A stretch of 64,000 nt of DNA from an uncultured Erysipelotrichaceae bacterium. Its GTDB lineage: Bacteria; Bacillota_I; Bacilli_A; RF39; UBA660. The position numbers were made by a program, and so were the translations under genes. Under the pieces are notes generated by a model. It was not told where the DNA came from. It did no database searches and was given only the letters and a program-made list of their open reading frames with translations. Where the stretch lies: positions 1-64,000 of the forward strand of contig CADBKG010000003.1 of the NCBI GenBank assembly GCA_902795215.1, in the 5' to 3' direction. Below, in pieces: positions 1 to 64,000 of the stretch (its first letter is position 1; each line of letters opens with the position of its first letter).

Positions 1-16
1 AATTAGAAAGGAAGTG

Positions 17-991
17 ATGAAAGTGTTATACAACCTAATGAACGATAGAATATTTACAAGTATATTTAATGATTCTAAAAATAAAAATGTAACTGCAAGA
101 TTTTTATCAGATTTTTTAGGGTTAGATTATGAATATCTAAAAGGTAATATGAAAATAAAGGTTAGAAAAAGGCCTATAGAGATATATAGTAATCCATATG
201 TGGAGTTTGACTTGTATGTGTCACTCCCAGACATGGTAATAAATGTAGAAGCTAATAACAGGAAGAGAAATGAAAAAAGTTTTGCATATGCAGGGAAGAG
301 TTATTATGAAAATTATGATTCAAAGAAAGAAAAGGTAAAAAAGAAAGTAATCCAACTTAACTTAAATAATTATGAAAAAAGAGGTAAAGAGATAGAAGAA
401 GTAGTTCCAAAAGATAGTGTGAATGCAAAGTATTTACAAAATTTTGTAATTTATGAATATTTTTTACCAGCGATAAAAGAATTATGCTATGATGAAGTTG
501 ATGAGAGGACAAAAAAATTAATTAGTTGGAGTGTGATACTATTGGAAAAAGACATAAGTAAAGTAGAAAGAGAGGTAATGAAAGTGTTAACAAAGGAAGA
601 TGTACCAGGATTTATAGAAAAGATGAGAAAATTATGCGAAGAAGAAAAAGCAGAAGAATTTTGGGAGAATTATCATGCTAATGTAGATAATATAAATCAC
701 ATTATAAAAACTGAAAAAGAACTTTCAAAAAAAGAAGGAATAAGTGAAGGTAAAACTATTGGTAAAAAAGAAGGTCTAAAAGAAGGTAAGGCTGCAGGCC
801 TTAGAGAAGGCATTAACAAAGAAAGAGAACAGATAGTAAAAAAGATGCTTAATATTAACTTACCAATAGAATTAATTATTTCATCTACTGGATTAACATA
901 TGAAGAGATATCAAATATCAAAAATAATGTTATAAATGAAAAAATAGCAACAGTAAGTGATGAAAAAAGTAATCAAGTGCTTGTTTTATAA
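17..991 (+). CDS. Rpn-type PD-(D/E)XK nuclease / putative transposase family protein
   Basis: Resembles the recombination-promoting nuclease (Rpn, PD-(D/E)XK transposase-like) family. The N-terminus reads MNDRIFTSIF, followed by a nuclease-like core with VEFDLYVSL and INVEANN, where the acidic metal-binding residues would lie. Near residues 240-275 there is a run of KEG/REG repeats (EGKTIGKKEGLKEGKAAG), typical of the glycine-periodic tail of this family. Shine-Dalgarno AAAGGAAG lies at 7-14; ATG at 17, GTG at 23 and ATG at 38 are all possible starts, the GTG having the best spacing. Rpn proteins are DNA endonucleases implicated in recA-independent recombination; the role here is unknown. The gene stands alone and ends at a bidirectional terminator. 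Confidence 0.75.
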   Translation: MKVLYNLMNDRIFTSIFNDSKNKNVTARFLSDFLGLDYEYLKGNMKIKVRKRPIEIYSNPYVEFDLYVSLPDMVINVEANNRKRNEKSFAYAGKSYYENYDSKKEKVKKKVIQLNLNNYEKRGKEIEEVVPKDSVNAKYLQNFVIYEYFLPAIKELCYDEVDERTKKLISWSVILLEKDISKVEREVMKVLTKEDVPGFIEKMRKLCEEEKAEEFWENYHANVDNINHIIKTEKELSKKEGISEGKTIGKKEGLKEGKAAGLREGINKEREQIVKKMLNINLPIELIISSTGLTYEEISNIKNNVINEKIATVSDEKSNQVLVL

Positions 992-1019
992 AATATGAAT
1001 AATATTATATTTAAATAAA

Positions 1020-1047
1020 AAAATCTATCAAATGATAGATTTTTATT
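1020..1047. terminator. bidirectional intrinsic terminator
   Basis: Stem ATCTATC/GATAGAT with a short AAAT loop, flanked by A-run and T-run on opposite sides, so it can end both the + strand nuclease gene and the convergent small gene whose stop codon it overlaps. Confidence 0.7.
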
Positions 1048-1165
1048 TGCCTACTGCTAGATAATATACTAGGGTACCAACAAAGCTAAATAACATAGCT
1101 CCAAACATGAACCATATAAATATTTTAGTACCTAAACTTGTTTTCTTTTCTTTATGATATGCCAT
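1043..1165 (-). CDS. small single-pass membrane protein, DUF4044-like
   Basis: A 40-residue protein starting MAYHKEKKTSLG, with one hydrophobic segment at about residues 15-37 (IFIWFMFGAMLFSFVG...) and an ending LAVGK. A good ribosome binding site (GAGGTGATAAAG) precedes the ATG at 1165. Short size, a charged N-terminus and one helix ending near the C-terminus resemble the DUF4044 small membrane proteins common in Firmicutes; this match is from memory of the family. Function unknown. It is convergent with the nuclease gene and shares its terminator. Confidence 0.7.
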   Translation of the reverse strand: MAYHKEKKTSLGTKIFIWFMFGAMLFSFVGTLVYYLAVGK

Positions 1166-1243
1166 CTTTATCACCTCATCGAAACTATTATACTAAACTT
1201 TTCATAAAATTAAAAGTACTTAATATAATTTAATAGAGGAAAT

Positions 1244-1813
1244 ATGAAAAAATTAAAGAATAACTTCATTGTAAAAGTCGTAGTAAGTCTATTTATAATT
1301 AGTGTTATTATAGGTCTTCTAACATTTCTTTTTTATAGGCCTGATTTAAGCCTTTATTTTGATGAATTTATTAAAGAAGTATCAAATAGTAATCAGAATG
1401 TATTTCTTTTAAATTTGGGCGTTTTATCGCTTATTTTTATGGCATCTATTATTATAATTGGTGTACCAGTTGCATATTTATATATTTTTTATGAAGGCTT
1501 TAGTATTGGTTTTACTATTGGAGTATTTGTTTTAACAAAAGGAATAAAAGGATTACTGTTCTATTTAATATTTCTTTTTATATCTAAACTTATATATATT
1601 ATGATAGTTTTATATTTTATTATAGTATCTACTAGGTTTTCTAAGAATTTAATTTATTATTTAATAAAGAAAAAAAGAGATGATTTATTTAATAGTATAA
1701 TTCTTCATTTTTATCGTTTTTTAATAGTTATTATCATTTCTTTAATTAATAGTACTCTTATATACTTTTTTGCTAATAAAGTGCTTGTTTTAGTACTTAA
1801 TTTAATTAGGTAG
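1244..1813 (+). CDS. spoIIM: SpoIIM-like multi-pass membrane protein (stage II sporulation protein M family)
   Basis: A 189-residue integral membrane protein with about five hydrophobic helices and short loops. The motif YEGFSIGFTIGVF (residues 83-95) resembles the conserved glycine-rich EG-(x)-GF region of SpoIIM/DUF95 proteins, and the length fits the family. In spore formers SpoIIM anchors the SpoIID-SpoIIM-SpoIIP machine that remodels septal peptidoglycan for engulfment. A SpoIIP-like gene lies at 37517-38422 and CotE at 8853-9416, supporting a sporulation context. In Bacillus spoIIM lies close to the xerD (ripX) gene; a Xer recombinase is 4 kb away here. Start supported by AGAGGAAAT. Could be another small DUF95 protein. 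Confidence 0.6.
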   Translation: MKKLKNNFIVKVVVSLFIISVIIGLLTFLFYRPDLSLYFDEFIKEVSNSNQNVFLLNLGVLSLIFMASIIIIGVPVAYLYIFYEGFSIGFTIGVFVLTKGIKGLLFYLIFLFISKLIYIMIVLYFIIVSTRFSKNLIYYLIKKKRDDLFNSIILHFYRFLIVIIISLINSTLIYFFANKVLVLVLNLIR

Positions 1814-1863
1814 CCAAAAAGTACTTTTAGTGTTATAATTGTTTTCGAGAAGAGGTGAGGAGT

Positions 1864-2970
1864 ATGCCTAAAAAAGTAGTTATTGGAATGAGTGGGGGAG
1901 TTGATTCTTCCGTTGCAGCATCCCTTTTATTAAAAGAAGAATATGAAGTAATTGGTCTATTTATGAGAAATTGGGACTCTAGTATTAATGGTGAATTTGA
2001 TGGAAGTCCAGTCTCTGAAAATAATATATGTCCTCAAGAAGAAGATTATAACGATGCAAAAAAGGTTTGTGATCATTTAGGAATTCCACTTTATAGAGTA
2101 GATTTTATTAAAGAATATTGGGATGATGTATTTACTTACTTTTTAAATGAATTAAAAGAAGGTAGAACTCCAAATCCTGATTTAATGTGTAATAAATATA
2201 TTAAGTTTGATGTTTTTATAAAGGAAGCTAGGAAACTTGGCGCAGATTATATTGCAACAGGGCATTATGCCAGATTAAAAGATGGCAAATTACTTAGAGG
2301 CGTGGATGATAATAAAGATCAAACTTACTTCTTAGCTCAAGTTAATAAAGAAGCATTTAAAGATATATTATTTCCAATAGGGGATATAGATAAAAAAACA
2401 GTTAGAGAAATAGCTTTAAAAGAAAACATTCCTACTGCTAAAAAGAAAGATTCTACAGGTATTTGTTTTATTGGTGAAAGAAACTTTCAAAGGTTTATTC
2501 ATAACTTCTTAAAACCTAATCCTGGTGAGATTATCGATATAGATACAAACAAGGTTATTGGAACGCACAATGGTCTTATGAATTATACTATAGGTCAAAG
2601 AAGAAATGTTGGTATAAGCGGTAATCAAGAAAAACATTATGTAGTTGGTAAAGATGTAAAGAAAAATGAGTTGTATGTAGCATTTGGTGAAGATCCTAAG
2701 TGGTTATATTCTGACAAATGCATTATAGATAATATAAACTTTATAAGTGATTCAAGGCCTAAAAAATGTACTGCTAAATTTAGATATAGAAGTAAAGATA
2801 TCGATGCTTTATTGGAATATCATGACAACTATATAGTTGTTAAATATCCTAGCCTTGCTAAAGGAGTTACTCCAGGTCAAGCATGCGTTTTATATGATGG
2901 CGAAGAATGTCTTGGTTCTGGAATTATTAAAGAAATATATAAAGATAATGAAAAATTATGGTATTTATAA
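1864..2970 (+). CDS. mnmA: tRNA-specific 2-thiouridylase MnmA
   Basis: Thiolates U34 of tRNA-Lys, -Glu and -Gln using persulfide sulfur relayed from a cysteine desulfurase. The N-terminal PP-loop is GMSGGVDSS. The two catalytic cysteines are visible in DLMCNKYIKF (about residue 106) and DSTGICFIGER (about residue 205), with GHYAR and DQTYFL in between; the C-terminal barrel (FRYRS, TPGQACVLYDGEECLG) is complete. Length is normal for the family. ATG at 1864 is chosen over the upstream in-frame GTG because AGAGGTGAGG is the ribosome binding site. The SufS/SufU genes at 54-55 kb could supply sulfur. Confidence 0.97.
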   Translation: MPKKVVIGMSGGVDSSVAASLLLKEEYEVIGLFMRNWDSSINGEFDGSPVSENNICPQEEDYNDAKKVCDHLGIPLYRVDFIKEYWDDVFTYFLNELKEGRTPNPDLMCNKYIKFDVFIKEARKLGADYIATGHYARLKDGKLLRGVDDNKDQTYFLAQVNKEAFKDILFPIGDIDKKTVREIALKENIPTAKKKDSTGICFIGERNFQRFIHNFLKPNPGEIIDIDTNKVIGTHNGLMNYTIGQRRNVGISGNQEKHYVVGKDVKKNELYVAFGEDPKWLYSDKCIIDNINFISDSRPKKCTAKFRYRSKDIDALLEYHDNYIVVKYPSLAKGVTPGQACVLYDGEECLGSGIIKEIYKDNEKLWYL

Positions 2971-2972
2971 TT

Positions 2973-2999
2973 AGATTGGATTATTCCAATCTTTTTTTA
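2973..2999 (+). terminator. intrinsic terminator after mnmA
   Basis: Perfect 8-bp stem AGATTGGA/TCCAATCT with a TTAT loop and a T-run immediately after the right arm. Confidence 0.85.
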
Positions 3000-3050
3000 A
3001 AGCATAATTTTTAAATATTGCAAGTTTTTTTAAAAATTAACATAATATAG

Positions 3051-3080
3051 TTGACAAATAAGTGTCTAGTAAGGTAAAAT
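3051..3080 (+). promoter_or_regulatory. sigma-A-type promoter for the HTH gene at 3122
   Basis: TTGACA at 3051-3056 and TAAAAT at 3075-3080 with an 18-base spacer, about 40 bases ahead of the start codon. Confidence 0.65.
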
Positions 3081-3121
3081 AAATATGTAAAATATGATAG
3101 GGTGGGAGAAGATAGAAAAAT

Positions 3122-3910
3122 ATGAAAAGTTTTAATGATTTATTACAAGAATTAGGGGTATCAAAAGTAAAACTTGCTAAATATTTAGGAGTTTCAAGAC
3201 AAATGGTATACAACTATTTGGATTTAAAATCGCTTGATGAATGGCCTAATGAAAAGAAACTTTTAATTTATAAATTACTCGGTATAACTGATGGAAGTGA
3301 AAAGAGTCTTAGTAAAATTAAAGTTACACCAGAATATAGTATGGAAATTGAAAGCAAATTAAATTCAAGTTCTCAAGAAAGTTTTGATTCAGATGCACTA
3401 GTTGATTTAAAAAAATTATCAAAAGATGAAAAAGATCTATATAAGAATTTAACTTATTTAATTAAAGATAAATTTTCTGATGAATATAAGCATGATGAGA
3501 ATATTGCAACCTTAACTTATATGTATCACTTACTTCAAAGTATGGATAACGTTAAGGAAGTAAAATATATGCTTGCTTATATGTCAAAATCTCTTGGTTT
3601 CACTAATCCAGAGGAATTTAAGTTTAATGAAAACCAACAATTCAGTTTTGAAGGTATAGTTCATTCAGCCTTTACTTTATATTCATCAGGAGGTGCTAGC
3701 AAAACTAAAGTCATGGAATCACATGCAAGATTTGTTCAAGAAATAGAACAAAAGAAGGAAGAGAAACTTGCTAGAACAGCACAACTAAATGTATTTAAAG
3801 AGCAGGCATTAAAAGAACTTGGATATTCAAGTTTTACTCCAGAAAATGCTCAAGAATTCATTGAAAAACTAGCTGAAATTGAATGTAGAGCATCTTCTTC
3901 ATCAAATTAA
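3122..3910 (+). CDS. XRE-like helix-turn-helix protein of unknown target
   Basis: 262 residues. Residues 5-50 form a Cro/C1-type helix-turn-helix (KLAKYLGVSRQMVYNYL). The rest is helical and charged, with no membrane segment, and I do not recognise a domain; a Ser-rich stretch (SKLNSSSQESFDSD) links the halves, and residues 210-255 are Glu/Lys-rich and may form a coiled coil. It has its own strong promoter and lies just left of the dif-containing gap, transcribed toward it. Probably a DNA-binding regulator. The weak Shine-Dalgarno (GGGAGAAG) is about 12 bases from the ATG. Confidence 0.75.
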   Translation: MKSFNDLLQELGVSKVKLAKYLGVSRQMVYNYLDLKSLDEWPNEKKLLIYKLLGITDGSEKSLSKIKVTPEYSMEIESKLNSSSQESFDSDALVDLKKLSKDEKDLYKNLTYLIKDKFSDEYKHDENIATLTYMYHLLQSMDNVKEVKYMLAYMSKSLGFTNPEEFKFNENQQFSFEGIVHSAFTLYSSGGASKTKVMESHARFVQEIEQKKEEKLARTAQLNVFKEQALKELGYSSFTPENAQEFIEKLAEIECRASSSSN

Positions 3911-4410
3911 TAGGTAAGAGTGGGGGAAGTTAATAAAAAGCTTACCCTAGCAATAATCATACAAATATGTTTTGAATTTATTCATATGTTTTATATTATA
4001 TAGATTATATTAATAATAATTAGTTAAATTTATTAGTTATTATAATAATTAATAAATATATAATATGTTATTAGTAATTGTCATAAGTTAAAAAAAATTT
4101 AACCCCCCTACTTTAGATTTTAGAAAAAAAATAGGGGATAGAAATATTTTCAAAAGTATATCATTTTTTGATAATAAGTTAATGAATTATTCATCTTATT
4201 TAAAAAAATGATTAAATAAATGAATAAATAATATAATAATAAAGATTATAAAATAATAAAAATATATTTTATTTAAAATTATTTATAAAAATTAATTTTA
4301 TAAATTATAATTTAATTATTATGTAGTTTTTATAGGTTATACCTAGGATGGACTGATTTTGAAAAATTAATTTAGCTTAGGAATTAATCGATAAAAATTA
4401 AAAACGAGTA
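3911..4410. other. A+T-rich non-coding gap left of dif
   Basis: About 500 bases without a plausible gene. It opens with a possible hairpin (TAGGTAAG near 3912 pairing with CTTACC near 3950). A long stretch made almost wholly of A and T then follows to about 4090. An isolated GC island (CCCCCTA near 4105 facing TAGGGG near 4132) could form a stem. From 4320 the sequence becomes mixed and leads into the dif site. No tRNA, known riboswitch or origin motif recognised. Confidence 0.6.
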
Positions 4411-4438
4411 ACTTCGCATAATCAATATTATGTTAACT
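4411..4438 (+). other. dif: dif-like XerC/XerD chromosome dimer resolution site
   Basis: A 28-bp site made of left arm ACTTCGCATAA, central hexamer TCAATA and right arm TTATGTTAACT. From memory of known sites, the left arm starts ACTTC as in Bacillus dif and ends CGCATAA as in E. coli dif; the right arm TTATGTTAA-T matches the well-conserved XerD arm. I count 22 of 28 identities to the B. subtilis site. A XerC/D gene lies 1.4 kb away and FtsK about 8 kb away, and the dominant gene strand switches here from + to -, as expected at the replication terminus. Confidence 0.87.
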
Positions 4439-4478
4439 TCTATATAAAAAGAAAAATTTTAAGGTGGTGTGTTATTTT

Positions 4479-4799
4479 ATGAAATTGAGATTTGAAGATG
4501 GACATATTAGTAACTTTGATGATGTTATTAAATACGTTGATAATGGTCAAGATGATCTTAGGCCACTCTATCAAGATATTCGTACTCATCTATCTAATGA
4601 TGATTTTAAATCCTCTAATGATTATGATATGGCTAGATATACTTTAAAAAAGATTCGTAATAAAGTTTCTAGTAATTTAAGTTCTAATCAAAGTTATATT
4701 AATGACTCTAAAGGTGTTGCAGTTGCATCCATTATATTAATGGTTAATGCTGTAATTACTGCTATTATGTTTATGCTTATATTAATTTCAAGATTGTAG
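4479..4799 (+). CDS. small C-tail-anchored membrane protein, unknown function
   Basis: 106 residues from ATG 4479, preceded by AAGGTGGTG at 4461-4469, which is why the upstream in-frame GTG codons were rejected. The N-terminal 80 residues are polar and acidic (FEDGHISNFDDVIKYVDNG), and one helix sits at the C-terminus (VASIILMVNAVITAIMFMLIL). The topology suggests a tail-anchored protein with a cytoplasmic head. No family recognised. It starts 40 bases after dif, so dif lies in its leader or promoter region. Confidence 0.65.
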   Translation: MKLRFEDGHISNFDDVIKYVDNGQDDLRPLYQDIRTHLSNDDFKSSNDYDMARYTLKKIRNKVSSNLSSNQSYINDSKGVAVASIILMVNAVITAIMFMLILISRL

Positions 4800-4807
4800 C
4801 ATCTTCC

Positions 4808-4838
4808 CTCCTCTACTTAAAAGTAGGGGAGTTTTTAA
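4808..4838 (+). terminator. intrinsic terminator after the small membrane protein gene
   Basis: CTCCTCTACTT pairs with AAGTAGGGGAG (one wobble) around an AA loop and is followed by TTTTT. It may also serve the convergent ZIP transporter gene ending at 4835. Confidence 0.8.
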
Positions 4839-5575
4839 ATAAAAATACTTATTAATGATATAACTATTCCTATTATTATACCTTTTATAATATATCTTTC
4901 TTTATTATATTTTTTAGCTTCTGGAAGAAGTTCTTCTATAGATAGTGTAATCATTATTCCACTTACAATAATTAGTGTTATCCCTACTCCCTTATCAGTT
5001 ATCATATCTTTTAAAAAAAGGTATGTAATAATAGCCCCTATTGGTTCAGCTAGAGATGATAAAAAAGTAATATATAATGCTTTTATTTTATTTTTTGTTG
5101 CATAATATATAGGCACAGCAATAGCAATTCCTTCAGGTATATTATGCATTGCAATTGCAAAACATATCTTTAATCCTAAGTTATAGCTATGCATACTGCT
5201 CATAAATGTAAGTATACCTTCTGGTAAATTATGAAGTATTAAAGTTAGAAATGATAGTATTCCTATTTTATATAGACTACTCCCCTTCTCTTTAAGAATT
5301 ATCTTTGAAAATATTTTCACTAGTACAAAACCTATAGTTAAAAATAATATTAAATATAATATATAACTAGTAAAATAATTATTCGATAATAATTTTATAC
5401 TTTCTGGTAATAAATCTAGTATACTAATTAAAACCATTACTGATAATGATATAGATAAACAAGTACATATAAATTCATCTTTTTTCTTTATATTAAAAAA
5501 TATAAATATAGTTCCAAGTAAAGTAGATAATCCTGCAATAGAAGAAAGAATTATTGAGTACAATAAGTTATTCAT
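4835..5575 (-). CDS. ZIP family divalent metal transporter (ZupT-like)
   Basis: 246 residues, about eight membrane helices. The two signature ZIP helices are present: LHNLPEGILTF (about residue 113) and MHNIPEGIAIAVP (about residue 142), whose His, Asn, Pro and Glu residues line the binuclear metal site; a third motif, SLAEPIGAII, follows. ZIP proteins import zinc, iron or manganese down the electrochemical gradient. Length and motifs fit the ZupT/GufA-like bacterial branch; the metal cannot be told from sequence. Monocistronic. The Shine-Dalgarno before ATG is weak. Confidence 0.92.
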   Translation of the reverse strand: MNNLLYSIILSSIAGLSTLLGTIFIFFNIKKKDEFICTCLSISLSVMVLISILDLLPESIKLLSNNYFTSYILYLILFLTIGFVLVKIFSKIILKEKGSSLYKIGILSFLTLILHNLPEGILTFMSSMHSYNLGLKICFAIAMHNIPEGIAIAVPIYYATKNKIKALYITFLSSLAEPIGAIITYLFLKDMITDKGVGITLIIVSGIMITLSIEELLPEAKKYNKERYIIKGIIIGIVISLISIFI

Positions 5576-5658
5576 AATTAATTATATTACTTAAAAATAC
5601 CACTTATTACCATGTTTATTTTTATAATACTAGCCATACTAATAGTGGGAGGTAAATT

Positions 5659-5787
5659 ATGGCTAAATCAAGAAATTCGTCTAGTTGTCATAACAATGCT
5701 AAATCTAGAAATAGCGCTAGAACAAATGCAAGAAATAAAGCAAGAAATAGTGCTAGAACTAGAAATAATAACGAAGACGAAAATTAA
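5659..5787 (+). CDS. 42-aa basic Arg/Asn/Ala/Ser-repeat peptide
   Basis: Starts at ATG 5659 after a strong ribosome binding site (GTGGGAGGTAAATT). The product begins MAKSRNSSSCHNNAKS, then repeats units like ARTNARNKARNSARTRN and ends in an acidic tail (NEDEN). A near-perfect AR-N or SRN periodicity with almost no hydrophobic residues suggests a disordered, nucleic-acid-binding or structural peptide. Similar Asn/Arg/Lys-rich small proteins occur in spore formers, so a spore-core or coat role is possible but is inference. A longer overlapping frame (5612-5842) lacks a ribosome binding site and is rejected. Confidence 0.6.
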   Translation: MAKSRNSSSCHNNAKSRNSARTNARNKARNSARTRNNNEDEN

Positions 5788-5796
5788 TTTAATTAA

Positions 5797-5824
5797 AAAA
5801 GCCAACTATTTTGTTGGTTTTTTA
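5797..5824 (+). terminator. intrinsic terminator after the 42-aa peptide gene
   Basis: AAAAGCCAAC and GTTGGTTTTT arms around TATTTT, followed by T residues; the A-rich left flank would also serve the convergent recombinase gene ending at 5822. Confidence 0.75.
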
Positions 5825-6688
5825 GTTATCTCTAGGATTTAAGTCATCATAATCTTTTTGCAGAGTTTCAAGAGCAATGTGTGTGTATATTTCAGTAGTA
5901 GCTATATTTTCATGTCCAAGAAGCTCTTGAATGAACCTAATATCTGCCCCACCAAGTAATAGATGAGTTGCAAATGAATGTCTTAGAGTATGGGGACTGA
6001 TATTTTTTGTAATTCCAGCATCCCCTGCCCTTTTTTTAAGCATTTTAAATACAGCTTGTCTTGTTATGTTTTTACCATGATTATTTAAAAATAAATAATC
6101 AGTAGATATTCCTTTAAGCATTTTAGGTCTTATATTTTTAATATAATCATCTAAATAACTCGTGGTAATATCATTAAACGGTACTACCCTTTCTTTAGAA
6201 CCCTTTCCCATTACTTTAACAAAAGATTCATTTATATTAATATTTTCTAATTTTAATGAAACTAATTCCGAAATTCTAAGTCCTGAACTATATAAAAGCT
6301 CAAGCATACACCTATCTCTAAAAGCAAAATTAGAATCAGTCTTAAAATCTAGTAATTTATCGATTTCGTCTACATCTAATACATCAGGAAGATGTTTTGA
6401 TAATTTTGGACTGGATATACCATCCATAGGATTTACAGTTATATATTTTTTCTTTATCATAAAATCATAAAACATTCTAAGGGTAGTTAAATACCTAGCT
6501 AGAGTTTTATCTTTTTTATCACTTAAATATTTAATAAATTTTCTTATATCATGTGTATTTATATTTTTTAAATCTTTACCTATATAATTAGAGAATATTA
6601 AAAGATCACTATTATATGAACTTATAGTGTTTTTAGAGTAATTTTTTGCGTATTCTAAATCTATTAAAAATTCATCTATATATTCCAT
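5822..6688 (-). CDS. xerD: XerC/XerD-type site-specific tyrosine recombinase
   Basis: 288 residues, the normal Xer length. The N-terminal SAM-like DNA-binding domain (1-90) is followed by the catalytic domain with all active residues visible: R138 (SSGLRISEL), a hairpin lysine at about 162-165 (GKGSKE), H233 and R236 (SPHTLRHSFATHL), H259 (LLGHE) and nucleophile Y268 (TTEIYTH). Xer enzymes resolve chromosome dimers at dif, with one partner activated by FtsK. The dif site is 1.4 kb away and ftsK 5.6 kb away. Start set by GGAGGTATT before ATG. Whether this is the XerC or XerD partner cannot be decided here, so the symbol is tentative; no second xer gene is in the window. Confidence 0.93.
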   Translation of the reverse strand: MEYIDEFLIDLEYAKNYSKNTISSYNSDLLIFSNYIGKDLKNINTHDIRKFIKYLSDKKDKTLARYLTTLRMFYDFMIKKKYITVNPMDGISSPKLSKHLPDVLDVDEIDKLLDFKTDSNFAFRDRCMLELLYSSGLRISELVSLKLENININESFVKVMGKGSKERVVPFNDITTSYLDDYIKNIRPKMLKGISTDYLFLNNHGKNITRQAVFKMLKKRAGDAGITKNISPHTLRHSFATHLLLGGADIRFIQELLGHENIATTEIYTHIALETLQKDYDDLNPRDN

Positions 6689-6768
6689 AATACCTCCATA
6701 TAAATTATATCATTTATAGCTTTTTTTTACTATGTTATTTTGATATAATAGCATATGGAAGTGATAAT

Positions 6769-7959
6769 ATGGAATTACTCGCAAATGAAAAAAGACCCAC
6801 TAAACTATCAGATATTAAAGGACAAGATCATTTAGTTGGTAAAGATGGAATTATTACTAATTTAATAAAGAATAAAAAAATGTTTTCAATTATATTATAT
6901 GGCAATCCTGGTACTGGTAAAACTAGTATAGCATATGCTATTGCTAATGAATTAAAAATAGATTATAGAGTTTTAAATGCTACTGTTAATAATAAAACAG
7001 ACATAGATATTGTTATTGAAGAAGCTAGAATGAATAATGGTATGCTTCTTATTATGGATGAAATACATAGACTTGATAAAGGAAAACAAGATTTGCTTTT
7101 ACCTCATATTGAAAGTGGCTTAATAACTTTAATTGGACTAACTACATCTAATCCTTATTATTCAATTAATCCTGCTATTAGGTCAAGAGTACAAATATTT
7201 GAAGTAAAACCTTTAAAAGAAGAAGATATGATTAAAATATTAAAAAATGCTTCAAAAGATTTAAAAGACATTAAAGTAAATGAGAAAACATTAAAATATA
7301 TTTCAGCTATATCTAATGGTGATGCTAGAAGTGCTATTAATACTCTCGAAATGGCTTATTATATTGATAAAAATGTTACAATAGACTTATTACAAAGAAT
7401 TAACAAAAAACCTGCAATTATGGGTGATAAAAACGGTAATAGCCATTATGAATTATTATCGGCATTTCAAAAATCAATTCGTGGTAGTGATGTTAATGCT
7501 TCATTATATTATCTTGGAATGCTCTTAGAAATTGGGGATTTAGATAGTATATTTAGAAGAATGAGTGTTATTGCATATGAAGATATTGGTCTTGCTAATC
7601 CTGGGATTGGACCTAAAGTTCATGCTGCAATAGAAACTGTTAAACTACTTGGGATGCCAGAAGGAAGAATTCCACTAAGTGATGTTATTATTGAAATGGC
7701 TTTGTCGCCAAAATCAAATAGTGGTATTATGGCAATTGATAAAGTATTAAGTGATATAAACTCAGGTAAAACTGGTGAAGTTCCAAAACATATTAATAGT
7801 GAAATGAACCCTTTATATAAATATCCTCATAATTATCCTAAAGCTTGGGTTAATCAGCAATATTTACCAGATAATATAAAGGATAGTATATACTACTCTC
7901 CAAATAATAATGCTTATGAAAACAATATGCAAAAAGTAGATAAAGAAAGAAGGAATTAA
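6769..7959 (+). CDS. rarA: replication-associated recombination protein A (RarA/MgsA AAA+ ATPase)
   Basis: 396 residues. The opening MELLANEKRPTKLSDIKGQ is typical of RarA/RuvB-like loaders. Walker A GNPGTGKT is at 45-52 and Walker B with sensor LIMDEIHR at about 94-101. The family-specific C-terminal oligomerisation region (SLYYLGMLLEIGD, AYEDIGLANP) is complete, ending with KAWVNQQYLP. RarA acts at stalled forks together with SSB. It is 2.3 kb from dif. GpsA starts one base after its stop, so the two are co-transcribed. A TATAAT at 6744-6749 probably belongs to its promoter. Confidence 0.93.
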   Translation: MELLANEKRPTKLSDIKGQDHLVGKDGIITNLIKNKKMFSIILYGNPGTGKTSIAYAIANELKIDYRVLNATVNNKTDIDIVIEEARMNNGMLLIMDEIHRLDKGKQDLLLPHIESGLITLIGLTTSNPYYSINPAIRSRVQIFEVKPLKEEDMIKILKNASKDLKDIKVNEKTLKYISAISNGDARSAINTLEMAYYIDKNVTIDLLQRINKKPAIMGDKNGNSHYELLSAFQKSIRGSDVNASLYYLGMLLEIGDLDSIFRRMSVIAYEDIGLANPGIGPKVHAAIETVKLLGMPEGRIPLSDVIIEMALSPKSNSGIMAIDKVLSDINSGKTGEVPKHINSEMNPLYKYPHNYPKAWVNQQYLPDNIKDSIYYSPNNNAYENNMQKVDKERRN

Positions 7960-7960
7960 T

Positions 7961-8872
7961 ATGAAAATAAGTATAATTGGCTCAGGTGTTTTTGCAAAGG
8001 CTATCGCAGCTCTAATTACAAGCAATGGACACAGTCTTACTATGTGGACAGAAGAAGACAATCCTAGGAAAATAGTCGTTCCAAGAAAAGTAAAAGTAAC
8101 AAACGATATAAAAGTTGCAACAGAAGATAAAGATGTAATTTTCATGCTTATAGGTTCCAAATATATGAAAAGTACTTTAGCTTCTATGAAACCATATTAT
8201 AATAAATCGCTAATTGTTATAGGTTCTAAAGGACTACTTGATGCTGGAAAAACATTGTATCAATTAACAAAAGAAGAATTACACACTAGTAATATTGGTG
8301 TTATTTCTGGACCAACTTTTGCAATTGATGTTAAAAATCTAGAACCTGTTGGCTTTACCTATGCTGATAAGAACAAAGATAATTATAAATTGCTTAGAGA
8401 ATTATTTCAAACTTCTATTAAAGAATATACTATTAATACTGAAGAAATTGAAATATGTGCGTCTATTAAAAATGTTTATGCAATTGGAAGTGGGATTATA
8501 TATGGCTTTAACTTTGGTATGTCTACTAGAGTATTATATTTAATGAAAGTAATTGAGGAAATAAAATTAATATTGAAATCACTTAATCTAACTAGTAAAG
8601 AAATATATTCATATGCTGGTATTGGAGACTTATTTTTAACTTCTTCTAGTCCAAATTCTAGAAACTTTACTTTAGGTACTATCATATCAATGGGAAGAAA
8701 AAAAGAAGTAAATGAATTCTTGCATAAAAATACCGTTGAAGGATATGAGAATTTATTATCTTTTTATAAATATTTACAAGAAAAAAGTATAGAAGCACCT
8801 ATACTTACAAAATTATATAAAATATTAATCGAAGATGCTAAACCAAAGAGCCTTATTGAGATTCTTCACTAG
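7961..8872 (+). CDS. gpsA: NAD(P)-dependent glycerol-3-phosphate dehydrogenase
   Basis: 303 residues. Converts dihydroxyacetone phosphate to sn-glycerol-3-phosphate for phospholipid synthesis. N-terminal Rossmann fold (SIIGSGVFAKAIA), SGPTFAIDV, the catalytic-lysine helix KNVYAIGSGIIYGF, and the substrate-binding region GIGDLFLTSSSPNSRN are present, with VEGYENL near the end. It is shorter than most GpsA proteins (about 330-340). Shine-Dalgarno AAAGAAGGA overlaps the end of rarA. Its last 20 bases overlap the 3' end of the convergent cotE gene. Confidence 0.92.
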   Translation: MKISIIGSGVFAKAIAALITSNGHSLTMWTEEDNPRKIVVPRKVKVTNDIKVATEDKDVIFMLIGSKYMKSTLASMKPYYNKSLIVIGSKGLLDAGKTLYQLTKEELHTSNIGVISGPTFAIDVKNLEPVGFTYADKNKDNYKLLRELFQTSIKEYTINTEEIEICASIKNVYAIGSGIIYGFNFGMSTRVLYLMKVIEEIKLILKSLNLTSKEIYSYAGIGDLFLTSSSPNSRNFTLGTIISMGRKKEVNEFLHKNTVEGYENLLSFYKYLQEKSIEAPILTKLYKILIEDAKPKSLIEILH

Positions 8873-9416
8873 CATCTTTTTCTTCATCTAAATATTCTTC
8901 TGTTACCTCATTATCTATATCTTCAAATACTTCGTCATTTACTTCTTCATCTATTATTTCTTCATAATCATCGTAATCATCCTCTGCACTTACTTTTATT
9001 TTAGTATCCCCTACTACTTCAACGCCTAGTTCTTTGTGCATAGTAAATTTAATGTTATTACCATCTACATTAACATCAATAACATTTGGATCACTCAAAC
9101 TACTAACTATTATTTCTTTTTTATTAGATAAACTTGAATCATTTATATTTACATTCATTTTATCATTATATGAATAAGTATTAGAAGCTACCCCTGTTTT
9201 GCTGTTATTATCATATGAATACCAAACATTTATATCAAAATTACCAGAAACAAATATATCATTATTTACACTATTTCCATCAAATTTATGATTTGTTATC
9301 CAACATCCAAGCACGGTATCTGGTTTGTTCTCTGGAGTAATTGTATACTCCTTTTCACTAGCCTTTTTCCCCTTTCCAACTACTGCTTTAGTAACAATCT
9401 CTTTAAAATATGCCAT
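8853..9416 (-). CDS. cotE: outer spore coat morphogenetic protein CotE
   Basis: 187 residues. The N-terminal 130 residues follow B. subtilis CotE closely as I recall it: FKEIVTKAVVGKGKK, ITPENKPDTVLGCWITNHK and GNFDINVWYSYDNNSKT all match its core. The C-terminal 55 residues are almost all Asp/Glu, also a CotE hallmark. CotE is made in the mother cell and directs outer coat assembly; it is a marker of Bacilli spore formers. Start set by AGGAGGTATTATTT. The final codons overlap gpsA on the other strand. A sigma-K-like element lies just upstream. Confidence 0.93.
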   Translation of the reverse strand: MAYFKEIVTKAVVGKGKKASEKEYTITPENKPDTVLGCWITNHKFDGNSVNNDIFVSGNFDINVWYSYDNNSKTGVASNTYSYNDKMNVNINDSSLSNKKEIIVSSLSDPNVIDVNVDGNNIKFTMHKELGVEVVGDTKIKVSAEDDYDDYEEIIDEEVNDEVFEDIDNEVTEEYLDEEKDASEESQ

Positions 9417-9434
9417 AAATAATACCTCCTATAT

Positions 9435-9462
9435 TAAAGTATGATAACTACTAGTTATTTGT
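9435..9462 (-). promoter_or_regulatory. possible mother-cell (sigma-K/E-like) promoter of cotE
   Basis: On the minus strand, AC (9462-9461) and CATACTTTA (9443-9435) are 17 bases apart, matching the sigma-K pattern AC-N16/17-CATA-N3-TA. The implied start would leave only a very short leader before the ribosome binding site, so this is tentative. Confidence 0.35.
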
Positions 9463-9507
9463 ACCATATTTTTAAAAATTATGATACAATTAAATAGAGG
9501 TGAAAAT

Positions 9508-9873
9508 ATGGATATTTTTTGTAAAATTATAAATGGAGAAATTCCTTCAAACTGCCCATATGAAAATGAGTATGTCAAATGTATTATGGATGCTAATCCA
9601 AATAGTCCAGGTCATTTATTAATATTACCAAAAAAGCATTATACTGATGCACTTGAAATGGACGAGGATACACTAAAAGAAATACATAAAACTGCCCAAA
9701 CAATGATAGGTAAAATGATGGAAGGCTATGAAGGCATAGATGGAGTTGTAATGATAGTCAATTTCGGTAAACCACAGATTATTAAACACTATCATTTGCA
9801 TTTAGTACCAACTTATCATGATAAAGAACCTAACATGTCACAGGAAGAAGCATGTGAAATTTTAAAAAAATAA
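9508..9873 (+). CDS. HIT family nucleotide hydrolase/transferase
   Basis: 121 residues from ATG 9508 (AGAGGTGAAAAT precedes it; the upstream in-frame ATG at 9481 lacks a site). It opens with DIFCKIINGEIPS and carries the histidine triad HYHLHLVP near residue 98, which forms the nucleotide phosphoramidase/hydrolase site; LLILPKKHYTD and VVMIVNFGKP are further HIT family features. Members cleave nucleotidyl substrates such as AMP-lysine or dinucleoside polyphosphates. Divergent from cotE. Confidence 0.93.
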   Translation: MDIFCKIINGEIPSNCPYENEYVKCIMDANPNSPGHLLILPKKHYTDALEMDEDTLKEIHKTAQTMIGKMMEGYEGIDGVVMIVNFGKPQIIKHYHLHLVPTYHDKEPNMSQEEACEILKK

Positions 9874-9936
9874 AACTTTTTAGTTGTATTTTTTTTAATT
9901 TTGTATTATTATATATGCCACGTGGGGTGGTTTTAT

Positions 9937-10254
9937 ATGGAAAATATTTCAAGATTAAAAGAATTAAGGGAATCAAAGGCTTTAACACAAAGTGATCTAG
10001 CATTATATTTAGGTATGAGACAACAACAATATAGTAGATATGAAATCGGTAAAAGAGAGATACCACTTAGTATACTTGTTGAACTTGCTGATTTTTACAG
10101 CACATCAATAGATTATATCTTATCTAGAACAGATGTTTTTAAACCATATAAAAAGGGAGTTAATTTTCCTATAAAAGTTAAAGCATCAAGAAGAAAAACA
10201 AATACAAATGTCGGATCCGTTCCACTAAAGAAAAGAGCGATTAATATAAATTAA
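9937..10254 (+). CDS. XRE family helix-turn-helix regulator
   Basis: 105 residues from ATG 9937, preceded by GTGGGGTGG. Residues 5-60 are a classic Cro/C1 fold: RLKELRESKALTQSDLALYL and QQQYSRYEIGKREIPLSILV, then LADFYSTSIDYIL. The tail is short, basic and probably disordered (KVKASRRKTN). A small repressor-like protein of unknown target; no prophage genes surround it. It ends in a strong terminator shared with convergent mltG. Confidence 0.9.
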   Translation: MENISRLKELRESKALTQSDLALYLGMRQQQYSRYEIGKREIPLSILVELADFYSTSIDYILSRTDVFKPYKKGVNFPIKVKASRRKTNTNVGSVPLKKRAININ

Positions 10255-10266
10255 TCACTCTTTTTT
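10235..10266. terminator. bidirectional intrinsic terminator
   Basis: GAGCGATTAAT and ATTAATCACTC arms (one mismatch) around ATAA, then TTTTTT on the + side and an A-run on the other. It separates the XRE gene from convergent mltG and overlaps the XRE stop codon. Confidence 0.85.
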
Positions 10267-11368
10267 AATTGTATGTATACCATAAACCTTCTTGTTTTAA
10301 TCTAGCTACTGTATTATTATGTTCTGCATCTGTTTTAGAAAAATATACTTTTCCATTTTTATCAGCTACAAAGTATAAATAATCACTTGCTGAAGGAGTT
10401 ATCGCAGCTTTCAAGGCATCTAATCCAGGTGAGGCTATTGGTCCTACTGGAAGTCCTTTAACACATGAAGTATTTCTTGTATTATATCCATTACATGAAT
10501 TTAGTTCGCTAACTCTTAAATCGCTTGTAAAGTCTTTATTAACAGCATAGTAAGTCGTAACATCACTACCTAGTGCAATACCATTATTTAATCTGTTTAT
10601 AAAAACTCCGGCGATTCCAGCCCTATCATTTGTCCCTGCTCCTTCAAGTTCTACAATACTAGCAAGAGTTATAATCTGATGAATGCTAAATGAACTAGCT
10701 TTTATTTCATTATCTAATGAATTTAATTTAAGTTCAGTATTATCAAGCATCTTTTCAATTATTTCTTTAATAGAACTTGTTTTATAAAAAGTATAAGTAT
10801 CTGGGAACAAATAACCCTCAAGAGGATGATATATATTTTCATTTAATATATCAGTAGATAAAAACGAATACTTATTAATCAGATCATTAACATATTCTTT
10901 ATCATCAAGTGTATTCATAACTTCATCATAATCATAATCAAAGTTTTTACTTATGGTTTCAGCGTAATTAGTAAGTCGCTTTCCTTCTACAAAAGTAACT
11001 GTTATATCTTCTTTTTCAGTTTTGCCATCATTTATAGCCTTAAATATATATTTAGCACTCATTTTTTGACTAAATTTATATGTACCTTTTTGTGCGCTAT
11101 AATGATGTAATTTAACATATACTTTAGAAGTAAACTTGTTTTTTATAAGTTTTTCTTCTTTTAAATTATTAATTACAGTACTTATTGCTTCACCATCATT
11201 AACAGTAAATAATATATCTTTATCATTTCTTTTATCTACTGGTGTAAGAGAAAATACATAAAATAGTATTATAAATATTAAAAATAATATTAATAATCCT
11301 AATATAGTTAATATAATGTTTCTTTTATTTTTGAATATCTTATTTATCACTTTCGTCTTCCTTTTCAT
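10265..11368 (-). CDS. mltG: endolytic peptidoglycan transglycosylase MltG (YceG family)
   Basis: 367 residues. Cleaves nascent glycan strands at the membrane and so sets chain length. One N-terminal membrane helix (about residues 18-40), a LysM-like region, then the YceG core: SIVELEGAG with the catalytic Glu, GVFINRLNNGIALGSDVTTYYAV, NTSCVKGLPVGPIASPG and YLYFVADKNGKVYFSKT. Complete. It overlaps the DUF1292 gene by 29 bases; a GTG seven codons in has better ribosome-binding-site spacing and could be the true start. Last gene of the ireB-ruvX-DUF1292-mltG set conserved across Firmicutes. Confidence 0.93.
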   Translation of the reverse strand: MKRKTKVINKIFKNKRNIILTILGLLILFLIFIILFYVFSLTPVDKRNDKDILFTVNDGEAISTVINNLKEEKLIKNKFTSKVYVKLHHYSAQKGTYKFSQKMSAKYIFKAINDGKTEKEDITVTFVEGKRLTNYAETISKNFDYDYDEVMNTLDDKEYVNDLINKYSFLSTDILNENIYHPLEGYLFPDTYTFYKTSSIKEIIEKMLDNTELKLNSLDNEIKASSFSIHQIITLASIVELEGAGTNDRAGIAGVFINRLNNGIALGSDVTTYYAVNKDFTSDLRVSELNSCNGYNTRNTSCVKGLPVGPIASPGLDALKAAITPSASDYLYFVADKNGKVYFSKTDAEHNNTVARLKQEGLWYTYN

Positions 11369-11642
11369 TCCTTAATATATTTCTTTGTGCACTATTAAGC
11401 ACGTTTTCTATCATAGTCCATTCTTCTTCAGTAGTAATAGGAGTAAGATCTAAGCTTTCCCCTTCCCCATCATAGATACTGGCATATGTTTTATAGTTTT
11501 TGTTTTCATCTAAAGTATAATCAGTATATATAATATAGTTTTTACCGAATTCTTTTGATTCTACAGTTAAGATAACTTCAAATTCTCTACTGTTTCCTTT
11601 ATCATCTTCTAAGGTAAAAACATTTTTATTGTCTTTCTTCAT
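11340..11642 (-). CDS. DUF1292 family protein (YrzB-like)
   Basis: 100 residues. The core FTLEDDKGNSREFEVILTVE and NYIIYTDYTLDENKN are typical of DUF1292, a small acidic beta-rich protein of unknown function that follows ruvX in many Firmicutes. The C-terminal helix (EEEWTMIENVLNSA) is also characteristic. Ribosome binding site GGGAGAGAGA. Overlaps ruvX by 17 bases, so translation is probably coupled. Confidence 0.9.
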   Translation of the reverse strand: MKKDNKNVFTLEDDKGNSREFEVILTVESKEFGKNYIIYTDYTLDENKNYKTYASIYDGEGESLDLTPITTEEEWTMIENVLNSAQRNILRNEKEDESDK

Positions 11643-12057
11643 TCTCTCTCCCTTTCATTCTAATAAATGTATCAAGTATAACAGACGCTGCGACTGCATC
11701 GATTACTTTTTTTCTTTTTTCGCGTCTCATTCCTTCACCAATTAGATAACTTTCAGCTTCCATAGTAGATAACCTTTCATCAACTAGGTTAATTTTAATA
11801 TCTGTTTTTGTTTCTAATTGATTTTTAAAATCAAGACTTCTTTGAGATGCAAAACCAAGAGAATTATCCATATTTTTAGGCAACCCTAAAGCTATTTCAT
11901 TAATCTCTTTCTCTTTTATTATATCTAATACTCTATTTATAGCGTCTTCTATATTACTATATTTAATTGTTTCATATGGACTTGAAATAGTCCCTGTTTT
12001 ATCAGTAATGGCCACTCCAAGAGTTTTAGTACCTAAATCTAATCCTAAATATCTCAT
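11626..12057 (-). CDS. ruvX: RuvX/YqgF family RNase H-fold nuclease (putative Holliday junction resolvase)
   Basis: 143 residues. It starts RYLGLDLGTKTLGVAITD, carrying the first catalytic Asp of the RNase H-like fold; ALGLPKNMDNSLG and INLVDERLSTMEAE (catalytic Glu), then DAVAASVILDTF with a last Asp. The family acts in pre-16S rRNA 5' maturation and has been proposed as a Holliday junction resolvase. Start overlaps the ireB stop by 4 bases. Normal length. Confidence 0.94.
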   Translation of the reverse strand: MRYLGLDLGTKTLGVAITDKTGTISSPYETIKYSNIEDAINRVLDIIKEKEINEIALGLPKNMDNSLGFASQRSLDFKNQLETKTDIKINLVDERLSTMEAESYLIGEGMRREKRKKVIDAVAASVILDTFIRMKGRENEERQ

Positions 12058-12293
12058 TTAATATAGTTCTTTAACAATGTTTCGACGATTTTAGCTCTAT
12101 CTAAACTTGTTATTTTCTTTCTAGAGTCTTTATAGCTAGAAATATAACCTGAATCTCCACTTAGTAAGTATCCTACTAATTGATTAATTGGATTATATCC
12201 CCTTTCTTCTAGCGCGTCATAAATTTCAAGTAATGTCTTTTGCACTAGTGCTGACTCAATTTCTTCAACATTAAATAGTCTTGTCTCATACAT
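12054..12293 (-). CDS. ireB: IreB family regulatory phosphoprotein (UPF0297)
   Basis: 79 residues, a near-invariant small protein in Firmicutes: RLFNVEEIESALVQKTLLEIYDALEERGYNPINQLVGYLLSGD is the family core, interrupted by nothing. In Enterococcus IreB is phosphorylated by the PASTA kinase IreK and limits cephalosporin resistance. The cognate kinase/phosphatase pair (PrkC, PrpC) is in this window at 58876-61349. Leads the ruvX operon; alaS, its usual upstream neighbour in Bacillus, is instead 27 kb away. Confidence 0.94.
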   Translation of the reverse strand: MYETRLFNVEEIESALVQKTLLEIYDALEERGYNPINQLVGYLLSGDSGYISSYKDSRKKITSLDRAKIVETLLKNYIK

Positions 12294-12325
12294 AATAATA
12301 CCTCACATCTTTCCTTTTAAGTAGA

Positions 12326-14578
12326 TTATTCCCCTTCATTATTCTCTACTTTTACTAGTACTTCACGTGGTTTGGAACCATTTTGTGGGCCAACTATTCC
12401 TCTTTCTTCTAATAAATCGATTATCCTTGCGGCTCGATTATATCCAATTTTAAATCTTCTTTGGATTAATGATGCACTAACTTTTCCAGTTTTTACAGCG
12501 AATTCTACAATTTCACCGTATAATACATCATCATCTCCAGCGCCAACATCTACACCACCAGCCATATGATCGCTTGTTTCGATTTCGTTTAAGCTATTAT
12601 CATAACTAGCGGCTTGTTGTTTTGAAACATATGTAATTAATCTATCAACTTCATCATCACTAATAAAGTTTCCTTGTATACGAGTTGGTACATTTTCACC
12701 CATTGGTAAATATAGCATATCACCTTTACCAAGAAGTTTTTCTGCTCCGCCCATATCAAGTATTGTTCTTGAATCTATTTGACTTGCTACTGCAAATGCT
12801 ATTCTAGATGGAATATTCGCTTTTACAACACCTGTAATTACATCTGTAGATGGACGCTGAGTTGCAACTATTAAATGAATACCTGCAGCACGTGCCATTT
12901 GAGTGATACGCATTATTGAGTCTTCTACATCTTTTTTGGCCACTACCATTAAATCAGCAAGCTCATCAATGATTACAACTAAATAATACATTTCATCCAT
13001 TACTTTTTTACCAGCAGATTCATTTTTCTTCCTTACCATTTCATTGTAACCTGCAATATTTTTTACATTCTTTTCAGCAAATTCATCATAACGTTTTTCC
13101 ATTATAGCAACTACTTTTTGTAATGCAGCTGAAGCTTTTTTAGGATCACTAACTACTGGCCATAAAAGATGTGGAATACCATTATAATTTGATAATTCAA
13201 CTTTTTTAGGATCCACCATGACAAGTTTAACTTCTTCTGGTTTTTTCTTCATTAATATTGAAGCAATGAAACTATTTATACATACAGATTTACCAGATCC
13301 AGTAGAACCAGCTACTAATAAATGTGGCATTTTAGATATATCTGCAAATTTTATAGCCCCCATAATATCTTTACCAAGAGCAACTGGAATATTTGCTTTT
13401 TCTGCTTCTTTTGTTGGTCTTGATAAAACCTCTCTAATTGGCACAGACGCCACTTTACTATTAGGTATTTCTATACCAACAGTACTTTTACCAGGAATAG
13501 GCGCTTGAATTCTAACTTGTTTTGCAGCTAATGCAAGGGCTATTTCTTTATTAATACTTGTAATTCTACTAACTTTAGTACCAGCGGTAATTTCAACTTC
13601 AAACTGAGTTACAGCAGGTCCTTCATGTATTTCTACAACTCTACCATTTATTTGGAAATCGCTAAGTACTCTTTCTAGATTTGCTTTATTGTTTTGTAAA
13701 AACTCTGTAGAATTTAGTTTTCCCTGTGGTTTAGGTTTATCTAATATATCAAGAGTTGGTAAAACATAATTAGTGTTTGAGCTTTCATGTTGTTCAACCT
13801 CAGGAGCACTTAAATTATTATTTAAATTCATTGATAATTGTTCTTGTTTTCCTTGTCCAAGTACTTCCCCCATATTATTATATACTTTAACATTTTCAAG
13901 AGTTGGAGTACATATTGTATCTTCAAGTGATTTCTCTTCTTTACGTTTTTTCTTGGATAGCTTTCCTTCAACTTCATCTTCATCTTCATCTTCGTCATCT
14001 TCATCGTCTTCAATACGTGCTTTACCCATTAAACTCTTAATAAAATTAAATATGTCTGCAAGTTTAATATTAAATATTAATACAATACCTAATATTAAAA
14101 ATACAAGCAATATTATTTTAGTTCCAGTATAATCAAACAAATTAGTAAATGCTATAGTAAATAATCCACCAATTATACCACCACCAGAATTAACAGTTAA
14201 TGATACATTTGTATTCATAAAATTATCAATAGTAGCTTCTATTATACCCATTCCACTTAAATTCTCCTTAATTGCATACTCCAAATGTGAATATGTAAGT
14301 ATCGCAATAAGCAAAAGATAAAACCCAATTAATCTAGAAGTAAAATAATTAGGTTTCTTCCTATTTATAAGCATATATACACCCAGGATACTTATCATCG
14401 CTAAAAAGATTACATACCATGTTCCCATAAGAAAAATAGCAAAACCTTTAATAAGAGTACCAACAGGCCCAAATTCCCCGAAACCAAGAATTCCAACCAA
14501 TATAAAAAATACTCCCCATAATTCTACTTTATATGAAACTTTTTTCTTTGAAGTTTTACTTGTTTTTTTCTTTGCCAT
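12326..14578 (-). CDS. ftsK: DNA translocase FtsK/SpoIIIE
   Basis: About 750 residues. Four N-terminal membrane helices (residues 20-175), a short acidic linker (run of D/E near 190-205), then the motor: Walker A GSTGSGKS near 424-431, VMVDPKKVELSNYNGIPHL, DELADLMVV, and ATQRPSTDVITG. The C-terminal winged-helix gamma domain is present (FKIGYNRAARIIDLLEERG). It pumps DNA through the septum, activates XerCD at dif and, as SpoIIIE, packs the forespore chromosome. ATG at 14578 is preferred over 14593 because GGTGAAG lies 5-12 bases before it. Only one such gene is in the window. Confidence 0.96.
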   Translation of the reverse strand: MAKKKTSKTSKKKVSYKVELWGVFFILVGILGFGEFGPVGTLIKGFAIFLMGTWYVIFLAMISILGVYMLINRKKPNYFTSRLIGFYLLLIAILTYSHLEYAIKENLSGMGIIEATIDNFMNTNVSLTVNSGGGIIGGLFTIAFTNLFDYTGTKIILLVFLILGIVLIFNIKLADIFNFIKSLMGKARIEDDEDDEDEDEDEVEGKLSKKKRKEEKSLEDTICTPTLENVKVYNNMGEVLGQGKQEQLSMNLNNNLSAPEVEQHESSNTNYVLPTLDILDKPKPQGKLNSTEFLQNNKANLERVLSDFQINGRVVEIHEGPAVTQFEVEITAGTKVSRITSINKEIALALAAKQVRIQAPIPGKSTVGIEIPNSKVASVPIREVLSRPTKEAEKANIPVALGKDIMGAIKFADISKMPHLLVAGSTGSGKSVCINSFIASILMKKKPEEVKLVMVDPKKVELSNYNGIPHLLWPVVSDPKKASAALQKVVAIMEKRYDEFAEKNVKNIAGYNEMVRKKNESAGKKVMDEMYYLVVIIDELADLMVVAKKDVEDSIMRITQMARAAGIHLIVATQRPSTDVITGVVKANIPSRIAFAVASQIDSRTILDMGGAEKLLGKGDMLYLPMGENVPTRIQGNFISDDEVDRLITYVSKQQAASYDNSLNEIETSDHMAGGVDVGAGDDDVLYGEIVEFAVKTGKVSASLIQRRFKIGYNRAARIIDLLEERGIVGPQNGSKPREVLVKVENNEGE

Positions 14579-14623
14579 CTTTAACTTCACCATAATAATT
14601 ATATAATAAATAAGCTTTTTAGT

Positions 14624-14652
14624 AAAGAAAAAAAGACTTTTTTAAAGCCTTT
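14624..14652 (-). terminator. intrinsic terminator after the VWA surface protein gene
   Basis: On the minus strand AGGCTTT and AAAGTCT (one G-T pair) fold around AAA, then a long T-run; directly after the stop at 14654. Confidence 0.7.
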
Positions 14653-14653
14653 T

Positions 14654-17600
14654 CTAACCTACATCGACAATATATGGATAATCAACGCTTCCATTACCAT
14701 CAGAGTATTCTATTTCTGGAATAAGTGAAATAACAGGTCTTACTCCATTTACACCATATCCTGTTCCATACCAAGTAAATGTACCATTGATTTGTCCGCC
14801 AGTACTAACAGTTCTAATTGCCAGCTCATGAGTATTAACATAATATGGATTCATAAGCATATATTGACTACCAGATTTTAAATAATAATTATTAGAATTT
14901 TTATTACCTGCTTCATATCTTGCAAGATATGCTTCAGGAACTGTTAAAAGTCCAACAGGATAATTTAGTTTTCCATTACCAATTTCATCTGATACTGAGA
15001 ATCTATCAGTTTGATGTTCGCAGGTTAATGTCAAATCATTTTCTCTAAAGTCTCCCCATCCTCTAAAACCAGAAGTTATTGGAAGACTTTGCCATGTTGG
15101 ATAACCATGCATATTACCATTTTCTGTCCAACCATAAGTATCTTCCATAGTCCTGTCGTTACAATATATTGTATCTTCTATAAAATCACCAAATTTAGTT
15201 GTGCTTGCCTCATTAACAGGAATATCTAAATTATTTCTATACCAATTTTCTACGTATTTTTTAATGTTAGATTCTGTAGTGTTTACGTTATCAGCATATA
15301 ACATATCATTTTTAGCTTCTTCTATACCTTTTCCATCTGATATTTTGATATACCAGGCTTCATTTTCTCTAGTAAAGTAAATAAAATATATATCTTTACA
15401 TACACCACTTGTGTTAAAGCATGTATAATGAGTGCTATTTAAATCCATATAATTATCTTGGAAATCCCAAAATGTTTTACTTGTCCCTGATAATGTATAA
15501 TTTGTTCCATCGTAAGTAAATGTATTACTATATTTAAAATTATCAGTTATTGTTTTATGAACAAGCTGAACATCATTTGTATCAGACATATAATATATAC
15601 TATTGCATGTAGTAGAAACATAATCAGGGCAAGAATACATTCCTTTTATTTCTTGATATTCTTGATTCCACTCGCTTTTCTTAAGTGACTTAATTCCCGT
15701 TATTGTATAAGTACCATCACCATTATCTATATACTCTGTTCCAAAATTAATTGTTATATCTGTTTCAGGTACTCCTCTTCCTTGTTCTAATACTAAATTA
15801 TACATCTTACTATCGCTTACATCACTTACGTAATATAATTTAGTGCACGTATCGTTTTCTAATATATCACTTTTACAAGTATATAATCCTTTAATATCGT
15901 TATATTCATCTGGCCATGAAGTAAATGTTTTTAGTGCACTTTCATCAGTGTTTTTAATCTTATATTTTCCTCCAGTATATTCATAGGTATCACCATAGTA
16001 ATATTTAGGAGCATCTAACATATATACGCTTTCAAGTATAGGCTGTGATGCATAGAAAGTTCTTTTTGTCTGTTGATATACTTTATTATACATATAACCA
16101 TAATATGCAAGAGATTCTGAACCAGTATTCCATCTTGCTTCACCTATTTGGGCGGCACTTGCTAAGTTATTACATGAGTACGAATTAGTATCTAAATCAT
16201 ATACAGGAACACCATTATATATCATTTTTACTCCACCAGTTACTGTGGTACGCATCATTTTCCAGCAGAAATTACCAAATATAACGTTATTATCCATATT
16301 TCCACCTTTGTAATAATATACATCATATGTTTCATCTTCTGCTAAAGTTTTATTCGTATCATTAATTGCCCTTGTGTATTCAAAAGCAGACCTATTATTC
16401 TCAGCATCATATTTTACTTGAGAATATAAAGTAGCTTTTGTTGCCATTTTACCTTCAGTTGATTTTTCTATGCTTTGTCTACTCCATACACCTTTAATAT
16501 GAACATCATGCCCAGGCATAACAAAATAATCATCGTTAATAAGCTTTACATCAAGCTCTTGTATTTTATATCCATGAAAGGCATAACCTGCACAAGTTAA
16601 GGAAACCTCTTTCTTTTCTACTCTATCAAAAACATAATAACCTTCTTCAGATTCTTCTTTTAATCTTTCACAACCTTCTGGAGGATTTGTGTCATAATAT
16701 ACTTTATGATATGGATTTAATACAGGTGTATCATTTGTCTCTTTATTTACTTCATTAATTCCTTGAACTAATGTATTAATATCTAAATGAGTATTTGTAT
16801 TATAAAATCCTTCTTGATCAACATATTGATCTTTCAAAGTAAGAATCACTTCCATATTTGCAAGTTGACCTGTTTTAATCTTATTATTCATATTCCAAGT
16901 AATTTTACTATCCTGAAGAGTTGCACTTCCATAATTAACCGTAATATCTTCACTTGAAACATCAAAATAATTAGTATTTACATAATCATTTATTAGAAAT
17001 TTATTATATGAATAAGGCGCTAAAACGGCATTTTTTAATATTTCACTAATATCGCTATGCCATGCAACATATTGATTATCACTAACATCAATAATTTCTT
17101 TAATAACAGAATTTCCCATTTCATATTGCACACCATCAACTCTAATAAATGGATATTTACTTTTTAAAATATCGAATGTATTAACCTGATTATTTGCTTC
17201 AACATTTGGATAACCATCAGTTAAGAACAATATAGAGACATCTCTAGTACCATCATAGTTATAATCATCAAGTATTCTTTCTACATTTTTATAGGCAGCA
17301 TTATAATTTGTATTACCACCAACAGTAATCCCATCAACAAGTGTTTCAAGTTCTTCTCTATCATTTGTTAAATCACTAAGAATAGTTGAACTATCTGAAA
17401 AGGATATCAAAGCCACTTTATTATCGAGTGAGCTTACGCCAAATAGATAAGTAAATAAGTTTTTTGTATCTTTTTTTACTTCCTCCATCTTTTCATCTTG
17501 CATTGAACCAGATATATCATATACAAGTATTACATCTTTAGGTTTTTTAGTAGGCATAATAACTGTATTAGCAGTTAATGTTAGTTTAACTTTATTTTTA

Positions 17601-17845
17601 GAAATCCATTCAGCTTTCTTATCTAGTTTCCAAGCCGCATCTCCTTCAGTATCATAATTATCAGTCTGCATGCTTACTTTAAAAACTTCCTGCGTATATA
17701 CTCCTAGTCCTTCTAAAAACTTTTTAGAATAAGTTCTAATTATACTATTTTTAGGTATGCATAATAAAGCAAGTATTAAAAATACACCAATAATACTTGC
17801 TATAATAATATTTTTCTTTTTAGTAAATAACATCTTTATTTTCAT
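14654..17845 (-). CDS. large exported VWA-domain protein with Cys-pair repeats
   Basis: 1063 residues. Residues 12-30 form a signal anchor. A von Willebrand A domain starts near 103 with an intact metal site (VYDISGSM at 108-115) and runs to about 270, followed by a beta-rich stalk and an InlB/Listeria-type repeat near 430-475 (GYKIQELDVKL, MPGHDVHIKGVW). Between about 640 and 850 three units each hold a spaced Cys pair ending IYY/LYY/IYF (YTCKSDILENDTCTKLYY, YSCPDYVSTTCNSIYY, YTCFNTSGVCKDIYF). The C-terminus has a globular domain with NYPVGLLTVPEAYLARYEAG and GVRPVISLIPE. No sortase motif or C-terminal helix. Probably an adhesin; ligand unknown. Start set by TAGGTGTAACAT. Confidence 0.85.
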   Translation of the reverse strand: MKIKMLFTKKKNIIIASIIGVFLILALLCIPKNSIIRTYSKKFLEGLGVYTQEVFKVSMQTDNYDTEGDAAWKLDKKAEWISKNKVKLTLTANTVIMPTKKPKDVILVYDISGSMQDEKMEEVKKDTKNLFTYLFGVSSLDNKVALISFSDSSTILSDLTNDREELETLVDGITVGGNTNYNAAYKNVERILDDYNYDGTRDVSILFLTDGYPNVEANNQVNTFDILKSKYPFIRVDGVQYEMGNSVIKEIIDVSDNQYVAWHSDISEILKNAVLAPYSYNKFLINDYVNTNYFDVSSEDITVNYGSATLQDSKITWNMNNKIKTGQLANMEVILTLKDQYVDQEGFYNTNTHLDINTLVQGINEVNKETNDTPVLNPYHKVYYDTNPPEGCERLKEESEEGYYVFDRVEKKEVSLTCAGYAFHGYKIQELDVKLINDDYFVMPGHDVHIKGVWSRQSIEKSTEGKMATKATLYSQVKYDAENNRSAFEYTRAINDTNKTLAEDETYDVYYYKGGNMDNNVIFGNFCWKMMRTTVTGGVKMIYNGVPVYDLDTNSYSCNNLASAAQIGEARWNTGSESLAYYGYMYNKVYQQTKRTFYASQPILESVYMLDAPKYYYGDTYEYTGGKYKIKNTDESALKTFTSWPDEYNDIKGLYTCKSDILENDTCTKLYYVSDVSDSKMYNLVLEQGRGVPETDITINFGTEYIDNGDGTYTITGIKSLKKSEWNQEYQEIKGMYSCPDYVSTTCNSIYYMSDTNDVQLVHKTITDNFKYSNTFTYDGTNYTLSGTSKTFWDFQDNYMDLNSTHYTCFNTSGVCKDIYFIYFTRENEAWYIKISDGKGIEEAKNDMLYADNVNTTESNIKKYVENWYRNNLDIPVNEASTTKFGDFIEDTIYCNDRTMEDTYGWTENGNMHGYPTWQSLPITSGFRGWGDFRENDLTLTCEHQTDRFSVSDEIGNGKLNYPVGLLTVPEAYLARYEAGNKNSNNYYLKSGSQYMLMNPYYVNTHELAIRTVSTGGQINGTFTWYGTGYGVNGVRPVISLIPEIEYSDGNGSVDYPYIVDVG

Positions 17846-17926
17846 ATGTTACACCTACCATAAGATAAGTTTAACATAATTTATTAATAAAAGCTATACA
17901 AATTTAGTTACTCTTTAACTTAAAAA

Positions 17927-17944
17927 CGTGATATTTAAATCACG
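17927..17944 (-). terminator. intrinsic terminator after the SEDS gene
   Basis: Perfect stem CGTGAT/ATCACG around six A/T bases, with TTTTT following on the minus strand, 9 bases after the stop at 17953. Confidence 0.75.
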
Positions 17945-17952
17945 ATATTTTT

Positions 17953-19092
17953 TTATTCCTCAGCTTTTGCCATATTCCCTTCTATAGATACTCTAAGTGA
18001 TAAGAATATAAGTATAAGTGTATTTATTGTTACACTACCACCATATGATAAAAGCGGTAATGGAACTCCTGTCATAGGTATTAAAGCAAGTATTCCGCCT
18101 AAATTGATAAGTAGATGAAGTATGAACATACAAGCCGTACCATAAGCTATCATTGAACCAGCTAAGTTTTTAGCATTTTTACTTATCTTAAGTAATCTAA
18201 ACACAATAAACAAATATAAAAGTATTATGATTGCTCCAAATATACTACCAAGTTCCTCAACTATTATTGGGAATATAAAGTCAGTATGATCATCTGGTAA
18301 GTACATATATTTTTGAGTGCTACCACCAAGTCCTACACCAAAAAGGCCACCATTATTTATAGCTATCATTCCATTACATACTTGATAACCTGTTTTTTCT
18401 ATATATCTATCACAAGGATTTTTATAGGTTAATCTATCTGTTTGTTCACTATTTAAAAGATTCCCACCAAACATCATAAGAAGTGCTACTAAAACAATCA
18501 AAGATGTACCTGCTAGCTTAAACCACTTAACATCGGTATCTTTTTTATTATAAGGAACAACCATAAATAACATATATACAAGTATTCCAATAATAGCAGC
18601 AGTTCCTAAATCAGGTTGTTTAAATACTAAAAATACAACTACAAGTGAAGCTATAAGTGGTCTTACGTAATAAAATCTTTTATCGCTTTTTACATTAATA
18701 TCAAAGAAACATGCTAAATATAAAATAATAGCAGTTTTAGCAAATTCACTTGGTTGAACAGTAATTGGCCCAAGTGCAAACCAACTTTTCGCACCATTGA
18801 TAATAGAACCATAAATAATTAATAATCCAAGCATTCCAACAACACAAATAAAAATAAGCGAATATATTTTTTTATATTTTTTAATAGGTATTTTAATAAT
18901 TAAACCAATCCCTAAAATAAAAGTCATAATCATGAATAATAATTGCCTTGTAAAGAAGTGATAAGGACTTGTTTCATATCTAAGTACTGCAGATACACTA
19001 GAACTAGAAAAAACCATAACAAGGCCTATAATACAAAGTATTATGCTTGCAAAAAATAATGGTTTATCCATATACTTATATAACTTCCTCAT
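17953..19092 (-). CDS. SEDS family peptidoglycan polymerase (FtsW/RodA/SpoVE)
   Basis: About 379 residues with ten membrane helices. Family motifs: GLVMVFSSSS near the start, NGAKSWFALGPITVQPSEFAK (catalytic loop region), FKQPDLGTAAI, DHTDFIFPIIVEELG and GVPLPLLSYGGS near the end. SEDS proteins polymerise lipid II with a partner class B PBP. The sequence looks FtsW-like, but FtsW, SpoVE and RodA cannot be separated here and no PBP is adjacent. ATG at 19092 is preferred, with GGTGA upstream; ATG 19104 is possible. Confidence 0.9.
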   Translation of the reverse strand: MRKLYKYMDKPLFFASIILCIIGLVMVFSSSSVSAVLRYETSPYHFFTRQLLFMIMTFILGIGLIIKIPIKKYKKIYSLIFICVVGMLGLLIIYGSIINGAKSWFALGPITVQPSEFAKTAIILYLACFFDINVKSDKRFYYVRPLIASLVVVFLVFKQPDLGTAAIIGILVYMLFMVVPYNKKDTDVKWFKLAGTSLIVLVALLMMFGGNLLNSEQTDRLTYKNPCDRYIEKTGYQVCNGMIAINNGGLFGVGLGGSTQKYMYLPDDHTDFIFPIIVEELGSIFGAIIILLYLFIVFRLLKISKNAKNLAGSMIAYGTACMFILHLLINLGGILALIPMTGVPLPLLSYGGSVTINTLILIFLSLRVSIEGNMAKAEE

Positions 19093-19140
19093 ATTATTCA
19101 CCATCTTAATATTATCACAAATACATCCAAAAGCACATAA

Positions 19141-19168
19141 AAAAAGGCGTTTTATACACCTTTTTTAC
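19141..19168 (-). terminator. intrinsic terminator after gpmA
   Basis: On the minus strand AAAAAAGGTG and CGCCTTTTTT fold around a TATAAAA loop, immediately after the gpmA stop at 19174. Confidence 0.7.
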
Positions 19169-19173
19169 ATATT

Positions 19174-19851
19174 TTATGATTGTTTTTCAAAACTTTTATC
19201 ATTTAAATTATATTTATAAATAATAGGTACTCCAGTTGGTATTTCAAGATATACTATGTCTTCATCACTAATATTTTCTATATATTTTATTAATGCTCTT
19301 AAACTATTACCATGCGCCACCACTAAAACGTTTTTGTTAGATTCTAAATCAAGTTTTATTTTTTCTTCATAATATGGTACTACTCTATTACAAGTATCTT
19401 CTAAACTTTCTCCTAGTGGTAATAAATTTTCATCAACATCTTCATATAATGGATCAAATTTAGGATTTCTTTTATCATCTTCTTCTAAAAGTAATGGCCT
19501 AACAGCATAACTTCTTCTCCAAATCTCTACTTGCTCTTTACCATATTTTTTGCGCATTTCATCTTTATTCAATCCTTGCAAAGCTCCATAATGTCTTTCG
19601 TTTAATTGCCAAGCTTTTACTATTTCATCTGGTTTATTTATGCTTTCAAGCACTAAATCAAGTGTATGCTGCGCTCTTTTTAGATATGATGTATATGCAA
19701 CGTTAAAATTTATATTTTTTTCTTTTAAAAATTTACCAGCTTCTTTAGCTTCTTCTATACCTTTTTCGGATAATTCAACATCAGTCCAACCAGTAAATCT
19801 ATTTTCTTTATTCCACTCGCTTTCTCCATGTCTAATTAAAACTAAATACAT
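19174..19851 (-). CDS. gpmA: 2,3-bisphosphoglycerate-dependent phosphoglycerate mutase
   Basis: 225 residues. Interconverts 3- and 2-phosphoglycerate in glycolysis. The phosphohistidine motif LIRHGESEWNKENRFTGWTD is at residues 5-24, NERHYGALQG at about 85, and the second catalytic His in VVAHGNSLRAL. Complete and typical of the dPGM branch. The DUF3006 gene ends 7 bases upstream, so it is co-transcribed with the hydrolase pair; no metabolic link to them is evident. Confidence 0.96.
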   Translation of the reverse strand: MYLVLIRHGESEWNKENRFTGWTDVELSEKGIEEAKEAGKFLKEKNINFNVAYTSYLKRAQHTLDLVLESINKPDEIVKAWQLNERHYGALQGLNKDEMRKKYGKEQVEIWRRSYAVRPLLLEEDDKRNPKFDPLYEDVDENLLPLGESLEDTCNRVVPYYEEKIKLDLESNKNVLVVAHGNSLRALIKYIENISDEDIVYLEIPTGVPIIYKYNLNDKSFEKQS

Positions 19852-19857
19852 TCCTCT

Positions 19858-20079
19858 TCAATCTCCTCCTTTTAGTCTTTCAAATTTTGCTTTTATATCT
19901 TTTTCTCTTTTAGATTTTGTTTCATTATCTAAAGTATATTCTTTATTTTGATATTTTAAAGCATCTCCTTCTTTTACTTTAGGAAGTAAATCCTTTTCTA
20001 CGTTTTTCATCTTCTTAGTGCTTAAATCCTGTAAAACTACGATATCTCCTTCAATTCTATCTACTACATACTTTTTCAT
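19858..20079 (-). CDS. DUF3006 domain protein
   Basis: 73 residues. Core KKYVVDRIEGDIVVLQD and VKEGDALKYQNKEY fit DUF3006, a small beta-barrel-like domain usually encoded next to ComEC-like metallo-beta-lactamase hydrolases, as here. The C-terminus is a charged helix (KSKREKDIKAKFERL). Its first base overlaps the stop of the upstream hydrolase gene, indicating coupled translation. Function unknown. Confidence 0.85.
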   Translation of the reverse strand: MKKYVVDRIEGDIVVLQDLSTKKMKNVEKDLLPKVKEGDALKYQNKEYTLDNETKSKREKDIKAKFERLKGGD

Positions 20080-21014
20080 TAGCTACCTCCATTCGTATCA
20101 GTATTTATTGTATTAAAGTTTATATTTACACCATCTGTTTGGCATATTATTGTTCCGTTTTCATCTGTTCTATAAATAGTTATATTTTTATTTTTAAGTT
20201 TATTTAAAGTTGATGGATGCGGATGATGATATGAATTATTTTTACCAACTTCTATAACTGCATATTTTGGATCAACTTTATTTAAAAATCCTAGCGTTGT
20301 TGCATAACTAGAACCATGGTGTCCAAGTTTTAAAACATCCGCTTTTATATCTTGCTCTAAAATTGATTTTTCCGTTTTACTTTCTGCATCACCCATAAAT
20401 AAAAATTTAACATTTCCATAAGTAAGTTTTAATACTATCGATGAATCATTTAAATTAGCGCTGTTATCCTCTGTATATAAAACATCTATAACAGCATTAT
20501 TAAGCGTAAATGTTTCACCAATTTTAGGAATTTCAAACTTTAATTGTTTTGCATCAAGTGCATCTAATACTTCTTCAAAAGTAATTGTTGTTGTATAAGC
20601 ATCAGGCATATAAAAATGTCCTACTTCAAAGTTTTTAATAATATCATCCATACCACCAATATGATCTTCATGAGCATGCGTTCCTATAACATATTCAAAC
20701 CTAGTTATTCCAAGACTTTTAAAATACTCTACAAGCTTTTTACCATCTTCATTATTACCAGCATCTATAATCATATTTTTGCCGTTATCTCTTATCAGTA
20801 TTGAATCAGCTTGACCAACATCTAAAAACTCTACTTCTAAATTTCCAGATGTACTAACTGGAACTACTGTACTTTCTTCTTCACTAAAAGCTGCAGATAA
20901 GCTTAAACCGTATTTGTTGTAATAGCATATTGCAAATAATATTAAAACAATAATTACTTTTAATTTATCTATATTAAATTTTCTTTTCCTTCTTCTTCGT
21001 CTTCTATATGCCAT
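20079..21014 (-). CDS. ComEC/Rec2-related metallo-beta-lactamase fold hydrolase, membrane-anchored
   Basis: 311 residues. An Arg/Lys-rich N-terminus and one helix (about 17-35) put the enzyme outside the cell. The MBL fold starts at VEFLDVGQADSILI; metal ligands are in THAHEDHIGG, FLFMGDAE and LKLGHHGSS, and YHHPHPS follows. This is the soluble hydrolase domain found at the C-terminus of ComEC, here freestanding. Such enzymes cut phosphodiesters, possibly extracellular DNA; no ComEC channel gene is nearby. Confidence 0.9.
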   Translation of the reverse strand: MAYRRRRRRKRKFNIDKLKVIIVLILFAICYYNKYGLSLSAAFSEEESTVVPVSTSGNLEVEFLDVGQADSILIRDNGKNMIIDAGNNEDGKKLVEYFKSLGITRFEYVIGTHAHEDHIGGMDDIIKNFEVGHFYMPDAYTTTITFEEVLDALDAKQLKFEIPKIGETFTLNNAVIDVLYTEDNSANLNDSSIVLKLTYGNVKFLFMGDAESKTEKSILEQDIKADVLKLGHHGSSYATTLGFLNKVDPKYAVIEVGKNNSYHHPHPSTLNKLKNKNITIYRTDENGTIICQTDGVNINFNTINTDTNGGS

Positions 21015-21064
21015 CTACCCACCTACCATCTAATAAAAGTATATCAAAAATCAAAACAAAATAA

Positions 21065-21088
21065 AAGACCTTCAAATTATAAGGTCTT
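21065..21088 (-). terminator. intrinsic terminator after the 285-aa hypothetical gene
   Basis: Perfect 8-bp stem AAGACCTT/AAGGTCTT around an 8-base loop; on the minus strand TTTTATTTTG follows. It overlaps the last codons of the gene ending at 21077. Confidence 0.7.
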
Positions 21089-21934
21089 ACTTTCTTCATT
21101 ATAAATTGCTTCTTTTAAGTATTTATTATATTCAAACATTGTTTTAACTTTATCCGCTTGTATATACATAATAACACTAGGTTTTAAACCTTCAACATAT
21201 TTTCTAAAATCAACTATATCAGGTTTAATACCTCTTTTTCTAGCATCTAACACATAACCATATATTACTTCTGATAAATAACTATGATAAGAACCTCCAC
21301 TATCATGTATATAAGCAATGCCACCTTCTTTTAACATAAAAGGTAAATCATCACTAGTTTTAGATAATATTTCAGGATGCTCTTTAACCATATCTTTAAA
21401 TAATTCTTCTTGTTTTTTGGTAGCAAATCTAAATATATAACCATCACTAGAAGGACTAGTTCGCATTTTAAATTCACCAGTTTTTCGATTTAATATATTT
21501 TCGTGCTTACATGCCGCTTTAAACTCTTTATTTAAATCAAGTATATCACATGCTGCATCTTCATAATTATCTCTACTTATTGGTATATATGCCTTAGAAT
21601 AAGTTCTAATACTAGCATTTTTACTATATATCCAAGGATTCCTTTTATAGGCTTTAAAATCCAAACAATAAGAACTAGTTTTATCCATTATACTCTTTTT
21701 AAGCTCATTAAGTCTTAAACTAGTTTCATCAACATTTACTAAGTTATTATATATAAAATCCCTAGGATGATTTCTAATGGTTTCAGCATTACTTATTTTA
21801 ACTACTCCATCTACTTTATCATATTCATATACAATATCTCCATCGTTATATAAAAATAACTTATCATATATATTATTAAGTGTCCCTTCTATAGTATTAT
21901 TTTCACTATATTCTTCTTGTAAATATTTACTCAT
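21077..21934 (-). CDS. hypothetical protein, no recognised domain
   Basis: 285 residues from ATG 21934, chosen because GGAGGGTTTT sits directly before it; an in-frame ATG nine codons upstream has none. Soluble, mixed charge, no signal or membrane helix. Notable stretches are NPWIYSKNASIRTYSKAYIPI, TGEFKMRTSPSSDGYIFRF and YIHDSGGSYHSYLSEVIYGY. I do not recognise a family. It lies between dinD and the ComEC-like gene, same strand, with its own terminator. Confidence 0.7.
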   Translation of the reverse strand: MSKYLQEEYSENNTIEGTLNNIYDKLFLYNDGDIVYEYDKVDGVVKISNAETIRNHPRDFIYNNLVNVDETSLRLNELKKSIMDKTSSYCLDFKAYKRNPWIYSKNASIRTYSKAYIPISRDNYEDAACDILDLNKEFKAACKHENILNRKTGEFKMRTSPSSDGYIFRFATKKQEELFKDMVKEHPEILSKTSDDLPFMLKEGGIAYIHDSGGSYHSYLSEVIYGYVLDARKRGIKPDIVDFRKYVEGLKPSVIMYIQADKVKTMFEYNKYLKEAIYNEESKTL

Positions 21935-21991
21935 AAAACCCTCCAGATTAGATAATATCATACCATAATTAATAAAATAAAAAAAGGAAAA

Positions 21992-22816
21992 TTAATCATT
22001 TAGTTTAACCATTTTATTTTCTTTTTCAATTTCTTTTAGACTTTTGTTAGGAGTTGGCATATCTTCTGGCATAGTTCCACCAAGATCTTTTATTGTTTCT
22101 CTAACTTTTTTTCCAACTTTATAATGTGTATCATTAACATTATTTTCACCCTCAATATTATCATTTTTTAATTTTTCATCAGTTTGAGTAATTCTAAACA
22201 GATTAGCAGCAAGTTCAGTACTACCCATATTATCTAAGATATCTTCTCTATATCTAAGCCCTTTTCTTTTAGCAATATCGTCTGCAGTTTCTCCATTATA
22301 TAACCCTTTATATCCAGCATTATGAAATTTATCAAAATTTTTAACTCCTGCTTTCTTAGCAGTTTGATTAAGTGAGTAATTACCTTTCCTGGTTAAGTTT
22401 CTTTGATATAATCTCTTTTCATCTTCAGATAATAAACTATATTCTTTTTCAGTTAATTCCATTTTTCTAGTTTGTACTGCAAAATAAGTTTGTGCTTCTG
22501 CAACTACCTTTTTTCTAGAATCTGCGTTTTGTGCAATTAAATAACAAGCATAACGCGAGAGTTTATAATCTTCTACTTTTCTGCTAGCTCCTTTAGCTAT
22601 CTCTATCATTTTGCCGACATTGGCAAAATGATCTGAGACCAAATTTCCGCTATTCTTACAAGCTATTATTGCTTTTTCTATTACATCGTTGAATCTTCTC
22701 CATTGTGTATATTCTAGTACCTGTTTTAATTCCCTAGCATCCCAATGTTCTTTTCCTTCTTCATCTATATGTTTTATGTTTTCAAATACATTTATATTTA
22801 CATCTATTTCATACAT
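21992..22816 (-). CDS. dinD: DinD-like DNA damage-inducible protein (BRO-N type)
   Basis: About 274 residues. Aligns along its whole length with E. coli DinD as I recall it: HWDARELKQVLEYTQWRRF, LSRYACYLIAQNADSRK, AQTYFAVQTRKMEL, NAGYKGLYNGETADDIAKRKG, MGSTELAANLFRITQTDEKL and GGTMPEDMPTPNKS all correspond. E. coli DinD inhibits RecA strand exchange in vitro. ATG at 22816 is preferred (AAGGA eight bases away). Residues near 60-68 (SDHFANVGKM) are encoded by a near-perfect palindrome (22605-22632), absent as sequence from E. coli DinD. No LexA-like box is visible upstream. Confidence 0.93.
   Translation of the reverse strand: MYEIDVNINVFENIKHIDEEGKEHWDARELKQVLEYTQWRRFNDVIEKAIIACKNSGNLVSDHFANVGKMIEIAKGASRKVEDYKLSRYACYLIAQNADSRKKVVAEAQTYFAVQTRKMELTEKEYSLLSEDEKRLYQRNLTRKGNYSLNQTAKKAGVKNFDKFHNAGYKGLYNGETADDIAKRKGLRYREDILDNMGSTELAANLFRITQTDEKLKNDNIEGENNVNDTHYKVGKKVRETIKDLGGTMPEDMPTPNKSLKEIEKENKMVKLND
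22605..22632. repeat. palindrome inside dinD
   Basis: Perfect 11-bp inverted repeat ATCATTTTGCC/GGCAAAATGAT with a 6-base centre, within the coding sequence. Confidence 0.85.
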
Positions 22817-22860
22817 TTTCATCTTCCTTTCTATTGTAGTAATATATTCTTAAAAAAACA

Positions 22861-22906
22861 CCCTCTATTAATATTATACAAGATAGATTTCATTTTTCTC
22901 AAAAAA
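22861..22906 (-). repeat. copy 1 of a 46-bp dispersed promoter-bearing repeat
   Basis: Matches 46261-46306 at 43 of 46 positions in the same orientation. It contains the putative dinD promoter. Confidence 0.85.
22873..22902 (-). promoter_or_regulatory. putative dinD promoter
   Basis: On the minus strand TTGAGA (22902-22897) and TATAAT (22878-22873) with an 18-base spacer, about 57 bases before the dinD start. Confidence 0.6.
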
Positions 22907-22977
22907 ACACTCAATTTACTAAAATTTTAGCAATATTTTTTCTAAATGTTATCAAAAACAATTTATTGCATAAAAAA

Positions 22978-22999
22978 AGAAGGATTACTTTTTCCTTCT
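22978..22999 (-). terminator. intrinsic terminator overlapping the end of the VPITG surface gene
   Basis: AGAAGGA/TCCTTCT stem around about 8 bases, with a T-run beyond on the minus strand. The stem is built from the last codons (basic tail) of the gene ending at 22985. Confidence 0.75.
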
Positions 23000-24337
23000 A
23001 ATTAGCATATAAACAGCTACGCCAATTACTCCAAATAATACACCAGCTAGGAGAATCATCCATAATTTAATACTTTTACCTGTAATTGGTACATCAACAT
23101 TCATTTTATCAATTATAGTAGCTTTTTCTACTGTTAGATTCAATGTATAATTTACTGCACCGTTTTCGCTAGTAGCAGTTATTTTTGTTGTTCCTTCCTT
23201 TAAACCAACTATATTATTACCATCCATTTTAGCAACTGATGTATCATCAACTTTATAAGTTAATTTATCACCTGATTTTATAGTATTAAATAAAGTACTA
23301 AAATCTAGTTTATCATTTACTTTAATAGTTTTAGTTCCATCGAAGAAGATATTTATCTGAGCATTGACATTAGATTTCATATTGATATCAGCATACGTAT
23401 ATATCCATGAATTAGGATCTTCGGCTTCACTTATATTGGTAAATAATTCATTAGTTTGATTCTCTGAGTTAATCTTATGATAATCAATTTTATCATTTTT
23501 AGGATTATAAACATTTATTGTAGAATTTTTCCCAGAAGCAATATTTATTATTTTTCCAGTATGATTATTTAAATCAAGCGTAACTTCCGTTGCACCAAGA
23601 CCTCCTATTTTAGAATTATTTATATTCCCTTTTGCACTATTTAATTGGAAAAAACCATCAACATTTAAATTATCAAAATCTATATTAGAATCTGGATCAT
23701 TAGCAGAACCCGCAGAATTCATATCAATTCTATTTGCAGTTACATTTTTTAATTTATATTCTGTACCACTTGATACTCCGATTCGACTTACCTTAGTATC
23801 TTTTACATCTATATTTCCTTGTAATGAAATATTAAATATTTCTGATGATTCAACAGCTAAATTTGGGCTTGCATTCCCATTATTTAACAAAACAGAACCA
23901 ACTTTAACATTTTTAAGTTTTACATTATTTGCATATGGAGATAAAGTACCAGTATAATATCCTGCTGCACCTTCATCTACCCAGTAATCTTTAACAATAA
24001 AATCATTAATATTAATTTCTTTTGCATACATCTCTAACGTAGAATTTAAAACAATTGTTGCATTATTTCCATTTATTGTTAATGATGCTAAGTCTTGATA
24101 TTCACTTGAAACATTTAAATGATGCTCATTTATTGTATATGTTCCAGTATCGGTAATATTTATTGTCACTGTATCGTTATCATAGTGAGTACCTCTAGCT
24201 TCTAACTCTGCAAGCACAGTTTCTAGTTCTGTATATTCACATCCGTTTTTACATACATTATAAGTTGTATTTGTAGCATTAACTAACATTGGAACACAAA
24301 ATATAATAGTTAATAATAAATATTTTATTCTTTTCAT
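22985..24337 (-). CDS. VPITG-anchored surface protein with beta-helix and Big_2 domains
   Basis: 450 residues. Signal peptide (1-21); a family header TYNVCKNGCEYTELETVL; a right-handed beta-helix-like region of Asn-rich short strands (about 50-300) like pectate-lyase-fold adhesins; a bacterial Ig-like domain (DKLDFSTLF...VAKMDGNNIVGLKEGTTKI); then VPITG, a hydrophobic helix and RRKK. The tail is laid out like a sortase sorting signal with V in place of L. Paralogues are at 42263-43444 and 63394-63999. Likely cell-wall attached; ligand unknown. Confidence 0.85.
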   Translation of the reverse strand: MKRIKYLLLTIIFCVPMLVNATNTTYNVCKNGCEYTELETVLAELEARGTHYDNDTVTINITDTGTYTINEHHLNVSSEYQDLASLTINGNNATIVLNSTLEMYAKEININDFIVKDYWVDEGAAGYYTGTLSPYANNVKLKNVKVGSVLLNNGNASPNLAVESSEIFNISLQGNIDVKDTKVSRIGVSSGTEYKLKNVTANRIDMNSAGSANDPDSNIDFDNLNVDGFFQLNSAKGNINNSKIGGLGATEVTLDLNNHTGKIINIASGKNSTINVYNPKNDKIDYHKINSENQTNELFTNISEAEDPNSWIYTYADINMKSNVNAQINIFFDGTKTIKVNDKLDFSTLFNTIKSGDKLTYKVDDTSVAKMDGNNIVGLKEGTTKITATSENGAVNYTLNLTVEKATIIDKMNVDVPITGKSIKLWMILLAGVLFGVIGVAVYMLIRRKK

Positions 24338-24360
24338 ATAATACCTACCTTCTACACTTA

Positions 24361-24389
24361 ATTATAACTACTTATTATTAAACTAGCAA
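24361..24389 (-). promoter_or_regulatory. promoter of the VPITG surface gene at 22985-24337
   Basis: On the minus strand TTGCTA (24389-24384) and TATAAT (24366-24361), 17-base spacer, about 23 bases before the start. Two ACGTAAA boxes 11 bases apart lie just upstream (about 24410-24428) and could be an operator. Confidence 0.65.
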
Positions 24390-24439
24390 TAATTATGAAA
24401 CTTATTTTACGTTTATTTACGTTATAATTACATAAAAAA

Positions 24440-24457
24440 GGCCTCTTAAAAGAAGCC
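24440..24457 (-). terminator. intrinsic terminator of polC
   Basis: On the minus strand GGCTTCTT and AAGAGGCC (one G-T pair) fold around a very short loop, then TTTTTTATG. It overlaps the final codons of polC. Confidence 0.7.
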
Positions 24458-27400
24458 ATCAAATAAACTCATTTGGTTAGATTCACTCATTCCATCAAAT
24501 ATACCTAGAGTTTTCATTTTATCTATTGTTGTAGAGTTTACTTTAGCACGTTCAGAAACATCTTCTATTGATAAGAATGGTGCTTTTTCTCTTTCTTTAG
24601 TTATTGCGTTTGCAACGTTTTCACCTAGTCCATCAAGCGCTCTAAATGGAAAAATAAGTGTTTTTTCGTCTTCATCAATTACAAAATTTCTAGCATCGGA
24701 TTTATTTAAATCAATCATTTTAAATTTTAATCCTCTTGCATACATTTCCATTGCAATAGCAAGTTCATCTCTAAGTTCTACTTCTTTTTGAGAAGCATCA
24801 TAACCTTTATCATTTATTTCATCATATTTTTTCTTTATAGCATCATAACCCTTACACATTGTGCTTACATCAAAAGTATTAGATCTAACGCTAAAGTATG
24901 AAGCATAATAATATATTGGATGATGTACTTTAAACCAAGCTATTCTAAAGGCACTTATTACATATGCTGCAGCATGGGCTTTTGGGAACATGTATTTAAT
25001 TTTTCTGCAAGATTCTATATACCAATCCGGTACACCTGCTTCTTTCATTTCTTTGGCAAAGCCACTCCATGTTTCAGGATCTTTTGATGCTTTACCTTTT
25101 CTTACAAATTCCATTATTTTAAATGCTTTTTTAGATTCCATACCATATGCAATTAAGTTTATCATAATATCATCACGACAACCAATTACATCTTTAAAAG
25201 CTACTTTTCCTTCTTGTATTAGATCTCTTGAGTTACCATACCATACATCAGTACCATGTGATAAACCAGAAATTTTAACAAGTTCTGCGAATGTTGTTGG
25301 TTTAGTATCTACAAGCATTCTAACTGCAAGACGAGTACCAAATTCTGGTATACCAAGTGTTCCTGTTTCACAATCAATTTGCTCGCTCGTAACACCAAGT
25401 ACTTTTGGGCTTTTAAATATACTCATTGTATCTTTATCATCTAGTGGTACTTTGGTAACATCTATTCCACTTAAATCTTTAAGCATTCTAAGTACTGTAG
25501 GATCATCGTGACCAAGTATATCTAGTTTTAATACATCTTGATCGATTGCATGATAATCAAAGTGAGTTGTTCTCCATGCACTTGTTATATCATCTGCAGG
25601 ATATTGATAAGGAGTAAAGTCATATACATCCATGTATCCAGGAATAACAACTATACCACCTGGATGTTGTCCCGTAGTTCTTTTAACTCCCGTGCAGCCC
25701 TTAGCAAGTCTTTCCATTTCTACACTTCGCATATCCATTATGCCTTTATCTTCGCAGTATCCTTTAACAAAACCATAAGCTGTTTTATCAGCGACTGTAC
25801 CAATTGTACCAGCACGATATACGTTATCTACGCCAAATAACACTTTTGTGTATTCATGGGCAGAAGCTTGATTATCGCCTGAGAAATTAAGGTCTATATC
25901 AGGGACTTTATCAGCATCAAATCCAAGGAATGTTGCAAATGGCATATCTTGGCCTTCTTTATTTAGTTTAGTACCGCATTTTGGACAATCCATATCAGGT
26001 AAATCATAACCACATGAATAATTTTTCTTTAGTGGTTCTCCATCTATTTCAAATATACTATTTTTACAATTTGGACAAACATAATGGGCTTCTAGTGGAT
26101 TAACTTCTGTAATACCCATCATAGTTGCAACAAAGCTTGATCCAACGCTACCTCTAGAACCAACTAGATATCCCTCATCATTTGAGTGTTTAACTAGTTT
26201 TTGAGCAATTAAGTAAATAACATCGAATCCACCTTTGATAATACCATTTAATTCTGTTTCAATTCTTGTTTTAATATTCTCTGGAAGAGGATCACCATAT
26301 ATTTCATGCGCTCTTCCATAAACCATATCTTTAACTGTTTTTTCAGAATCTTCAATCTTTGGACTAAATGGAACACCACCAGTATCGATTATTACTTCAA
26401 CTATCTCACACATATCTGAGATTTTATTTGTGTTTTCTACTACTATTTTGTTTGCAAGCTCTTTTCCTAAAAATTTGAAATTATCAAGCATTTCATCCGT
26501 TGTTCTAAAGTGTTGTGATGGAATATTTTGGATTTCTGACTTTGCAAGTGGATGTCTACCACCACCAGGAACTTTTTGATTAACAATTATTTCTCTTGAA
26601 ATTTTATCTTCTTTCCTTAAATGATGCACATCACCAGTTGCAACCATTATTTTACCTGCTTCAATAGTGGTATTAACTATCTTTTTAATGATATTTTCTA
26701 CTTCTACTATATTAACAAAATCACTTGTATCTATTAAATGAGAATATACTTCTGGAGGTTGAACTTCAACATAATCATAGAATGATATTATATTTGTAAG
26801 TTCTTCTTCACTTTTACTTTTGGCTTCTCCAAATACTTCTGATTGGTAACAACCACTACCAATAAGTAGACCTTCTCTGTGTTTTTCTACTTCACTTCTA
26901 AGTATTCTAGGAGTTTTATATAGATATTTAGTATTTGCATAACTTACTAGTTTAAATAAGTTTTTAAGTCCTGTTTTATTTTTAACAAGCAAGTTTATAT
27001 GATAAGTTTTACCATATTTATATATTTCATCAGTGCTTATAAGGTTATTAAAATCTTTAATGTTTTCGATATTTTGATTATCCATCTTTTTAACCATTTT
27101 ATCAAAAACATAAGCCGTTCCTTCTGCGTCATAATCTGCCCTATGGTGTTTATCTTCATCCCATGTAACATTATATCTTTTAACAAGTGCACTAAGTGAA
27201 TGTCTTGCAAAACCTTTATCAAGCGCACGAGAAAGTTCAAGTGTATCTATAACACAGTTTTTAAATTCTCCTAAGTTGTATTTTTCATATGCCATTTCTA
27301 AAAAGCTTGTATCGAATTTTGCATTATGTGCAACCATAGGATAGTCTTTAAAGAATTTAATGAATCTTTTAACAACATTTTCTTCATTATCTTTATCTTC

Positions 27401-29371
27401 AAGCATCTCATCTGTTATATCTGTTAATTCAGTTATCTTTTTAGGAAGTGGTCTTCCTGGATTAATTAATTCATCAAATCTATCGATTATTTCTCCATTT
27501 TTAATTAAAACCGCGCCTATTTCGATAATAGAATCAGCCCCACCAGCATTAAATCCAGTTGTTTCAAGGTCAAACACGCAGTATATTGCATCTAAACTCT
27601 TTTGATCAATTGGCCTTTTAACTATGTCAACACTATCTTCAACCATTGTAAGTTCTGCACCGTAAATGCATTTAAACTTATCTTCTTCTTTCTCTATACC
27701 TTTATTGTATGCACATACTTTATGAAATGCATCAGGGAATGCTTGAACACCATTATGATCAGTAATTGCTACAGACTTATATCCCATATCTTTAAGTGTA
27801 TCTAAATATGTATTTACATTTAATACACCATCCATTTGACTCATCATAGTATGGGAATGCAACTCTACTCTTTTTACTTTGGCATTATCAACTAATTTTT
27901 CATCTTTTGATGGAATATCGATTATATTTCTAGCATTTAAAACAAGTTCTTTAGCATATTCATCATATTTAACTTGTCCATCAGCTTTAATCCAATTTCC
28001 AACTTTATATTTTTTTATGTACTCATCATATTCATTTTTATCTTTAGTAAACAATTTACATAGAATTGAATCAGTGTAATCTGTTAATTTAAGAGTTACA
28101 ATTTTAAAGTTTGACTTAGGAGATTCAAAGAATTCTGCATCAAAAATCTTAGCTTCAATTACTACATTATTAATAGGTGAATTTATATTATGAAGTGATA
28201 CTACATTTCCACTTATATTAGTAGGTTTTGAAATCTTTTCAGTTGTTTCCTTAGCTGTTTGAATTTCTTTTTTTGGTTCTTCTTTTTTTACAATTATGGT
28301 TTCTGGTTCTAATGGTTTAACCTCAGGTATATCGTCAAGAATTTCATCATCAAACGCAAAAAAACCATCATCCCCCATATAATCATCATCTTCAGGAATA
28401 AATTCTGGAATATAACCATAATCAGGATCATTTAAAGTTTTTTCTTCTTTTTTATCACTTTCCATTATGCTTCTAATAGTAAATACTAGTGAGTTCATAT
28501 AATTATCTTCTTGAATGCTTCCTCTAAAAAAGTAATACATATCTTCTTTTAAATTTTTCAAAAGAAAAGAATATACATCTTTATCAGTTGTAAATAACTT
28601 ACACGTAAAAGGTGTTCCATCACTTACTTTAATTGTAAATATTTTATATTCACTTCTAGCGGATTCTATTGCTCTAATTTCAGTTATTTTTGCATGAATA
28701 TTAACTCCTCTTTTAGGAGCATTTATTTCACTTATTGAAAGTATTTTGCTTGTATCAAAAGCCGTACCAAAAAGAGCTGTTCCCTTTACTTCAAGTACTG
28801 GTTTAGTCTTTTTTTCAGCAAGGGCAATACTAGGCTCTTGTTTTATTTCTTCAGATGCTTTTTTAACTTTTTCTATTTCAGCACGCACTTTATTTCTTTT
28901 ATCTATATTAGTATAAGAACTAACAGTGCATCCGGGCATTCCCATCTTTTCAAGCCATGACAAAATTTTGTTTGTTTTGCTCTTGATTAAATTATTTTCT
29001 ACAGAATTAGTTACTTCTATTTTTATTTCTTTATTATTAACTATTATATCGTTACCTTTTATGCTTCTTAATGCTGGACTTTTAGTACTTAAATAGTTCA
29101 TATAATACTTTATATATTCAAGTATATTTTGATCATGAAAATGCTCATTGTTTATAACAAAATCAACCTTTTTAACATTATCAAAACCACCTCTAGATTG
29201 AATAATAAGAGATTCCATATCATCAACATTAATTGGTTCTTTATTTGTTATATAAACTGTCCAAGTGTTATCAAGTTTTTGTACTACGATTTTATCTATT
29301 TTAGTTTCTTCAAATGAAGAGGTATTAGTGAAATTTATTTTTTTGAAATATTTTGATAATGCCCCCGCCAT
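24446..29371 (-). CDS. polC: DNA polymerase III PolC with duplicated OB domain
   Basis: 1641 residues, about 200 more than B. subtilis PolC. Order: N-terminal domain (1-200), OB fold 1 (about 212-303), Pro/Glu/Asp-rich linker (304-389), OB fold 2 (about 390-486), PHP domain (HSHT at 505-508), proofreading exonuclease (VFDLETTGFN at 599-608, HNAKFDTSFL, HRADYDAEGTAYVF), then the C-family polymerase core with a four-Cys zinc site (CPNC...CPKC), PDIDLNFSG and GQHPGGIVVIP. The two OB folds share AKI, ES..S..KI.T.K..D, CKLFT.DK and more, so they arose by duplication. Replicative polymerase, 20 kb from dif. Confidence 0.97.
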   Translation of the reverse strand: MAGALSKYFKKINFTNTSSFEETKIDKIVVQKLDNTWTVYITNKEPINVDDMESLIIQSRGGFDNVKKVDFVINNEHFHDQNILEYIKYYMNYLSTKSPALRSIKGNDIIVNNKEIKIEVTNSVENNLIKSKTNKILSWLEKMGMPGCTVSSYTNIDKRNKVRAEIEKVKKASEEIKQEPSIALAEKKTKPVLEVKGTALFGTAFDTSKILSISEINAPKRGVNIHAKITEIRAIESARSEYKIFTIKVSDGTPFTCKLFTTDKDVYSFLLKNLKEDMYYFFRGSIQEDNYMNSLVFTIRSIMESDKKEEKTLNDPDYGYIPEFIPEDDDYMGDDGFFAFDDEILDDIPEVKPLEPETIIVKKEEPKKEIQTAKETTEKISKPTNISGNVVSLHNINSPINNVVIEAKIFDAEFFESPKSNFKIVTLKLTDYTDSILCKLFTKDKNEYDEYIKKYKVGNWIKADGQVKYDEYAKELVLNARNIIDIPSKDEKLVDNAKVKRVELHSHTMMSQMDGVLNVNTYLDTLKDMGYKSVAITDHNGVQAFPDAFHKVCAYNKGIEKEEDKFKCIYGAELTMVEDSVDIVKRPIDQKSLDAIYCVFDLETTGFNAGGADSIIEIGAVLIKNGEIIDRFDELINPGRPLPKKITELTDITDEMLEDKDNEENVVKRFIKFFKDYPMVAHNAKFDTSFLEMAYEKYNLGEFKNCVIDTLELSRALDKGFARHSLSALVKRYNVTWDEDKHHRADYDAEGTAYVFDKMVKKMDNQNIENIKDFNNLISTDEIYKYGKTYHINLLVKNKTGLKNLFKLVSYANTKYLYKTPRILRSEVEKHREGLLIGSGCYQSEVFGEAKSKSEEELTNIISFYDYVEVQPPEVYSHLIDTSDFVNIVEVENIIKKIVNTTIEAGKIMVATGDVHHLRKEDKISREIIVNQKVPGGGRHPLAKSEIQNIPSQHFRTTDEMLDNFKFLGKELANKIVVENTNKISDMCEIVEVIIDTGGVPFSPKIEDSEKTVKDMVYGRAHEIYGDPLPENIKTRIETELNGIIKGGFDVIYLIAQKLVKHSNDEGYLVGSRGSVGSSFVATMMGITEVNPLEAHYVCPNCKNSIFEIDGEPLKKNYSCGYDLPDMDCPKCGTKLNKEGQDMPFATFLGFDADKVPDIDLNFSGDNQASAHEYTKVLFGVDNVYRAGTIGTVADKTAYGFVKGYCEDKGIMDMRSVEMERLAKGCTGVKRTTGQHPGGIVVIPGYMDVYDFTPYQYPADDITSAWRTTHFDYHAIDQDVLKLDILGHDDPTVLRMLKDLSGIDVTKVPLDDKDTMSIFKSPKVLGVTSEQIDCETGTLGIPEFGTRLAVRMLVDTKPTTFAELVKISGLSHGTDVWYGNSRDLIQEGKVAFKDVIGCRDDIMINLIAYGMESKKAFKIMEFVRKGKASKDPETWSGFAKEMKEAGVPDWYIESCRKIKYMFPKAHAAAYVISAFRIAWFKVHHPIYYYASYFSVRSNTFDVSTMCKGYDAIKKKYDEINDKGYDASQKEVELRDELAIAMEMYARGLKFKMIDLNKSDARNFVIDEDEKTLIFPFRALDGLGENVANAITKEREKAPFLSIEDVSERAKVNSTTIDKMKTLGIFDGMSESNQMSLFDGFF

Positions 29372-29483
29372 AAAATTTCACATCCTTCATTATTTTTTTC
29401 TACATATTAATTGTATCAAAATTAGTAAAAAAATGGAACCATATTTTGACATTTTTTTATACTTTTTTTTATAAAAAAAATAA

Positions 29484-29504
29484 AAGCAAGGTTAAACCTT
29501 GCTT
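29484..29504 (-). terminator. intrinsic terminator of the rpsP-khpA operon
   Basis: AAGCAAGG/CCTTGCTT perfect stem around TTAAA, followed by TTTTATTTTTTTT on the minus strand. Confidence 0.85.
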
Positions 29505-29517
29505 CTTAAGATTTTTA

Positions 29518-29766
29518 TTAAATTGAGTCAATATTTACTCTTAATTTTTTTATATTATTTTTGTATGCACAAGCATTTACTAGTGTTCTTATTGCTTTTG
29601 CCATAGCACCAGATCTTCCAATAACACTACCCGCATCATCAGAGTGTACTATAATCTCTAGCATAGTAACATTATCTTCATCAGTGAATGCTTTTACTTT
29701 AACAATATCAGGATTTTTAACAAGTCCTTTAACTAATTCTTCAGTAAATTTTACTACATTATCCAT
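29518..29766 (-). CDS. khpA: KH domain RNA-binding protein KhpA
   Basis: 82 residues, one KH domain with the RNA-binding GxxG loop (GSVIGRSGAMAKAIRTLV). KhpA pairs with KhpB/Jag and affects cell division and RNA stability in streptococci. It follows rpsP by 3 bases, as in most Firmicutes; rimM and trmD, which usually come next, are absent and a terminator follows. Confidence 0.94.
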   Translation of the reverse strand: MDNVVKFTEELVKGLVKNPDIVKVKAFTDEDNVTMLEIIVHSDDAGSVIGRSGAMAKAIRTLVNACAYKNNIKKLRVNIDSI

Positions 29767-29769
29767 ATA

Positions 29770-30135
29770 CTACTTGCTTTCTTTTTTTGCAGTTGTTTTC
29801 TTTGTTGTACTTTTTTTAGCAGTTGTTTTAGTTGCTGCAGGTTTTTTTACTTCTTTTTTAGTACTTTTTTTAGGAGCTTTAGCATTTTTATATTTTGCCC
29901 ATACTCCTTCTTTAGAAAGAATATTTCTTACTGTATCAGTACATTGTGCACCATTGTTAAGCCATTTAATAGCTTTTTCTTCATCAATAGTTACTTTACT
30001 ATCTGCGATTGGATTATATGTACCTACAGTTTCAATAAACTTTCCGTCTCTAGGACTTCTTGAATCAGCAGCGACAATTCTATAAAAAGGTTTTGCTTTT
30101 GATCCCATTCTTTTTAATCTTAATTTAACAGCCAT
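29770..30135 (-). CDS. rpsP: 30S ribosomal protein S16
   Basis: 121 residues from ATG 30135 with GGAGGGAAATATA before it. The S16 core is [38 protein letters not shown] and ATDT-like [14 protein letters not shown]. The last 35 residues are an extra low-complexity Lys/Thr/Ala tail ([16 protein letters not shown]...), beyond the usual 90-residue length, resembling histone H1-like tails and probably disordered. Promoter at 30161-30189. Confidence 0.97.
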
Positions 30136-30160
30136 TATATTTCCCTCCACTTCGTATATA

Positions 30161-30189
30161 ATAATAACATAATCGAAAAAATAAGTCAA
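30161..30189 (-). promoter_or_regulatory. rpsP promoter overlapping the upstream terminator
   Basis: On the minus strand TTGACT (30189-30184) and TATTAT (30166-30161) with a 17-base spacer. The -35 hexamer lies in the right arm of a hairpin (GTTAACC/GGTTGAC, about 30185-30204) that would end the upstream gene. Confidence 0.65.
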
Positions 30190-30204
30190 CCTCTTTTGGT
30201 TAAC

Positions 30205-30831
30205 TCATTTTAATTTTTGATTTTTAATTTCTGTTACTATATCAATTAATTCTATTCCATATTTTTGTCTGTAAGCATCATTTATACATTTAAAATAATT
30301 TTTCCATCTTGTATCTTTTCTATACTCATTTAATATCTTATTAATTCTTTTAATATTTGGTTCAATATTATCTTTATTTAATAGTACTCCAAGTGATATT
30401 AGTTCTGGAATTAATGCAAATCCATATTCTTTAGAAACAAGTAATCCAATCGCTGCAATTACGTTCCAAATAAATACACTATCAAGGACATCAACCTGCT
30501 CAAATCCAGATGTTACTTTATTATCTAATTTATTATCAAGAACCTGATAATCACTTCTAAATTCTTTAACAAGTTTAATAAATTCATCTATTGTATATGT
30601 TTTTATATTCCCATCTTGTAATAAAACTTTAACATACTTGCCATCAATTATATAATCATCCCATTTTTCTTTAATTTTTTTCTTATAATATCTTGTCGTT
30701 TTAATACTTTCATGATCGATATTATTTATTTCTTCTCGTAACTCTCTTTGTTTTCTTAAAGTCTCTAATCCATCATAATATTTTTTCTTTTCTTCTTCAG
30801 ACATTGTATCGATTGGTTTTTGATTTGACAT
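30205..30831 (-). CDS. hypothetical protein with central hydrophobic hairpin
   Basis: 208 residues. Charged helical N-terminus (EEEKKKYYDGLETLRKQRELREE), a small beta element (YIIDGKYVKVLLQDGNIKTYTIDEF), a hydrophobic pair at about 115-150 (VFIWNVIAAIGLLV, FALIPELISLGVLL), then a basic helical tail. Ribosome binding site GGAGGTATGCA. No family recognised. Its layout (polar head, hydrophobic hairpin, polar tail) recurs in the genes at 35827, 52177 and 52781. Confidence 0.7.
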   Translation of the reverse strand: MSNQKPIDTMSEEEKKKYYDGLETLRKQRELREEINNIDHESIKTTRYYKKKIKEKWDDYIIDGKYVKVLLQDGNIKTYTIDEFIKLVKEFRSDYQVLDNKLDNKVTSGFEQVDVLDSVFIWNVIAAIGLLVSKEYGFALIPELISLGVLLNKDNIEPNIKRINKILNEYRKDTRWKNYFKCINDAYRQKYGIELIDIVTEIKNQKLK

Positions 30832-30915
30832 TGCATACCTCCATGAAATATATTTGTAAGATATATTATCATATTCTGCTTAGTTATTCAATAAAAAGAG
30901 CATTATAAAATGCCC

Positions 30916-32238
30916 TTATTCTAAATCTTTAAAGTTGTATTCTTTTGTTTTTTCCATATCTAGTTCTCTAGCATCATCTTTTAAATCATCAGGATTAAAA
31001 GTTGTTGTTTTTTCGTCTAGATACTCATCTTCATATTTTACTTCTGTAATAGTATCTTCTTTATTTTCTTCCTCTTCATCATCAGAGAATAATATATCTT
31101 TTACATTTTCTTTAGATTTTTTCTTTTTATCTTTGTTTTTACCCTTTTTAATAGGTAATTTACCTTTTTTAAATAATATTAGTATTATTCCACCAATTAT
31201 AAGAAGTATTCCAAGAACAATTAAAAGTATTAACCACCATTTAATTTTCTTTTTTTCATTAACTACTACTTTGGATTTTTTAGCTTTACTTTGCATATTC
31301 TTATACACAGTAATTTCATATACTTGTTTATCAGATTTATCAGAAGCTTCTACAGTAATTGTTACAAGGTTTTCTCCATCTTCTAAATCAGTATTACCTT
31401 CTATTTTAACTTCAGCGCCTGTTTCTTCTGTTTCATATTTAAATTCTAGATCAGTGATATCTTCACCAACATCAACTGTATATTTTAAGTTTTCTTTTTC
31501 GAATTTAGGACTAAGCACACATCCAATATTATTTATAGTCAAACTTTTTAAAAACGCACTAGGTTTTTGTTCTTCTCCACGTAATACTGTTATAGTATAA
31601 GTTTTTGTTGTTTTTCCATCTTCTGCAGTTACATTAATTTGAAATTCATTTTTCCCCATCTCTAGGTTTTTAACACCAGAGCCTGAGTAGTTAGCGCCTT
31701 CAGCAGCACTTGCAAGAATTTTAATAGCATTTATTGTATCAGGAACTTCAACTGAATATGAAGTTGTTCCAGAATTAAATGTTGGTTTTAATTCTCCTTG
31801 GCTTACAGTTAAACTAGTAAGTGAAGCATCATTGTTTTTAGGTTTATTATATGTTATTTGTCCTCCAACAGCTTCGTTAGACGGATTGCCATCAAATTTA
31901 ATATTTTGTGGTGTTATAGAAAATGTTTGAGTAACTTTTGGATTATAATTAACTGTCCCAATTTTACCAGCATTTAAATTTCCAGAAGCCTTAAATTCAT
32001 AGTTGCCATTGCTGTGATTAAAACTAAAACCACTTCCTGGCGATACTCCTGTAACAGCGCCTATATTTCCATCACTAAGTGAAAAACTAACAGAAGAATA
32101 TTTATTTGCATCTCCAGTTAATTCTATAGTAGCACTACCCGCATCTACTGTACTTGGATTAATTTTAACTCCAGCCGCATTTACATTAATGCAAAAACAA
32201 AACAATAAAACAAACAATAAAAACTTAACTTTTTTCAT
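30916..32238 (-). CDS. exported cohesin/cadherin-like beta-sandwich protein, membrane-anchored
   Basis: 440 residues. Signal peptide (1-21); a cohesin-like beta domain (VKINPSTVDAGSATIEL to about 130); two cadherin-like beta-sandwich domains with the hallmark endings TYTITVLRG (about 225) and VYEITVYKN (about 312); a membrane helix near 335-355 (WWLILLIVLGILLIIGG); then a cytoplasmic Lys-rich stretch and an acidic tail (DDEEEENKED). Extracellular domains with a charged cytoplasmic tail suggest a cell-envelope adhesion or scaffold protein. It follows hemW by 10 bases. Confidence 0.82.
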   Translation of the reverse strand: MKKVKFLLFVLLFCFCINVNAAGVKINPSTVDAGSATIELTGDANKYSSVSFSLSDGNIGAVTGVSPGSGFSFNHSNGNYEFKASGNLNAGKIGTVNYNPKVTQTFSITPQNIKFDGNPSNEAVGGQITYNKPKNNDASLTSLTVSQGELKPTFNSGTTSYSVEVPDTINAIKILASAAEGANYSGSGVKNLEMGKNEFQINVTAEDGKTTKTYTITVLRGEEQKPSAFLKSLTINNIGCVLSPKFEKENLKYTVDVGEDITDLEFKYETEETGAEVKIEGNTDLEDGENLVTITVEASDKSDKQVYEITVYKNMQSKAKKSKVVVNEKKKIKWWLILLIVLGILLIIGGIILILFKKGKLPIKKGKNKDKKKKSKENVKDILFSDDEEEENKEDTITEVKYEDEYLDEKTTTFNPDDLKDDARELDMEKTKEYNFKDLE

Positions 32239-32248
32239 AATAATCTCC

Positions 32249-33334
32249 TTATATTAATTTAAGTAATAATTCATTCATAACATATATATATTTTGGATTT
32301 ATATAAACATATCCATCTTTATATATAAGTTCTTTATTTTTAATAAGTGGTTTAATTGGAAAAGCATCTTGCATATTTATTTCATACTTATCAAAAAACT
32401 CTTGTAAGTTTATTCCTTCCATTTTTCTAAGGCCAAGCATGACTTCGTTTTCCATCATATCACTTTTACTCATTAAAACTTCGCTTTCTCTATATTTAGA
32501 TAAAAGGTATGCATCTAAATTTTTAGTATTATCATATCTAAATCCTTCTATATAGCCACTTGCACCAAGTCCAAAACCATAGTATTCTTCATTATTCCAA
32601 TATGTCATATTATGTTTTGATTGATACCCACTTTTAGAAAAATTGGATACTTCATAATGATTATAACCTTTCTTTTTTAAAGTTTTAACTATATATTCAT
32701 ACATTTTTATTTCTTCTTCAGGATCAATATTTTCATCAGATCTTATTTTACACATCGTATGATCTTCTATAATAAGTGAATATGTACTTATATGCTCAGG
32801 ATTAAGTTTTAATATATATTTTAAATCTTTTTTAGTATCTTTTAAGGTTTCTCCTGGCAAGCCATACATTAAATCAAGATTAATATTATCAAATCCATAA
32901 CTTCTGACTAAATTAATTTTCTGTTGCACATCTTTAAAATCTGCTTTTCTATTCATAAAATCAAGTTTACATTTATTAAATGATTCAATTCCTATAGATA
33001 ATCTATTAACTTTCATGTCTTTTAATAAAATAAGCAAATCGGGACTTATATCTTCAATATTACATTCAAACGTAAATTCATAAGTATCACTTAGTTTGAT
33101 TGTCTTAATGATTTCACTTAAATATATAAGCTCTGTTTCTTCTAAACAAGATGGTGTTCCCCCACCTATATAAAGAGTATTTATTTCCTTACCATCATAT
33201 GCATCTATGACTTCATTTTTGAGTTTCTCTAAATATGGCATAACGTATTTTTCGTTATATAGTATCTTTGCAAAATCACAATAAGAACATATACTTTTAC
33301 AAAAAGGAATATGGATGTACATACTTTTAACCAT
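32249..33334 (-). CDS. hemW: radical SAM protein HemW (heme chaperone / HemN-like)
   Basis: 361 residues. The cluster motif HIPFCKSICSYCDF (CxxxCxxC) at residues 6-20, then LYIGGGTPS, FECNIEDIS, RLSIGIESF, INLDLMYGLPG and YEVSNFSK. The cysteine set is the HemW type rather than true HemN; HemW is thought to load heme onto proteins. Lies downstream of lepA with an HD-domain gene between, like the Bacillus lepA-hemW order. Confidence 0.93.
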   Translation of the reverse strand: MVKSMYIHIPFCKSICSYCDFAKILYNEKYVMPYLEKLKNEVIDAYDGKEINTLYIGGGTPSCLEETELIYLSEIIKTIKLSDTYEFTFECNIEDISPDLLILLKDMKVNRLSIGIESFNKCKLDFMNRKADFKDVQQKINLVRSYGFDNINLDLMYGLPGETLKDTKKDLKYILKLNPEHISTYSLIIEDHTMCKIRSDENIDPEEEIKMYEYIVKTLKKKGYNHYEVSNFSKSGYQSKHNMTYWNNEEYYGFGLGASGYIEGFRYDNTKNLDAYLLSKYRESEVLMSKSDMMENEVMLGLRKMEGINLQEFFDKYEINMQDAFPIKPLIKNKELIYKDGYVYINPKYIYVMNELLLKLI

Positions 33335-33381
33335 ATTATCACCTCTACCCTGATATATAAATTATAACAATTTCTTTTATT

Positions 33382-33963
33382 TTATTCAAGTATGTTGTTA
33401 TTTTCATCAAATGGTACTTCTAAAAACTTCCTAGAAGCAAGATAGTCACACATATGTACAAAGTTTTGATATTTTGTATGTGGAGCTTCTAAAACCTCAT
33501 TGCCATCATAATCTTTTGTCCAAGGTCCCATATGAGTTTTAATAGCGTCTCCTAAAAATATTGCATCTTCCTCGCTTAATGAAAGTTCATCTTTATTTTC
33601 ATATATAAATTTTTGCATTAAAATTGGATGATCAAATCTTGTATATTTTTCTTCTGGAATACCAAGTTTTAATCCGTCATGAACGAGCAAGGCAAAGATA
33701 AGTAGATCTTTTTCATGACTTGTATATTTATCGCCTATTGCTGGATCTGATAATAGTTCATAACCAATACGCATCGCAGCTTTAGAATGTCTTAGTAATC
33801 CTCCATTACCAAGCGCATATTTTGGATGATATTTACCAGTTGATGATGCTGCAACTATATAAAAGTACTCTGGTAACATATTAAGCAGTTTTTTTAGAGA
33901 TGCTTTTAAATTTTCATCTTTTATAAACTCTAATTCTTTTTTTAATAATTCTTCTTTTTCCAT
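33382..33963 (-). CDS. HD domain phosphohydrolase
   Basis: 193 residues. HD signature spread over GLLRHSKAAMRIG, FALLVHDGLKLG (His-Asp pair) and KTHMGPWTKDYDG, with a C-terminal HMCDYLASRKFLE giving the last Asp. Metal-dependent phosphohydrolase, substrate unknown. Starts 8 bases after lepA's stop, so it is in the lepA-hemW transcription unit. Confidence 0.85.
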   Translation of the reverse strand: MEKEELLKKELEFIKDENLKASLKKLLNMLPEYFYIVAASSTGKYHPKYALGNGGLLRHSKAAMRIGYELLSDPAIGDKYTSHEKDLLIFALLVHDGLKLGIPEEKYTRFDHPILMQKFIYENKDELSLSEEDAIFLGDAIKTHMGPWTKDYDGNEVLEAPHTKYQNFVHMCDYLASRKFLEVPFDENNNILE

Positions 33964-33971
33964 GTTTACTC

Positions 33972-35768
33972 CTATTTATCTGACTTTAATATACTTAAAA
34001 AGGCTTCTGATGGTAATTCTACTTTACCAATCATTTTCATTTTCTTTTTACCTTCTTTTTGTTTTTCAAGTAGTTTTCTTTTTCTTGATATGTCTCCACC
34101 ATAACACTTAGCTAACACGTTTTTACGCATTGCACTTATATTCTCTCTTGCAATTATTTTTGAGCCAATAGAAGCTTGTATAGGTATTTGAAATAATTGT
34201 CTTGGAATAACTTCTTTAAGGTTAGATACTATTTCTTTTCCTCGTTTATAAGCACTATCTTTATGAACTATTAGCGATAATGCATCTACTTTTTCTCCGT
34301 TAAGTAAAATATCCATTTTAACTAAATCACTTTCTCTATAACCAATTAACTCATAGTCAAAAGATGCATAACCTTTAGTATAACTTTTTAATTTATCAAA
34401 AAAATCATATACTATTTCTGAAAGTGGCAACAAATAATGAATATTAACGCGTTTTTGATCTATATATTCTGTCGTTTCAAATATACCTCTTTTTTCAGTG
34501 CATAATCCCATTACATCACCTATGTACTCGCTTGGAACAAATATATTAGTTCTAATAAATGGTTCTTCTACACTTTTAATACTTACTCTATCAGGCATGC
34601 TGTTTGGATTATCAACTTCTATTATTTCCCCGTTTGTTAATTTTACTTTATATATAACACTTGGGCTTGTTACTATTATTTCTATACCAAATTCTCTTTT
34701 AATTCTTTCTTTTATAACATCCATATGTAAAAGACCTAAAAAACCACATCTAAAACCAAATCCTAAAGCTTCACTAGATTCTTTTTCAATTGTTAGTGAA
34801 GCATCATTTAATTTTAATTTTTCAAGTGCTTCTTTTAGTGCTTCATATTTATTTGGTTCTACTGGGAATATACCAGAGTATACCATTGGTTTCATTGGCT
34901 TATAACCATCAAGTGGAATGCTTGCTTCATTTCTTAAAACAGTTACGGTATCACCAACGTTAACGCTTTCAATTGATTTAATGCTTGCACCTATAAATCC
35001 AACCTCACCACTTATCATTTTATCTTTTAATACTTGTTTTGGTGTATTAACTCCTATTTCTTCTATATCAAAAGATTCTCCTGTAGCCATAAATTTGATT
35101 TTATCTTTTTTTCTAATTTCCCCTTCTTCAAGCTTCACTGAAACAATAACTCCTCTATAGTCATCATAATATGAATCAAATATAAGCGCTCTTGTAGGTG
35201 ATTCATTATCTATCTTAGGTGCAGGAACTTTTTTAATTATTTCTTCGATTAATTCTTTAACCCCTTCACCAGTTTTACCACTAGTAAGTATTATATCTTC
35301 TTTTTTAAAACCAAGAACATTAACAAGCTCGTTAGTAACTTTTTCTACATCCGCATTTGGTAAATCTATTTTATTAATTACAGGTATAATTACTAAATCA
35401 CTTTCAAGTGCTAGATAAAGATTAGCAAGGGTTTGAGCTTCTATACCTTGGGCAGCATCTACAACTAAAACAGCCCCTTCACAAGCCGCTAAACTACGTG
35501 ATACCTCATAAGAAAAATCCACATGACCTGGGGTATCTATTAAATGTAGTGTATATTCTTCTCCATCCAAATTATACTTAAGCTCTACAGCATTAAGTTT
35601 TATAGTTATTCCTCTTTCTCTTTCGATATCCATGCTATCAAGAGTTTGAGCTTTTAATTCTCTTTTATCAAGCGCACCTGTAATTTCAAGTATTCTATCT
35701 GCAAGAGTACTTTTTCCATGATCTATATGCGCTATAATTGAAAAATTTCTAATATTTGATTGCTTCAC
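33972..35768 (-). CDS. lepA: elongation factor 4 (LepA)
   Basis: 598 residues. GTPase with [16 protein letters not shown] (P-loop), [11 protein letters not shown] (switch I), [12 protein letters not shown] (G3), NKIDLPNA (G4); EF-G-like domains II, III and V follow and the LepA-specific C-terminal domain ends [18 protein letters not shown]. Full length. It binds ribosomes and is linked to 30S assembly and back-translocation. GTG at 35768 is preferred: AGAGG lies 9 bases upstream, while the in-frame GTG at 35777 is inside that site. Confidence 0.97.
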
Positions 35769-35826
35769 GCGTATCACCTCTTTAGATTATACACTAAATA
35801 ATGTTTTTTTCCAAACAAAAAAGTGC

Positions 35827-36369
35827 CTAAGCACTCTTTTTAACAAAACTAATTCCTTTATCTTCATTAGTTTTAGTTTTATCAATTGTTTCATCATATG
35901 TTTTTTGATGATTAACTTTTTTATTCTCCATCTTAATTGGTTCTTTTTTATTTAATACTTTATTTAATCTAAATATTTTTTTGTTAATTCCATCATCCTC
36001 AAGTTTTGCTTTTATTTCTTTAGTTTTATCATAACTTTTCTTAAATAATGCTATACCACCACTTGATGTAAGCACGATTGCTAATGCTTTAGCTACTGCT
36101 GCACTTGCAAATGAGATTATTGTACCTGATCCCAAAGTTAAGACACTAATTAAAATGCTTAAAGCAGCATATAGTTTATATTTTTTATAGTTGTTTTTTA
36201 ATGTAATTTCTTCTTTTTTTAAATCTTTTAATTCTTCTCTTATTTTGTTTTTTACATCTTCAAGGTTACTAAGTGATAATGATGCTTGTTCATTTGTACC
36301 AAGAATTACCTTAAGTTTGCCATCTTTTATATAATAGTCATTAAAATAATCTCTTGATTTTGTATTCAT
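35827..36369 (-). CDS. hypothetical protein with coiled coil and hydrophobic hairpin
   Basis: 180 residues from ATG 36369 (GGGAGGGTGATAATA). Head YFNDYYIKDGKLKVILGTNEQAS, a Lys/Glu coiled coil (VKNKIREELKDLKKEE), two adjacent hydrophobic stretches near 65-105 with small residues (GSGTIISFASAAVAKALAI), and a long basic tail. No family recognised. Similar layout to the 30205 gene. Confidence 0.65.
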   Translation of the reverse strand: MNTKSRDYFNDYYIKDGKLKVILGTNEQASLSLSNLEDVKNKIREELKDLKKEEITLKNNYKKYKLYAALSILISVLTLGSGTIISFASAAVAKALAIVLTSSGGIALFKKSYDKTKEIKAKLEDDGINKKIFRLNKVLNKKEPIKMENKKVNHQKTYDETIDKTKTNEDKGISFVKKSA

Positions 36370-36495
36370 TATTATCACCCTCCCTTTCATATGGAGGAAT
36401 ATGTTACCACATTTTAGGTACTTTTGTCAACTGTTTCACCTCATAAAAATCTTATACAAAAAATAAATAGAAAAAACAATCCCAAAATAAATTCT

Positions 36496-36840
36496 CTATG
36501 CAATTGTAGGAACACAAAAATTCCAAGCCTTTGGATTTGAATACTCCTTTTGTTTAGATTTAATAATTCTTTTTAAAGTTTCTTTTTCTTTATTATATAC
36601 TATTATGCCTGCAATAAAATAAACTATTAATCCTACAAAGCCTATTATAAACATTAATATTTCTCCCATAAATAAGGGTAATACTCCAAATGTTAAAGGC
36701 ATAAATGCAATCATGAATGGACTTCCATCAAGTTCATTGTCTCTAAAACCAAATTTTGTATCTAAATAAAATGCAGAACCAAAAATTATAACCATATATA
36801 TAATCATGCATACCAAAAATATTGTTCCAATATTATCCAT
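36496..36840 (-). CDS. small multi-pass membrane protein, unknown
   Basis: 114 residues from ATG 36840 with AGGAGTAATTTT before it. About three helices: IGTIFLVCMIIYMVIIFGSA, FMIAFMPLTFGVLPLF and IGFVGLIVYFIAGIIVY, then a basic tail ending in CVPTIA. No family recognised. Follows the RNHCP gene by 10 bases. Confidence 0.65.
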   Translation of the reverse strand: MDNIGTIFLVCMIIYMVIIFGSAFYLDTKFGFRDNELDGSPFMIAFMPLTFGVLPLFMGEILMFIIGFVGLIVYFIAGIIVYNKEKETLKRIIKSKQKEYSNPKAWNFCVPTIA

Positions 36841-36850
36841 AAAATTACTC

Positions 36851-37174
36851 CTAATACTCATGATTATAAGATGATTTAGATACTTCAATTATTTTGTTAA
36901 TATCATCATCTCTTGCAGCTATATTTTTTTTAATCATTCCACACTTTTCACATTTATATACTATTTTGTATGTATCTTTATAATTCTCTATTGCAATGGG
37001 TCTTAAAACACCATGACATGTTTCTTTTCTATCACCGGGATTAATATCTACATGCATAGAGCACAAACAATATGGACAATGATCTCTTGCAGTATAATCG
37101 AGTTTTTCTACCTTTTTATTACATACAATGCACTTAAAAGATTCATCAATCATTTTAAACTTTTTGCTATCCAT
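36851..37174 (-). CDS. RNHCP domain zinc-binding protein
   Basis: 107 residues from ATG 37174 (AGGTGATATAT). Begins FKMIDESFKCIVCNKKVEKL; the domain signature appears as ARDHCPYCLCSMHVDINPGDR, with CHGVLRPIAI and a second Cys pair CEKCGMIKKN. These Cys residues probably bind one or two zinc ions. RNHCP proteins are small and functionally uncharacterised. In Bacillus nothing like it sits in the spoIIP-lepA interval. Confidence 0.85.
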   Translation of the reverse strand: MDSKKFKMIDESFKCIVCNKKVEKLDYTARDHCPYCLCSMHVDINPGDRKETCHGVLRPIAIENYKDTYKIVYKCEKCGMIKKNIAARDDDINKIIEVSKSSYNHEY

Positions 37175-37197
37175 ATATATCACCTAAAGTAATTTTA

Positions 37198-37524
37198 TCA
37201 ACTAACGAATTTAGATGCAAGTGCTAGTATTCCATCTGCAAGTTTTTTAAATGATTTATCTATTACCGTACTTACAAAATAACCTGCTTTACTAAAAGAA
37301 TTGCTATAATCTTTATTAGTGTCTTCTAAATATGAACTTATACTTATATTTTTACCAGAGTTAACATCTTCTTCAAATTTTTCTATTTGAGCAGTTGTAA
37401 ATTCTACTTTATCTCTACGTTTTTGATAATATCCACTAGAATCTAAAAAATATAACGATAAATAAACTACTAAAAAAACATAAATAACTATTTTAAAATA
37501 GTTTGGTTTCTTTTTTTCATTCAT
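37198..37524 (-). CDS. small single-pass membrane protein downstream of spoIIP
   Basis: 108 residues. N-in helix at about 10-27 (IVIYVFLVVYLSLYFL), then an outside domain of about 80 residues (EFTTAQIEKFEEDVNSGKNI, SFSKAGYFVSTVIDKSF). It overlaps the spoIIP-like gene by 8 bases, so it is translated with it and may act with it. No family recognised. It occupies the place where gpr would be expected by synteny with Bacillus, but shows no resemblance to a protease. Confidence 0.7.
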   Translation of the reverse strand: MNEKKKPNYFKIVIYVFLVVYLSLYFLDSSGYYQKRRDKVEFTTAQIEKFEEDVNSGKNISISSYLEDTNKDYSNSFSKAGYFVSTVIDKSFKKLADGILALASKFVS

Positions 37525-38422
37525 TTGTAATCACCTTATAAAATGCATTTGAAAATATTTTTAAACTATTACTAACTTCTTCTATATTATTATCTTTTCC
37601 ACCTACTTCTATAAGTATGGCATTACTCATTAAATCCTGATTATACACTCCATTAACTTTAATACCTCCTTTTTTAATAATACCTTTAGATATACTAGGA
37701 TTAATATTTTGATTTATATTGTTTGCCAATACATAATTATTATTAAATCCGGGATTATCTTCACCTATAACAAATAGTATCTTTGCATATGTAACGTTAT
37801 CTATATAAGCAGTAGTTAATTCTTTTGAACTAGAGTCTCTATGCAAATCAATTATATATTTAATTGATGGATATTTAGATAATTTATCATTAATAAATAC
37901 TCTTGATGCATTATAACTATCTTTATATTTTAAATTATTATTTCTTAAATAATCACTTATTGAATTATCTTCAACTATTGATTCTATATTATATTCTTTT
38001 AAATAATCTTTTAATATGTAACTTGCTGCCCAAACAGTATATGAGATATTATATGCATTATTTAAAGCACTATCATATTCTTCTGTTTGATGAGAATTAT
38101 AAATATAAACTATTGGATTTAATACTTCTTCATCATCTTTTATTAGATTTAATCCACTTTTATAACTTTTATTTTCAAGCATAGTATTTAAACTAAGAGA
38201 TAATATATTATTTGGTTTAAGAAAATTAAACTCAGGTAATTTCAAATTATTAACTCCTATATTAAATAATTTTATTTCTTTATTAGTTTCTTTTATATAT
38301 TTTGTACTTATCTTAATCAAAAAATTAAAACAAAAATAGAAAGAACAATATATAAGAAATAAATATATTATTACTTTTATAATACTTTTTTTCTTTTTTC
38401 TGGTTTTAAATCTTCTTCTCAT
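37517..38422 (-). CDS. spoIIP: SpoIIP-like N-acetylmuramoyl-L-alanine amidase
   Basis: 301 residues from ATG 38422. Basic N-terminus, one membrane helix (15-36), then the SpoIIP domain: IYNSHQTEEY (108-116, metal-binding His/Glu), IDLHRDSS (191-198), GIKVNGVYNQDL, and AILIEVGGKDN (268-278). SpoIIP cleaves stem peptides and glycan with SpoIID during engulfment. Location between rpsT and lepA matches B. subtilis rpsT-gpr-spoIIP-lepA. It is shorter than B. subtilis SpoIIP (about 400). I cannot say if it works in sporulation or cell separation. Confidence 0.85.
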   Translation of the reverse strand: MRRRFKTRKKKKSIIKVIIYLFLIYCSFYFCFNFLIKISTKYIKETNKEIKLFNIGVNNLKLPEFNFLKPNNILSLSLNTMLENKSYKSGLNLIKDDEEVLNPIVYIYNSHQTEEYDSALNNAYNISYTVWAASYILKDYLKEYNIESIVEDNSISDYLRNNNLKYKDSYNASRVFINDKLSKYPSIKYIIDLHRDSSSKELTTAYIDNVTYAKILFVIGEDNPGFNNNYVLANNINQNINPSISKGIIKKGGIKVNGVYNQDLMSNAILIEVGGKDNNIEEVSNSLKIFSNAFYKVITNE

Positions 38423-38479
38423 AAAAATCACCAATATCATAATAAAACAAAAAAGATAAAAAAAAGCGCACTTTTTGGG

Positions 38480-38508
38480 TTGCATATTACTATTTTATTT
38501 GATAAAAT
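38480..38508 (+). promoter_or_regulatory. rpsT promoter
   Basis: TTGCAT (38480-38485), 17-base spacer, TAAAAT (38503-38508), about 33 bases before the start; AGAGGTGAAATT is the ribosome binding site. Confidence 0.7.
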
Positions 38509-38540
38509 ACATATGAGCTTTAAACGAAAGAGGTGAAATT

Positions 38541-38804
38541 ATGCCAATTATTAAGAGTTCTAAAAAATCTGTAAAAACTGATAAAAAACAAACTGTTGCT
38601 AATAATTTTTATACTGCTACTGTAAAAAACGCAATTAAGAATACTGAAAAAGCAATAGCTAGTAAAGATAAAAAGGCTAGCGCAGAATTATTAAACACTA
38701 CTATTAAAGCAATTGATAAAGCTGCAAGTAAAGGTTTAATAAAAAAGAATACTGCTGCTAGAGAAAAATCAAGATTAAATAAAAAAGTTAAAGAAATGAA
38801 CTAA
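38541..38804 (+). CDS. rpsT: 30S ribosomal protein S20
   Basis: 87 residues, all helical and basic: PIIKSSKKSVKTDKKQT, NAIKNTEKAI, IDKAASKGLIKKNTAAREKSRLNKKV. The GLIKKNTAAREKSRL stretch is the S20 signature. Standalone with its own promoter and terminator, divergent from the spoIIP gene as in Bacillus. Confidence 0.97.
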   Translation: MPIIKSSKKSVKTDKKQTVANNFYTATVKNAIKNTEKAIASKDKKASAELLNTTIKAIDKAASKGLIKKNTAAREKSRLNKKVKEMN

Positions 38805-38822
38805 CTTAGTTAGTTTTTTTTA
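38799..38822 (+). terminator. rpsT terminator
   Basis: AACTAA/TTAGTT stem around CTTAG, followed by seven T; includes the stop codon. Confidence 0.75.
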
Positions 38823-38887
38823 TTAAATAAAATAGTAGTAAATTATTATTCTTTTTGATATAATACTATAGAAATGTTGGTGATTTT

Positions 38888-39799
38888 ATGATTAATAAAA
38901 AGGGAACAATTATATCATTTGTAGTGCTAATATTAGCATTAGGAGTATATTTAAATTTAGACAAGTTTACTAACGTTATATCTAGATTAATAAATGCAAC
39001 ACCAAATGTTACTATTCCTGAATCTAATGAATATGCTTATAATTATAGTTATAACTATGTAAAAAAATCAGTAGATTTTATTCCATATAGCAAACAAGAT
39101 ATAATGGATATATTTTATTCTGTACTAGATAATGGTTATGATACATTTACATTTTATTGTCCTAGTGAGTATCAAGAGTGCTTAAATGATGTAGAAGTTA
39201 TAAGTAATAATCAAGGTGTAATAACAAACATAGGAAATTTTGTTCATCCATATAATAATTTTACTAGTTTAAAAGTAATTACAGCATCTCTTGGAGAAGT
39301 TACAATAAAGGTAGAAAAAACTTATACCAAAGAAAAAATAGATGCAATAAATACTAAAATGGATCAAATTATTAAAGAAAATACTGATCCAAACGCTTCT
39401 ATTGAAGATAAAATACTTAAGATTCATGATTATATAATCGATAATACTATATATGATATGAATGATGAAACTGCAAATTCTGGTGATGCATATGGAGCAT
39501 TATTTGATGGAAAAGCTAAATGTGCTGGATATGCTGATGCAATGGCTATTGCACTTGATAAACTTGGAGTTCAAAATTATAAAGTTGCAAGTGACGAACA
39601 TGTTTGGAATGCAGTTTATGTAAATGGTAAATGGAAACATCTTGATCTTACTTGGGATGATCCAGTGGTTACAAATGGTGGAACTATTACTGATACAATA
39701 AGACATAAATTTTATATGATAGATACACCTACTTTGCTTTCTTATGATACAAAGGAACATTCATTTGATAAATCTGTATATGTTGAAGTTAATAGCTAG
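38888..39799 (+). CDS. exported transglutaminase-like cysteine protease domain protein
   Basis: 303 residues. N-terminal signal anchor (8-25), a spacer domain (about 50-150), then a transglutaminase-like core: KAKCAGYADAMAIAL (catalytic Cys), EHVWNAVYVNGKWKHLDLTWDDP (His, then Asp). The catalytic triad is intact. Such domains cleave or cross-link surface peptides; substrate unknown. TATAAT at 38859-38864 belongs to its promoter. No membrane segment at the C-terminus. Confidence 0.88.
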   Translation: MINKKGTIISFVVLILALGVYLNLDKFTNVISRLINATPNVTIPESNEYAYNYSYNYVKKSVDFIPYSKQDIMDIFYSVLDNGYDTFTFYCPSEYQECLNDVEVISNNQGVITNIGNFVHPYNNFTSLKVITASLGEVTIKVEKTYTKEKIDAINTKMDQIIKENTDPNASIEDKILKIHDYIIDNTIYDMNDETANSGDAYGALFDGKAKCAGYADAMAIALDKLGVQNYKVASDEHVWNAVYVNGKWKHLDLTWDDPVVTNGGTITDTIRHKFYMIDTPTLLSYDTKEHSFDKSVYVEVNS

Positions 39800-39818
39800 A
39801 AATAGCTATTTTTTTTTA
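39791..39818. terminator. bidirectional intrinsic terminator
   Basis: Perfect stem AATAGCTA/TAGCTATT with GAAA loop, T-run after it; includes the transglutaminase gene stop codon. alaS converges from the other side. Confidence 0.8.
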
Positions 39819-39833
39819 CATAAAAAAGAGTGC

Positions 39834-41579
39834 TTATTCTAGCACTGCTTTTATTCTTCTAACTCCTGCAGAAGAAGATTCTTCTTTTTTAATTTTAAAT
39901 GTTCCAAGTTCTCCTGTATGAGATACATGTGGGCCACCACATAACTCTTTTGAGAAATCACCGATTTTATATACAGTAACAATATCAGGATACTTTTCTA
40001 TAAACATACATTCAGCGCCTGATTTTAAAGCTTCTTCTTTAGTCATTTCTTCTTTTGTTACAGGAATATCTTCTTTAATCCATTTATTAACTAGCTCTTC
40101 TACATTTTTCTTTTCTTCATCAGTTAATTTATGGTCACAGTTAAAATCAAAACGCAATCTTTCTTCAGTGATGTTTGAACCTTTTTGATGTATATCTTTA
40201 TTAACTACTTCTTTTAATGCAGCATTAAGTAAATGCGTTGCAGTATGATATTTTGTCTCAACTTCACCTTGACCTCCAAGTCCACCTTTAAATTTACCTT
40301 TAGAAGCAGTTCTTGATAATTCTTGATGTTCTTTAAATCTTTTATTAAAACCTTCTACATCTACATTTAAACCCTTTTCTTTAGCAAGTTCAATTGTAAG
40401 TTCTATTGGGAATCCAAAAGTATCATATAGATGAAATGCTGTTTTATCATCTATATCTTTATTTGATACTTTTTCAAATTCTCTCAAGCCTTTTTCAAGC
40501 GTTCTATTAAATTTAACTTTCTCATTTTTAAGAGTTTCTAATACTACCTCTTTGTTTTCTTTTATTTCACTATAGTAATCTTCATATTTAGAAATAATTA
40601 TTTTAGCTACTTCTTCTTCAAAATTAGAATTTATATCTATTTCTAACTTTTTAGCATGTCTAATCGCTCTTCTTATAAGTCTTCTTAAAATGTATCCTTG
40701 ATCTGTATTAGAAGGTCTAATTCCTGCAGGATCACTTATAATAAATACTGCAGTACGTATATGGTCAGCTATTATACGCATTGATTTTTCATTACCATCG
40801 TAAGGCTTTTTAGCAATTTCACTTATTTTATCTATAACATCTTTCCATATACTAGATAAATAATTATCGTTAACACCTTCAAGTATTGCAGTAGTTCTTT
40901 CTACTCCCATACCAGTATCTACATTTTTATTTTTTAGTTCTACAATTTCACTAGATTCAAGATGGTTATATTGCATAAATACATCATTCCATATTTCAAC
41001 CCATCTATCATCGTTTTCATCAAATACTTCAGGTATTTCATCATCGCTTCTAAAATAGAACATTTCAGAATCTGGACCACATAATCCAGGAAGCTCTAAA
41101 TTAGGCCACCAGTTATCTTCTTTAGTCTTAACTATTCTTTCTTTTGGAATACCAAGTGATAGCCATAAATTATATGACTCTTCATCAAATGGTGCTATTT
41201 CATTTCCTGCAAAAACTGTCACAGCAAGTCTATTTACAGGTATATTTAAAACCTTAGTTAAAAACTCAAAACTCCATTTTATGGCATCTTCTTTAAAATA
41301 ATCACCTAAACTCCAATTACCAAGCATTTCAAAAAAAGTATGATGAAATGAATCCCCTACTTCATCTAAATCATTTGTTCTAATACATTTTTGATAATCA
41401 CATATTCTTTTTCCATATGGATGTTCTTTCCCCATTAAATATGGAACTAATGGTTGCATTCCTGCAGTATTAAAAAGTACCGTATTATCATTTTCAGGTA
41501 CAACAGGTGCACTTGGAATTTGTTTATGTCCTTTTTCTACAAAGAAATCTATATATAAATCTTTTAAATTCTTTTTCAT
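39834..41579 (-). CDS. alaS: alanyl-tRNA synthetase lacking the C-terminal domain
   Basis: 581 residues against about 880 in Bacillus. Catalytic core (1-240: DSFHHTFFEMLGNWSLGDYF, NVDTGMGVERTT), tRNA-recognition helices, and an editing domain with HTATHLLNAAL (about 446) and CGGPH (about 547) are complete; the protein ends just after RRIKAVLE. The DHHA1/C-Ala domain, which dimerises the enzyme and binds the tRNA elbow, is missing. The terminator and next gene start immediately, so this is not a frameshift in the window. Short AlaRS forms occur in some reduced or divergent bacteria. Ribosome binding site GAAAGGAAATAAT. Confidence 0.95.
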   Translation of the reverse strand: MKKNLKDLYIDFFVEKGHKQIPSAPVVPENDNTVLFNTAGMQPLVPYLMGKEHPYGKRICDYQKCIRTNDLDEVGDSFHHTFFEMLGNWSLGDYFKEDAIKWSFEFLTKVLNIPVNRLAVTVFAGNEIAPFDEESYNLWLSLGIPKERIVKTKEDNWWPNLELPGLCGPDSEMFYFRSDDEIPEVFDENDDRWVEIWNDVFMQYNHLESSEIVELKNKNVDTGMGVERTTAILEGVNDNYLSSIWKDVIDKISEIAKKPYDGNEKSMRIIADHIRTAVFIISDPAGIRPSNTDQGYILRRLIRRAIRHAKKLEIDINSNFEEEVAKIIISKYEDYYSEIKENKEVVLETLKNEKVKFNRTLEKGLREFEKVSNKDIDDKTAFHLYDTFGFPIELTIELAKEKGLNVDVEGFNKRFKEHQELSRTASKGKFKGGLGGQGEVETKYHTATHLLNAALKEVVNKDIHQKGSNITEERLRFDFNCDHKLTDEEKKNVEELVNKWIKEDIPVTKEEMTKEEALKSGAECMFIEKYPDIVTVYKIGDFSKELCGGPHVSHTGELGTFKIKKEESSSAGVRRIKAVLE

Positions 41580-41580
41580 A

Positions 41581-42141
41581 TTATTTCCTTTCTTTTAATA
41601 TTTTATCCATTAAATCATATAACTTGGCTCGCAAATCATCTAGAGTTCCATCATTTTCAATCATATAATCAAAACCTTTATAATTATCAAGTGCAGTTTC
41701 AGTTCTATGTTGTCTTGCTTTATCACTTAAATCATCTTCAAAATTAGGTCTATTTATATGCATAGTAATAATATTGTCATATTTTTCTTTAAAATAATCC
41801 ATTTCAATTGGTAATCTTACATCATCAAGCATAACGGCTTTGACAAATTCATTATATACATCTAAATCTTCATCGATTCTTTTAACAAAGAACTCTTCCT
41901 TACCAAGTTTTTCTCTAATTACACCTGTACCCAAGTTTTGAAGCATTTCTCTTGGTTTTGGTTCAGAGAATCCATCCCAATCAGTTAGTTCTTTTGCAAA
42001 CATTTTTATATATTTTCCATAACTGGTAACTACAGAATCTTCATCCTTTAATTTAAAATAATCTTTTATCATATTAGCAGTAGTTGTTTTACCATGTCTA
42101 GCTTTACCACTTATTAAAAATATTGTTAAATTTTCTTTCAT
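41581..42141 (-). CDS. P-loop nucleoside/nucleotide kinase-like protein
   Basis: 186 residues from ATG 42141 (TGAGGTGGCAGTTT). Walker A GKARHGKTTTANMI near residue 10, VMLDDVRLPIEMDYFK near 110, MHINRPN, and a lid-like DLSDKARQHRTE. The DDVRLP motif resembles phage-type deoxynucleoside monophosphate kinases and dephospho-CoA kinases. Substrate uncertain. It precedes alaS by one base, so the two are co-transcribed. Confidence 0.65.
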   Translation of the reverse strand: MKENLTIFLISGKARHGKTTTANMIKDYFKLKDEDSVVTSYGKYIKMFAKELTDWDGFSEPKPREMLQNLGTGVIREKLGKEEFFVKRIDEDLDVYNEFVKAVMLDDVRLPIEMDYFKEKYDNIITMHINRPNFEDDLSDKARQHRTETALDNYKGFDYMIENDGTLDDLRAKLYDLMDKILKERK

Positions 42142-42254
42142 AAACTGCCACCTCAACATACATAATTTTATAATAAAATGTCATATTTGTAAAGTATGCT
42201 AAAGTGCAATTTTAATTGTCTCTTCTATTTTTAAAATTATTTATTTACGTAAAA

Positions 42255-42278
42255 AAAGAGGATTATTTTTTCCTCTTT
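42255..42278 (-). terminator. intrinsic terminator overlapping the second VPITG gene
   Basis: AAAGAGGA/TCCTCTTT perfect stem with an 8-base loop, T-run beyond on the minus strand; the stem uses the last codons of the gene, as at 22978. Confidence 0.75.
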
Positions 42279-43444
42279 ATAAGCATACTCGTGCATATTC
42301 CAACAATACCAAGAAGTATTCCTCCAACAATTAGTACCCAAAGCTTTAGTTTGCTTCCAGTAATAGGCACTTTTATTGTCATTTTATCTATCTTTTCAGG
42401 AATAGACTCCTTCTCTACAACAAGATTAATTCTATATACAACATGTCCATCATCAGTTGTAACTGTTACTTTAGTACTTCCTTCTTTTAATGCAATTAAT
42501 TCTTTGTTTTCAATCTTTGCAATACTTTCATCTTCTATAGTGTACTCTATCTCTTTATCTTCAGTGTAGTAATCAAGATATGAAGTTAAATCTAACTTAT
42601 CACTATGTTTTAACTTTGTTTCTTTATCAAAGAATACTGTTGTAGAAGATTTATATTGTCCAACATAATCTGCAACATTTATATCATATATATCTTTGCT
42701 TAATATCGTTGAATCAAACGAATCATAGTATTGATCAACTTCATTAAGCTCAGCCTCTTCTTCGGCTGTAATATTTATATATTTTAAATTATTAAATTCA
42801 GTATTATATATATTTATATTAATATTTCCTGCCATTGGAACATTTAATACTTTATTCAGTTTACTACTATTTATATTTATTGTTCCTGCAAAATTGCATA
42901 ATATAATATTACTAAAATCCATATTCCTTATTTTAAAATTACCAATAAGATTAAGCATTTTTAAATTATTCAATGATGTTTCATCAATATTAAGTACTTC
43001 TGATAAATTGATTTCATCAGTCATGATTTGGCCGTTAAAATCTATTGAATTATAACTTAGTATCTTTATATTGCTATTATTAATGCTTACATGCTCTGAA
43101 TTATCAGTGGTGACATCGTATAAATTGTTGCATCCATTTAATTCTATGTTTTTTGCTATTATATTAAAACTTTTATTATTAAAATCTTGATTATTTCCAT
43201 TTATAGTAATTGATTTTATTGAATTGCTTATACTGCCTATATGTAACTGACCGCTCATATCACTATTAATATTAATTATTATATCTTTATTGCTTAAATC
43301 TGATATATTGTTAATTGTTGTACTTACATCACTCAAGTTTGTATACTCACACCCGCTTTCACATATATCATATGTAAGTGTCTCTGCATTAACTAGTGTT
43401 GGTATTAAAAACATGGTTAATAAAATACTTATATATTTCTTCAT
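42263..43444 (-). CDS. VPITG-anchored surface protein, second paralogue
   Basis: 393 residues. Signal peptide (1-20), header TYDICESGCEYTNLSDV, a beta-helix-like Asn-rich region (60-225), an Ig-like domain (KLKHSDKLDLTSYLDYY..., IAKIENKELIALKEGSTKV), then KVPITGSKLKLW, helix and KRKK. Same order as the proteins at 22985 and 63394; the Ig-like part is nearly identical to the 63394 copy, so that part was duplicated or converted recently. Confidence 0.85.
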   Translation of the reverse strand: MKKYISILLTMFLIPTLVNAETLTYDICESGCEYTNLSDVSTTINNISDLSNKDIIININSDMSGQLHIGSISNSIKSITINGNNQDFNNKSFNIIAKNIELNGCNNLYDVTTDNSEHVSINNSNIKILSYNSIDFNGQIMTDEINLSEVLNIDETSLNNLKMLNLIGNFKIRNMDFSNIILCNFAGTININSSKLNKVLNVPMAGNININIYNTEFNNLKYINITAEEEAELNEVDQYYDSFDSTILSKDIYDINVADYVGQYKSSTTVFFDKETKLKHSDKLDLTSYLDYYTEDKEIEYTIEDESIAKIENKELIALKEGSTKVTVTTDDGHVVYRINLVVEKESIPEKIDKMTIKVPITGSKLKLWVLIVGGILLGIVGICTSMLIKRKK

Positions 43445-43467
43445 ATGCTTACCTACTCTCTAGTTAA

Positions 43468-43496
43468 AGTATAACTTATTACTTTTTAGTAGTCAA
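43468..43496 (-). promoter_or_regulatory. promoter of the second VPITG surface gene
   Basis: On the minus strand TTGACT (43496-43491) and TATACT (43473-43468), 17-base spacer. The spacer contains AATAAGT, and the leader has GTAGGTA before ATG, both shared with the promoter at 24361-24389. Confidence 0.7.
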
Positions 43497-43524
43497 CAAA
43501 TATAGTCTTTGTTTACATAAAAAA

Positions 43525-43542
43525 AGATAGCCCTAGCTATCT
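43525..43542 (-). terminator. intrinsic terminator after the TasA-like gene
   Basis: Perfect AGATAGC/GCTATCT stem with a 4-base loop and seven T beyond on the minus strand. Confidence 0.8.
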
Positions 43543-44080
43543 AATTAACTACTCCTAGTCTTGCTGTGAATTGACCATTTAAATTGCTTTCATTATTGCC
43601 TGATTCTGGGTTTTTAAAAGTAAATGTCAATTTAAATTCTTCACTTGCACCTACACTTAATTCTCCTGAATAAAGAGGAATGTTTGTTCTTGAACCATAA
43701 GGAAGTGGTGTTTCATTTACTAATTTAGTTCCATTCATAGATGTAAGCTCATAAACTAGTTCTTCTCCAAGAAAAGTATTAGTACTTGCAGCAATAACTA
43801 CATTATATTCTGCTTGATAAGTACCGGTATTTTCTAATCTAAATGTTTTAGTAACACTTTCACCTGGTGCTAGATTCGCTGTAATATTAGCACAGTCACT
43901 TTTTTTAGAATTAGCACAGTCAGTATAAGTTATTTCCATTTTTGCAGTTGTAACATCAATACTCTGCTGGCTATCATCATTAGTTCCACCACCAAAGTAG
44001 GCATATGATATACCAAATAAAGTTAGAGATAAACATGCTACTATTGCAACAATTGATATTTTATATACATTTTTCTTCAT
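43541..44080 (-). CDS. TasA/camelysin-like exported protein
   Basis: 179 residues. N-terminal signal with a SYAYF cleavage region at about 25-29, typical of SipW-processed TasA/CalY proteins and of small surface proteins in this group. The rest is a beta sandwich (TAKMEITYTDC, LAPGESVTKTFRLENTGTYQAEYNVVI, GASEEFKLTFTFKNPE). One Cys pair. In Bacillus TasA forms matrix fibres; here no sipW is visible nearby. Lone gene. Confidence 0.75.
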   Translation of the reverse strand: MKKNVYKISIVAIVACLSLTLFGISYAYFGGGTNDDSQQSIDVTTAKMEITYTDCANSKKSDCANITANLAPGESVTKTFRLENTGTYQAEYNVVIAASTNTFLGEELVYELTSMNGTKLVNETPLPYGSRTNIPLYSGELSVGASEEFKLTFTFKNPESGNNESNLNGQFTARLGVVN

Positions 44081-44124
44081 ATTAACTACCCTCTATATAA
44101 ATATTATCACACTTATTAATATTT

Positions 44125-44430
44125 TTAAAGAAAATTTTTAACTATTATATAATAAAATGAAAAATAAATAATGTAATTTATTAAAAGTAATATAATATAT
44201 TTTCTTTTCTTAGAAAATAACACTTTATCTAATTTAAAATTAATCATATATAAGATTAAAATTAGCAACAAAGATATTAAATACTTAATTTCAAAAAAGG
44301 ATAATATTAAAAAGAAAATAATAGATGGTTTAATGCTTTTTAGATTAGGTAATTCAAGTATAAATAAAGGAATATTATATGGTGTTAGATTATATATAAA
44401 TATATCAAATATAAAAAGTAATATAATCAT
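44125..44430 (-). CDS. mreD: MreD-like membrane protein (short)
   Basis: 101 residues, nearly all hydrophobic, three or four helices. It overlaps mreC by 4 bases and follows it as mreD does in Bacillus; sequence similarity alone would not identify it. Short against the usual 160-170. Assignment rests on position and topology. Confidence 0.55.
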   Translation of the reverse strand: MIILLFIFDIFIYNLTPYNIPLFILELPNLKSIKPSIIFFLILSFFEIKYLISLLLILILYMINFKLDKVLFSKKRKYIILLLINYIIYFSFYYIIVKNFL

Positions 44431-45092
44431 TTTAAAACATATAAATAGTTTAAGTTATCAAAATCAACTAAACTTTTAACATAAACTATTTGTTTAATCC
44501 CTTTCTTATTTATTTTTTCAACCTTACCAATATATATTCCTTCTGGTATATCTGATAATCCACTTGTAGTTACAACATCACCTATATTTATTTTTTCATA
44601 GTTATTTATATTATTTATTTTAAATAGTTTAGTTTTTTTGTTATATGCTCCTAACAAACCAAAACTATTATTAACTTTAACGCTTATTTTGTTTTCACCC
44701 GTTATAAGTGATACTTTAGCATTGGTTTTTTCATTTGATTTTATAATTCCAACTAGCCCATCTTCGTTTATTACAGCCTTTTTAGGTTCAACAATAGAAG
44801 TAGTATTAATTATTAGATAATCATAAAAATCATATATATTTCTAAGTGCTACTTTTGAAAGTATTACCCCATTATCTTTTGATATAGGTAAATTTGTTTG
44901 TTTTTCATATTCGGATATTTCCTTTTTTAATAAATCAATTCTTTCGTTATAAGTTTTTTCAAGCATAGTATATCTATTATCATGATTTAGTAAAGTATTA
45001 ATATTAGCTATCAAATTAATTATAGGTGAATGAAATATTATAAATAAAAAAATTATTAATATTATATAAAATCCTCTAAATACTTTATTCAT
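44427..45092 (-). CDS. mreC: rod shape-determining protein MreC
   Basis: 221 residues. N-terminal helix (8-25), a coiled coil (NERIDLLKKEISEYEKQ), then the beta-rich MreC core: VALRNIYDFYDYLIINT, VINEDGLVGIIKSNE and GDVVTTSGLSDIPEGIYIGKV. MreC scaffolds the elongasome. It overlaps radC by 8 bases; mreB, which normally separates radC from mreC in Firmicutes, is missing here. Confidence 0.85.
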   Translation of the reverse strand: MNKVFRGFYIILIIFLFIIFHSPIINLIANINTLLNHDNRYTMLEKTYNERIDLLKKEISEYEKQTNLPISKDNGVILSKVALRNIYDFYDYLIINTTSIVEPKKAVINEDGLVGIIKSNEKTNAKVSLITGENKISVKVNNSFGLLGAYNKKTKLFKINNINNYEKINIGDVVTTSGLSDIPEGIYIGKVEKINKKGIKQIVYVKSLVDFDNLNYLYVLK

Positions 45093-45777
45093 ATTTTAAA
45101 TTACCTTCTTCTAAATAACTATAATAATCCCCATTACCAACTATTAAATGGTCTAGAAGAGGAATTCCAAAAGCATTCCCGGCATTTAATATTTCGTTTG
45201 TTGTTTCATCATCAGACTTACTTGGCATCACTATTCCACTTGGATGATTATGCATTATAACAATTGCACTTGCATCACATAAGAAAGCCTCTTTAAAAAC
45301 TTCTCTAGCGCTAACTATACTTTTATTTATTGTACCTTTAAATAGTATTTTATGAGATATATACTGCTTATGATTATCCAAATATATAACCATGAAATTT
45401 TCTTGTTTCTCATCAATTATATATTTTGAAAAATATCTATATATATCAACCGAATTATTAATTTGAAGTTTATCTATTATTAAATCATTTTCATATACTC
45501 TTTTGCCTAGTTCTAATGCTGCAAGCAAAGTGATTATCTTAGTATCACCTAAACCTTTTATTTTCTTTAAATCATTTATATTAATGCTTCTTAATTCTTC
45601 TATAGAGTTTATTTTTTTAAGTATGCTATTTGCAAGATCTTTACTTGATTTATTTTTAGTCCCTGTTCTAAGAATAATGGCTATTAACTCTTCATTAGAA
45701 AGATTTTCTTTACCATATTTTAAAAGTCTTTCTCTTGGCATATCTTCCTTTGGTAAATCTTTTATTAATACACTCAT
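45085..45777 (-). CDS. radC: RadC family JAB/MPN domain protein
   Basis: 230 residues. N-terminal UPF0758 helix-hairpin part (ERLLKYGKENLSNEELIAIILRTG, KIKGLGDTK) and C-terminal JAB domain with metal ligands HNHPSGIVMPSKSDDETT. Despite the name, its repair role is unproven. In Bacillus it heads the mreBCD cluster. Confidence 0.93.
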   Translation of the reverse strand: MSVLIKDLPKEDMPRERLLKYGKENLSNEELIAIILRTGTKNKSSKDLANSILKKINSIEELRSININDLKKIKGLGDTKIITLLAALELGKRVYENDLIIDKLQINNSVDIYRYFSKYIIDEKQENFMVIYLDNHKQYISHKILFKGTINKSIVSAREVFKEAFLCDASAIVIMHNHPSGIVMPSKSDDETTNEILNAGNAFGIPLLDHLIVGNGDYYSYLEEGNLKYE

Positions 45778-46203
45778 TTATATCACTCCTTCATACATAT
45801 TTAATATTTCTTCGTTTATTTTTAATTTTCCTTTTTCACTTTTCATTTGTTTCATTATATTTTCATACTTTTTAATTTCTTTAGTGTCACTCGATATATA
45901 TATTCTTTTTGTTATATATCCAATGTTGTTTTTTTCTAAATAACCTGTAATAAAATTTATATTTTCTTTATCAAATAGAATACTAAAATATACTCTATAT
46001 ACTCCATCATCATAAACTACTTTACCATTATATTTTTGTTTTAAATTAAAAGCATATTCCTCTTTAGTAAATACACCTATCTGCACAGCATATGCATTAT
46101 ATTCTTCATACGCAAAGGCATCATTTGATGTATTTGCAAATAAAATAACCGCACATATTGATCCAATAAATATTGCTATAAAATATGGTTTTAATTTTTT
46201 CAT
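45778..46203 (-). CDS. SPOR-domain-like membrane-anchored protein
   Basis: 141 residues. N-terminal helix (8-24), then YAVQIGVFTKEEYAFNLKQKYNGKVVYDDGVYRVY at 38-72, a good match to the SPOR fold that binds denuded glycan strands at division septa. The C-terminus is a charged helical region. Its stop is adjacent to the radC start. Upstream is copy 2 of the 46-bp promoter repeat. Confidence 0.75.
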   Translation of the reverse strand: MKKLKPYFIAIFIGSICAVILFANTSNDAFAYEEYNAYAVQIGVFTKEEYAFNLKQKYNGKVVYDDGVYRVYFSILFDKENINFITGYLEKNNIGYITKRIYISSDTKEIKKYENIMKQMKSEKGKLKINEEILNMYEGVI

Positions 46204-46260
46204 TATTGATCACCAGAAGAAGTATAAATCAAGATAGTTAAAAACCATGTCAAAAAATGT

Positions 46261-46306
46261 CCCTCTATTATTATTATTCAAGATAGATTTCATTTTTCTT
46301 AAAAAA
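46261..46306 (-). repeat. copy 2 of the 46-bp dispersed promoter-bearing repeat
   Basis: 43 of 46 positions match 22861-22906. On the minus strand it reads TTAAGA then AATAAT at the equivalent positions, a weaker promoter than in copy 1, upstream of the SPOR-domain gene. Confidence 0.85.
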
Positions 46307-46960
46307 TTAACTAATTTTAGTTAAATCGCTCTTTTTTATAACAAAAAGTTTATATTTTTTATAAAAACAATAAAAAATATCTTTTAAGTCCAAATCATTT
46401 TTATATAAGTAATGCATAAGCCAAATTTTACTTTTTTTAATTGCTTTTAATGTATTTGTTTGAATTACTCCATCTACAATAAGAGGCATTGGATAACTTG
46501 TATCAAAGATCTTTTTTTCAAATATGGAAAGTTTACCATTTGATTCAAGCATTGCATATTCTATATTTTCAAGTGATTTAATACCTTTTTGTCTTAACTC
46601 TAAAAGCAAATCATCTATTGAATATCTTTGTTTTACCATTTCTTTATAGTTAACTCTGCCTTCACTGATTATAATTGATGGTTTACCTTCAAAAAAAGTT
46701 TTAACTCTCTTGGATTTAAGTGATAAATAATCAAGTCCTATTTCTAATATAGTTAATGCTATTATAGGTATAATCGTCATAAGTATTGTATCACTTGTAT
46801 TTTCAATACTTATTGCTACTAATTCTGCAATTAAAAGTGATATTATTAAATCAATTATACTTAATTCTCCTAGTTCTCTTTTACCCATAATTCTATAACT
46901 TAGCATAACAAAAAAGTAAAAGAATATAGTTCTAAATAAAGTAAGTAATATTTCTCTCAT
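46307..46960 (-). CDS. DUF421 family membrane protein (YetF-like)
   Basis: 217 residues from ATG 46960. Three N-terminal helices, RIMGKRELGELSIIDLIISLLIAELVAISIE is the family core, then a cytoplasmic domain (KPSIIISEGRVNYKEMVKQRYSIDDLLLELRQKGI, EYAMLESNGKLSIF). Proteins of this kind in Bacillus (YetF, YdfS) are spore membrane or general stress proteins of unclear function. Confidence 0.9.
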   Translation of the reverse strand: MREILLTLFRTIFFYFFVMLSYRIMGKRELGELSIIDLIISLLIAELVAISIENTSDTILMTIIPIIALTILEIGLDYLSLKSKRVKTFFEGKPSIIISEGRVNYKEMVKQRYSIDDLLLELRQKGIKSLENIEYAMLESNGKLSIFEKKIFDTSYPMPLIVDGVIQTNTLKAIKKSKIWLMHYLYKNDLDLKDIFYCFYKKYKLFVIKKSDLTKIS

Positions 46961-47020
46961 ATTTTCCCTCAAATATATTATGGAAAAAAATTGATTTTTT
47001 CATGCAAAAAAAGTTTATGG

Positions 47021-47485
47021 TTATTTTTTAACACATAAACTAAATAGATATATAACAAATGAACTAAGCAAACTAGTAATAAACATTAAATCATATGTAG
47101 TAAATAAATGATTAGTAATTATAAATAAAATTATATAAAATACTGCAAGACTCACTGCTAGTACCATAAGCATTTTATAATTTATTTTGGTGCAGTCCTT
47201 TGCAAGTGTATGAAAGAAATCTATTAGTAAGTAAAAATATACTGCAGGAAAATATAACTCTAATACTAAAGTGTTTTCAAATCTAGAAAAAACTATAAAG
47301 ATAAAGAATAACACTAACTCTTTTATGTTTATTGCTTTAAAAAAGTTTTTATTTAGATATTTAAAGTAACTCTCTCTATCTAGATTATATCTTTCTAAAA
47401 CTGCAATTCTATAATACATAATTTCTACATAGTATAAAATCCATGGTATAAATGTTATTAATTTAATTATTCTACTTATACTCAT
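47021..47485 (-). CDS. four-helix membrane protein, unknown
   Basis: 154 residues with about four hydrophobic helices and an amphipathic loop (YYRIAVLERYNLDRESYFKYL). No family recognised. Overlaps miaB by 4 bases, so it is translated with it, though a functional link is not evident. Confidence 0.7.
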   Translation of the reverse strand: MSISRIIKLITFIPWILYYVEIMYYRIAVLERYNLDRESYFKYLNKNFFKAINIKELVLFFIFIVFSRFENTLVLELYFPAVYFYLLIDFFHTLAKDCTKINYKMLMVLAVSLAVFYIILFIITNHLFTTYDLMFITSLLSSFVIYLFSLCVKK

Positions 47486-48882
47486 AATTCACCATCCAAA
47501 CTAAAGCTTTTAGCATCGGTTATTTTAACATCAACTATTTGTCCAATTATATCTTTGTTTGATTTAACATTGACTAGTTTCATTGAATCAGTATATCCAG
47601 AGTACATATTATCTCCTTTATCACTGTGACCATTAATTAATACTTTAACAGTCTTGCCTAAATATTTTTTATTTGATTCTAGAGAATATTTGTTGATTTT
47701 TTCATTTAATGTATGTAGTCTGTTTCTTTTTTCTTCTTCATCTATTTGATTAGTCATAACTGCTGCTGGAGTACCTATTCTTGGAGAATATATAAATGTA
47801 AATGCGCCATCATACTTGCATTTATCTACTACATCAAGTGTTTCATTGAAATCTTCTGTTGTTTCACCAGGGAAACCAACTATGATATCGGTTGTTATGC
47901 TAGCTCCTTTGATTTTTGTTTTTAATTTATTAAATAATGTTAGATATTCCTCTTTAGTATAACGTCTACCCATTTTCTTTAATATGTTGTCAGAGCCACT
48001 TTGAAGTGGTAGATGAATATATGGCATTATGTTGTCATATTTTGCAATTACATCTATCATTTCATCAGTAAAATCCCATGGATGACTAGTAACAAATCTA
48101 ATTCTATCTATATTGGTTTTTGCGGCTTCTTCTAAAAGCTCAGCAAATGATAATTCATCTTCTAAATCTTTGCCATAAGCATTAACATTTTGACCAAGAA
48201 GAGTTATTTCTTTATATCCTTCTTTTTTTAATTCTTTAATCTCTTCTAATATCTTTTCTGATCTTCTACTTCTTTGTTTTCCTCTAGTATATGGAACTAT
48301 GCAATAAGTACAAAATTTATCACAACCATACATTATATTAACCCATGCAGATATATTTGAATCTCTAGTATATGATAAATTCTCTATTACCTCTCCTTCT
48401 TTAGATTCAACTTCAAAATCAGTTTTATCCATTTTATTAAGTAGATAAGTTGGAAGATTATGCATATTATGAGTTCCAAAAACTAAATCTATATATTTGT
48501 GTTTATTTTGTATTTCTTCACAAACAGATGGTTCTTGAGCCATGCATCCGCATACAGCTATTATCATATTAGGATTATTTTTTTCTTTTTCATGTTTACA
48601 TCTTCCTAAAAAACCAAACACTTTATCATGTGCATTTTCTCTTATAGCGCATGTGTTAAGAATTACTAAGTCAGCTTCTTCAATTGAATCTACACTTAAA
48701 AAGCCAATGCCTTCAAGTAGGTTCTTAATTAATTCTGAATCATGTTCATTCATTTGACAGCCATATGTTTTAATGTAGTATTTTTTTCCATTAAAAGCAT
48801 TGCTTCTAACAATATTGGCATCTATATGTTTAACTTTTTCTTTAGTTCTAATTCTAGCTTTTTTTAAATCTGGTGTATTCAT
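47482..48882 (-). CDS. miaB: tRNA methylthiotransferase MiaB
   Basis: 466 residues from ATG 48882 (CGGAGTGATATT). N-terminal UPF0004 domain with cluster Cys residues (YIKTYGCQMNEHDSE, NTCAIRENAHDK, VCGCMAQ), radical SAM motif GCDKFCTYCIVPYTRGKQRS, VGFPGETTEDF, and a TRAM domain (VLINGHSDKGDNMYSGYTD). Methylthiolates i6A37 of tRNA. Full length. Confidence 0.96.
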   Translation of the reverse strand: MNTPDLKKARIRTKEKVKHIDANIVRSNAFNGKKYYIKTYGCQMNEHDSELIKNLLEGIGFLSVDSIEEADLVILNTCAIRENAHDKVFGFLGRCKHEKEKNNPNMIIAVCGCMAQEPSVCEEIQNKHKYIDLVFGTHNMHNLPTYLLNKMDKTDFEVESKEGEVIENLSYTRDSNISAWVNIMYGCDKFCTYCIVPYTRGKQRSRRSEKILEEIKELKKEGYKEITLLGQNVNAYGKDLEDELSFAELLEEAAKTNIDRIRFVTSHPWDFTDEMIDVIAKYDNIMPYIHLPLQSGSDNILKKMGRRYTKEEYLTLFNKLKTKIKGASITTDIIVGFPGETTEDFNETLDVVDKCKYDGAFTFIYSPRIGTPAAVMTNQIDEEEKRNRLHTLNEKINKYSLESNKKYLGKTVKVLINGHSDKGDNMYSGYTDSMKLVNVKSNKDIIGQIVDVKITDAKSFSLDGEL

Positions 48883-48940
48883 AATATCACTCCGTTTCCA
48901 GGCCAAATTAATTATAATATAAAATGCTTTAATTTAAAAG

Positions 48941-48966
48941 AAAAAAAGCACTATTTTAATGCTTTT
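48941..48966 (-). terminator. intrinsic terminator after the thioredoxin-like lipoprotein
   Basis: AAAGCAT and a GTGCTTT-like arm fold around an A/T loop at the 3' end of the gene, T-run on the minus strand. Confidence 0.6.
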
Positions 48967-49655
48967 TTATATTTTTCAAAGAATTTAGAAAAGTTTGATT
49001 TCATATCTCTATTCATTTCATCAGTTAGTTCTTCAAAACCATTTGTTTGTTTTTTAGATATACCAGTTATTCTATCAACGCCTTCTCCATTTTTTATAAT
49101 AAAGAAATTAGGTGCACCTACTCTTTTAGTTCCGGCATACTTTGTATCTTTTAAACTAGTAACATTTCCATGACTATAATCAGGTAGTAAGCTATCCATT
49201 TTATCTAAAAACTCATGATAACTTTTTGTCCCTTCATGAGAAACATATACTTTACCTTTTTTATCTAAGTCATAAAAGTCTCTTATTTCTTTTTCGATAT
49301 CATTGTCTGGTCTAACATTAACATAATAAACTTCTTTAATTTTGTTTTCTTTAGCAACATTTATAAATGTAGGTATTACACTTCTACACCATGGACAACC
49401 AGAGAAACCAAAATATACCATGAATGTTTCTTTATTATCAATCATTTCATTAATATCTTCTAAACTAGCATATATAAATGGATTATCTTCATCAATCTCT
49501 ATTTCTCTATTCATAGTAGATTCATACGCCACTTTTCCATTTAAACTTTCATAATCTTTTTTAAACTTTAATGCATCTTCTTTATTTGTTTTACCACAAC
49601 CAGTAAGTAAAATACATACAAACAAAAAACTTAAAATTAATAAACTTTTTTTCAT
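48951..49655 (-). CDS. thioredoxin-like lipoprotein
   Basis: 234 residues. Lipobox LTGC at 18-21 after a signal sequence, so attached to the outer face of the membrane. A thioredoxin fold begins near 75 with FGFSGCPWCRSVIP (CPWC active site), but the fold is enlarged by an insertion before RVGAPNFFIIKNGEGVDRI. Likely a disulfide reductase or bacteriocin-transport-like thioredoxin; partner unknown. Confidence 0.85.
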   Translation of the reverse strand: MKKSLLILSFLFVCILLTGCGKTNKEDALKFKKDYESLNGKVAYESTMNREIEIDEDNPFIYASLEDINEMIDNKETFMVYFGFSGCPWCRSVIPTFINVAKENKIKEVYYVNVRPDNDIEKEIRDFYDLDKKGKVYVSHEGTKSYHEFLDKMDSLLPDYSHGNVTSLKDTKYAGTKRVGAPNFFIIKNGEGVDRITGISKKQTNGFEELTDEMNRDMKSNFSKFFEKYKKALK

Positions 49656-49702
49656 CCTTAACCTCCAATGAATATTTTATCAAAAAATCAATTATTTAAC
49701 AA

Positions 49703-50419
49703 TTAATTATTGCATCTATCTTCAACATATTTTATTGCTTTATCGTAGTAATATTTAAATATTTCTTTATTTTTCATATTTTCATACATTTTTTCAAGTA
49801 AAGAAAACTTTTTAATATGCTTAAATGAATACTCATATTTTATATCAAAAACTAATGCTATCATTGCAATAGCATGATTTGAAGGGGTAGTAATATCCTT
49901 GTTGTTTATTATTTTTTCACTATCAAAAGTTTCTTTAACTATATCTGTTATTTCTCCTTCTTCACCGAGTAACACTGTTTTAGAAGCAAATATATATAGT
50001 ATATCTAATTTATCAGCGTCTCTTAAAATATCACATATTTTAATATGCATATTATCAAGTTTTGGAACACTATACTTGTTATGATATTTAATAGCATTTT
50101 TTATTAAATCATAATTTTCACTCTTTTTATAAAAATCCTTAATCTTATTATTATCAAATAATTCTTTAGCAGCATAATCTGCATGATCTATAGATTCTCT
50201 ATCACTAAATGTATGATATTTACTCCATTGATAAAATCTTCCATAATCATGAAGTAATCCCGAAACAGAAAGTAATTCTAACTCATTATCATCAACATTT
50301 AAGGATTTTCCAATCAATATACATAAATCTTTAACTCTAAGAGAATGATAATATTTTCTATTTATATTTGTATCATGAAAATTATATTTATCAACATATT
50401 TTCTAAATTCTTCTTCCAT
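49703..50419 (-). CDS. HD domain hydrolase
   Basis: 238 residues. HD signature: YHSLRVKDLCILIG, SGLLHDYGRFYQW (His-Asp), SIDHADYAA, KNAIKYHNKYS and LRDADKLDILY (last Asp). This matches the compact HD phosphohydrolases found in many Firmicutes; substrate unknown. Lone gene before a small gap. Confidence 0.87.
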   Translation of the reverse strand: MEEEFRKYVDKYNFHDTNINRKYYHSLRVKDLCILIGKSLNVDDNELELLSVSGLLHDYGRFYQWSKYHTFSDRESIDHADYAAKELFDNNKIKDFYKKSENYDLIKNAIKYHNKYSVPKLDNMHIKICDILRDADKLDILYIFASKTVLLGEEGEITDIVKETFDSEKIINNKDITTPSNHAIAMIALVFDIKYEYSFKHIKKFSLLEKMYENMKNKEIFKYYYDKAIKYVEDRCNN

Positions 50420-50457
50420 AAATCAACCATCCTACAAAGATAATTATACAATTTAAA

Positions 50458-50482
50458 AAGTGATTAATCAATCACTTTATAA
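50458..50482 (-). terminator. intrinsic terminator after the rhodanese-like gene
   Basis: AAGTGATT/AATCACTT stem around two to four bases, T-run on the minus strand; overlaps the stop codon. Confidence 0.65.
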
Positions 50483-50712
50483 CAATTATAACCATATACA
50501 GATAGTATTTGAACTGCTCTTTTAGACCTTTGACCATTTAAGCAATAAAAGAAATATGTCTTACTTTTATCTAAGTATTTACTAGGATTATCCAGTATTT
50601 TACTTAAACTAAGATTAATACTTCCTTTTATATTATTAAAGTCTTCTTTATCAACTAAACTTATAAGAGTTCCCATACTTTCTTTATAATCTTCTAATTT
50701 AATTGTCTTCAT
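50464..50712 (-). CDS. rhodanese-like sulfurtransferase domain protein
   Basis: 82 residues. Minimal rhodanese fold: INLSLSKILDNPSKYLDKSKTYFFYC then active site loop CLNGQRSKRAVQIL with the catalytic Cys and Arg, and YGYNCYKVID. Could relay persulfide sulfur, for example toward MnmA or the Suf enzymes, but no direct link is seen. Downstream of trmH by 12 bases. Confidence 0.85.
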   Translation of the reverse strand: MKTIKLEDYKESMGTLISLVDKEDFNNIKGSINLSLSKILDNPSKYLDKSKTYFFYCLNGQRSKRAVQILSVYGYNCYKVID

Positions 50713-50724
50713 ATTATATTATAT

Positions 50725-51444
50725 TTATATTTTATTATTTAGTTCATACATTATTATACTAGCACTAACACCAGCATTTAAGGATTCACAAAGAGGATCC
50801 ATTTTAATATATAGTTTTTTATCAGCATATTTTTTAATTGTATCTTTTACCCCACTAGCTTCACTACCAATTATAATTGCATTCTTTTTAGAAAATTTAA
50901 TATCTTTTAAATCTTCTCCACCATTAACATCTGTTGTATATATAGTATAATCTTTTAAATTATCAAGCACATTTTCTAAATCGGCTATTACTATATTTTG
51001 ATTAAAAATCATTCCTTCACTGGCGCGCAGTACTTTAGGATTATATATGCTTATAGAATCTTTACTAATTACGAGAGTATCTATATTAAAAGCCGTGCAG
51101 CTTCTAATTATTGTTCCCATATTTCCAGGATCTTTTATTCCATCAAGCATTAAAACATTACCTACTATATTCCCTTCATTTATCTTTTTAGCCACTCCCA
51201 ATATATTTGGAATGCTTGTTAAAGTAGATAATTTTCTCATAACTTTTTCACTTACAAAAGTTTTATTTTTAAAATCAATATCCTCATCTTTTATTAAAAA
51301 TATTTCTTCTAAAACGCCTTTTTTTAAAGCTTCTTCTACAAGGTGTTTACCTTCAATAATAAATTTATTTTCTATATCTTGATATTTTTTATCATTTAGT
51401 TTAGCTGTTTTTTTAATCTTTTCATTATTAACACTTTCAATCAT
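50725..51444 (-). CDS. TrmH/SpoU family 2'-O-RNA methyltransferase
   Basis: 239 residues. N-terminal substrate-binding part (KKTAKLNDKKYQDIENKFIIEG), then a SPOUT knot: VLMLDGIKDPGNMGTIIRSC, NAIIIGSEASGVKD and MDPLCESLNAGVSASIIMYEL, the three TrmH motifs. rRNA or tRNA target unknown. Overlaps the YgjP gene by 8 bases. Confidence 0.92.
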   Translation of the reverse strand: MIESVNNEKIKKTAKLNDKKYQDIENKFIIEGKHLVEEALKKGVLEEIFLIKDEDIDFKNKTFVSEKVMRKLSTLTSIPNILGVAKKINEGNIVGNVLMLDGIKDPGNMGTIIRSCTAFNIDTLVISKDSISIYNPKVLRASEGMIFNQNIVIADLENVLDNLKDYTIYTTDVNGGEDLKDIKFSKKNAIIIGSEASGVKDTIKKYADKKLYIKMDPLCESLNAGVSASIIMYELNNKI

Positions 51445-52078
51445 TTTGACTCTCCTTAAGCATCTTTCTAGCCATTTTATGATATGGATAATATTTTTCT
51501 ACTTCCTGCCAATATTCCGAGCCATGATTCATATGTTTAAAGTGACATAACTCATGAATAATAACATAATCTATTAAAGATACATCTTTTTTTATAAGTT
51601 CTGAGTTTAATGTAACAGTCATACTCCCTGTATTACATACACCCCATCTAGTAGACATTTTTCTTATCCTTAGTTTAAATTCTGGCAAATAATCAAACTG
51701 AGGTTTTAATCTTTCTAACCTACTTGAAAATATAACTTTACATTCATATGCTAGAAACTTTTCAAGCTCATTTTCATCTTTACTTATTATTTTATTGCCA
51801 TCTATATATGTTTTACTAACCCCATCATACTCAATTATATATTTATCACCTAAATAATACATTTCATTAGGTTTTAAATCACTAACAGGAGTTCTTTTTT
51901 TAAGTCTTAATATACTCTTAGAATTCTTTTTAATAATTCTTTCTATCTCTTTATTAGATAACCTTTTATTACAGGTTACAACAAGGACATCTTCTTCCCA
52001 TTTAAAATATATATTCTTAATTGCTTTTTTCTTTAGTTCTACTTTTGTAATAATATCATCAGTTAGATTTATATACAT
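51437..52078 (-). CDS. YgjP/WLM-type metallopeptidase (DUF45)
   Basis: 213 residues. Starts YINLTDDIITKVELKKKAIKNIY and carries RMSTRWGVCNTGSMTVTLNSELI and the zinc motif VIIHELCHFKHMNHGSEYWQEVEKYYP (HExxH at about 173). The family is called SprT-like or M48-like, substrate unknown. First gene of a three-gene run (YgjP, TrmH, rhodanese). Confidence 0.9.
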   Translation of the reverse strand: MYINLTDDIITKVELKKKAIKNIYFKWEEDVLVVTCNKRLSNKEIERIIKKNSKSILRLKKRTPVSDLKPNEMYYLGDKYIIEYDGVSKTYIDGNKIISKDENELEKFLAYECKVIFSSRLERLKPQFDYLPEFKLRIRKMSTRWGVCNTGSMTVTLNSELIKKDVSLIDYVIIHELCHFKHMNHGSEYWQEVEKYYPYHKMARKMLKESQND

Positions 52079-52120
52079 AAGTCATCACCTAAAAAGATTA
52101 TAACATAAACTATAATATAG

Positions 52121-52149
52121 TTGTATTTTTTTTGATTTTGTGGTACTAT
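52121..52149 (+). promoter_or_regulatory. promoter of the 52177 gene pair
   Basis: TTGTAT (52121-52126), 17-base spacer, TACTAT (52144-52149), about 27 bases upstream of the ATG; AGGAGGGGAAAAGAT is a strong ribosome binding site. Confidence 0.6.
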
Positions 52150-52176
52150 ACTTTTTACCTAAGGAGGGGAAAAGAT

Positions 52177-52779
52177 ATGAATAATTATGGAAAATTAGAT
52201 CAAAATATTGCATTAAGCTTTCCTGCAGATAAATTTGTATTACACTATGAAAGAGAATATCATCCAAATTTAGGTAATCATTTAAATGTTTATTATGGAG
52301 ACAATAGTGTTAGATCTATTGATTATAATGCAAAAAACATTCAACTTTTAGAAGATAAAATGGATACTCAAGTAATAAAAATATTTGAATATGTACAAAC
52401 TTTACCTGATAATGATAAAAAGGTTTTACTTGGTGCAATTATGTTTGGTGGCGCTGGAATTATTGATACATATGCCTTTACACAACATGTACCAGAAGTA
52501 TTATTAACAATTGGCACAGGATGTTTCTTCTATTCAAAACTTAAAAAAGCTTTCTTGTTAAACGATCTTGAAAAGAATTATATGATAGTTCAAAACAAAG
52601 AAAGAATAAATGAACATCTAAAAGCTAATAGAGATTTTCGTTATTGGCAAGATATGGAATTAAGTTCTAAAGCTGAAGAAGTAATAAGAGAAAAGCTTAT
52701 AACAAATTCTAGAATATCTGTTAATGATGGTGACTCTTTTACAAAAGAGGATGTAAAAAAATTAGTAAAAGGCAATTAA
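52177..52779 (+). CDS. hypothetical protein with central hydrophobic hairpin (pair member 1)
   Basis: 200 residues from ATG 52177. N-terminal beta-like portion (ALSFPADKFVLHYEREYHPN), a helix, a hydrophobic pair near 85-125 (VLLGAIMFGGAGIIDTYAF, VLLTIGTGCFFY), and an ending DSFTKEDVKKLVKGN. No family recognised. The downstream gene has the same plan and a similar ending. Confidence 0.7.
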   Translation: MNNYGKLDQNIALSFPADKFVLHYEREYHPNLGNHLNVYYGDNSVRSIDYNAKNIQLLEDKMDTQVIKIFEYVQTLPDNDKKVLLGAIMFGGAGIIDTYAFTQHVPEVLLTIGTGCFFYSKLKKAFLLNDLEKNYMIVQNKERINEHLKANRDFRYWQDMELSSKAEEVIREKLITNSRISVNDGDSFTKEDVKKLVKGN

Positions 52780-52780
52780 T

Positions 52781-53368
52781 ATGAGAGACTATTATTTAGT
52801 ATGCAAAAAATATAATATAGACACATTTATTAAACATTTCTATATTAAAAATAATGAAATCATTATAAAATATGCTAACTTAAAAACTAGCATTATTCCA
52901 TATTCAAAAGAAAATCTTAAAAGAGTATTGGAAAAAATAAAAACACAAATCTATATATATGCTAAATACATTAATGATAAATTTTATTATGAACCTGGTC
53001 TTAAAAAAGCTGCTTTATCAACTATTCGCGGCATATTAATAGACGGAGTTGTTATTGGAAGTGGAATACTATCATTTCCAGTTGCTATGCCTATAGGAGC
53101 ATTATTTGCTAGTTATCATCTATATGAGAACTACTGTGAAGAAGACTTAGAGTTAAATCAGTATTTCATGCAAAACGAAAGTATAATTGCAAAGAAATTT
53201 ACTAAGAACTTTAATAATATTCTTACAACTCTATCTCCTAAAGCGCAAAAACACTTTACAGAGAAAATTAATAACATTCCAAGTGATATGGAATCTTATA
53301 TTGATATAAATGATTTATCATTTATAAAAGAAGAAGATATTAAAACAATATTAAAACTTGCAAAGTAA
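52781..53368 (+). CDS. hypothetical protein with central hydrophobic hairpin (pair member 2)
   Basis: 195 residues, starting one base after its neighbour's stop. Head YYLVCKKYNIDTFIKHF, a hydrophobic pair at about 80-112 (GILIDGVVIGSGILSFPVAMPIGALFASYHL), helical tail ending LSFIKEEDIKTILKLAK. The ending DLSFIKEEDIKTIL parallels DSFTKEDVKKLVK of the upstream protein. They may be diverged paralogues, perhaps acting together. Function unknown. Confidence 0.7.
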   Translation: MRDYYLVCKKYNIDTFIKHFYIKNNEIIIKYANLKTSIIPYSKENLKRVLEKIKTQIYIYAKYINDKFYYEPGLKKAALSTIRGILIDGVVIGSGILSFPVAMPIGALFASYHLYENYCEEDLELNQYFMQNESIIAKKFTKNFNNILTTLSPKAQKHFTEKINNIPSDMESYIDINDLSFIKEEDIKTILKLAK

Positions 53369-53393
53369 AAAAGTACTTAACGTACTTTTTTTA
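53367..53393 (+). terminator. intrinsic terminator after the hypothetical gene pair
   Basis: AAAAAAGTAC/GTACTTTTTT perfect stem around TTAAC. Confidence 0.85.
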
Positions 53394-53425
53394 TTACAAA
53401 ATTTTGTGAATTTCCTTTAAGTATA

Positions 53426-53454
53426 TTGAAACTACTTTTTATTTATGATTAAAT
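53426..53454 (+). promoter_or_regulatory. promoter of the hairpin-rich locus
   Basis: TTGAAA (53426-53431), 17-base spacer, TTAAAT (53449-53454), followed about 70 bases later by a strong ribosome binding site. Confidence 0.5.
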
Positions 53455-53525
53455 GAAGCTAAGAGATGTTAATCTAGTAGTGGGTGTGCCTCCAACTTTT
53501 ATATACTGAGGAAGGAGGTATAGAT

Positions 53526-53678
53526 ATGACGGTATATAAATATATAGAATCATATCTTCATTTGTTTAATGGCTTATTTAGCCATCACCTTACTAATATT
53601 AATAGTTATACTACTAATATTAGTACAAATCTCATCACAAAAGTGATGAATCAAAACAAATGCACCTACATAATGTAG
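53526..53678 (+). CDS. 50-aa ORF, degenerate type I toxin-like (MTVY start)
   Basis: Starts ATG 53526 after GGAAGGAGGTATAGAT, one of the best ribosome binding sites in the window. The product begins MTVYKYIESYLHLFNG, like the MTVYE/MSTYE start of TxpA/holin-like toxins, but the rest (TNINSYTTNISTNLITK) is polar, with no membrane helix. The stop lies in the right arm of the last palindrome. It may be a decayed toxin gene or a leader peptide. Confidence 0.4.
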   Translation: MTVYKYIESYLHLFNGLFSHHLTNINSYTTNISTNLITKVMNQNKCTYIM

Positions 53679-53701
53679 GTGCAACCAAAAAACTTTTATA
53701 A

Positions 53702-53732
53702 GGTGCATCTAAACTAGAATGCATCTCTTTTT
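53702..53732 (+). terminator. terminator of the hairpin-rich transcript
   Basis: GGTGCAT (53702-53708) pairs with ATGCATC (53719-53725, one G-T pair), followed by TCTTTTTAT. From here to sufU at 53828 nothing is seen but A/T-rich sequence. Confidence 0.65.
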
Positions 53733-53827
53733 ATATATATATTATATACATAAAATACTTAAAAATTCAAGGTTTTTAAAAATATTCATAAAATTTTGTA
53801 ATTACACGAAATGAGAAAAGCACATTA

Positions 53828-54259
53828 TTAGTGCTCTTCTTCATATTTTTTAATTGCATTTAATATTCCTTTATATGGAAGTGTGGCACATGTAGTGCGG
53901 TTCGCCTGTTTATATATTTCTGAAAAAGCTAAAGCTTCATTTAAAAGATCTTCATCATATGGTCTTTCTTCTATCATGTTATAGAAGTTTTCAATAAATT
54001 TTTTAGCTTCTTCTAGCGTTTTACCAATTAATTCTTTTGTCATAATAGATGTAGATGCAGTTGATATTGCACATGCTTCTCCATCAAATTTAATATCCTT
54101 AATAATATTATCTTTAACATCTAAAAATAAATCGATATTATCTATGCAAGATGAATTATTAGTATTAACATATATATAATCTTTATCTTCTACTCTTCCT
54201 TTATTTTCAGGATTAGAATAATTATCTAAGATTACTTCTCTTCTTAAATTGTCATCCAT
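53828..54259 (-). CDS. sufU: Fe-S cluster scaffold/sulfur-transfer protein SufU
   Basis: 143 residues. IscU-like fold with NNSSCIDNIDLFLDV (first Cys, Asp), FDGEACAISTASTSIM (second Cys) and RTTCATLPYKGILNAI (third Cys), the SufU set. SufU takes sulfur from SufS and binds zinc in Bacillus. The first motif reads SSCID instead of the usual NPTCGD. Last gene of the suf operon; sufB, which follows sufU in Bacillus, is absent. Confidence 0.93.
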   Translation of the reverse strand: MDDNLRREVILDNYSNPENKGRVEDKDYIYVNTNNSSCIDNIDLFLDVKDNIIKDIKFDGEACAISTASTSIMTKELIGKTLEEAKKFIENFYNMIEERPYDEDLLNEALAFSEIYKQANRTTCATLPYKGILNAIKKYEEEH

Positions 54260-55459
54260 TTATATCATTTCCTTTAATATTTTGTCTTTATCAGATAGAA
54301 GTTCTACAAGAGAATCTATTTCTTCCTTTGTATTATAGAAATAAAGTGATACTCTTACTGTATTTTTAACTCCTATATCTTTTTTTAGTATTTTAGCGCA
54401 ATGATTGCCTGCACGTACGCATATATTATATTTATCTAAAAAGACTGCTACATCTTGAGAGAATATTCCATCTACATTAAATGCAAGTACTCCGCTTTCC
54501 GCTTCTGGATTAATAATATCAATATGTTTTATTTTAGATAATTTTTCTATTAAATATCTTTTAAGCTCTATTTCTTTTAGATAAATATTATCCATTCCTA
54601 CTTTATTTAAATAATCTATAGCTGCACCTAGACCAATGACACCTGCAATATTAGGGGTGCCTGCTTCTAATCTTTGAGGAAGTTCTTTTAAATATACTTT
54701 TGTTTCATCATCAAATGACTCATTCATTCCTCCGCCATAATTTATAGGATCAAGTTTTTCGAGAAGCTCTTCTTTACCATATAAAACACCTACCCCAGTT
54801 GGGCCACACATTTTATGCCCTGAAAAAGCCATAAAATCAATATCTAAATCTTGTACATCTGTTTTTGAATGTGGTACTGTTTGAGCTCCATCAAGAACTA
54901 CAAATATATTTCTTTCATGTGCAAGCTTAGTTATTTCTTTTATAGGTCTTACATCCCCAACTACATTTGTAATACCCGCAAGGGCAATAACTTTTGTATT
55001 AGGAGTTATACTATTTAATACATTTTTAACTGTTACATGAAGTGAATCATCTAAGTTTATATAATTAATCTTTATTTTGTTTGTATCTGCAAGTCTAAAC
55101 CAAGGTAAGATATTTGAAGCATGCTCCGAATTAGTAATTAAAACTTCATCTCCTGCTTCTAAGTATTTTTCAAAAAAACCTCTGGCTATCATATTTAAAC
55201 TTTCAGTTGCGCCACTAGTAAAAATAATTTCTTCACGTTTTTTGGCATTAATAAAATCTTTTACTTTATCTCTAACACCTTCATATGCCATATCTACTTT
55301 TAAACTGATATTGTAATCTCCTCTATGCGCATTAGCAGAATAATTTTCATAATAATCATCCATAGCTTTAATTACAGAGTATGGCTTAAAAGTAGTTGCG
55401 CCATTATCAAAATAAATTAAATCTTTTTTAAGCATGGGAAAATCTTGTTTAAAATCCAT
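54260..55459 (-). CDS. sufS: cysteine desulfurase SufS
   Basis: 399 residues. PLP enzyme: IYFDNGATTFKP, FTSGATESLNMIA, FVVLDGAQTVPH, and the PLP lysine in FSGHKMCGPTGVGVLYG; catalytic Cys in VRAGNHCAKIL. Converts cysteine to alanine and passes persulfide to SufU. Adjacent to sufU (1-base spacing). Normal length. Confidence 0.96.
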   Translation of the reverse strand: MDFKQDFPMLKKDLIYFDNGATTFKPYSVIKAMDDYYENYSANAHRGDYNISLKVDMAYEGVRDKVKDFINAKKREEIIFTSGATESLNMIARGFFEKYLEAGDEVLITNSEHASNILPWFRLADTNKIKINYINLDDSLHVTVKNVLNSITPNTKVIALAGITNVVGDVRPIKEITKLAHERNIFVVLDGAQTVPHSKTDVQDLDIDFMAFSGHKMCGPTGVGVLYGKEELLEKLDPINYGGGMNESFDDETKVYLKELPQRLEAGTPNIAGVIGLGAAIDYLNKVGMDNIYLKEIELKRYLIEKLSKIKHIDIINPEAESGVLAFNVDGIFSQDVAVFLDKYNICVRAGNHCAKILKKDIGVKNTVRVSLYFYNTKEEIDSLVELLSDKDKILKEMI

Positions 55460-55472
55460 AATCCCACCTCCT

Positions 55473-56120
55473 TTATAAAATCTCTTTTATTTTTCCTTTA
55501 AAGTCTTCATCAAATATCGAAAGTATAAAACTATCTTCTAAAAGTTTATTTGCTTTTTCATTTGATATTCCTTTACTTTCTAAATATAGTAAATCATCAT
55601 CTGATATTTTGCATATAGCTGCGCCGTGATTAGCTTCTACATTGCAAGAATCAACTAGTAAATTAGGAATAATTACTATATTTCCCGTACCTTTATTAAT
55701 AACTTTTGCATATTCATTAAGTATATTATCTTTTGAATCTTTATCTATTTTACCATCCATTTTTATTTTAACATCATTATTACCTTCATTTATTCCTCTA
55801 ACATATACATTAGAGATAGCATTATTACTTAAAAGATTAGTATTTATATTCAAATTATATACTCCATCAGTAATAAATGAGCATGCTAAAATAAGTTTTG
55901 AATTTTCATTTAAGGAAACATTTATATCTACATTTTTGTTTTTACATTTATTAAATAAATTAAGTACTAATATAGCGCCTTTATTTATAGTAATATCTAA
56001 ATCTAAATCTTTTTCATAATTTATGCTATTAATTATTGCTTTACCATCAATAGTTAATTTGCTTTTGATATCAAGACTTTTAAAAGAACTTAATTCATCA
56101 GCTAGTAATATATTATTCAT
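55473..56120 (-). CDS. sufD: shortened SufB/SufD family protein
   Basis: About 215 residues, half the usual SufD (about 430). Only the beta-helix and C-terminal part are present: VEANHGAAICKISDDDLLYLESKGI (core motif, H and G) and KANKLLEDSFILSIF. Its start (MNNILLADELSS) overlaps sufC by 8 bases, so translation is coupled, not a frameshift remnant. In the SufBCD complex SufD binds SufC and SufB. With no second SufB/D in the operon this short protein might work as a homodimer with SufC. Confidence 0.85.
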   Translation of the reverse strand: MNNILLADELSSFKSLDIKSKLTIDGKAIINSINYEKDLDLDITINKGAILVLNLFNKCKNKNVDINVSLNENSKLILACSFITDGVYNLNINTNLLSNNAISNVYVRGINEGNNDVKIKMDGKIDKDSKDNILNEYAKVINKGTGNIVIIPNLLVDSCNVEANHGAAICKISDDDLLYLESKGISNEKANKLLEDSFILSIFDEDFKGKIKEIL

Positions 56121-56868
56121 TTTCTTCACCAGCACTTATATTAAATGCCCCAGAAAATCCTTCTTTTTCTATTTTTTTAGCTAAGTCATAATTTCCAGAC
56201 ACAGCTATTTTACCATCATTAATAATATGTACTTTATCTGGTTTTAAACCTTCTAATATATTTAAATGATGTGTAATAATTATAATAGAACAATTATTTT
56301 CTTTTTTATATTCTTTAATAGTTTTAGTAATTGATTTTAAACTGTCTATGTCAAGGCCAGAATCAAGTTCATCTAGCATAATTAGTTTTGGTTTTAACAT
56401 ATATAAATGAAGCATTTCATTTTTCTTTCTTTCTCCACCAGACATTCTTTCATTTATACCACGATGTAAAAATTCTTTAGGTAAATCTATTTTTTTAATA
56501 ACTTCGTTTATTTCTTTATTAAATTCAAAAATAGATTTATGCATTCCTCTTTCATTTAATGCTAGTCTTAGCATTTCTGCATTAGTTACTCCCGGTATTT
56601 CTAGTGGATTTTGAAATAACATAAATATACCTTTTTTGGCGATTTCTGAAACTGGTAAATCAGTTATATTTTCACCATCATATATTATTTTTCCTTTAAC
56701 ATCATAATTGATTCTATCTCCAAGTATAGTTTTACATAAAGTGCTTTTTCCAGTTCCATTTTGGCCCATTATTACATGCACTTCGTTATCATTTATTTCT
56801 AGATTTAAATCTTTTAAAATTTCCTTTTTATCTTTTGAGTTTACGGTTAAATTTTTAATTTGAAGCAT
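56113..56868 (-). CDS. sufC: Fe-S assembly ATPase SufC
   Basis: 251 residues. ABC ATPase: Walker A GQNGTGKSTL, QNPLEIPGVT, signature RMSGGERKKNEMLHL, Walker B LIMLDELDSGLD and H-loop ITHH. The MSGGE-KK-E signature identifies SufC. Energises the SufBCD scaffold. First suf gene; the operon order is C-D-S-U. Confidence 0.96.
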   Translation of the reverse strand: MLQIKNLTVNSKDKKEILKDLNLEINDNEVHVIMGQNGTGKSTLCKTILGDRINYDVKGKIIYDGENITDLPVSEIAKKGIFMLFQNPLEIPGVTNAEMLRLALNERGMHKSIFEFNKEINEVIKKIDLPKEFLHRGINERMSGGERKKNEMLHLYMLKPKLIMLDELDSGLDIDSLKSITKTIKEYKKENNCSIIIITHHLNILEGLKPDKVHIINDGKIAVSGNYDLAKKIEKEGFSGAFNISAGEENE

Positions 56869-56870
56869 TA

Positions 56871-57386
56871 TTATGCCCCCTTATTTAAAAGATAATCAAC
56901 TATACTTAATACAGAATATATAATTAATATTAAACCTATTGTAGAAAATACTAGATTATCTACAAATATCATATATATACCAACTAATATTAGAATAAAA
57001 CCAATTATTAAACTAATTATACTTCCTTTAGTAGCTTTCATTGTATTCGCACCACTAGCTATTATTGACAAACCACTAAGTAAAATCCAAATACCCATTA
57101 CTAGTCTAACAAGTAATTCAAAAGCACTATTAAATATTATAAATATAAGACCAATTAATATCATAACTATATTAAAATATTGATCCGTGCTTGTACTAGT
57201 ACTTGATTTAGAATCAAAAATTGCTTTTGATATACCAAGAAACAAAAATACACCACCGATTATATATGATAAAGCTTTAGTCATACCACTTGGATTAGTA
57301 AACAATAATATTCCAAGTATTAATAATACTATACTTGTTATAAGTGTATTGGTAGTTTTATAACTTTTTATTTTAATAACTTTCAT
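56871..57386 (-). CDS. DUF308 family membrane protein (HdeD-like)
   Basis: 171 residues from ATG 57386 (AAGAAGTGATTTT). Six short helices in pairs, each with an internal pattern like LILGILLFTNPSG, GLIFIIFNSAFELLVRLVMG and ILVGIYMIFVDNLVF, the DUF308 threefold repeat. HdeD relates to acid stress; here unknown. Between rpe and sufC with tiny gaps. Confidence 0.8.
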   Translation of the reverse strand: MKVIKIKSYKTTNTLITSIVLLILGILLFTNPSGMTKALSYIIGGVFLFLGISKAIFDSKSSTSTSTDQYFNIVMILIGLIFIIFNSAFELLVRLVMGIWILLSGLSIIASGANTMKATKGSIISLIIGFILILVGIYMIFVDNLVFSTIGLILIIYSVLSIVDYLLNKGA

Positions 57387-57420
57387 AAAATCACTTCTTT
57401 CCCATGTATTATATCGCACT

Positions 57421-58059
57421 TTATTTGTTTTTTAAAGATATAAGTTCATCAACTTTTTCATTATAATTATCACTTTTGCATATATAAGAACCAACTGTAA
57501 TTATATCTACATCTTTTAGTTTAGAAAAATTTGTATTATTAACACCACCATCAATTCCAATTAAGAATTTAAGGTTTCTTTTTTCTCTTATATTTTTTAG
57601 CGTTTCGACTTTTTCGAGCGAATTTTCCATAAATTCTTGTCCACCCATACCAGGTTCAACACTCATAACTAGAACTTCATCTAACTTTTCTAAATATGGT
57701 GATATTTCTGTAATATCAGTATCAGGTTTAATTGCAAGTCCGCATCTTATATTAAAGCTTTTAATATAATCGAGTAGTGAATCTATATTATCATCTATTT
57801 CTACTTGAAAGATAATCATATCTACATTTTTTAAACTAGAATAATATGTTATATATTTAAAAGGATCATCAACCATAAAGTGGACATTTAATGGTTTAAA
57901 AGTATTATTTAGATGCTTGAAAGGATCAACAATATTAGGTACAAATTTACCATCCATTACATCTATATGAAAATACTCTGCTTTTGTATCATTTACTCTT
58001 TTAATAGTTTCATCTAAGTCGTAATTACTAGACAATATTGATACTGCTATATCCATCAT
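57421..58059 (-). CDS. rpe: ribulose-phosphate 3-epimerase
   Basis: 212 residues. TIM barrel with SILSSNYDL, HIDVMDGKFVPNI, HFMVDDP, CGLAIKPDTD, SVEPGMGGQEFM and GIDGGVNNTN. Interconverts ribulose- and xylulose-5-phosphate. Two ATG codons in tandem at the start, GAGGTGAATT before them. Overlaps rsgA by 4 bases. The rsgA-rpe order is conserved in Firmicutes. Confidence 0.96.
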   Translation of the reverse strand: MMDIAVSILSSNYDLDETIKRVNDTKAEYFHIDVMDGKFVPNIVDPFKHLNNTFKPLNVHFMVDDPFKYITYYSSLKNVDMIIFQVEIDDNIDSLLDYIKSFNIRCGLAIKPDTDITEISPYLEKLDEVLVMSVEPGMGGQEFMENSLEKVETLKNIREKRNLKFLIGIDGGVNNTNFSKLKDVDIITVGSYICKSDNYNEKVDELISLKNK

Positions 58060-58883
58060 AATTCACCTCTAAACTTTATATAATTATCATATCTTGATTT
58101 TAGTATTTGTTTATTTTCTACTGCTTTTTTTACATTACATCCATCTTCTTTATCATGGTTACAATCTTTATATTTGCAAGTAAACTCTTTGAATTCTATA
58201 AAATAATTCTTTAACTCATTTTTATCAGTATTTATATCTAGACTACTAAAACCAGGAGTATCTACAAAGAATACATCCTTTACTTTATGTATTTCTGTAT
58301 GACGAGTAGTATGTTTACCTCTTCCAAGAGCCTCGCTTATTTCATCTGTTTTTAAATTTAAATCTCCAAGTTTATTAATTAAACTAGATTTACCAGCCCC
58401 TGTTTGACCAGTTAGAACAACTATTTTTTCTTTTAAATATTCAAGAAGCTTTTTTGTCTCTGTATTTTTAAATACTTTAATTCCTATTCTTTCATAATAA
58501 CTAAATATTTTATCTATATCATCAAGTTCTTCCTGATTTAATAAATCACACTTAGTTAAGCATATTACAGGCGTTATATCATTTTTTGTTATAACAGCAA
58601 TTTGTTTATCTAGAAGTGAAAGAGATAAATTTGGTTTTCTAACACTAGTAACTATTAAAGCAACATCAACATTTGATACATTTGGTCTATCAAGGATATT
58701 TTTTCTAGGTAATATTTCTTTAATTAGGTTTTGTTTATAGTCAAAAACGACAAAATCCCCAACTAGAGGAGTTGTTTTGTCGTTTCTAAATTTACCACGT
58801 GCTCTACATTCATATGTTTCATTTTCACTTTGCACGGTATATAAGTTACTTATAATTTTAATTATTGTTCCATTTTTATCCAT
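58056..58883 (-). CDS. rsgA: ribosome biogenesis GTPase RsgA
   Basis: 275 residues from ATG 58883 (AGGGGAATCTA). OB-fold head (KIISNLYTVQSENETYECRARG), circularly permuted GTPase: TKCDLLNQ (G4) before GQTGAGKSSL (G1) and FVDTPGFSSLD (G3), and a C-terminal zinc finger (CKYKDCNHDKEDGCNV). It assists 30S maturation. It overlaps prkC by 8 bases. Confidence 0.96.
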   Translation of the reverse strand: MDKNGTIIKIISNLYTVQSENETYECRARGKFRNDKTTPLVGDFVVFDYKQNLIKEILPRKNILDRPNVSNVDVALIVTSVRKPNLSLSLLDKQIAVITKNDITPVICLTKCDLLNQEELDDIDKIFSYYERIGIKVFKNTETKKLLEYLKEKIVVLTGQTGAGKSSLINKLGDLNLKTDEISEALGRGKHTTRHTEIHKVKDVFFVDTPGFSSLDINTDKNELKNYFIEFKEFTCKYKDCNHDKEDGCNVKKAVENKQILKSRYDNYIKFRGEL

Positions 58884-60609
58884 TAGATTCCCCTGTATTA
58901 TTTGTTTCTGGAGCAATTGCAACAGTTATTGTAAGTGTTGCACCACTTTGTATTTTTGTGTTTTTAGGTCTTGACTGAGCAATAATTGTTCCAGGTTCTT
59001 CAGTTGTTGTTTCTTGCATTTTTTGTTTTAGTTGTAAGTTATATTTTTTAGCAAATTCTTCTATATCTTGATATGTATAATCTCCAGTTGTAAAGTCTGG
59101 ATATAATGAATCAATATCTGGAACGTATAGTGTTACAGTATCTCCTTCTTTAACTTTTTCTTTAGGTGCAGGTGCTTGACTAATTATCTCATCTGCATCG
59201 TAATCGACTGGATTTTCTACTTCTTTCTTTTCAATCAATACTTTTAATCCATAATCATTTTCAAGTTTATCTTGAACATTTTTATAGTCTCTACCTGTAT
59301 AATCTTCAAGTGTTATCATGCTTGTTCCCGTTGAAACATATATAGTTACTTCTGTTCCTTCTTTTACAGTTCTTCCTGCTGCAGGATCAGTTTTAACTAC
59401 TTTACCAGCTTTAATATCATCGCTTGCTATTTCTTTTAACTTAGAATTAATTTTTAATCCTTTATCAAGCAGTTTTTCTTCTGCTTTTAATTCATCAAGT
59501 CCTGATACATCCGGAACTACAGTGTTAGACACTGATGTTATTTTAGGAAGAATAACTACAAGTGCTGTTACTAAAACAACAATACCTGTAAATATTGAAC
59601 CAAGTATGAGTAAAAGTTTATTTTCTTTTTTCATTTCATCTGCATCAACTGCTTTTGATTTAACTACTTCTTCCTCTTCTTCATCAGGTTTAACGTTTTT
59701 AACGCTTTCTTTTAATTTTTTAGCAGTTTTATCACTTTCTTCAAATTCTTTATATTCGTATTCTATTATAGGTTCATCCGCGCGTTTATCATCCATTGCT
59801 GTACTTATGTCGTTAAGCATTTCTCTAGCATCGGCGTATCTATTTTTTGGATTTTTTGCAGTTGATCTTTTTAATATATTAACTATTGAATTTGGAACAT
59901 TTGGTAATTTTTTAGTAATATCAGGTAGTGGTTCTTTTAATTGTTTCAATGCTATTTCTACTGCGTTTTCTCCCCTAAATGGTAATTCTCCTGTAAGTAA
60001 TTCATACATAAGTATTCCCATAGAATATATATCACTTTGCATTGTAGATCCTTTACCACTTGCTTGTTCTGGTGGTAAATAATGTACTGAACCCATAACT
60101 GAATTTGTTTGAGTAAGCTGTGTTGAATTTAATGCCATTGCTATACCAAAATCAGTAATTTTAACAAGTCCAGAATCAAGTATCATTATATTTTGAGGTT
60201 TAATATCTCTATGAATTATATATGAATCATGAGCAACTGCCATACCTTCACATATTTGACTCATTATATCCACAACTTCTGAAAGAGTTAATTTTCCACG
60301 TTTTTTTATTAATTCTTTTAGATGTTTACCTTCGATATATTCCATTACAATATAATAGTTTCCGTTATCTTCACCAACATCGTACACTTCAACTATATTT
60401 GGATGAGATAAACTAGATGCTGACAAAGCTTCTCTTTGAAAACGTCTAACGAATTTCTCGTCTGTTGCAAGATCTCCACGTAAGATTTTTACAGCGACAT
60501 TTCTATCTAAAATTGTATCGTAAGCAAGATAAACATTAGCCATACCACCTTCACCAATAGATTTAATAATCTGATAACGCTCGTTTATCTTTTGTCCTTT
60601 CATTATCAT
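58876..60609 (-). CDS. prkC: PASTA-domain serine/threonine kinase PrkC
   Basis: 577 residues. Kinase domain (1-270): GEGGMANVYLAYD, VAVKILR, IIHRDIKPQNIMI, ITDFGIA and APE-like LPPEQASG. Then a charged juxtamembrane part, one helix (about 332-354, LLLILGSIFTGIVVLV) and three extracellular PASTA repeats that bind peptidoglycan. It regulates cell wall synthesis, germination and, through IreB, antibiotic tolerance. PrpC is its phosphatase. An 8-base overlap with rsgA. Three PASTA repeats as in B. subtilis. Confidence 0.96.
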   Translation of the reverse strand: MIMKGQKINERYQIIKSIGEGGMANVYLAYDTILDRNVAVKILRGDLATDEKFVRRFQREALSASSLSHPNIVEVYDVGEDNGNYYIVMEYIEGKHLKELIKKRGKLTLSEVVDIMSQICEGMAVAHDSYIIHRDIKPQNIMILDSGLVKITDFGIAMALNSTQLTQTNSVMGSVHYLPPEQASGKGSTMQSDIYSMGILMYELLTGELPFRGENAVEIALKQLKEPLPDITKKLPNVPNSIVNILKRSTAKNPKNRYADAREMLNDISTAMDDKRADEPIIEYEYKEFEESDKTAKKLKESVKNVKPDEEEEEVVKSKAVDADEMKKENKLLLILGSIFTGIVVLVTALVVILPKITSVSNTVVPDVSGLDELKAEEKLLDKGLKINSKLKEIASDDIKAGKVVKTDPAAGRTVKEGTEVTIYVSTGTSMITLEDYTGRDYKNVQDKLENDYGLKVLIEKKEVENPVDYDADEIISQAPAPKEKVKEGDTVTLYVPDIDSLYPDFTTGDYTYQDIEEFAKKYNLQLKQKMQETTTEEPGTIIAQSRPKNTKIQSGATLTITVAIAPETNNTGESNG

Positions 60610-60611
60610 AC

Positions 60612-61349
60612 TTACTTCTCCTCCTTTAGTAAATAAGCTATTGATATGTTATCTGTACCCCCACGAGAATTGCTTTTTCTAACTAGCTTTTTAAGTTTTT
60701 CTTCTATAGATAAGTCTTCTTCATTTAAGACTGCTTCTATTTGTTTATCATTAAGCATATTTGTTAAACCATCACTAGCAAGGAATATTCCATCAACGCT
60801 AGTTTCAACATCAAATTCATCTGGTTCTATAGTTTCACTTGCACCAAGCGCTTTCATAAGAACGTTTTTCTTTGGATAGTTAACTGCTTCCTCTTCTGTA
60901 AGTTCACCAGCTTCTATTAAAACATTTATAAGCGAATGATCTTTTGTAACTTTATGTAATTTTTTATTCTTTATAACATATCCACTAGAATCTCCAATGT
61001 TTCCAAATATCAAAAATTCATCTGTTAGTATTGCTACTACAAGAGTTGTTCCCATTCCAAGTGCTTCTCTATTCTTGTTTGCATATTTTATGATTTCACT
61101 ATTAATTATAAGTATATTTTCTTTAAGCCAATCAACGGCATCTCTTTTATTTCCAATTGAAGATAATTTCTTAAATCTTTCACTTAGATGATCGACTGTT
61201 ATTTTACTAGCAACTTCACCCGCTCTATGTCCACCCATTCCATCGGCTACTATAAGCATATGTTCACCCATACCATTTTTAACAATATTTACATTATCTT
61301 CATTATGATCTCGCATCATTCCAGTATCGGTTATATAAAATGATTTCAT
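60612..61349 (-). CDS. prpC: PP2C-type serine/threonine phosphatase PrpC
   Basis: 245 residues from ATG 61349 (AGAGGTGGAAAA). PP2C motifs: TGMMRDHNEDN, IVADGMGGHRAGEVAS, GTTLVVAIL, IGDSSGYV, LASDGLTNM and GGTDNISIAYL. Dephosphorylates PrkC targets. Its start overlaps the rlmN stop (ATGA), and prkC follows 2 bases after its stop. Confidence 0.95.
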   Translation of the reverse strand: MKSFYITDTGMMRDHNEDNVNIVKNGMGEHMLIVADGMGGHRAGEVASKITVDHLSERFKKLSSIGNKRDAVDWLKENILIINSEIIKYANKNREALGMGTTLVVAILTDEFLIFGNIGDSSGYVIKNKKLHKVTKDHSLINVLIEAGELTEEEAVNYPKKNVLMKALGASETIEPDEFDVETSVDGIFLASDGLTNMLNDKQIEAVLNEEDLSIEEKLKKLVRKSNSRGGTDNISIAYLLKEEK

Positions 61350-62365
61350 TTTTCCACCTCTTTTGCTCTTAATTGGCCACAAGCAGCATCAATTCCACCG
61401 CCAAATTTCTTTCTAATTGTAATTGTTATTCCACTTTTTCTTACTATATCATAAAATTCCATTTTGGTTTTATCATCACTTCTTTTGTATTCTATATGAC
61501 TAGTTTCATTATATGGAATTAAATTAACATATACGTTTTTACCTTTAAGTAAGTTTACAAGCTCGTTTGCACACTCTTTTGTATCATTAACTCCCTTTAA
61601 TAAAAGATATTCAATTGTAACTCTTCTATTAGTTTTTTTGGAATAATAATCAATTGCATCCATCACTTCTTTAATGTTATAGGCTTTATTTATTTTCATA
61701 ATTTTACTTCTAAGCTCATCATTTGGTGCGTGTAAGCTTACTGCCAGATTAATCTGCAGAGGAAAAGCAGCGAACTCTTTAATTTTTGGGACAATTCCAC
61801 TAGTTGAAACTGTTATATGTCTAGCGCCTATTGCAACACCTTTTGGATCATTTATAATTCTCATAAAGTCTGTTACATTTTCATAATTATCAAATGGTTC
61901 TCCAATTCCCATTATTACAATACTATCTATTCTTCTTTTTATATCTTCTTCAATTGCTAATATCTGCTCTACTATTTCTCCTGCAGTTAAGTTTCTAACC
62001 TTTTTTAATCTTCCAGATTCACAAAAACTGCATCCCATATTACAACCAATTTGACTAGATACACACACGCTTACTCCATAATCATGCATCATAAGTACCG
62101 CTTCTATGAAGTTTCCATCTTCTAACTTAAATAAGTACTTGCTTGTATCTTTACCTGTTTGTTTTTCTTTTATTTCTATCTTACCAAAGTAGTAATCTTC
62201 TTTTAATTTTTCTATTACTTCTTTTTTTATATTAGTCATTTCATCAAATGATTTAACACGTTTTGAGTATAACCATTCAAAAACTTGAGTCGCTTTATAA
62301 CTCTTAAGACCCATATCAATAAAATATTTACTCAAATTCTCTTTAGTTACACTGTATATATCCAT
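61346..62365 (-). CDS. rlmN: 23S rRNA/tRNA adenine C2-methyltransferase RlmN
   Basis: 339 residues. Radical SAM motif CVSSQIGCNMGCSFCESGRL, VIMGIGEPFDNYENV, HITVSTSGIVPKI, NLAVSLHAPND and the resolving Cys in IDAACGQLRA near the end. Methylates A2503 and some tRNAs. The cluster motif is CNMGCSFC with an extra Glu-Ser where Ala-Thr is usual. First gene of the ten-gene run to sufU; promoter at 62394-62422. Confidence 0.95.
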   Translation of the reverse strand: MDIYSVTKENLSKYFIDMGLKSYKATQVFEWLYSKRVKSFDEMTNIKKEVIEKLKEDYYFGKIEIKEKQTGKDTSKYLFKLEDGNFIEAVLMMHDYGVSVCVSSQIGCNMGCSFCESGRLKKVRNLTAGEIVEQILAIEEDIKRRIDSIVIMGIGEPFDNYENVTDFMRIINDPKGVAIGARHITVSTSGIVPKIKEFAAFPLQINLAVSLHAPNDELRSKIMKINKAYNIKEVMDAIDYYSKKTNRRVTIEYLLLKGVNDTKECANELVNLLKGKNVYVNLIPYNETSHIEYKRSDDKTKMEFYDIVRKSGITITIRKKFGGGIDAACGQLRAKEVEK

Positions 62366-62393
62366 AAATATTTTTACTCTTTCTATCTAATTA

Positions 62394-62422
62394 ATTATAA
62401 CAAAATATATAAGCATTTTCAA
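62394..62422 (-). promoter_or_regulatory. promoter of the rlmN-to-sufU run
   Basis: On the minus strand TTGAAA (62422-62417) and TATAAT (62399-62394), 17-base spacer, about 30 bases before the rlmN start. Confidence 0.7.
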
Positions 62423-62445
62423 TATATTTAAAGATTATTAGTCAC

Positions 62446-62474
62446 TTGATTAGTTATGATTGTTATGCTATTAT
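62446..62474 (+). promoter_or_regulatory. promoter of the ORF6N-PLD gene
   Basis: TTGATT (62446-62451), 17-base spacer, TATTAT (62469-62474); divergent from the rlmN promoter. Confidence 0.6.
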
Positions 62475-62507
62475 ATAGAGCCATAATAAATAAAAGGAGA
62501 ATAAATA

Positions 62508-63401
62508 ATGAAAGAAGACTCAAAAAATGAAATTTTGAATATCGAAAACAAAATATATGTAATTGATGATAAACAAGTAATGCTGGATTCAGATTTAGCA
62601 GAACTTTTTGGTGTAGAAACAAAAAGAATAAATGAAGCAGTAAAAAACAACATCAAAAAGTTTCCTGTGGAATACTCATGGAAATTAACTAATGAAGAAA
62701 CTAAAATTTTTTTGGTCGAAATTTTCGACCAAAAAAAAGAAACAAGAGGTGGAAGATACAAAAACCCAAGAGTTTTTACTGAAGAAGGCATTTTTATGCT
62801 TGCAACAATATTAAAATCTGAAACAGCAGTAAAAATGAGTATAAAAATAGTAGAGTCTTTTGTTAAAATGCGACATTTCCTTATTGACAACAAAGATATC
62901 TATAAATCTCTTAATAATCTTAATTTACGTCTTAGTGATACCGAAGATAAAGTTGATAAACTATTTTCAAAATTTGATAAAAAAGAATATCTCTATTTAG
63001 AAAACTCAGAATATGATGCTTATTCAGACATAATAAAAATACTTAAAACTTCAAAACAAAATATTATTATAGTAGATCCATACGTAGATATAACATTCTT
63101 AGATACCATTAGAAATATTAAAACAAAAGTAACTCTAATTACCCAAAGAAGAACAAGACTCACTAAAACAGAAATAGATAAATATAACACACAATATAAT
63201 AATTTAACAGTTATAAAAAATTCTTCCTTTCACGATAGATACCTAATTATAGATAATAAAGATATATATCATTTAGGTGCTTCTATTAACTATGCTGGCA
63301 ATAAGGTTTTTTCTATAAATAAATTACAAGATGAAGACATTATAATTTTACTTAAAGATAAAGTTAATAAAATTATAGAAAAAAAGAAAGCAACTACTTA
63401 G
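62508..63401 (+). CDS. ORF6N (KilA-N-like) protein fused to a phospholipase-D-like domain
   Basis: 297 residues. Residues 15-130 are an ORF6N domain: YVIDDKQVMLDSDLAELFGVETKRINEAVKNN, RGGRYKNPRVFTEEGIFMLATIL. A coiled region follows, then a PLD-like half site (IIIVDPYVDITFLDTI, FHDRYLIIDNKDIYHLGASIN) whose HxR/K-D motif is partly kept (HDRYLIID). ORF6N occurs in phage and mobile DNA-binding proteins; the PLD part may be a nuclease or binding module. A 31-bp palindrome lies in the gene at 62707-62737 (codons 67-77). The 3' end overlaps the next gene by 8 bases. Confidence 0.85.
   Translation: MKEDSKNEILNIENKIYVIDDKQVMLDSDLAELFGVETKRINEAVKNNIKKFPVEYSWKLTNEETKIFLVEIFDQKKETRGGRYKNPRVFTEEGIFMLATILKSETAVKMSIKIVESFVKMRHFLIDNKDIYKSLNNLNLRLSDTEDKVDKLFSKFDKKEYLYLENSEYDAYSDIIKILKTSKQNIIIVDPYVDITFLDTIRNIKTKVTLITQRRTRLTKTEIDKYNTQYNNLTVIKNSSFHDRYLIIDNKDIYHLGASINYAGNKVFSINKLQDEDIIILLKDKVNKIIEKKKATT
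62707..62737. repeat. palindrome inside the ORF6N-PLD gene
   Basis: Perfect 15-bp arms (TTTTTTTGGTCGAAA and TTTCGACCAAAAAAA) around a single central T, within the coding sequence. Confidence 0.9.
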
Positions 63402-63412
63402 TTACTTTCTTA
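63385..63412 (-). terminator. terminator of the third VPITG surface gene
   Basis: AAGAAAG/CTTTCTT outer stem plus an AACTA/TAGTT inner stem; T-run on the minus strand. It spans the 3' ends of both convergent genes. Confidence 0.65.
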
Positions 63413-63999
63413 CTTTTAATTAACATATAAATACATCCAACAATAACTCCTAAAAGCAAAGTGCTTACAACTAATACCCAAGCTTTTATTCTATTTCCAG
63501 TAATAGGCACTTTAATTGTCATCTTATCTATCTTTTCGGGGATAGTCTCTTTCTCTACAACTAGATTAATTCTATATACAACATGGCCTTCATCAGTTGT
63601 AATAGTTACTTTAGTACTTCCTTCTTTTAATCCTATCAATTCTTTATTCTCAATTTTAGCTATACTTTCATCTTCTATTGTATATTCTATCTCTTTATCT
63701 TCAGTATAGTAATCAAGATATGAACTTAAATCTAACTTGTCACCAGGTTTTAATTTTGTTTCTTTATCAAAATATACCATTGTATTTGATTTAGTTTGAC
63801 CTCCCATACTTGTGCTATCAACATCATAAATATCATAGTTAAGTACACCAGGTTCATTATTCATCATAAATTGTTGGAAATCATTTAAAGAATCATCTTC
63901 ACTAGAATCAATATTTGTATATTTCAAAGAATTAAAATTAGAATTGTATATGTTAACAAATATATCTCCTGTTGCAGGATAACTTACAATTTTACCAAC
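63394..63999 (-). CDS. VPITG-anchored surface protein, third paralogue (partial, start beyond window)
   Basis: The open frame runs through a TTG at 63927 to the window edge and reads on as VGKIVSYPATGDIFVNIYNSNFNSLKY in pieces, matching the beta-helix region of the 42263 protein (NINIYNTEFNNLKY). The 202 visible residues hold the end of that region, an Ig-like domain (KLKPGDKLDLSSYLDYY, KIENKELIGLKEGSTKV), then KVPITGNRIKAW, a helix and KSKKVTK. The N-terminal signal and header lie outside. Convergent with the ORF6N-PLD gene. Confidence 0.85.
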   Translation of the reverse strand, partial: VGKIVSYPATGDIFVNIYNSNFNSLKYTNIDSSEDDSLNDFQQFMMNNEPGVLNYDIYDVDSTSMGGQTKSNTMVYFDKETKLKPGDKLDLSSYLDYYTEDKEIEYTIEDESIAKIENKELIGLKEGSTKVTITTDEGHVVYRINLVVEKETIPEKIDKMTIKVPITGNRIKAWVLVVSTLLLGVIVGCIYMLIKSKKVTK

Positions 64000-64000
64000 A

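Follow-up and report, generated by a model that had tools for sequence, protein, structure and literature searches.

A dif site in the terminus region of an uncultured Bacilli genome, with a candidate polar word, an inverted repeat and a family-specific HTH gene around it

Introduction

Does the dif-like sequence near one end of a contig from an uncultured Bacilli genome mark the terminus of its chromosome, and does its surrounding locus hold anything that other dif loci do not? The site lies at 4411-4438 of the window, the 64,000-nucleotide stretch of DNA analyzed here, which covers the first part of contig C3. A first-pass annotation had described it as a 28-bp dif-like site where both replication forks meet, close to a gene for an Xer recombinase.

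Results

The dif site

The annotated site is present: the 28-mer ACTTCGCATAATCAATATTATGTTAACT occupies exactly 4411-4438, and the count of 22 of 28 identities to the dif of B. subtilis proved correct against the published sequence, with the same number (22 of 28) shared with E. coli dif (PMC3025954). Its 11-bp arms and 6-bp centre are those of a XerCD/dif site, and the inner palindrome CATAAT/ATTATG (positions 7-12 and 17-22) is perfect; palindromy of the inner six arm bases is the validation criterion of Kono et al. (PMC3025954).

4411..4438, + strand: dif site, ACTTCGCATAA-TCAATA-TTATGTTAACT, the right half being the XerD-type arm

With up to three mismatches allowed, the 28-mer occurs once in the window and in none of 100 shuffles. 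A weight matrix made from relatives' sites, one of which equals the site itself so that the matrix is not wholly independent, scored dif at 38.8 bits, against 14.9 bits for the next best match in the readable genome (all contigs except C2, 71 kb, which reads as N) and a maximum of 17.6 bits in four Markov-shuffled genomes. No second or better dif, a check that the first-pass annotation had proposed, turned up in the readable genome, and the site is thus single-copy in a count that covers every contig but the 71-kb C2.

Dif-like matches with at most three mismatches were found in 27 of 40 relatives' genomes and a control match in 0 of 40, while all nine genomes searched of the same genus had exactly one copy. 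Within the genus, identity is 97% in the dif arms and 80% in the centre, falling to 52-57% in the 60-bp flanks on either side; these flanks do not align between genomes, and the conserved block consists of the 28-mer and one to three further bases only. The 28-mer is almost certainly a dif site, at which joined chromosome copies are separated before division. As such it is secure, and in itself ordinary.

Alternatively, the 28-mer could be an integration scar, or a site that a mobile element targets through Xer recombination, rather than a working dif, and several relatives' contigs do end close to dif. An origin of this kind is highly improbable, however, given one copy per genome, the lack of a second, flanking copy and the conservation of the neighborhood in the order mnmA-HTH-dif-xer-rarA.

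Xer, FtsK and neighboring genes

The genes and signals next to dif, including the recombinase and translocase expected to act on it, are as follows.

1855..2970, + strand: mnmA (tRNA 2-thiouridine synthase; TIGR00420, NF001138), conserved left neighbor of the HTH gene
4808..4836, + strand: probable terminator hairpin CTCCTCTACTT-AA-AAGTAGGGGAG with a T-run, for the 4464-4799 ORF, read from the sequence
5822..6688, - strand: XerD-type tyrosine recombinase, 288 aa (XerD equivalog TIGR02225, 333.5 bits, cut-off 329.6)
6769..7959, + strand: RarA/MgsA-type AAA+ ATPase (PF12002), conserved neighbor on the right
12326..14593, - strand: FtsK/SpoIIIE DNA translocase, 755 aa, with 4TM, alpha, motor and gamma domains (PF13491, PF17854, PF01580, PF09397)

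The nearest Xer gene is 1384 bp from dif, as the earlier estimate of 1.4 kb implied, but its description as XerC/D needs refinement: the adjacent gene is XerD-type, and a XerC-like gene lies at about 76.5 kb. These are exactly the two PF00589 proteins of the genome, both encoded on contig C3 and 42% identical to each other. The second scores higher as XerC than as XerD, and its best score, 320.2 bits as XerC, is 15 below the XerC equivalog cut-off of 335.15. The product of 12326-14593 is the best FtsK match of the genome, and a RuvX gene is nearby (11626-12057). No known RNA families were found within 2900-7000. A short + strand reading frame rich in Arg, Asn, Ser and Ala (5659-5787) sits between the ZIP transporter and xerD genes.

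Gene strand and skew at the terminus

All four listed ORFs left of dif are on the + strand (100% of left coding), and 90% of the coding to its right on contig C3 is on the - strand. The strand switch reported previously is therefore borne out, although the earlier count of four + genes in five on the left becomes four of four. The first 6 kb on the right are mixed, with five + ORFs between 4464 and 10254. GC skew on contig C3 is +0.28 left of dif and -0.21 right of it, and the sign reverses no more than about 5 kb from dif. Cumulative skew reaches its maximum at 8795, against 4411 for dif, a displacement probably caused by the + genes (rarA, gpsA and others) that sit just right of dif.

The skew maximum is no more than 2.4 kb from dif in five of six family contigs (483-513 bp in four, 2.4 kb in one), the sixth having a right arm of only 7.6 kb, and about 0.2-4.2 kb from dif in five genomes of the class that belong to other families. 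A skew shift far from the site, which the first-pass annotation had named as evidence against a terminus, was thus not seen on C3, and the shift is closer still in five of the six family contigs. Its view that the forks meet at dif holds for the terminus region; as to precision, these data place the meeting point to a few kilobases rather than to the base.

The contig end lies 4.4 kb left of dif, and dnaA (PF08299) was not found in the readable genome, although contig C2, which was outside the search, may hold it. Since dnaA was not found and C2 reads as N, origin and terminus cannot be paired, and what supports the terminus assignment is the switch in strand and skew, the evidence from relatives and the site itself rather than an origin-terminus pair.

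A polar word that converges on dif

A short word, [AG]TAGGGGAT, lies preferentially on the leading strand and changes strand at dif. It is the union of AGTAGGG, TAGGGGA and AGGGGAT and was chosen by seeking words polar in the genome itself.

Polar word, written out as candidate FtsK gamma target: AGTAGGGGAT

More than 1 kb from dif, in this genome and its relatives, the two orientations of the word numbered 200:8 in leading-strand genes, 29:0 in lagging-strand genes and 39:6 in intergenic DNA. Four-G heptamers of equal composition ran in the opposite direction in lagging-strand genes (300 to 469), and gene direction and skew are therefore insufficient to explain the polarity of the word. In a separate test, the looser ARTAGGG pointed to dif on both sides in relatives' loci, its density being about 0.1 per kb at 5-10 kb and climbing about tenfold, to more than 1 per kb, near dif. 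A rise in density toward dif has also been reported for KOPS (PMC5357621). Contig C3 is the only one to carry the word in number on both strands; outside C3, the strand of the word matches the sign of the skew in roughly 140 of 143 cases, a hand sum that is partly circular, the word having been picked on the same data.

Both the leading-strand bias independent of gene direction and the convergence on dif are traits of KOPS and SRS, and [AG]TAGGGGAT is likely the KOPS/SRS-type word of this lineage and a candidate for recognition by FtsK gamma. It could instead act in recombination as a Chi-like site, or follow from strand composition, and not be read by FtsK at all. Chi sites are likewise G-rich leading-strand words, skew affects many G-rich words of this genome, and, outside the family, the word was polar in three of five class relatives and showed no polarity in the other two. 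This last result is in line with the variation of FtsK-orienting words among Firmicutes (PMC5357621). Against these alternatives stand the contrast with matched heptamers in lagging-strand genes and the KOPS-like climb in density toward dif in relatives (PMC5357621), which leave them the less probable explanation, though one to be taken seriously.

On two further contigs, C12 and C34, skew likewise turns from + to -. C12 was rejected as an alternative terminus, its polar words staying on one strand with no flip, and is probably a block of lagging-strand genes. C34 carries no polar words by which its skew switch could be judged.

An inverted repeat left of dif

Close to dif (within 1 kb), the polar word is found in the reversed direction too, and on the left side it forms an inverted repeat.

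4105..4137, no strand: CCCCTACT-n-AATAGGGG, an inverted repeat in which two copies of the polar word diverge, 306 bp to the left of dif

The left-side repeat takes the form CCCCTAYT-n-ARTAGGGG; its two arms start at a distance of 16-27 bp from each other, in most cases 23-25 bp. Across 85 family loci, 35 strict copies lie within 1 kb of dif, compared with one in the 669 kb further off. Strict copies are found in 25 of these 85 loci (about a third), and in 22 of the 25 the nearest is 245-359 bp from dif. Since this spacing holds even where the HTH gene described below sits 500-1159 bp away, the repeat is anchored to dif. At the variable position, the pairs C/A, T/A, T/G and C/G occur 9, 9, 7 and 4 times, near independence; because pairing is no better than chance, the repeat resembles a pair of DNA half-sites more than an RNA stem. 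For the most part it is not an ordinary terminator either, as only 4 of the 35 near-dif copies have a run of at least five T within the next 14 nt. Outside the family, the repeat was found in none of eight dif loci and none of five 80-kb stretches. The inverted repeat is a real feature of the dif surroundings. Three loci (L144, L148 and L149) carry two or three repeats on this side, which sit about -300, -510 and -645 to -700 from dif, or roughly 130-210 bp apart.

An HTH gene beside dif

Between mnmA and dif lies a gene for a putative DNA-binding protein, preceded by its promoter.

3050..3080, + strand: promoter of the HTH gene, TTGACA-n18-TAAAAT, with an overlapping possible operator, a ACTTGACA box in relatives
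3122..3910, + strand: uncharacterized HTH protein, 262 aa, with an XRE-like N-terminal HTH and an all-helical C-terminal part, of no known family

Pfam gave only a marginal match to HTH_ParB (24.0 versus 22.6 bits) and NCBIfam none. The protein had no sequence match in the PDB, and a PDB fold search returned only weak matches to the HTH domain, none with E below 0.8; the remainder of the predicted structure is all-helical (pLDDT 85, pTM 0.48). The protein is full length and single copy in 52 of 54 same-family genomes and, at full length, absent from the rest of 395 class genomes. Relatives occur in MAGs labelled Bacilli, Tenericutes, Erysipelotrichaceae and Candidatus Ventrenecus avicola, and among them the recognition helix VSRQMVYNYL is nearly invariant.

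At 32 of 33 loci dif lies within 8 kb on the 3' side of the HTH gene, nearly always in the same orientation. Within 1.5 kb, the HTH gene is linked to dif in 39 of 48 cases and to mnmA in 43 of 53; because mnmA is linked about equally well, the association with dif may reflect shared gene order. The ACTTGACA box, conserved in relatives and overlapping the -35 element, occurs at 3.7 per kb in the 200 bp upstream of relatives' HTH genes, compared with about 0.02 per kb elsewhere. This position over the promoter suggests that the protein may regulate its own gene. No array of this likely operator was found near dif, the box occurring only upstream of the protein's own gene. Some half-sites of the HTH promoter (TGTTAAGT) resemble the right arm of dif in some genomes, but this likeness was dropped on inspection by eye, as clades that have the one lack the other.

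Discussion

We are nearly certain that 4411-4438 is the chromosomal dif in the terminus of this low-GC, gut-type Bacilli genome, which was assembled from a metagenome, served by dimer resolution through XerC, XerD and FtsK. Circular chromosomes joined by recombination would be brought to the septum, where FtsK would be directed to dif from both replichores by the leading-strand polar sequences. Its gamma domain would then switch on XerD, and XerD and XerC together would make one crossover between the two dif copies, separating the chromosomes. These binding, activation and recombination steps are drawn from established knowledge of XerCD, dif and FtsK; what the genome itself provides is the site, unique and conserved, together with two Xer genes, an FtsK with a gamma domain, the strand and skew switch and the polar word.

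The system shares with those of E. coli and B. subtilis the 11-6-11 site, the CATAAT/ATTATG palindrome, two Xer proteins, FtsK gamma and a position at the terminus. Unlike at the dif loci of those species, the conserved neighbors here are family-specific. Commonly xerC is near dif and xerD near the origin (Kono et al., PMC3025954), whereas here the XerD-type gene adjoins dif. A Xer gene near the site is also found in the XerS/difSL system of streptococci and lactococci. That system has a single recombinase and a 31-bp site with an 11-bp centre, in contrast to the two recombinases, 28-bp site and 6-bp centre of this genome. The candidate word [AG]TAGGGGAT differs in sequence from KOPS (GGGNAGGG) and SRS (GAGAAGGG), which it resembles in being a short leading-strand word that converges on dif and becomes denser toward it. 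Unlike KOPS and SRS, it also appears as a divergent pair about 300 bp from dif. Thus, dif is of a known kind, and what is new around it is the polar word, the inverted repeat and the family-specific HTH gene.

An accessory module of dif could be made up of the HTH protein and the inverted repeat some 300 bp to the left. The protein would bind near dif and either aid Xer recombination or link the terminus to the division machinery, as MatP and ZapT do in other bacteria. To our knowledge, chromosomal dif is normally thought to need nothing beyond its 28 bp and polar words. In favor of a module are the nearly universal single, full-length HTH gene of the family with its invariant recognition helix, and its linkage to dif at almost every locus. 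The repeat, for its part, is near-exclusive to the surroundings of dif, is seen only within the family, keeps its distance from dif at loci with the HTH gene as far as 1159 bp away, and resembles paired DNA half-sites. However, linkage to mnmA is as strong as that to dif, so that hitch-hiking may explain the latter, and the strict repeat is missing from most loci. Furthermore, the probable binding word ahead of the HTH gene, ACTTGACA, does not resemble the repeat and does not occur near dif. A module of this kind is therefore doubtful, and it is marginally more doubtful that a fixed-distance divergent pair of FtsK words and a dedicated HTH protein control Xer recombination or terminus positioning. 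For this and every other tally made here across related genomes, the genomes do not represent independent events. That the HTH protein acts at dif is a hypothesis. It resembles MatP and ZapT as a terminus-linked DNA-binding protein by gene location only, and differs from them in lacking similarity to solved proteins beyond the HTH and in having no array of sites that we could find.

The dif site fixes the terminus of an uncultured, small-genome, spore-gene-bearing lineage of Bacilli, for which the whole dimer-resolution machinery can now be named. The predicted FtsK-orienting word is new and should be useful, as such words are poorly conserved in Firmicutes; the possible accessory module of HTH protein and inverted repeat offers a second testable prediction. 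Near the terminus of this 1.3-Mb genome are also two sporulation genes, encoding a SpoIIM-like protein (1244-1813) and CotE (8853-9416). A tandem GACA-type repeat (CAGACAG), found on many of the genome's contigs, is mostly intergenic and almost strictly confined to the leading strand (75 versus 1 by strand).
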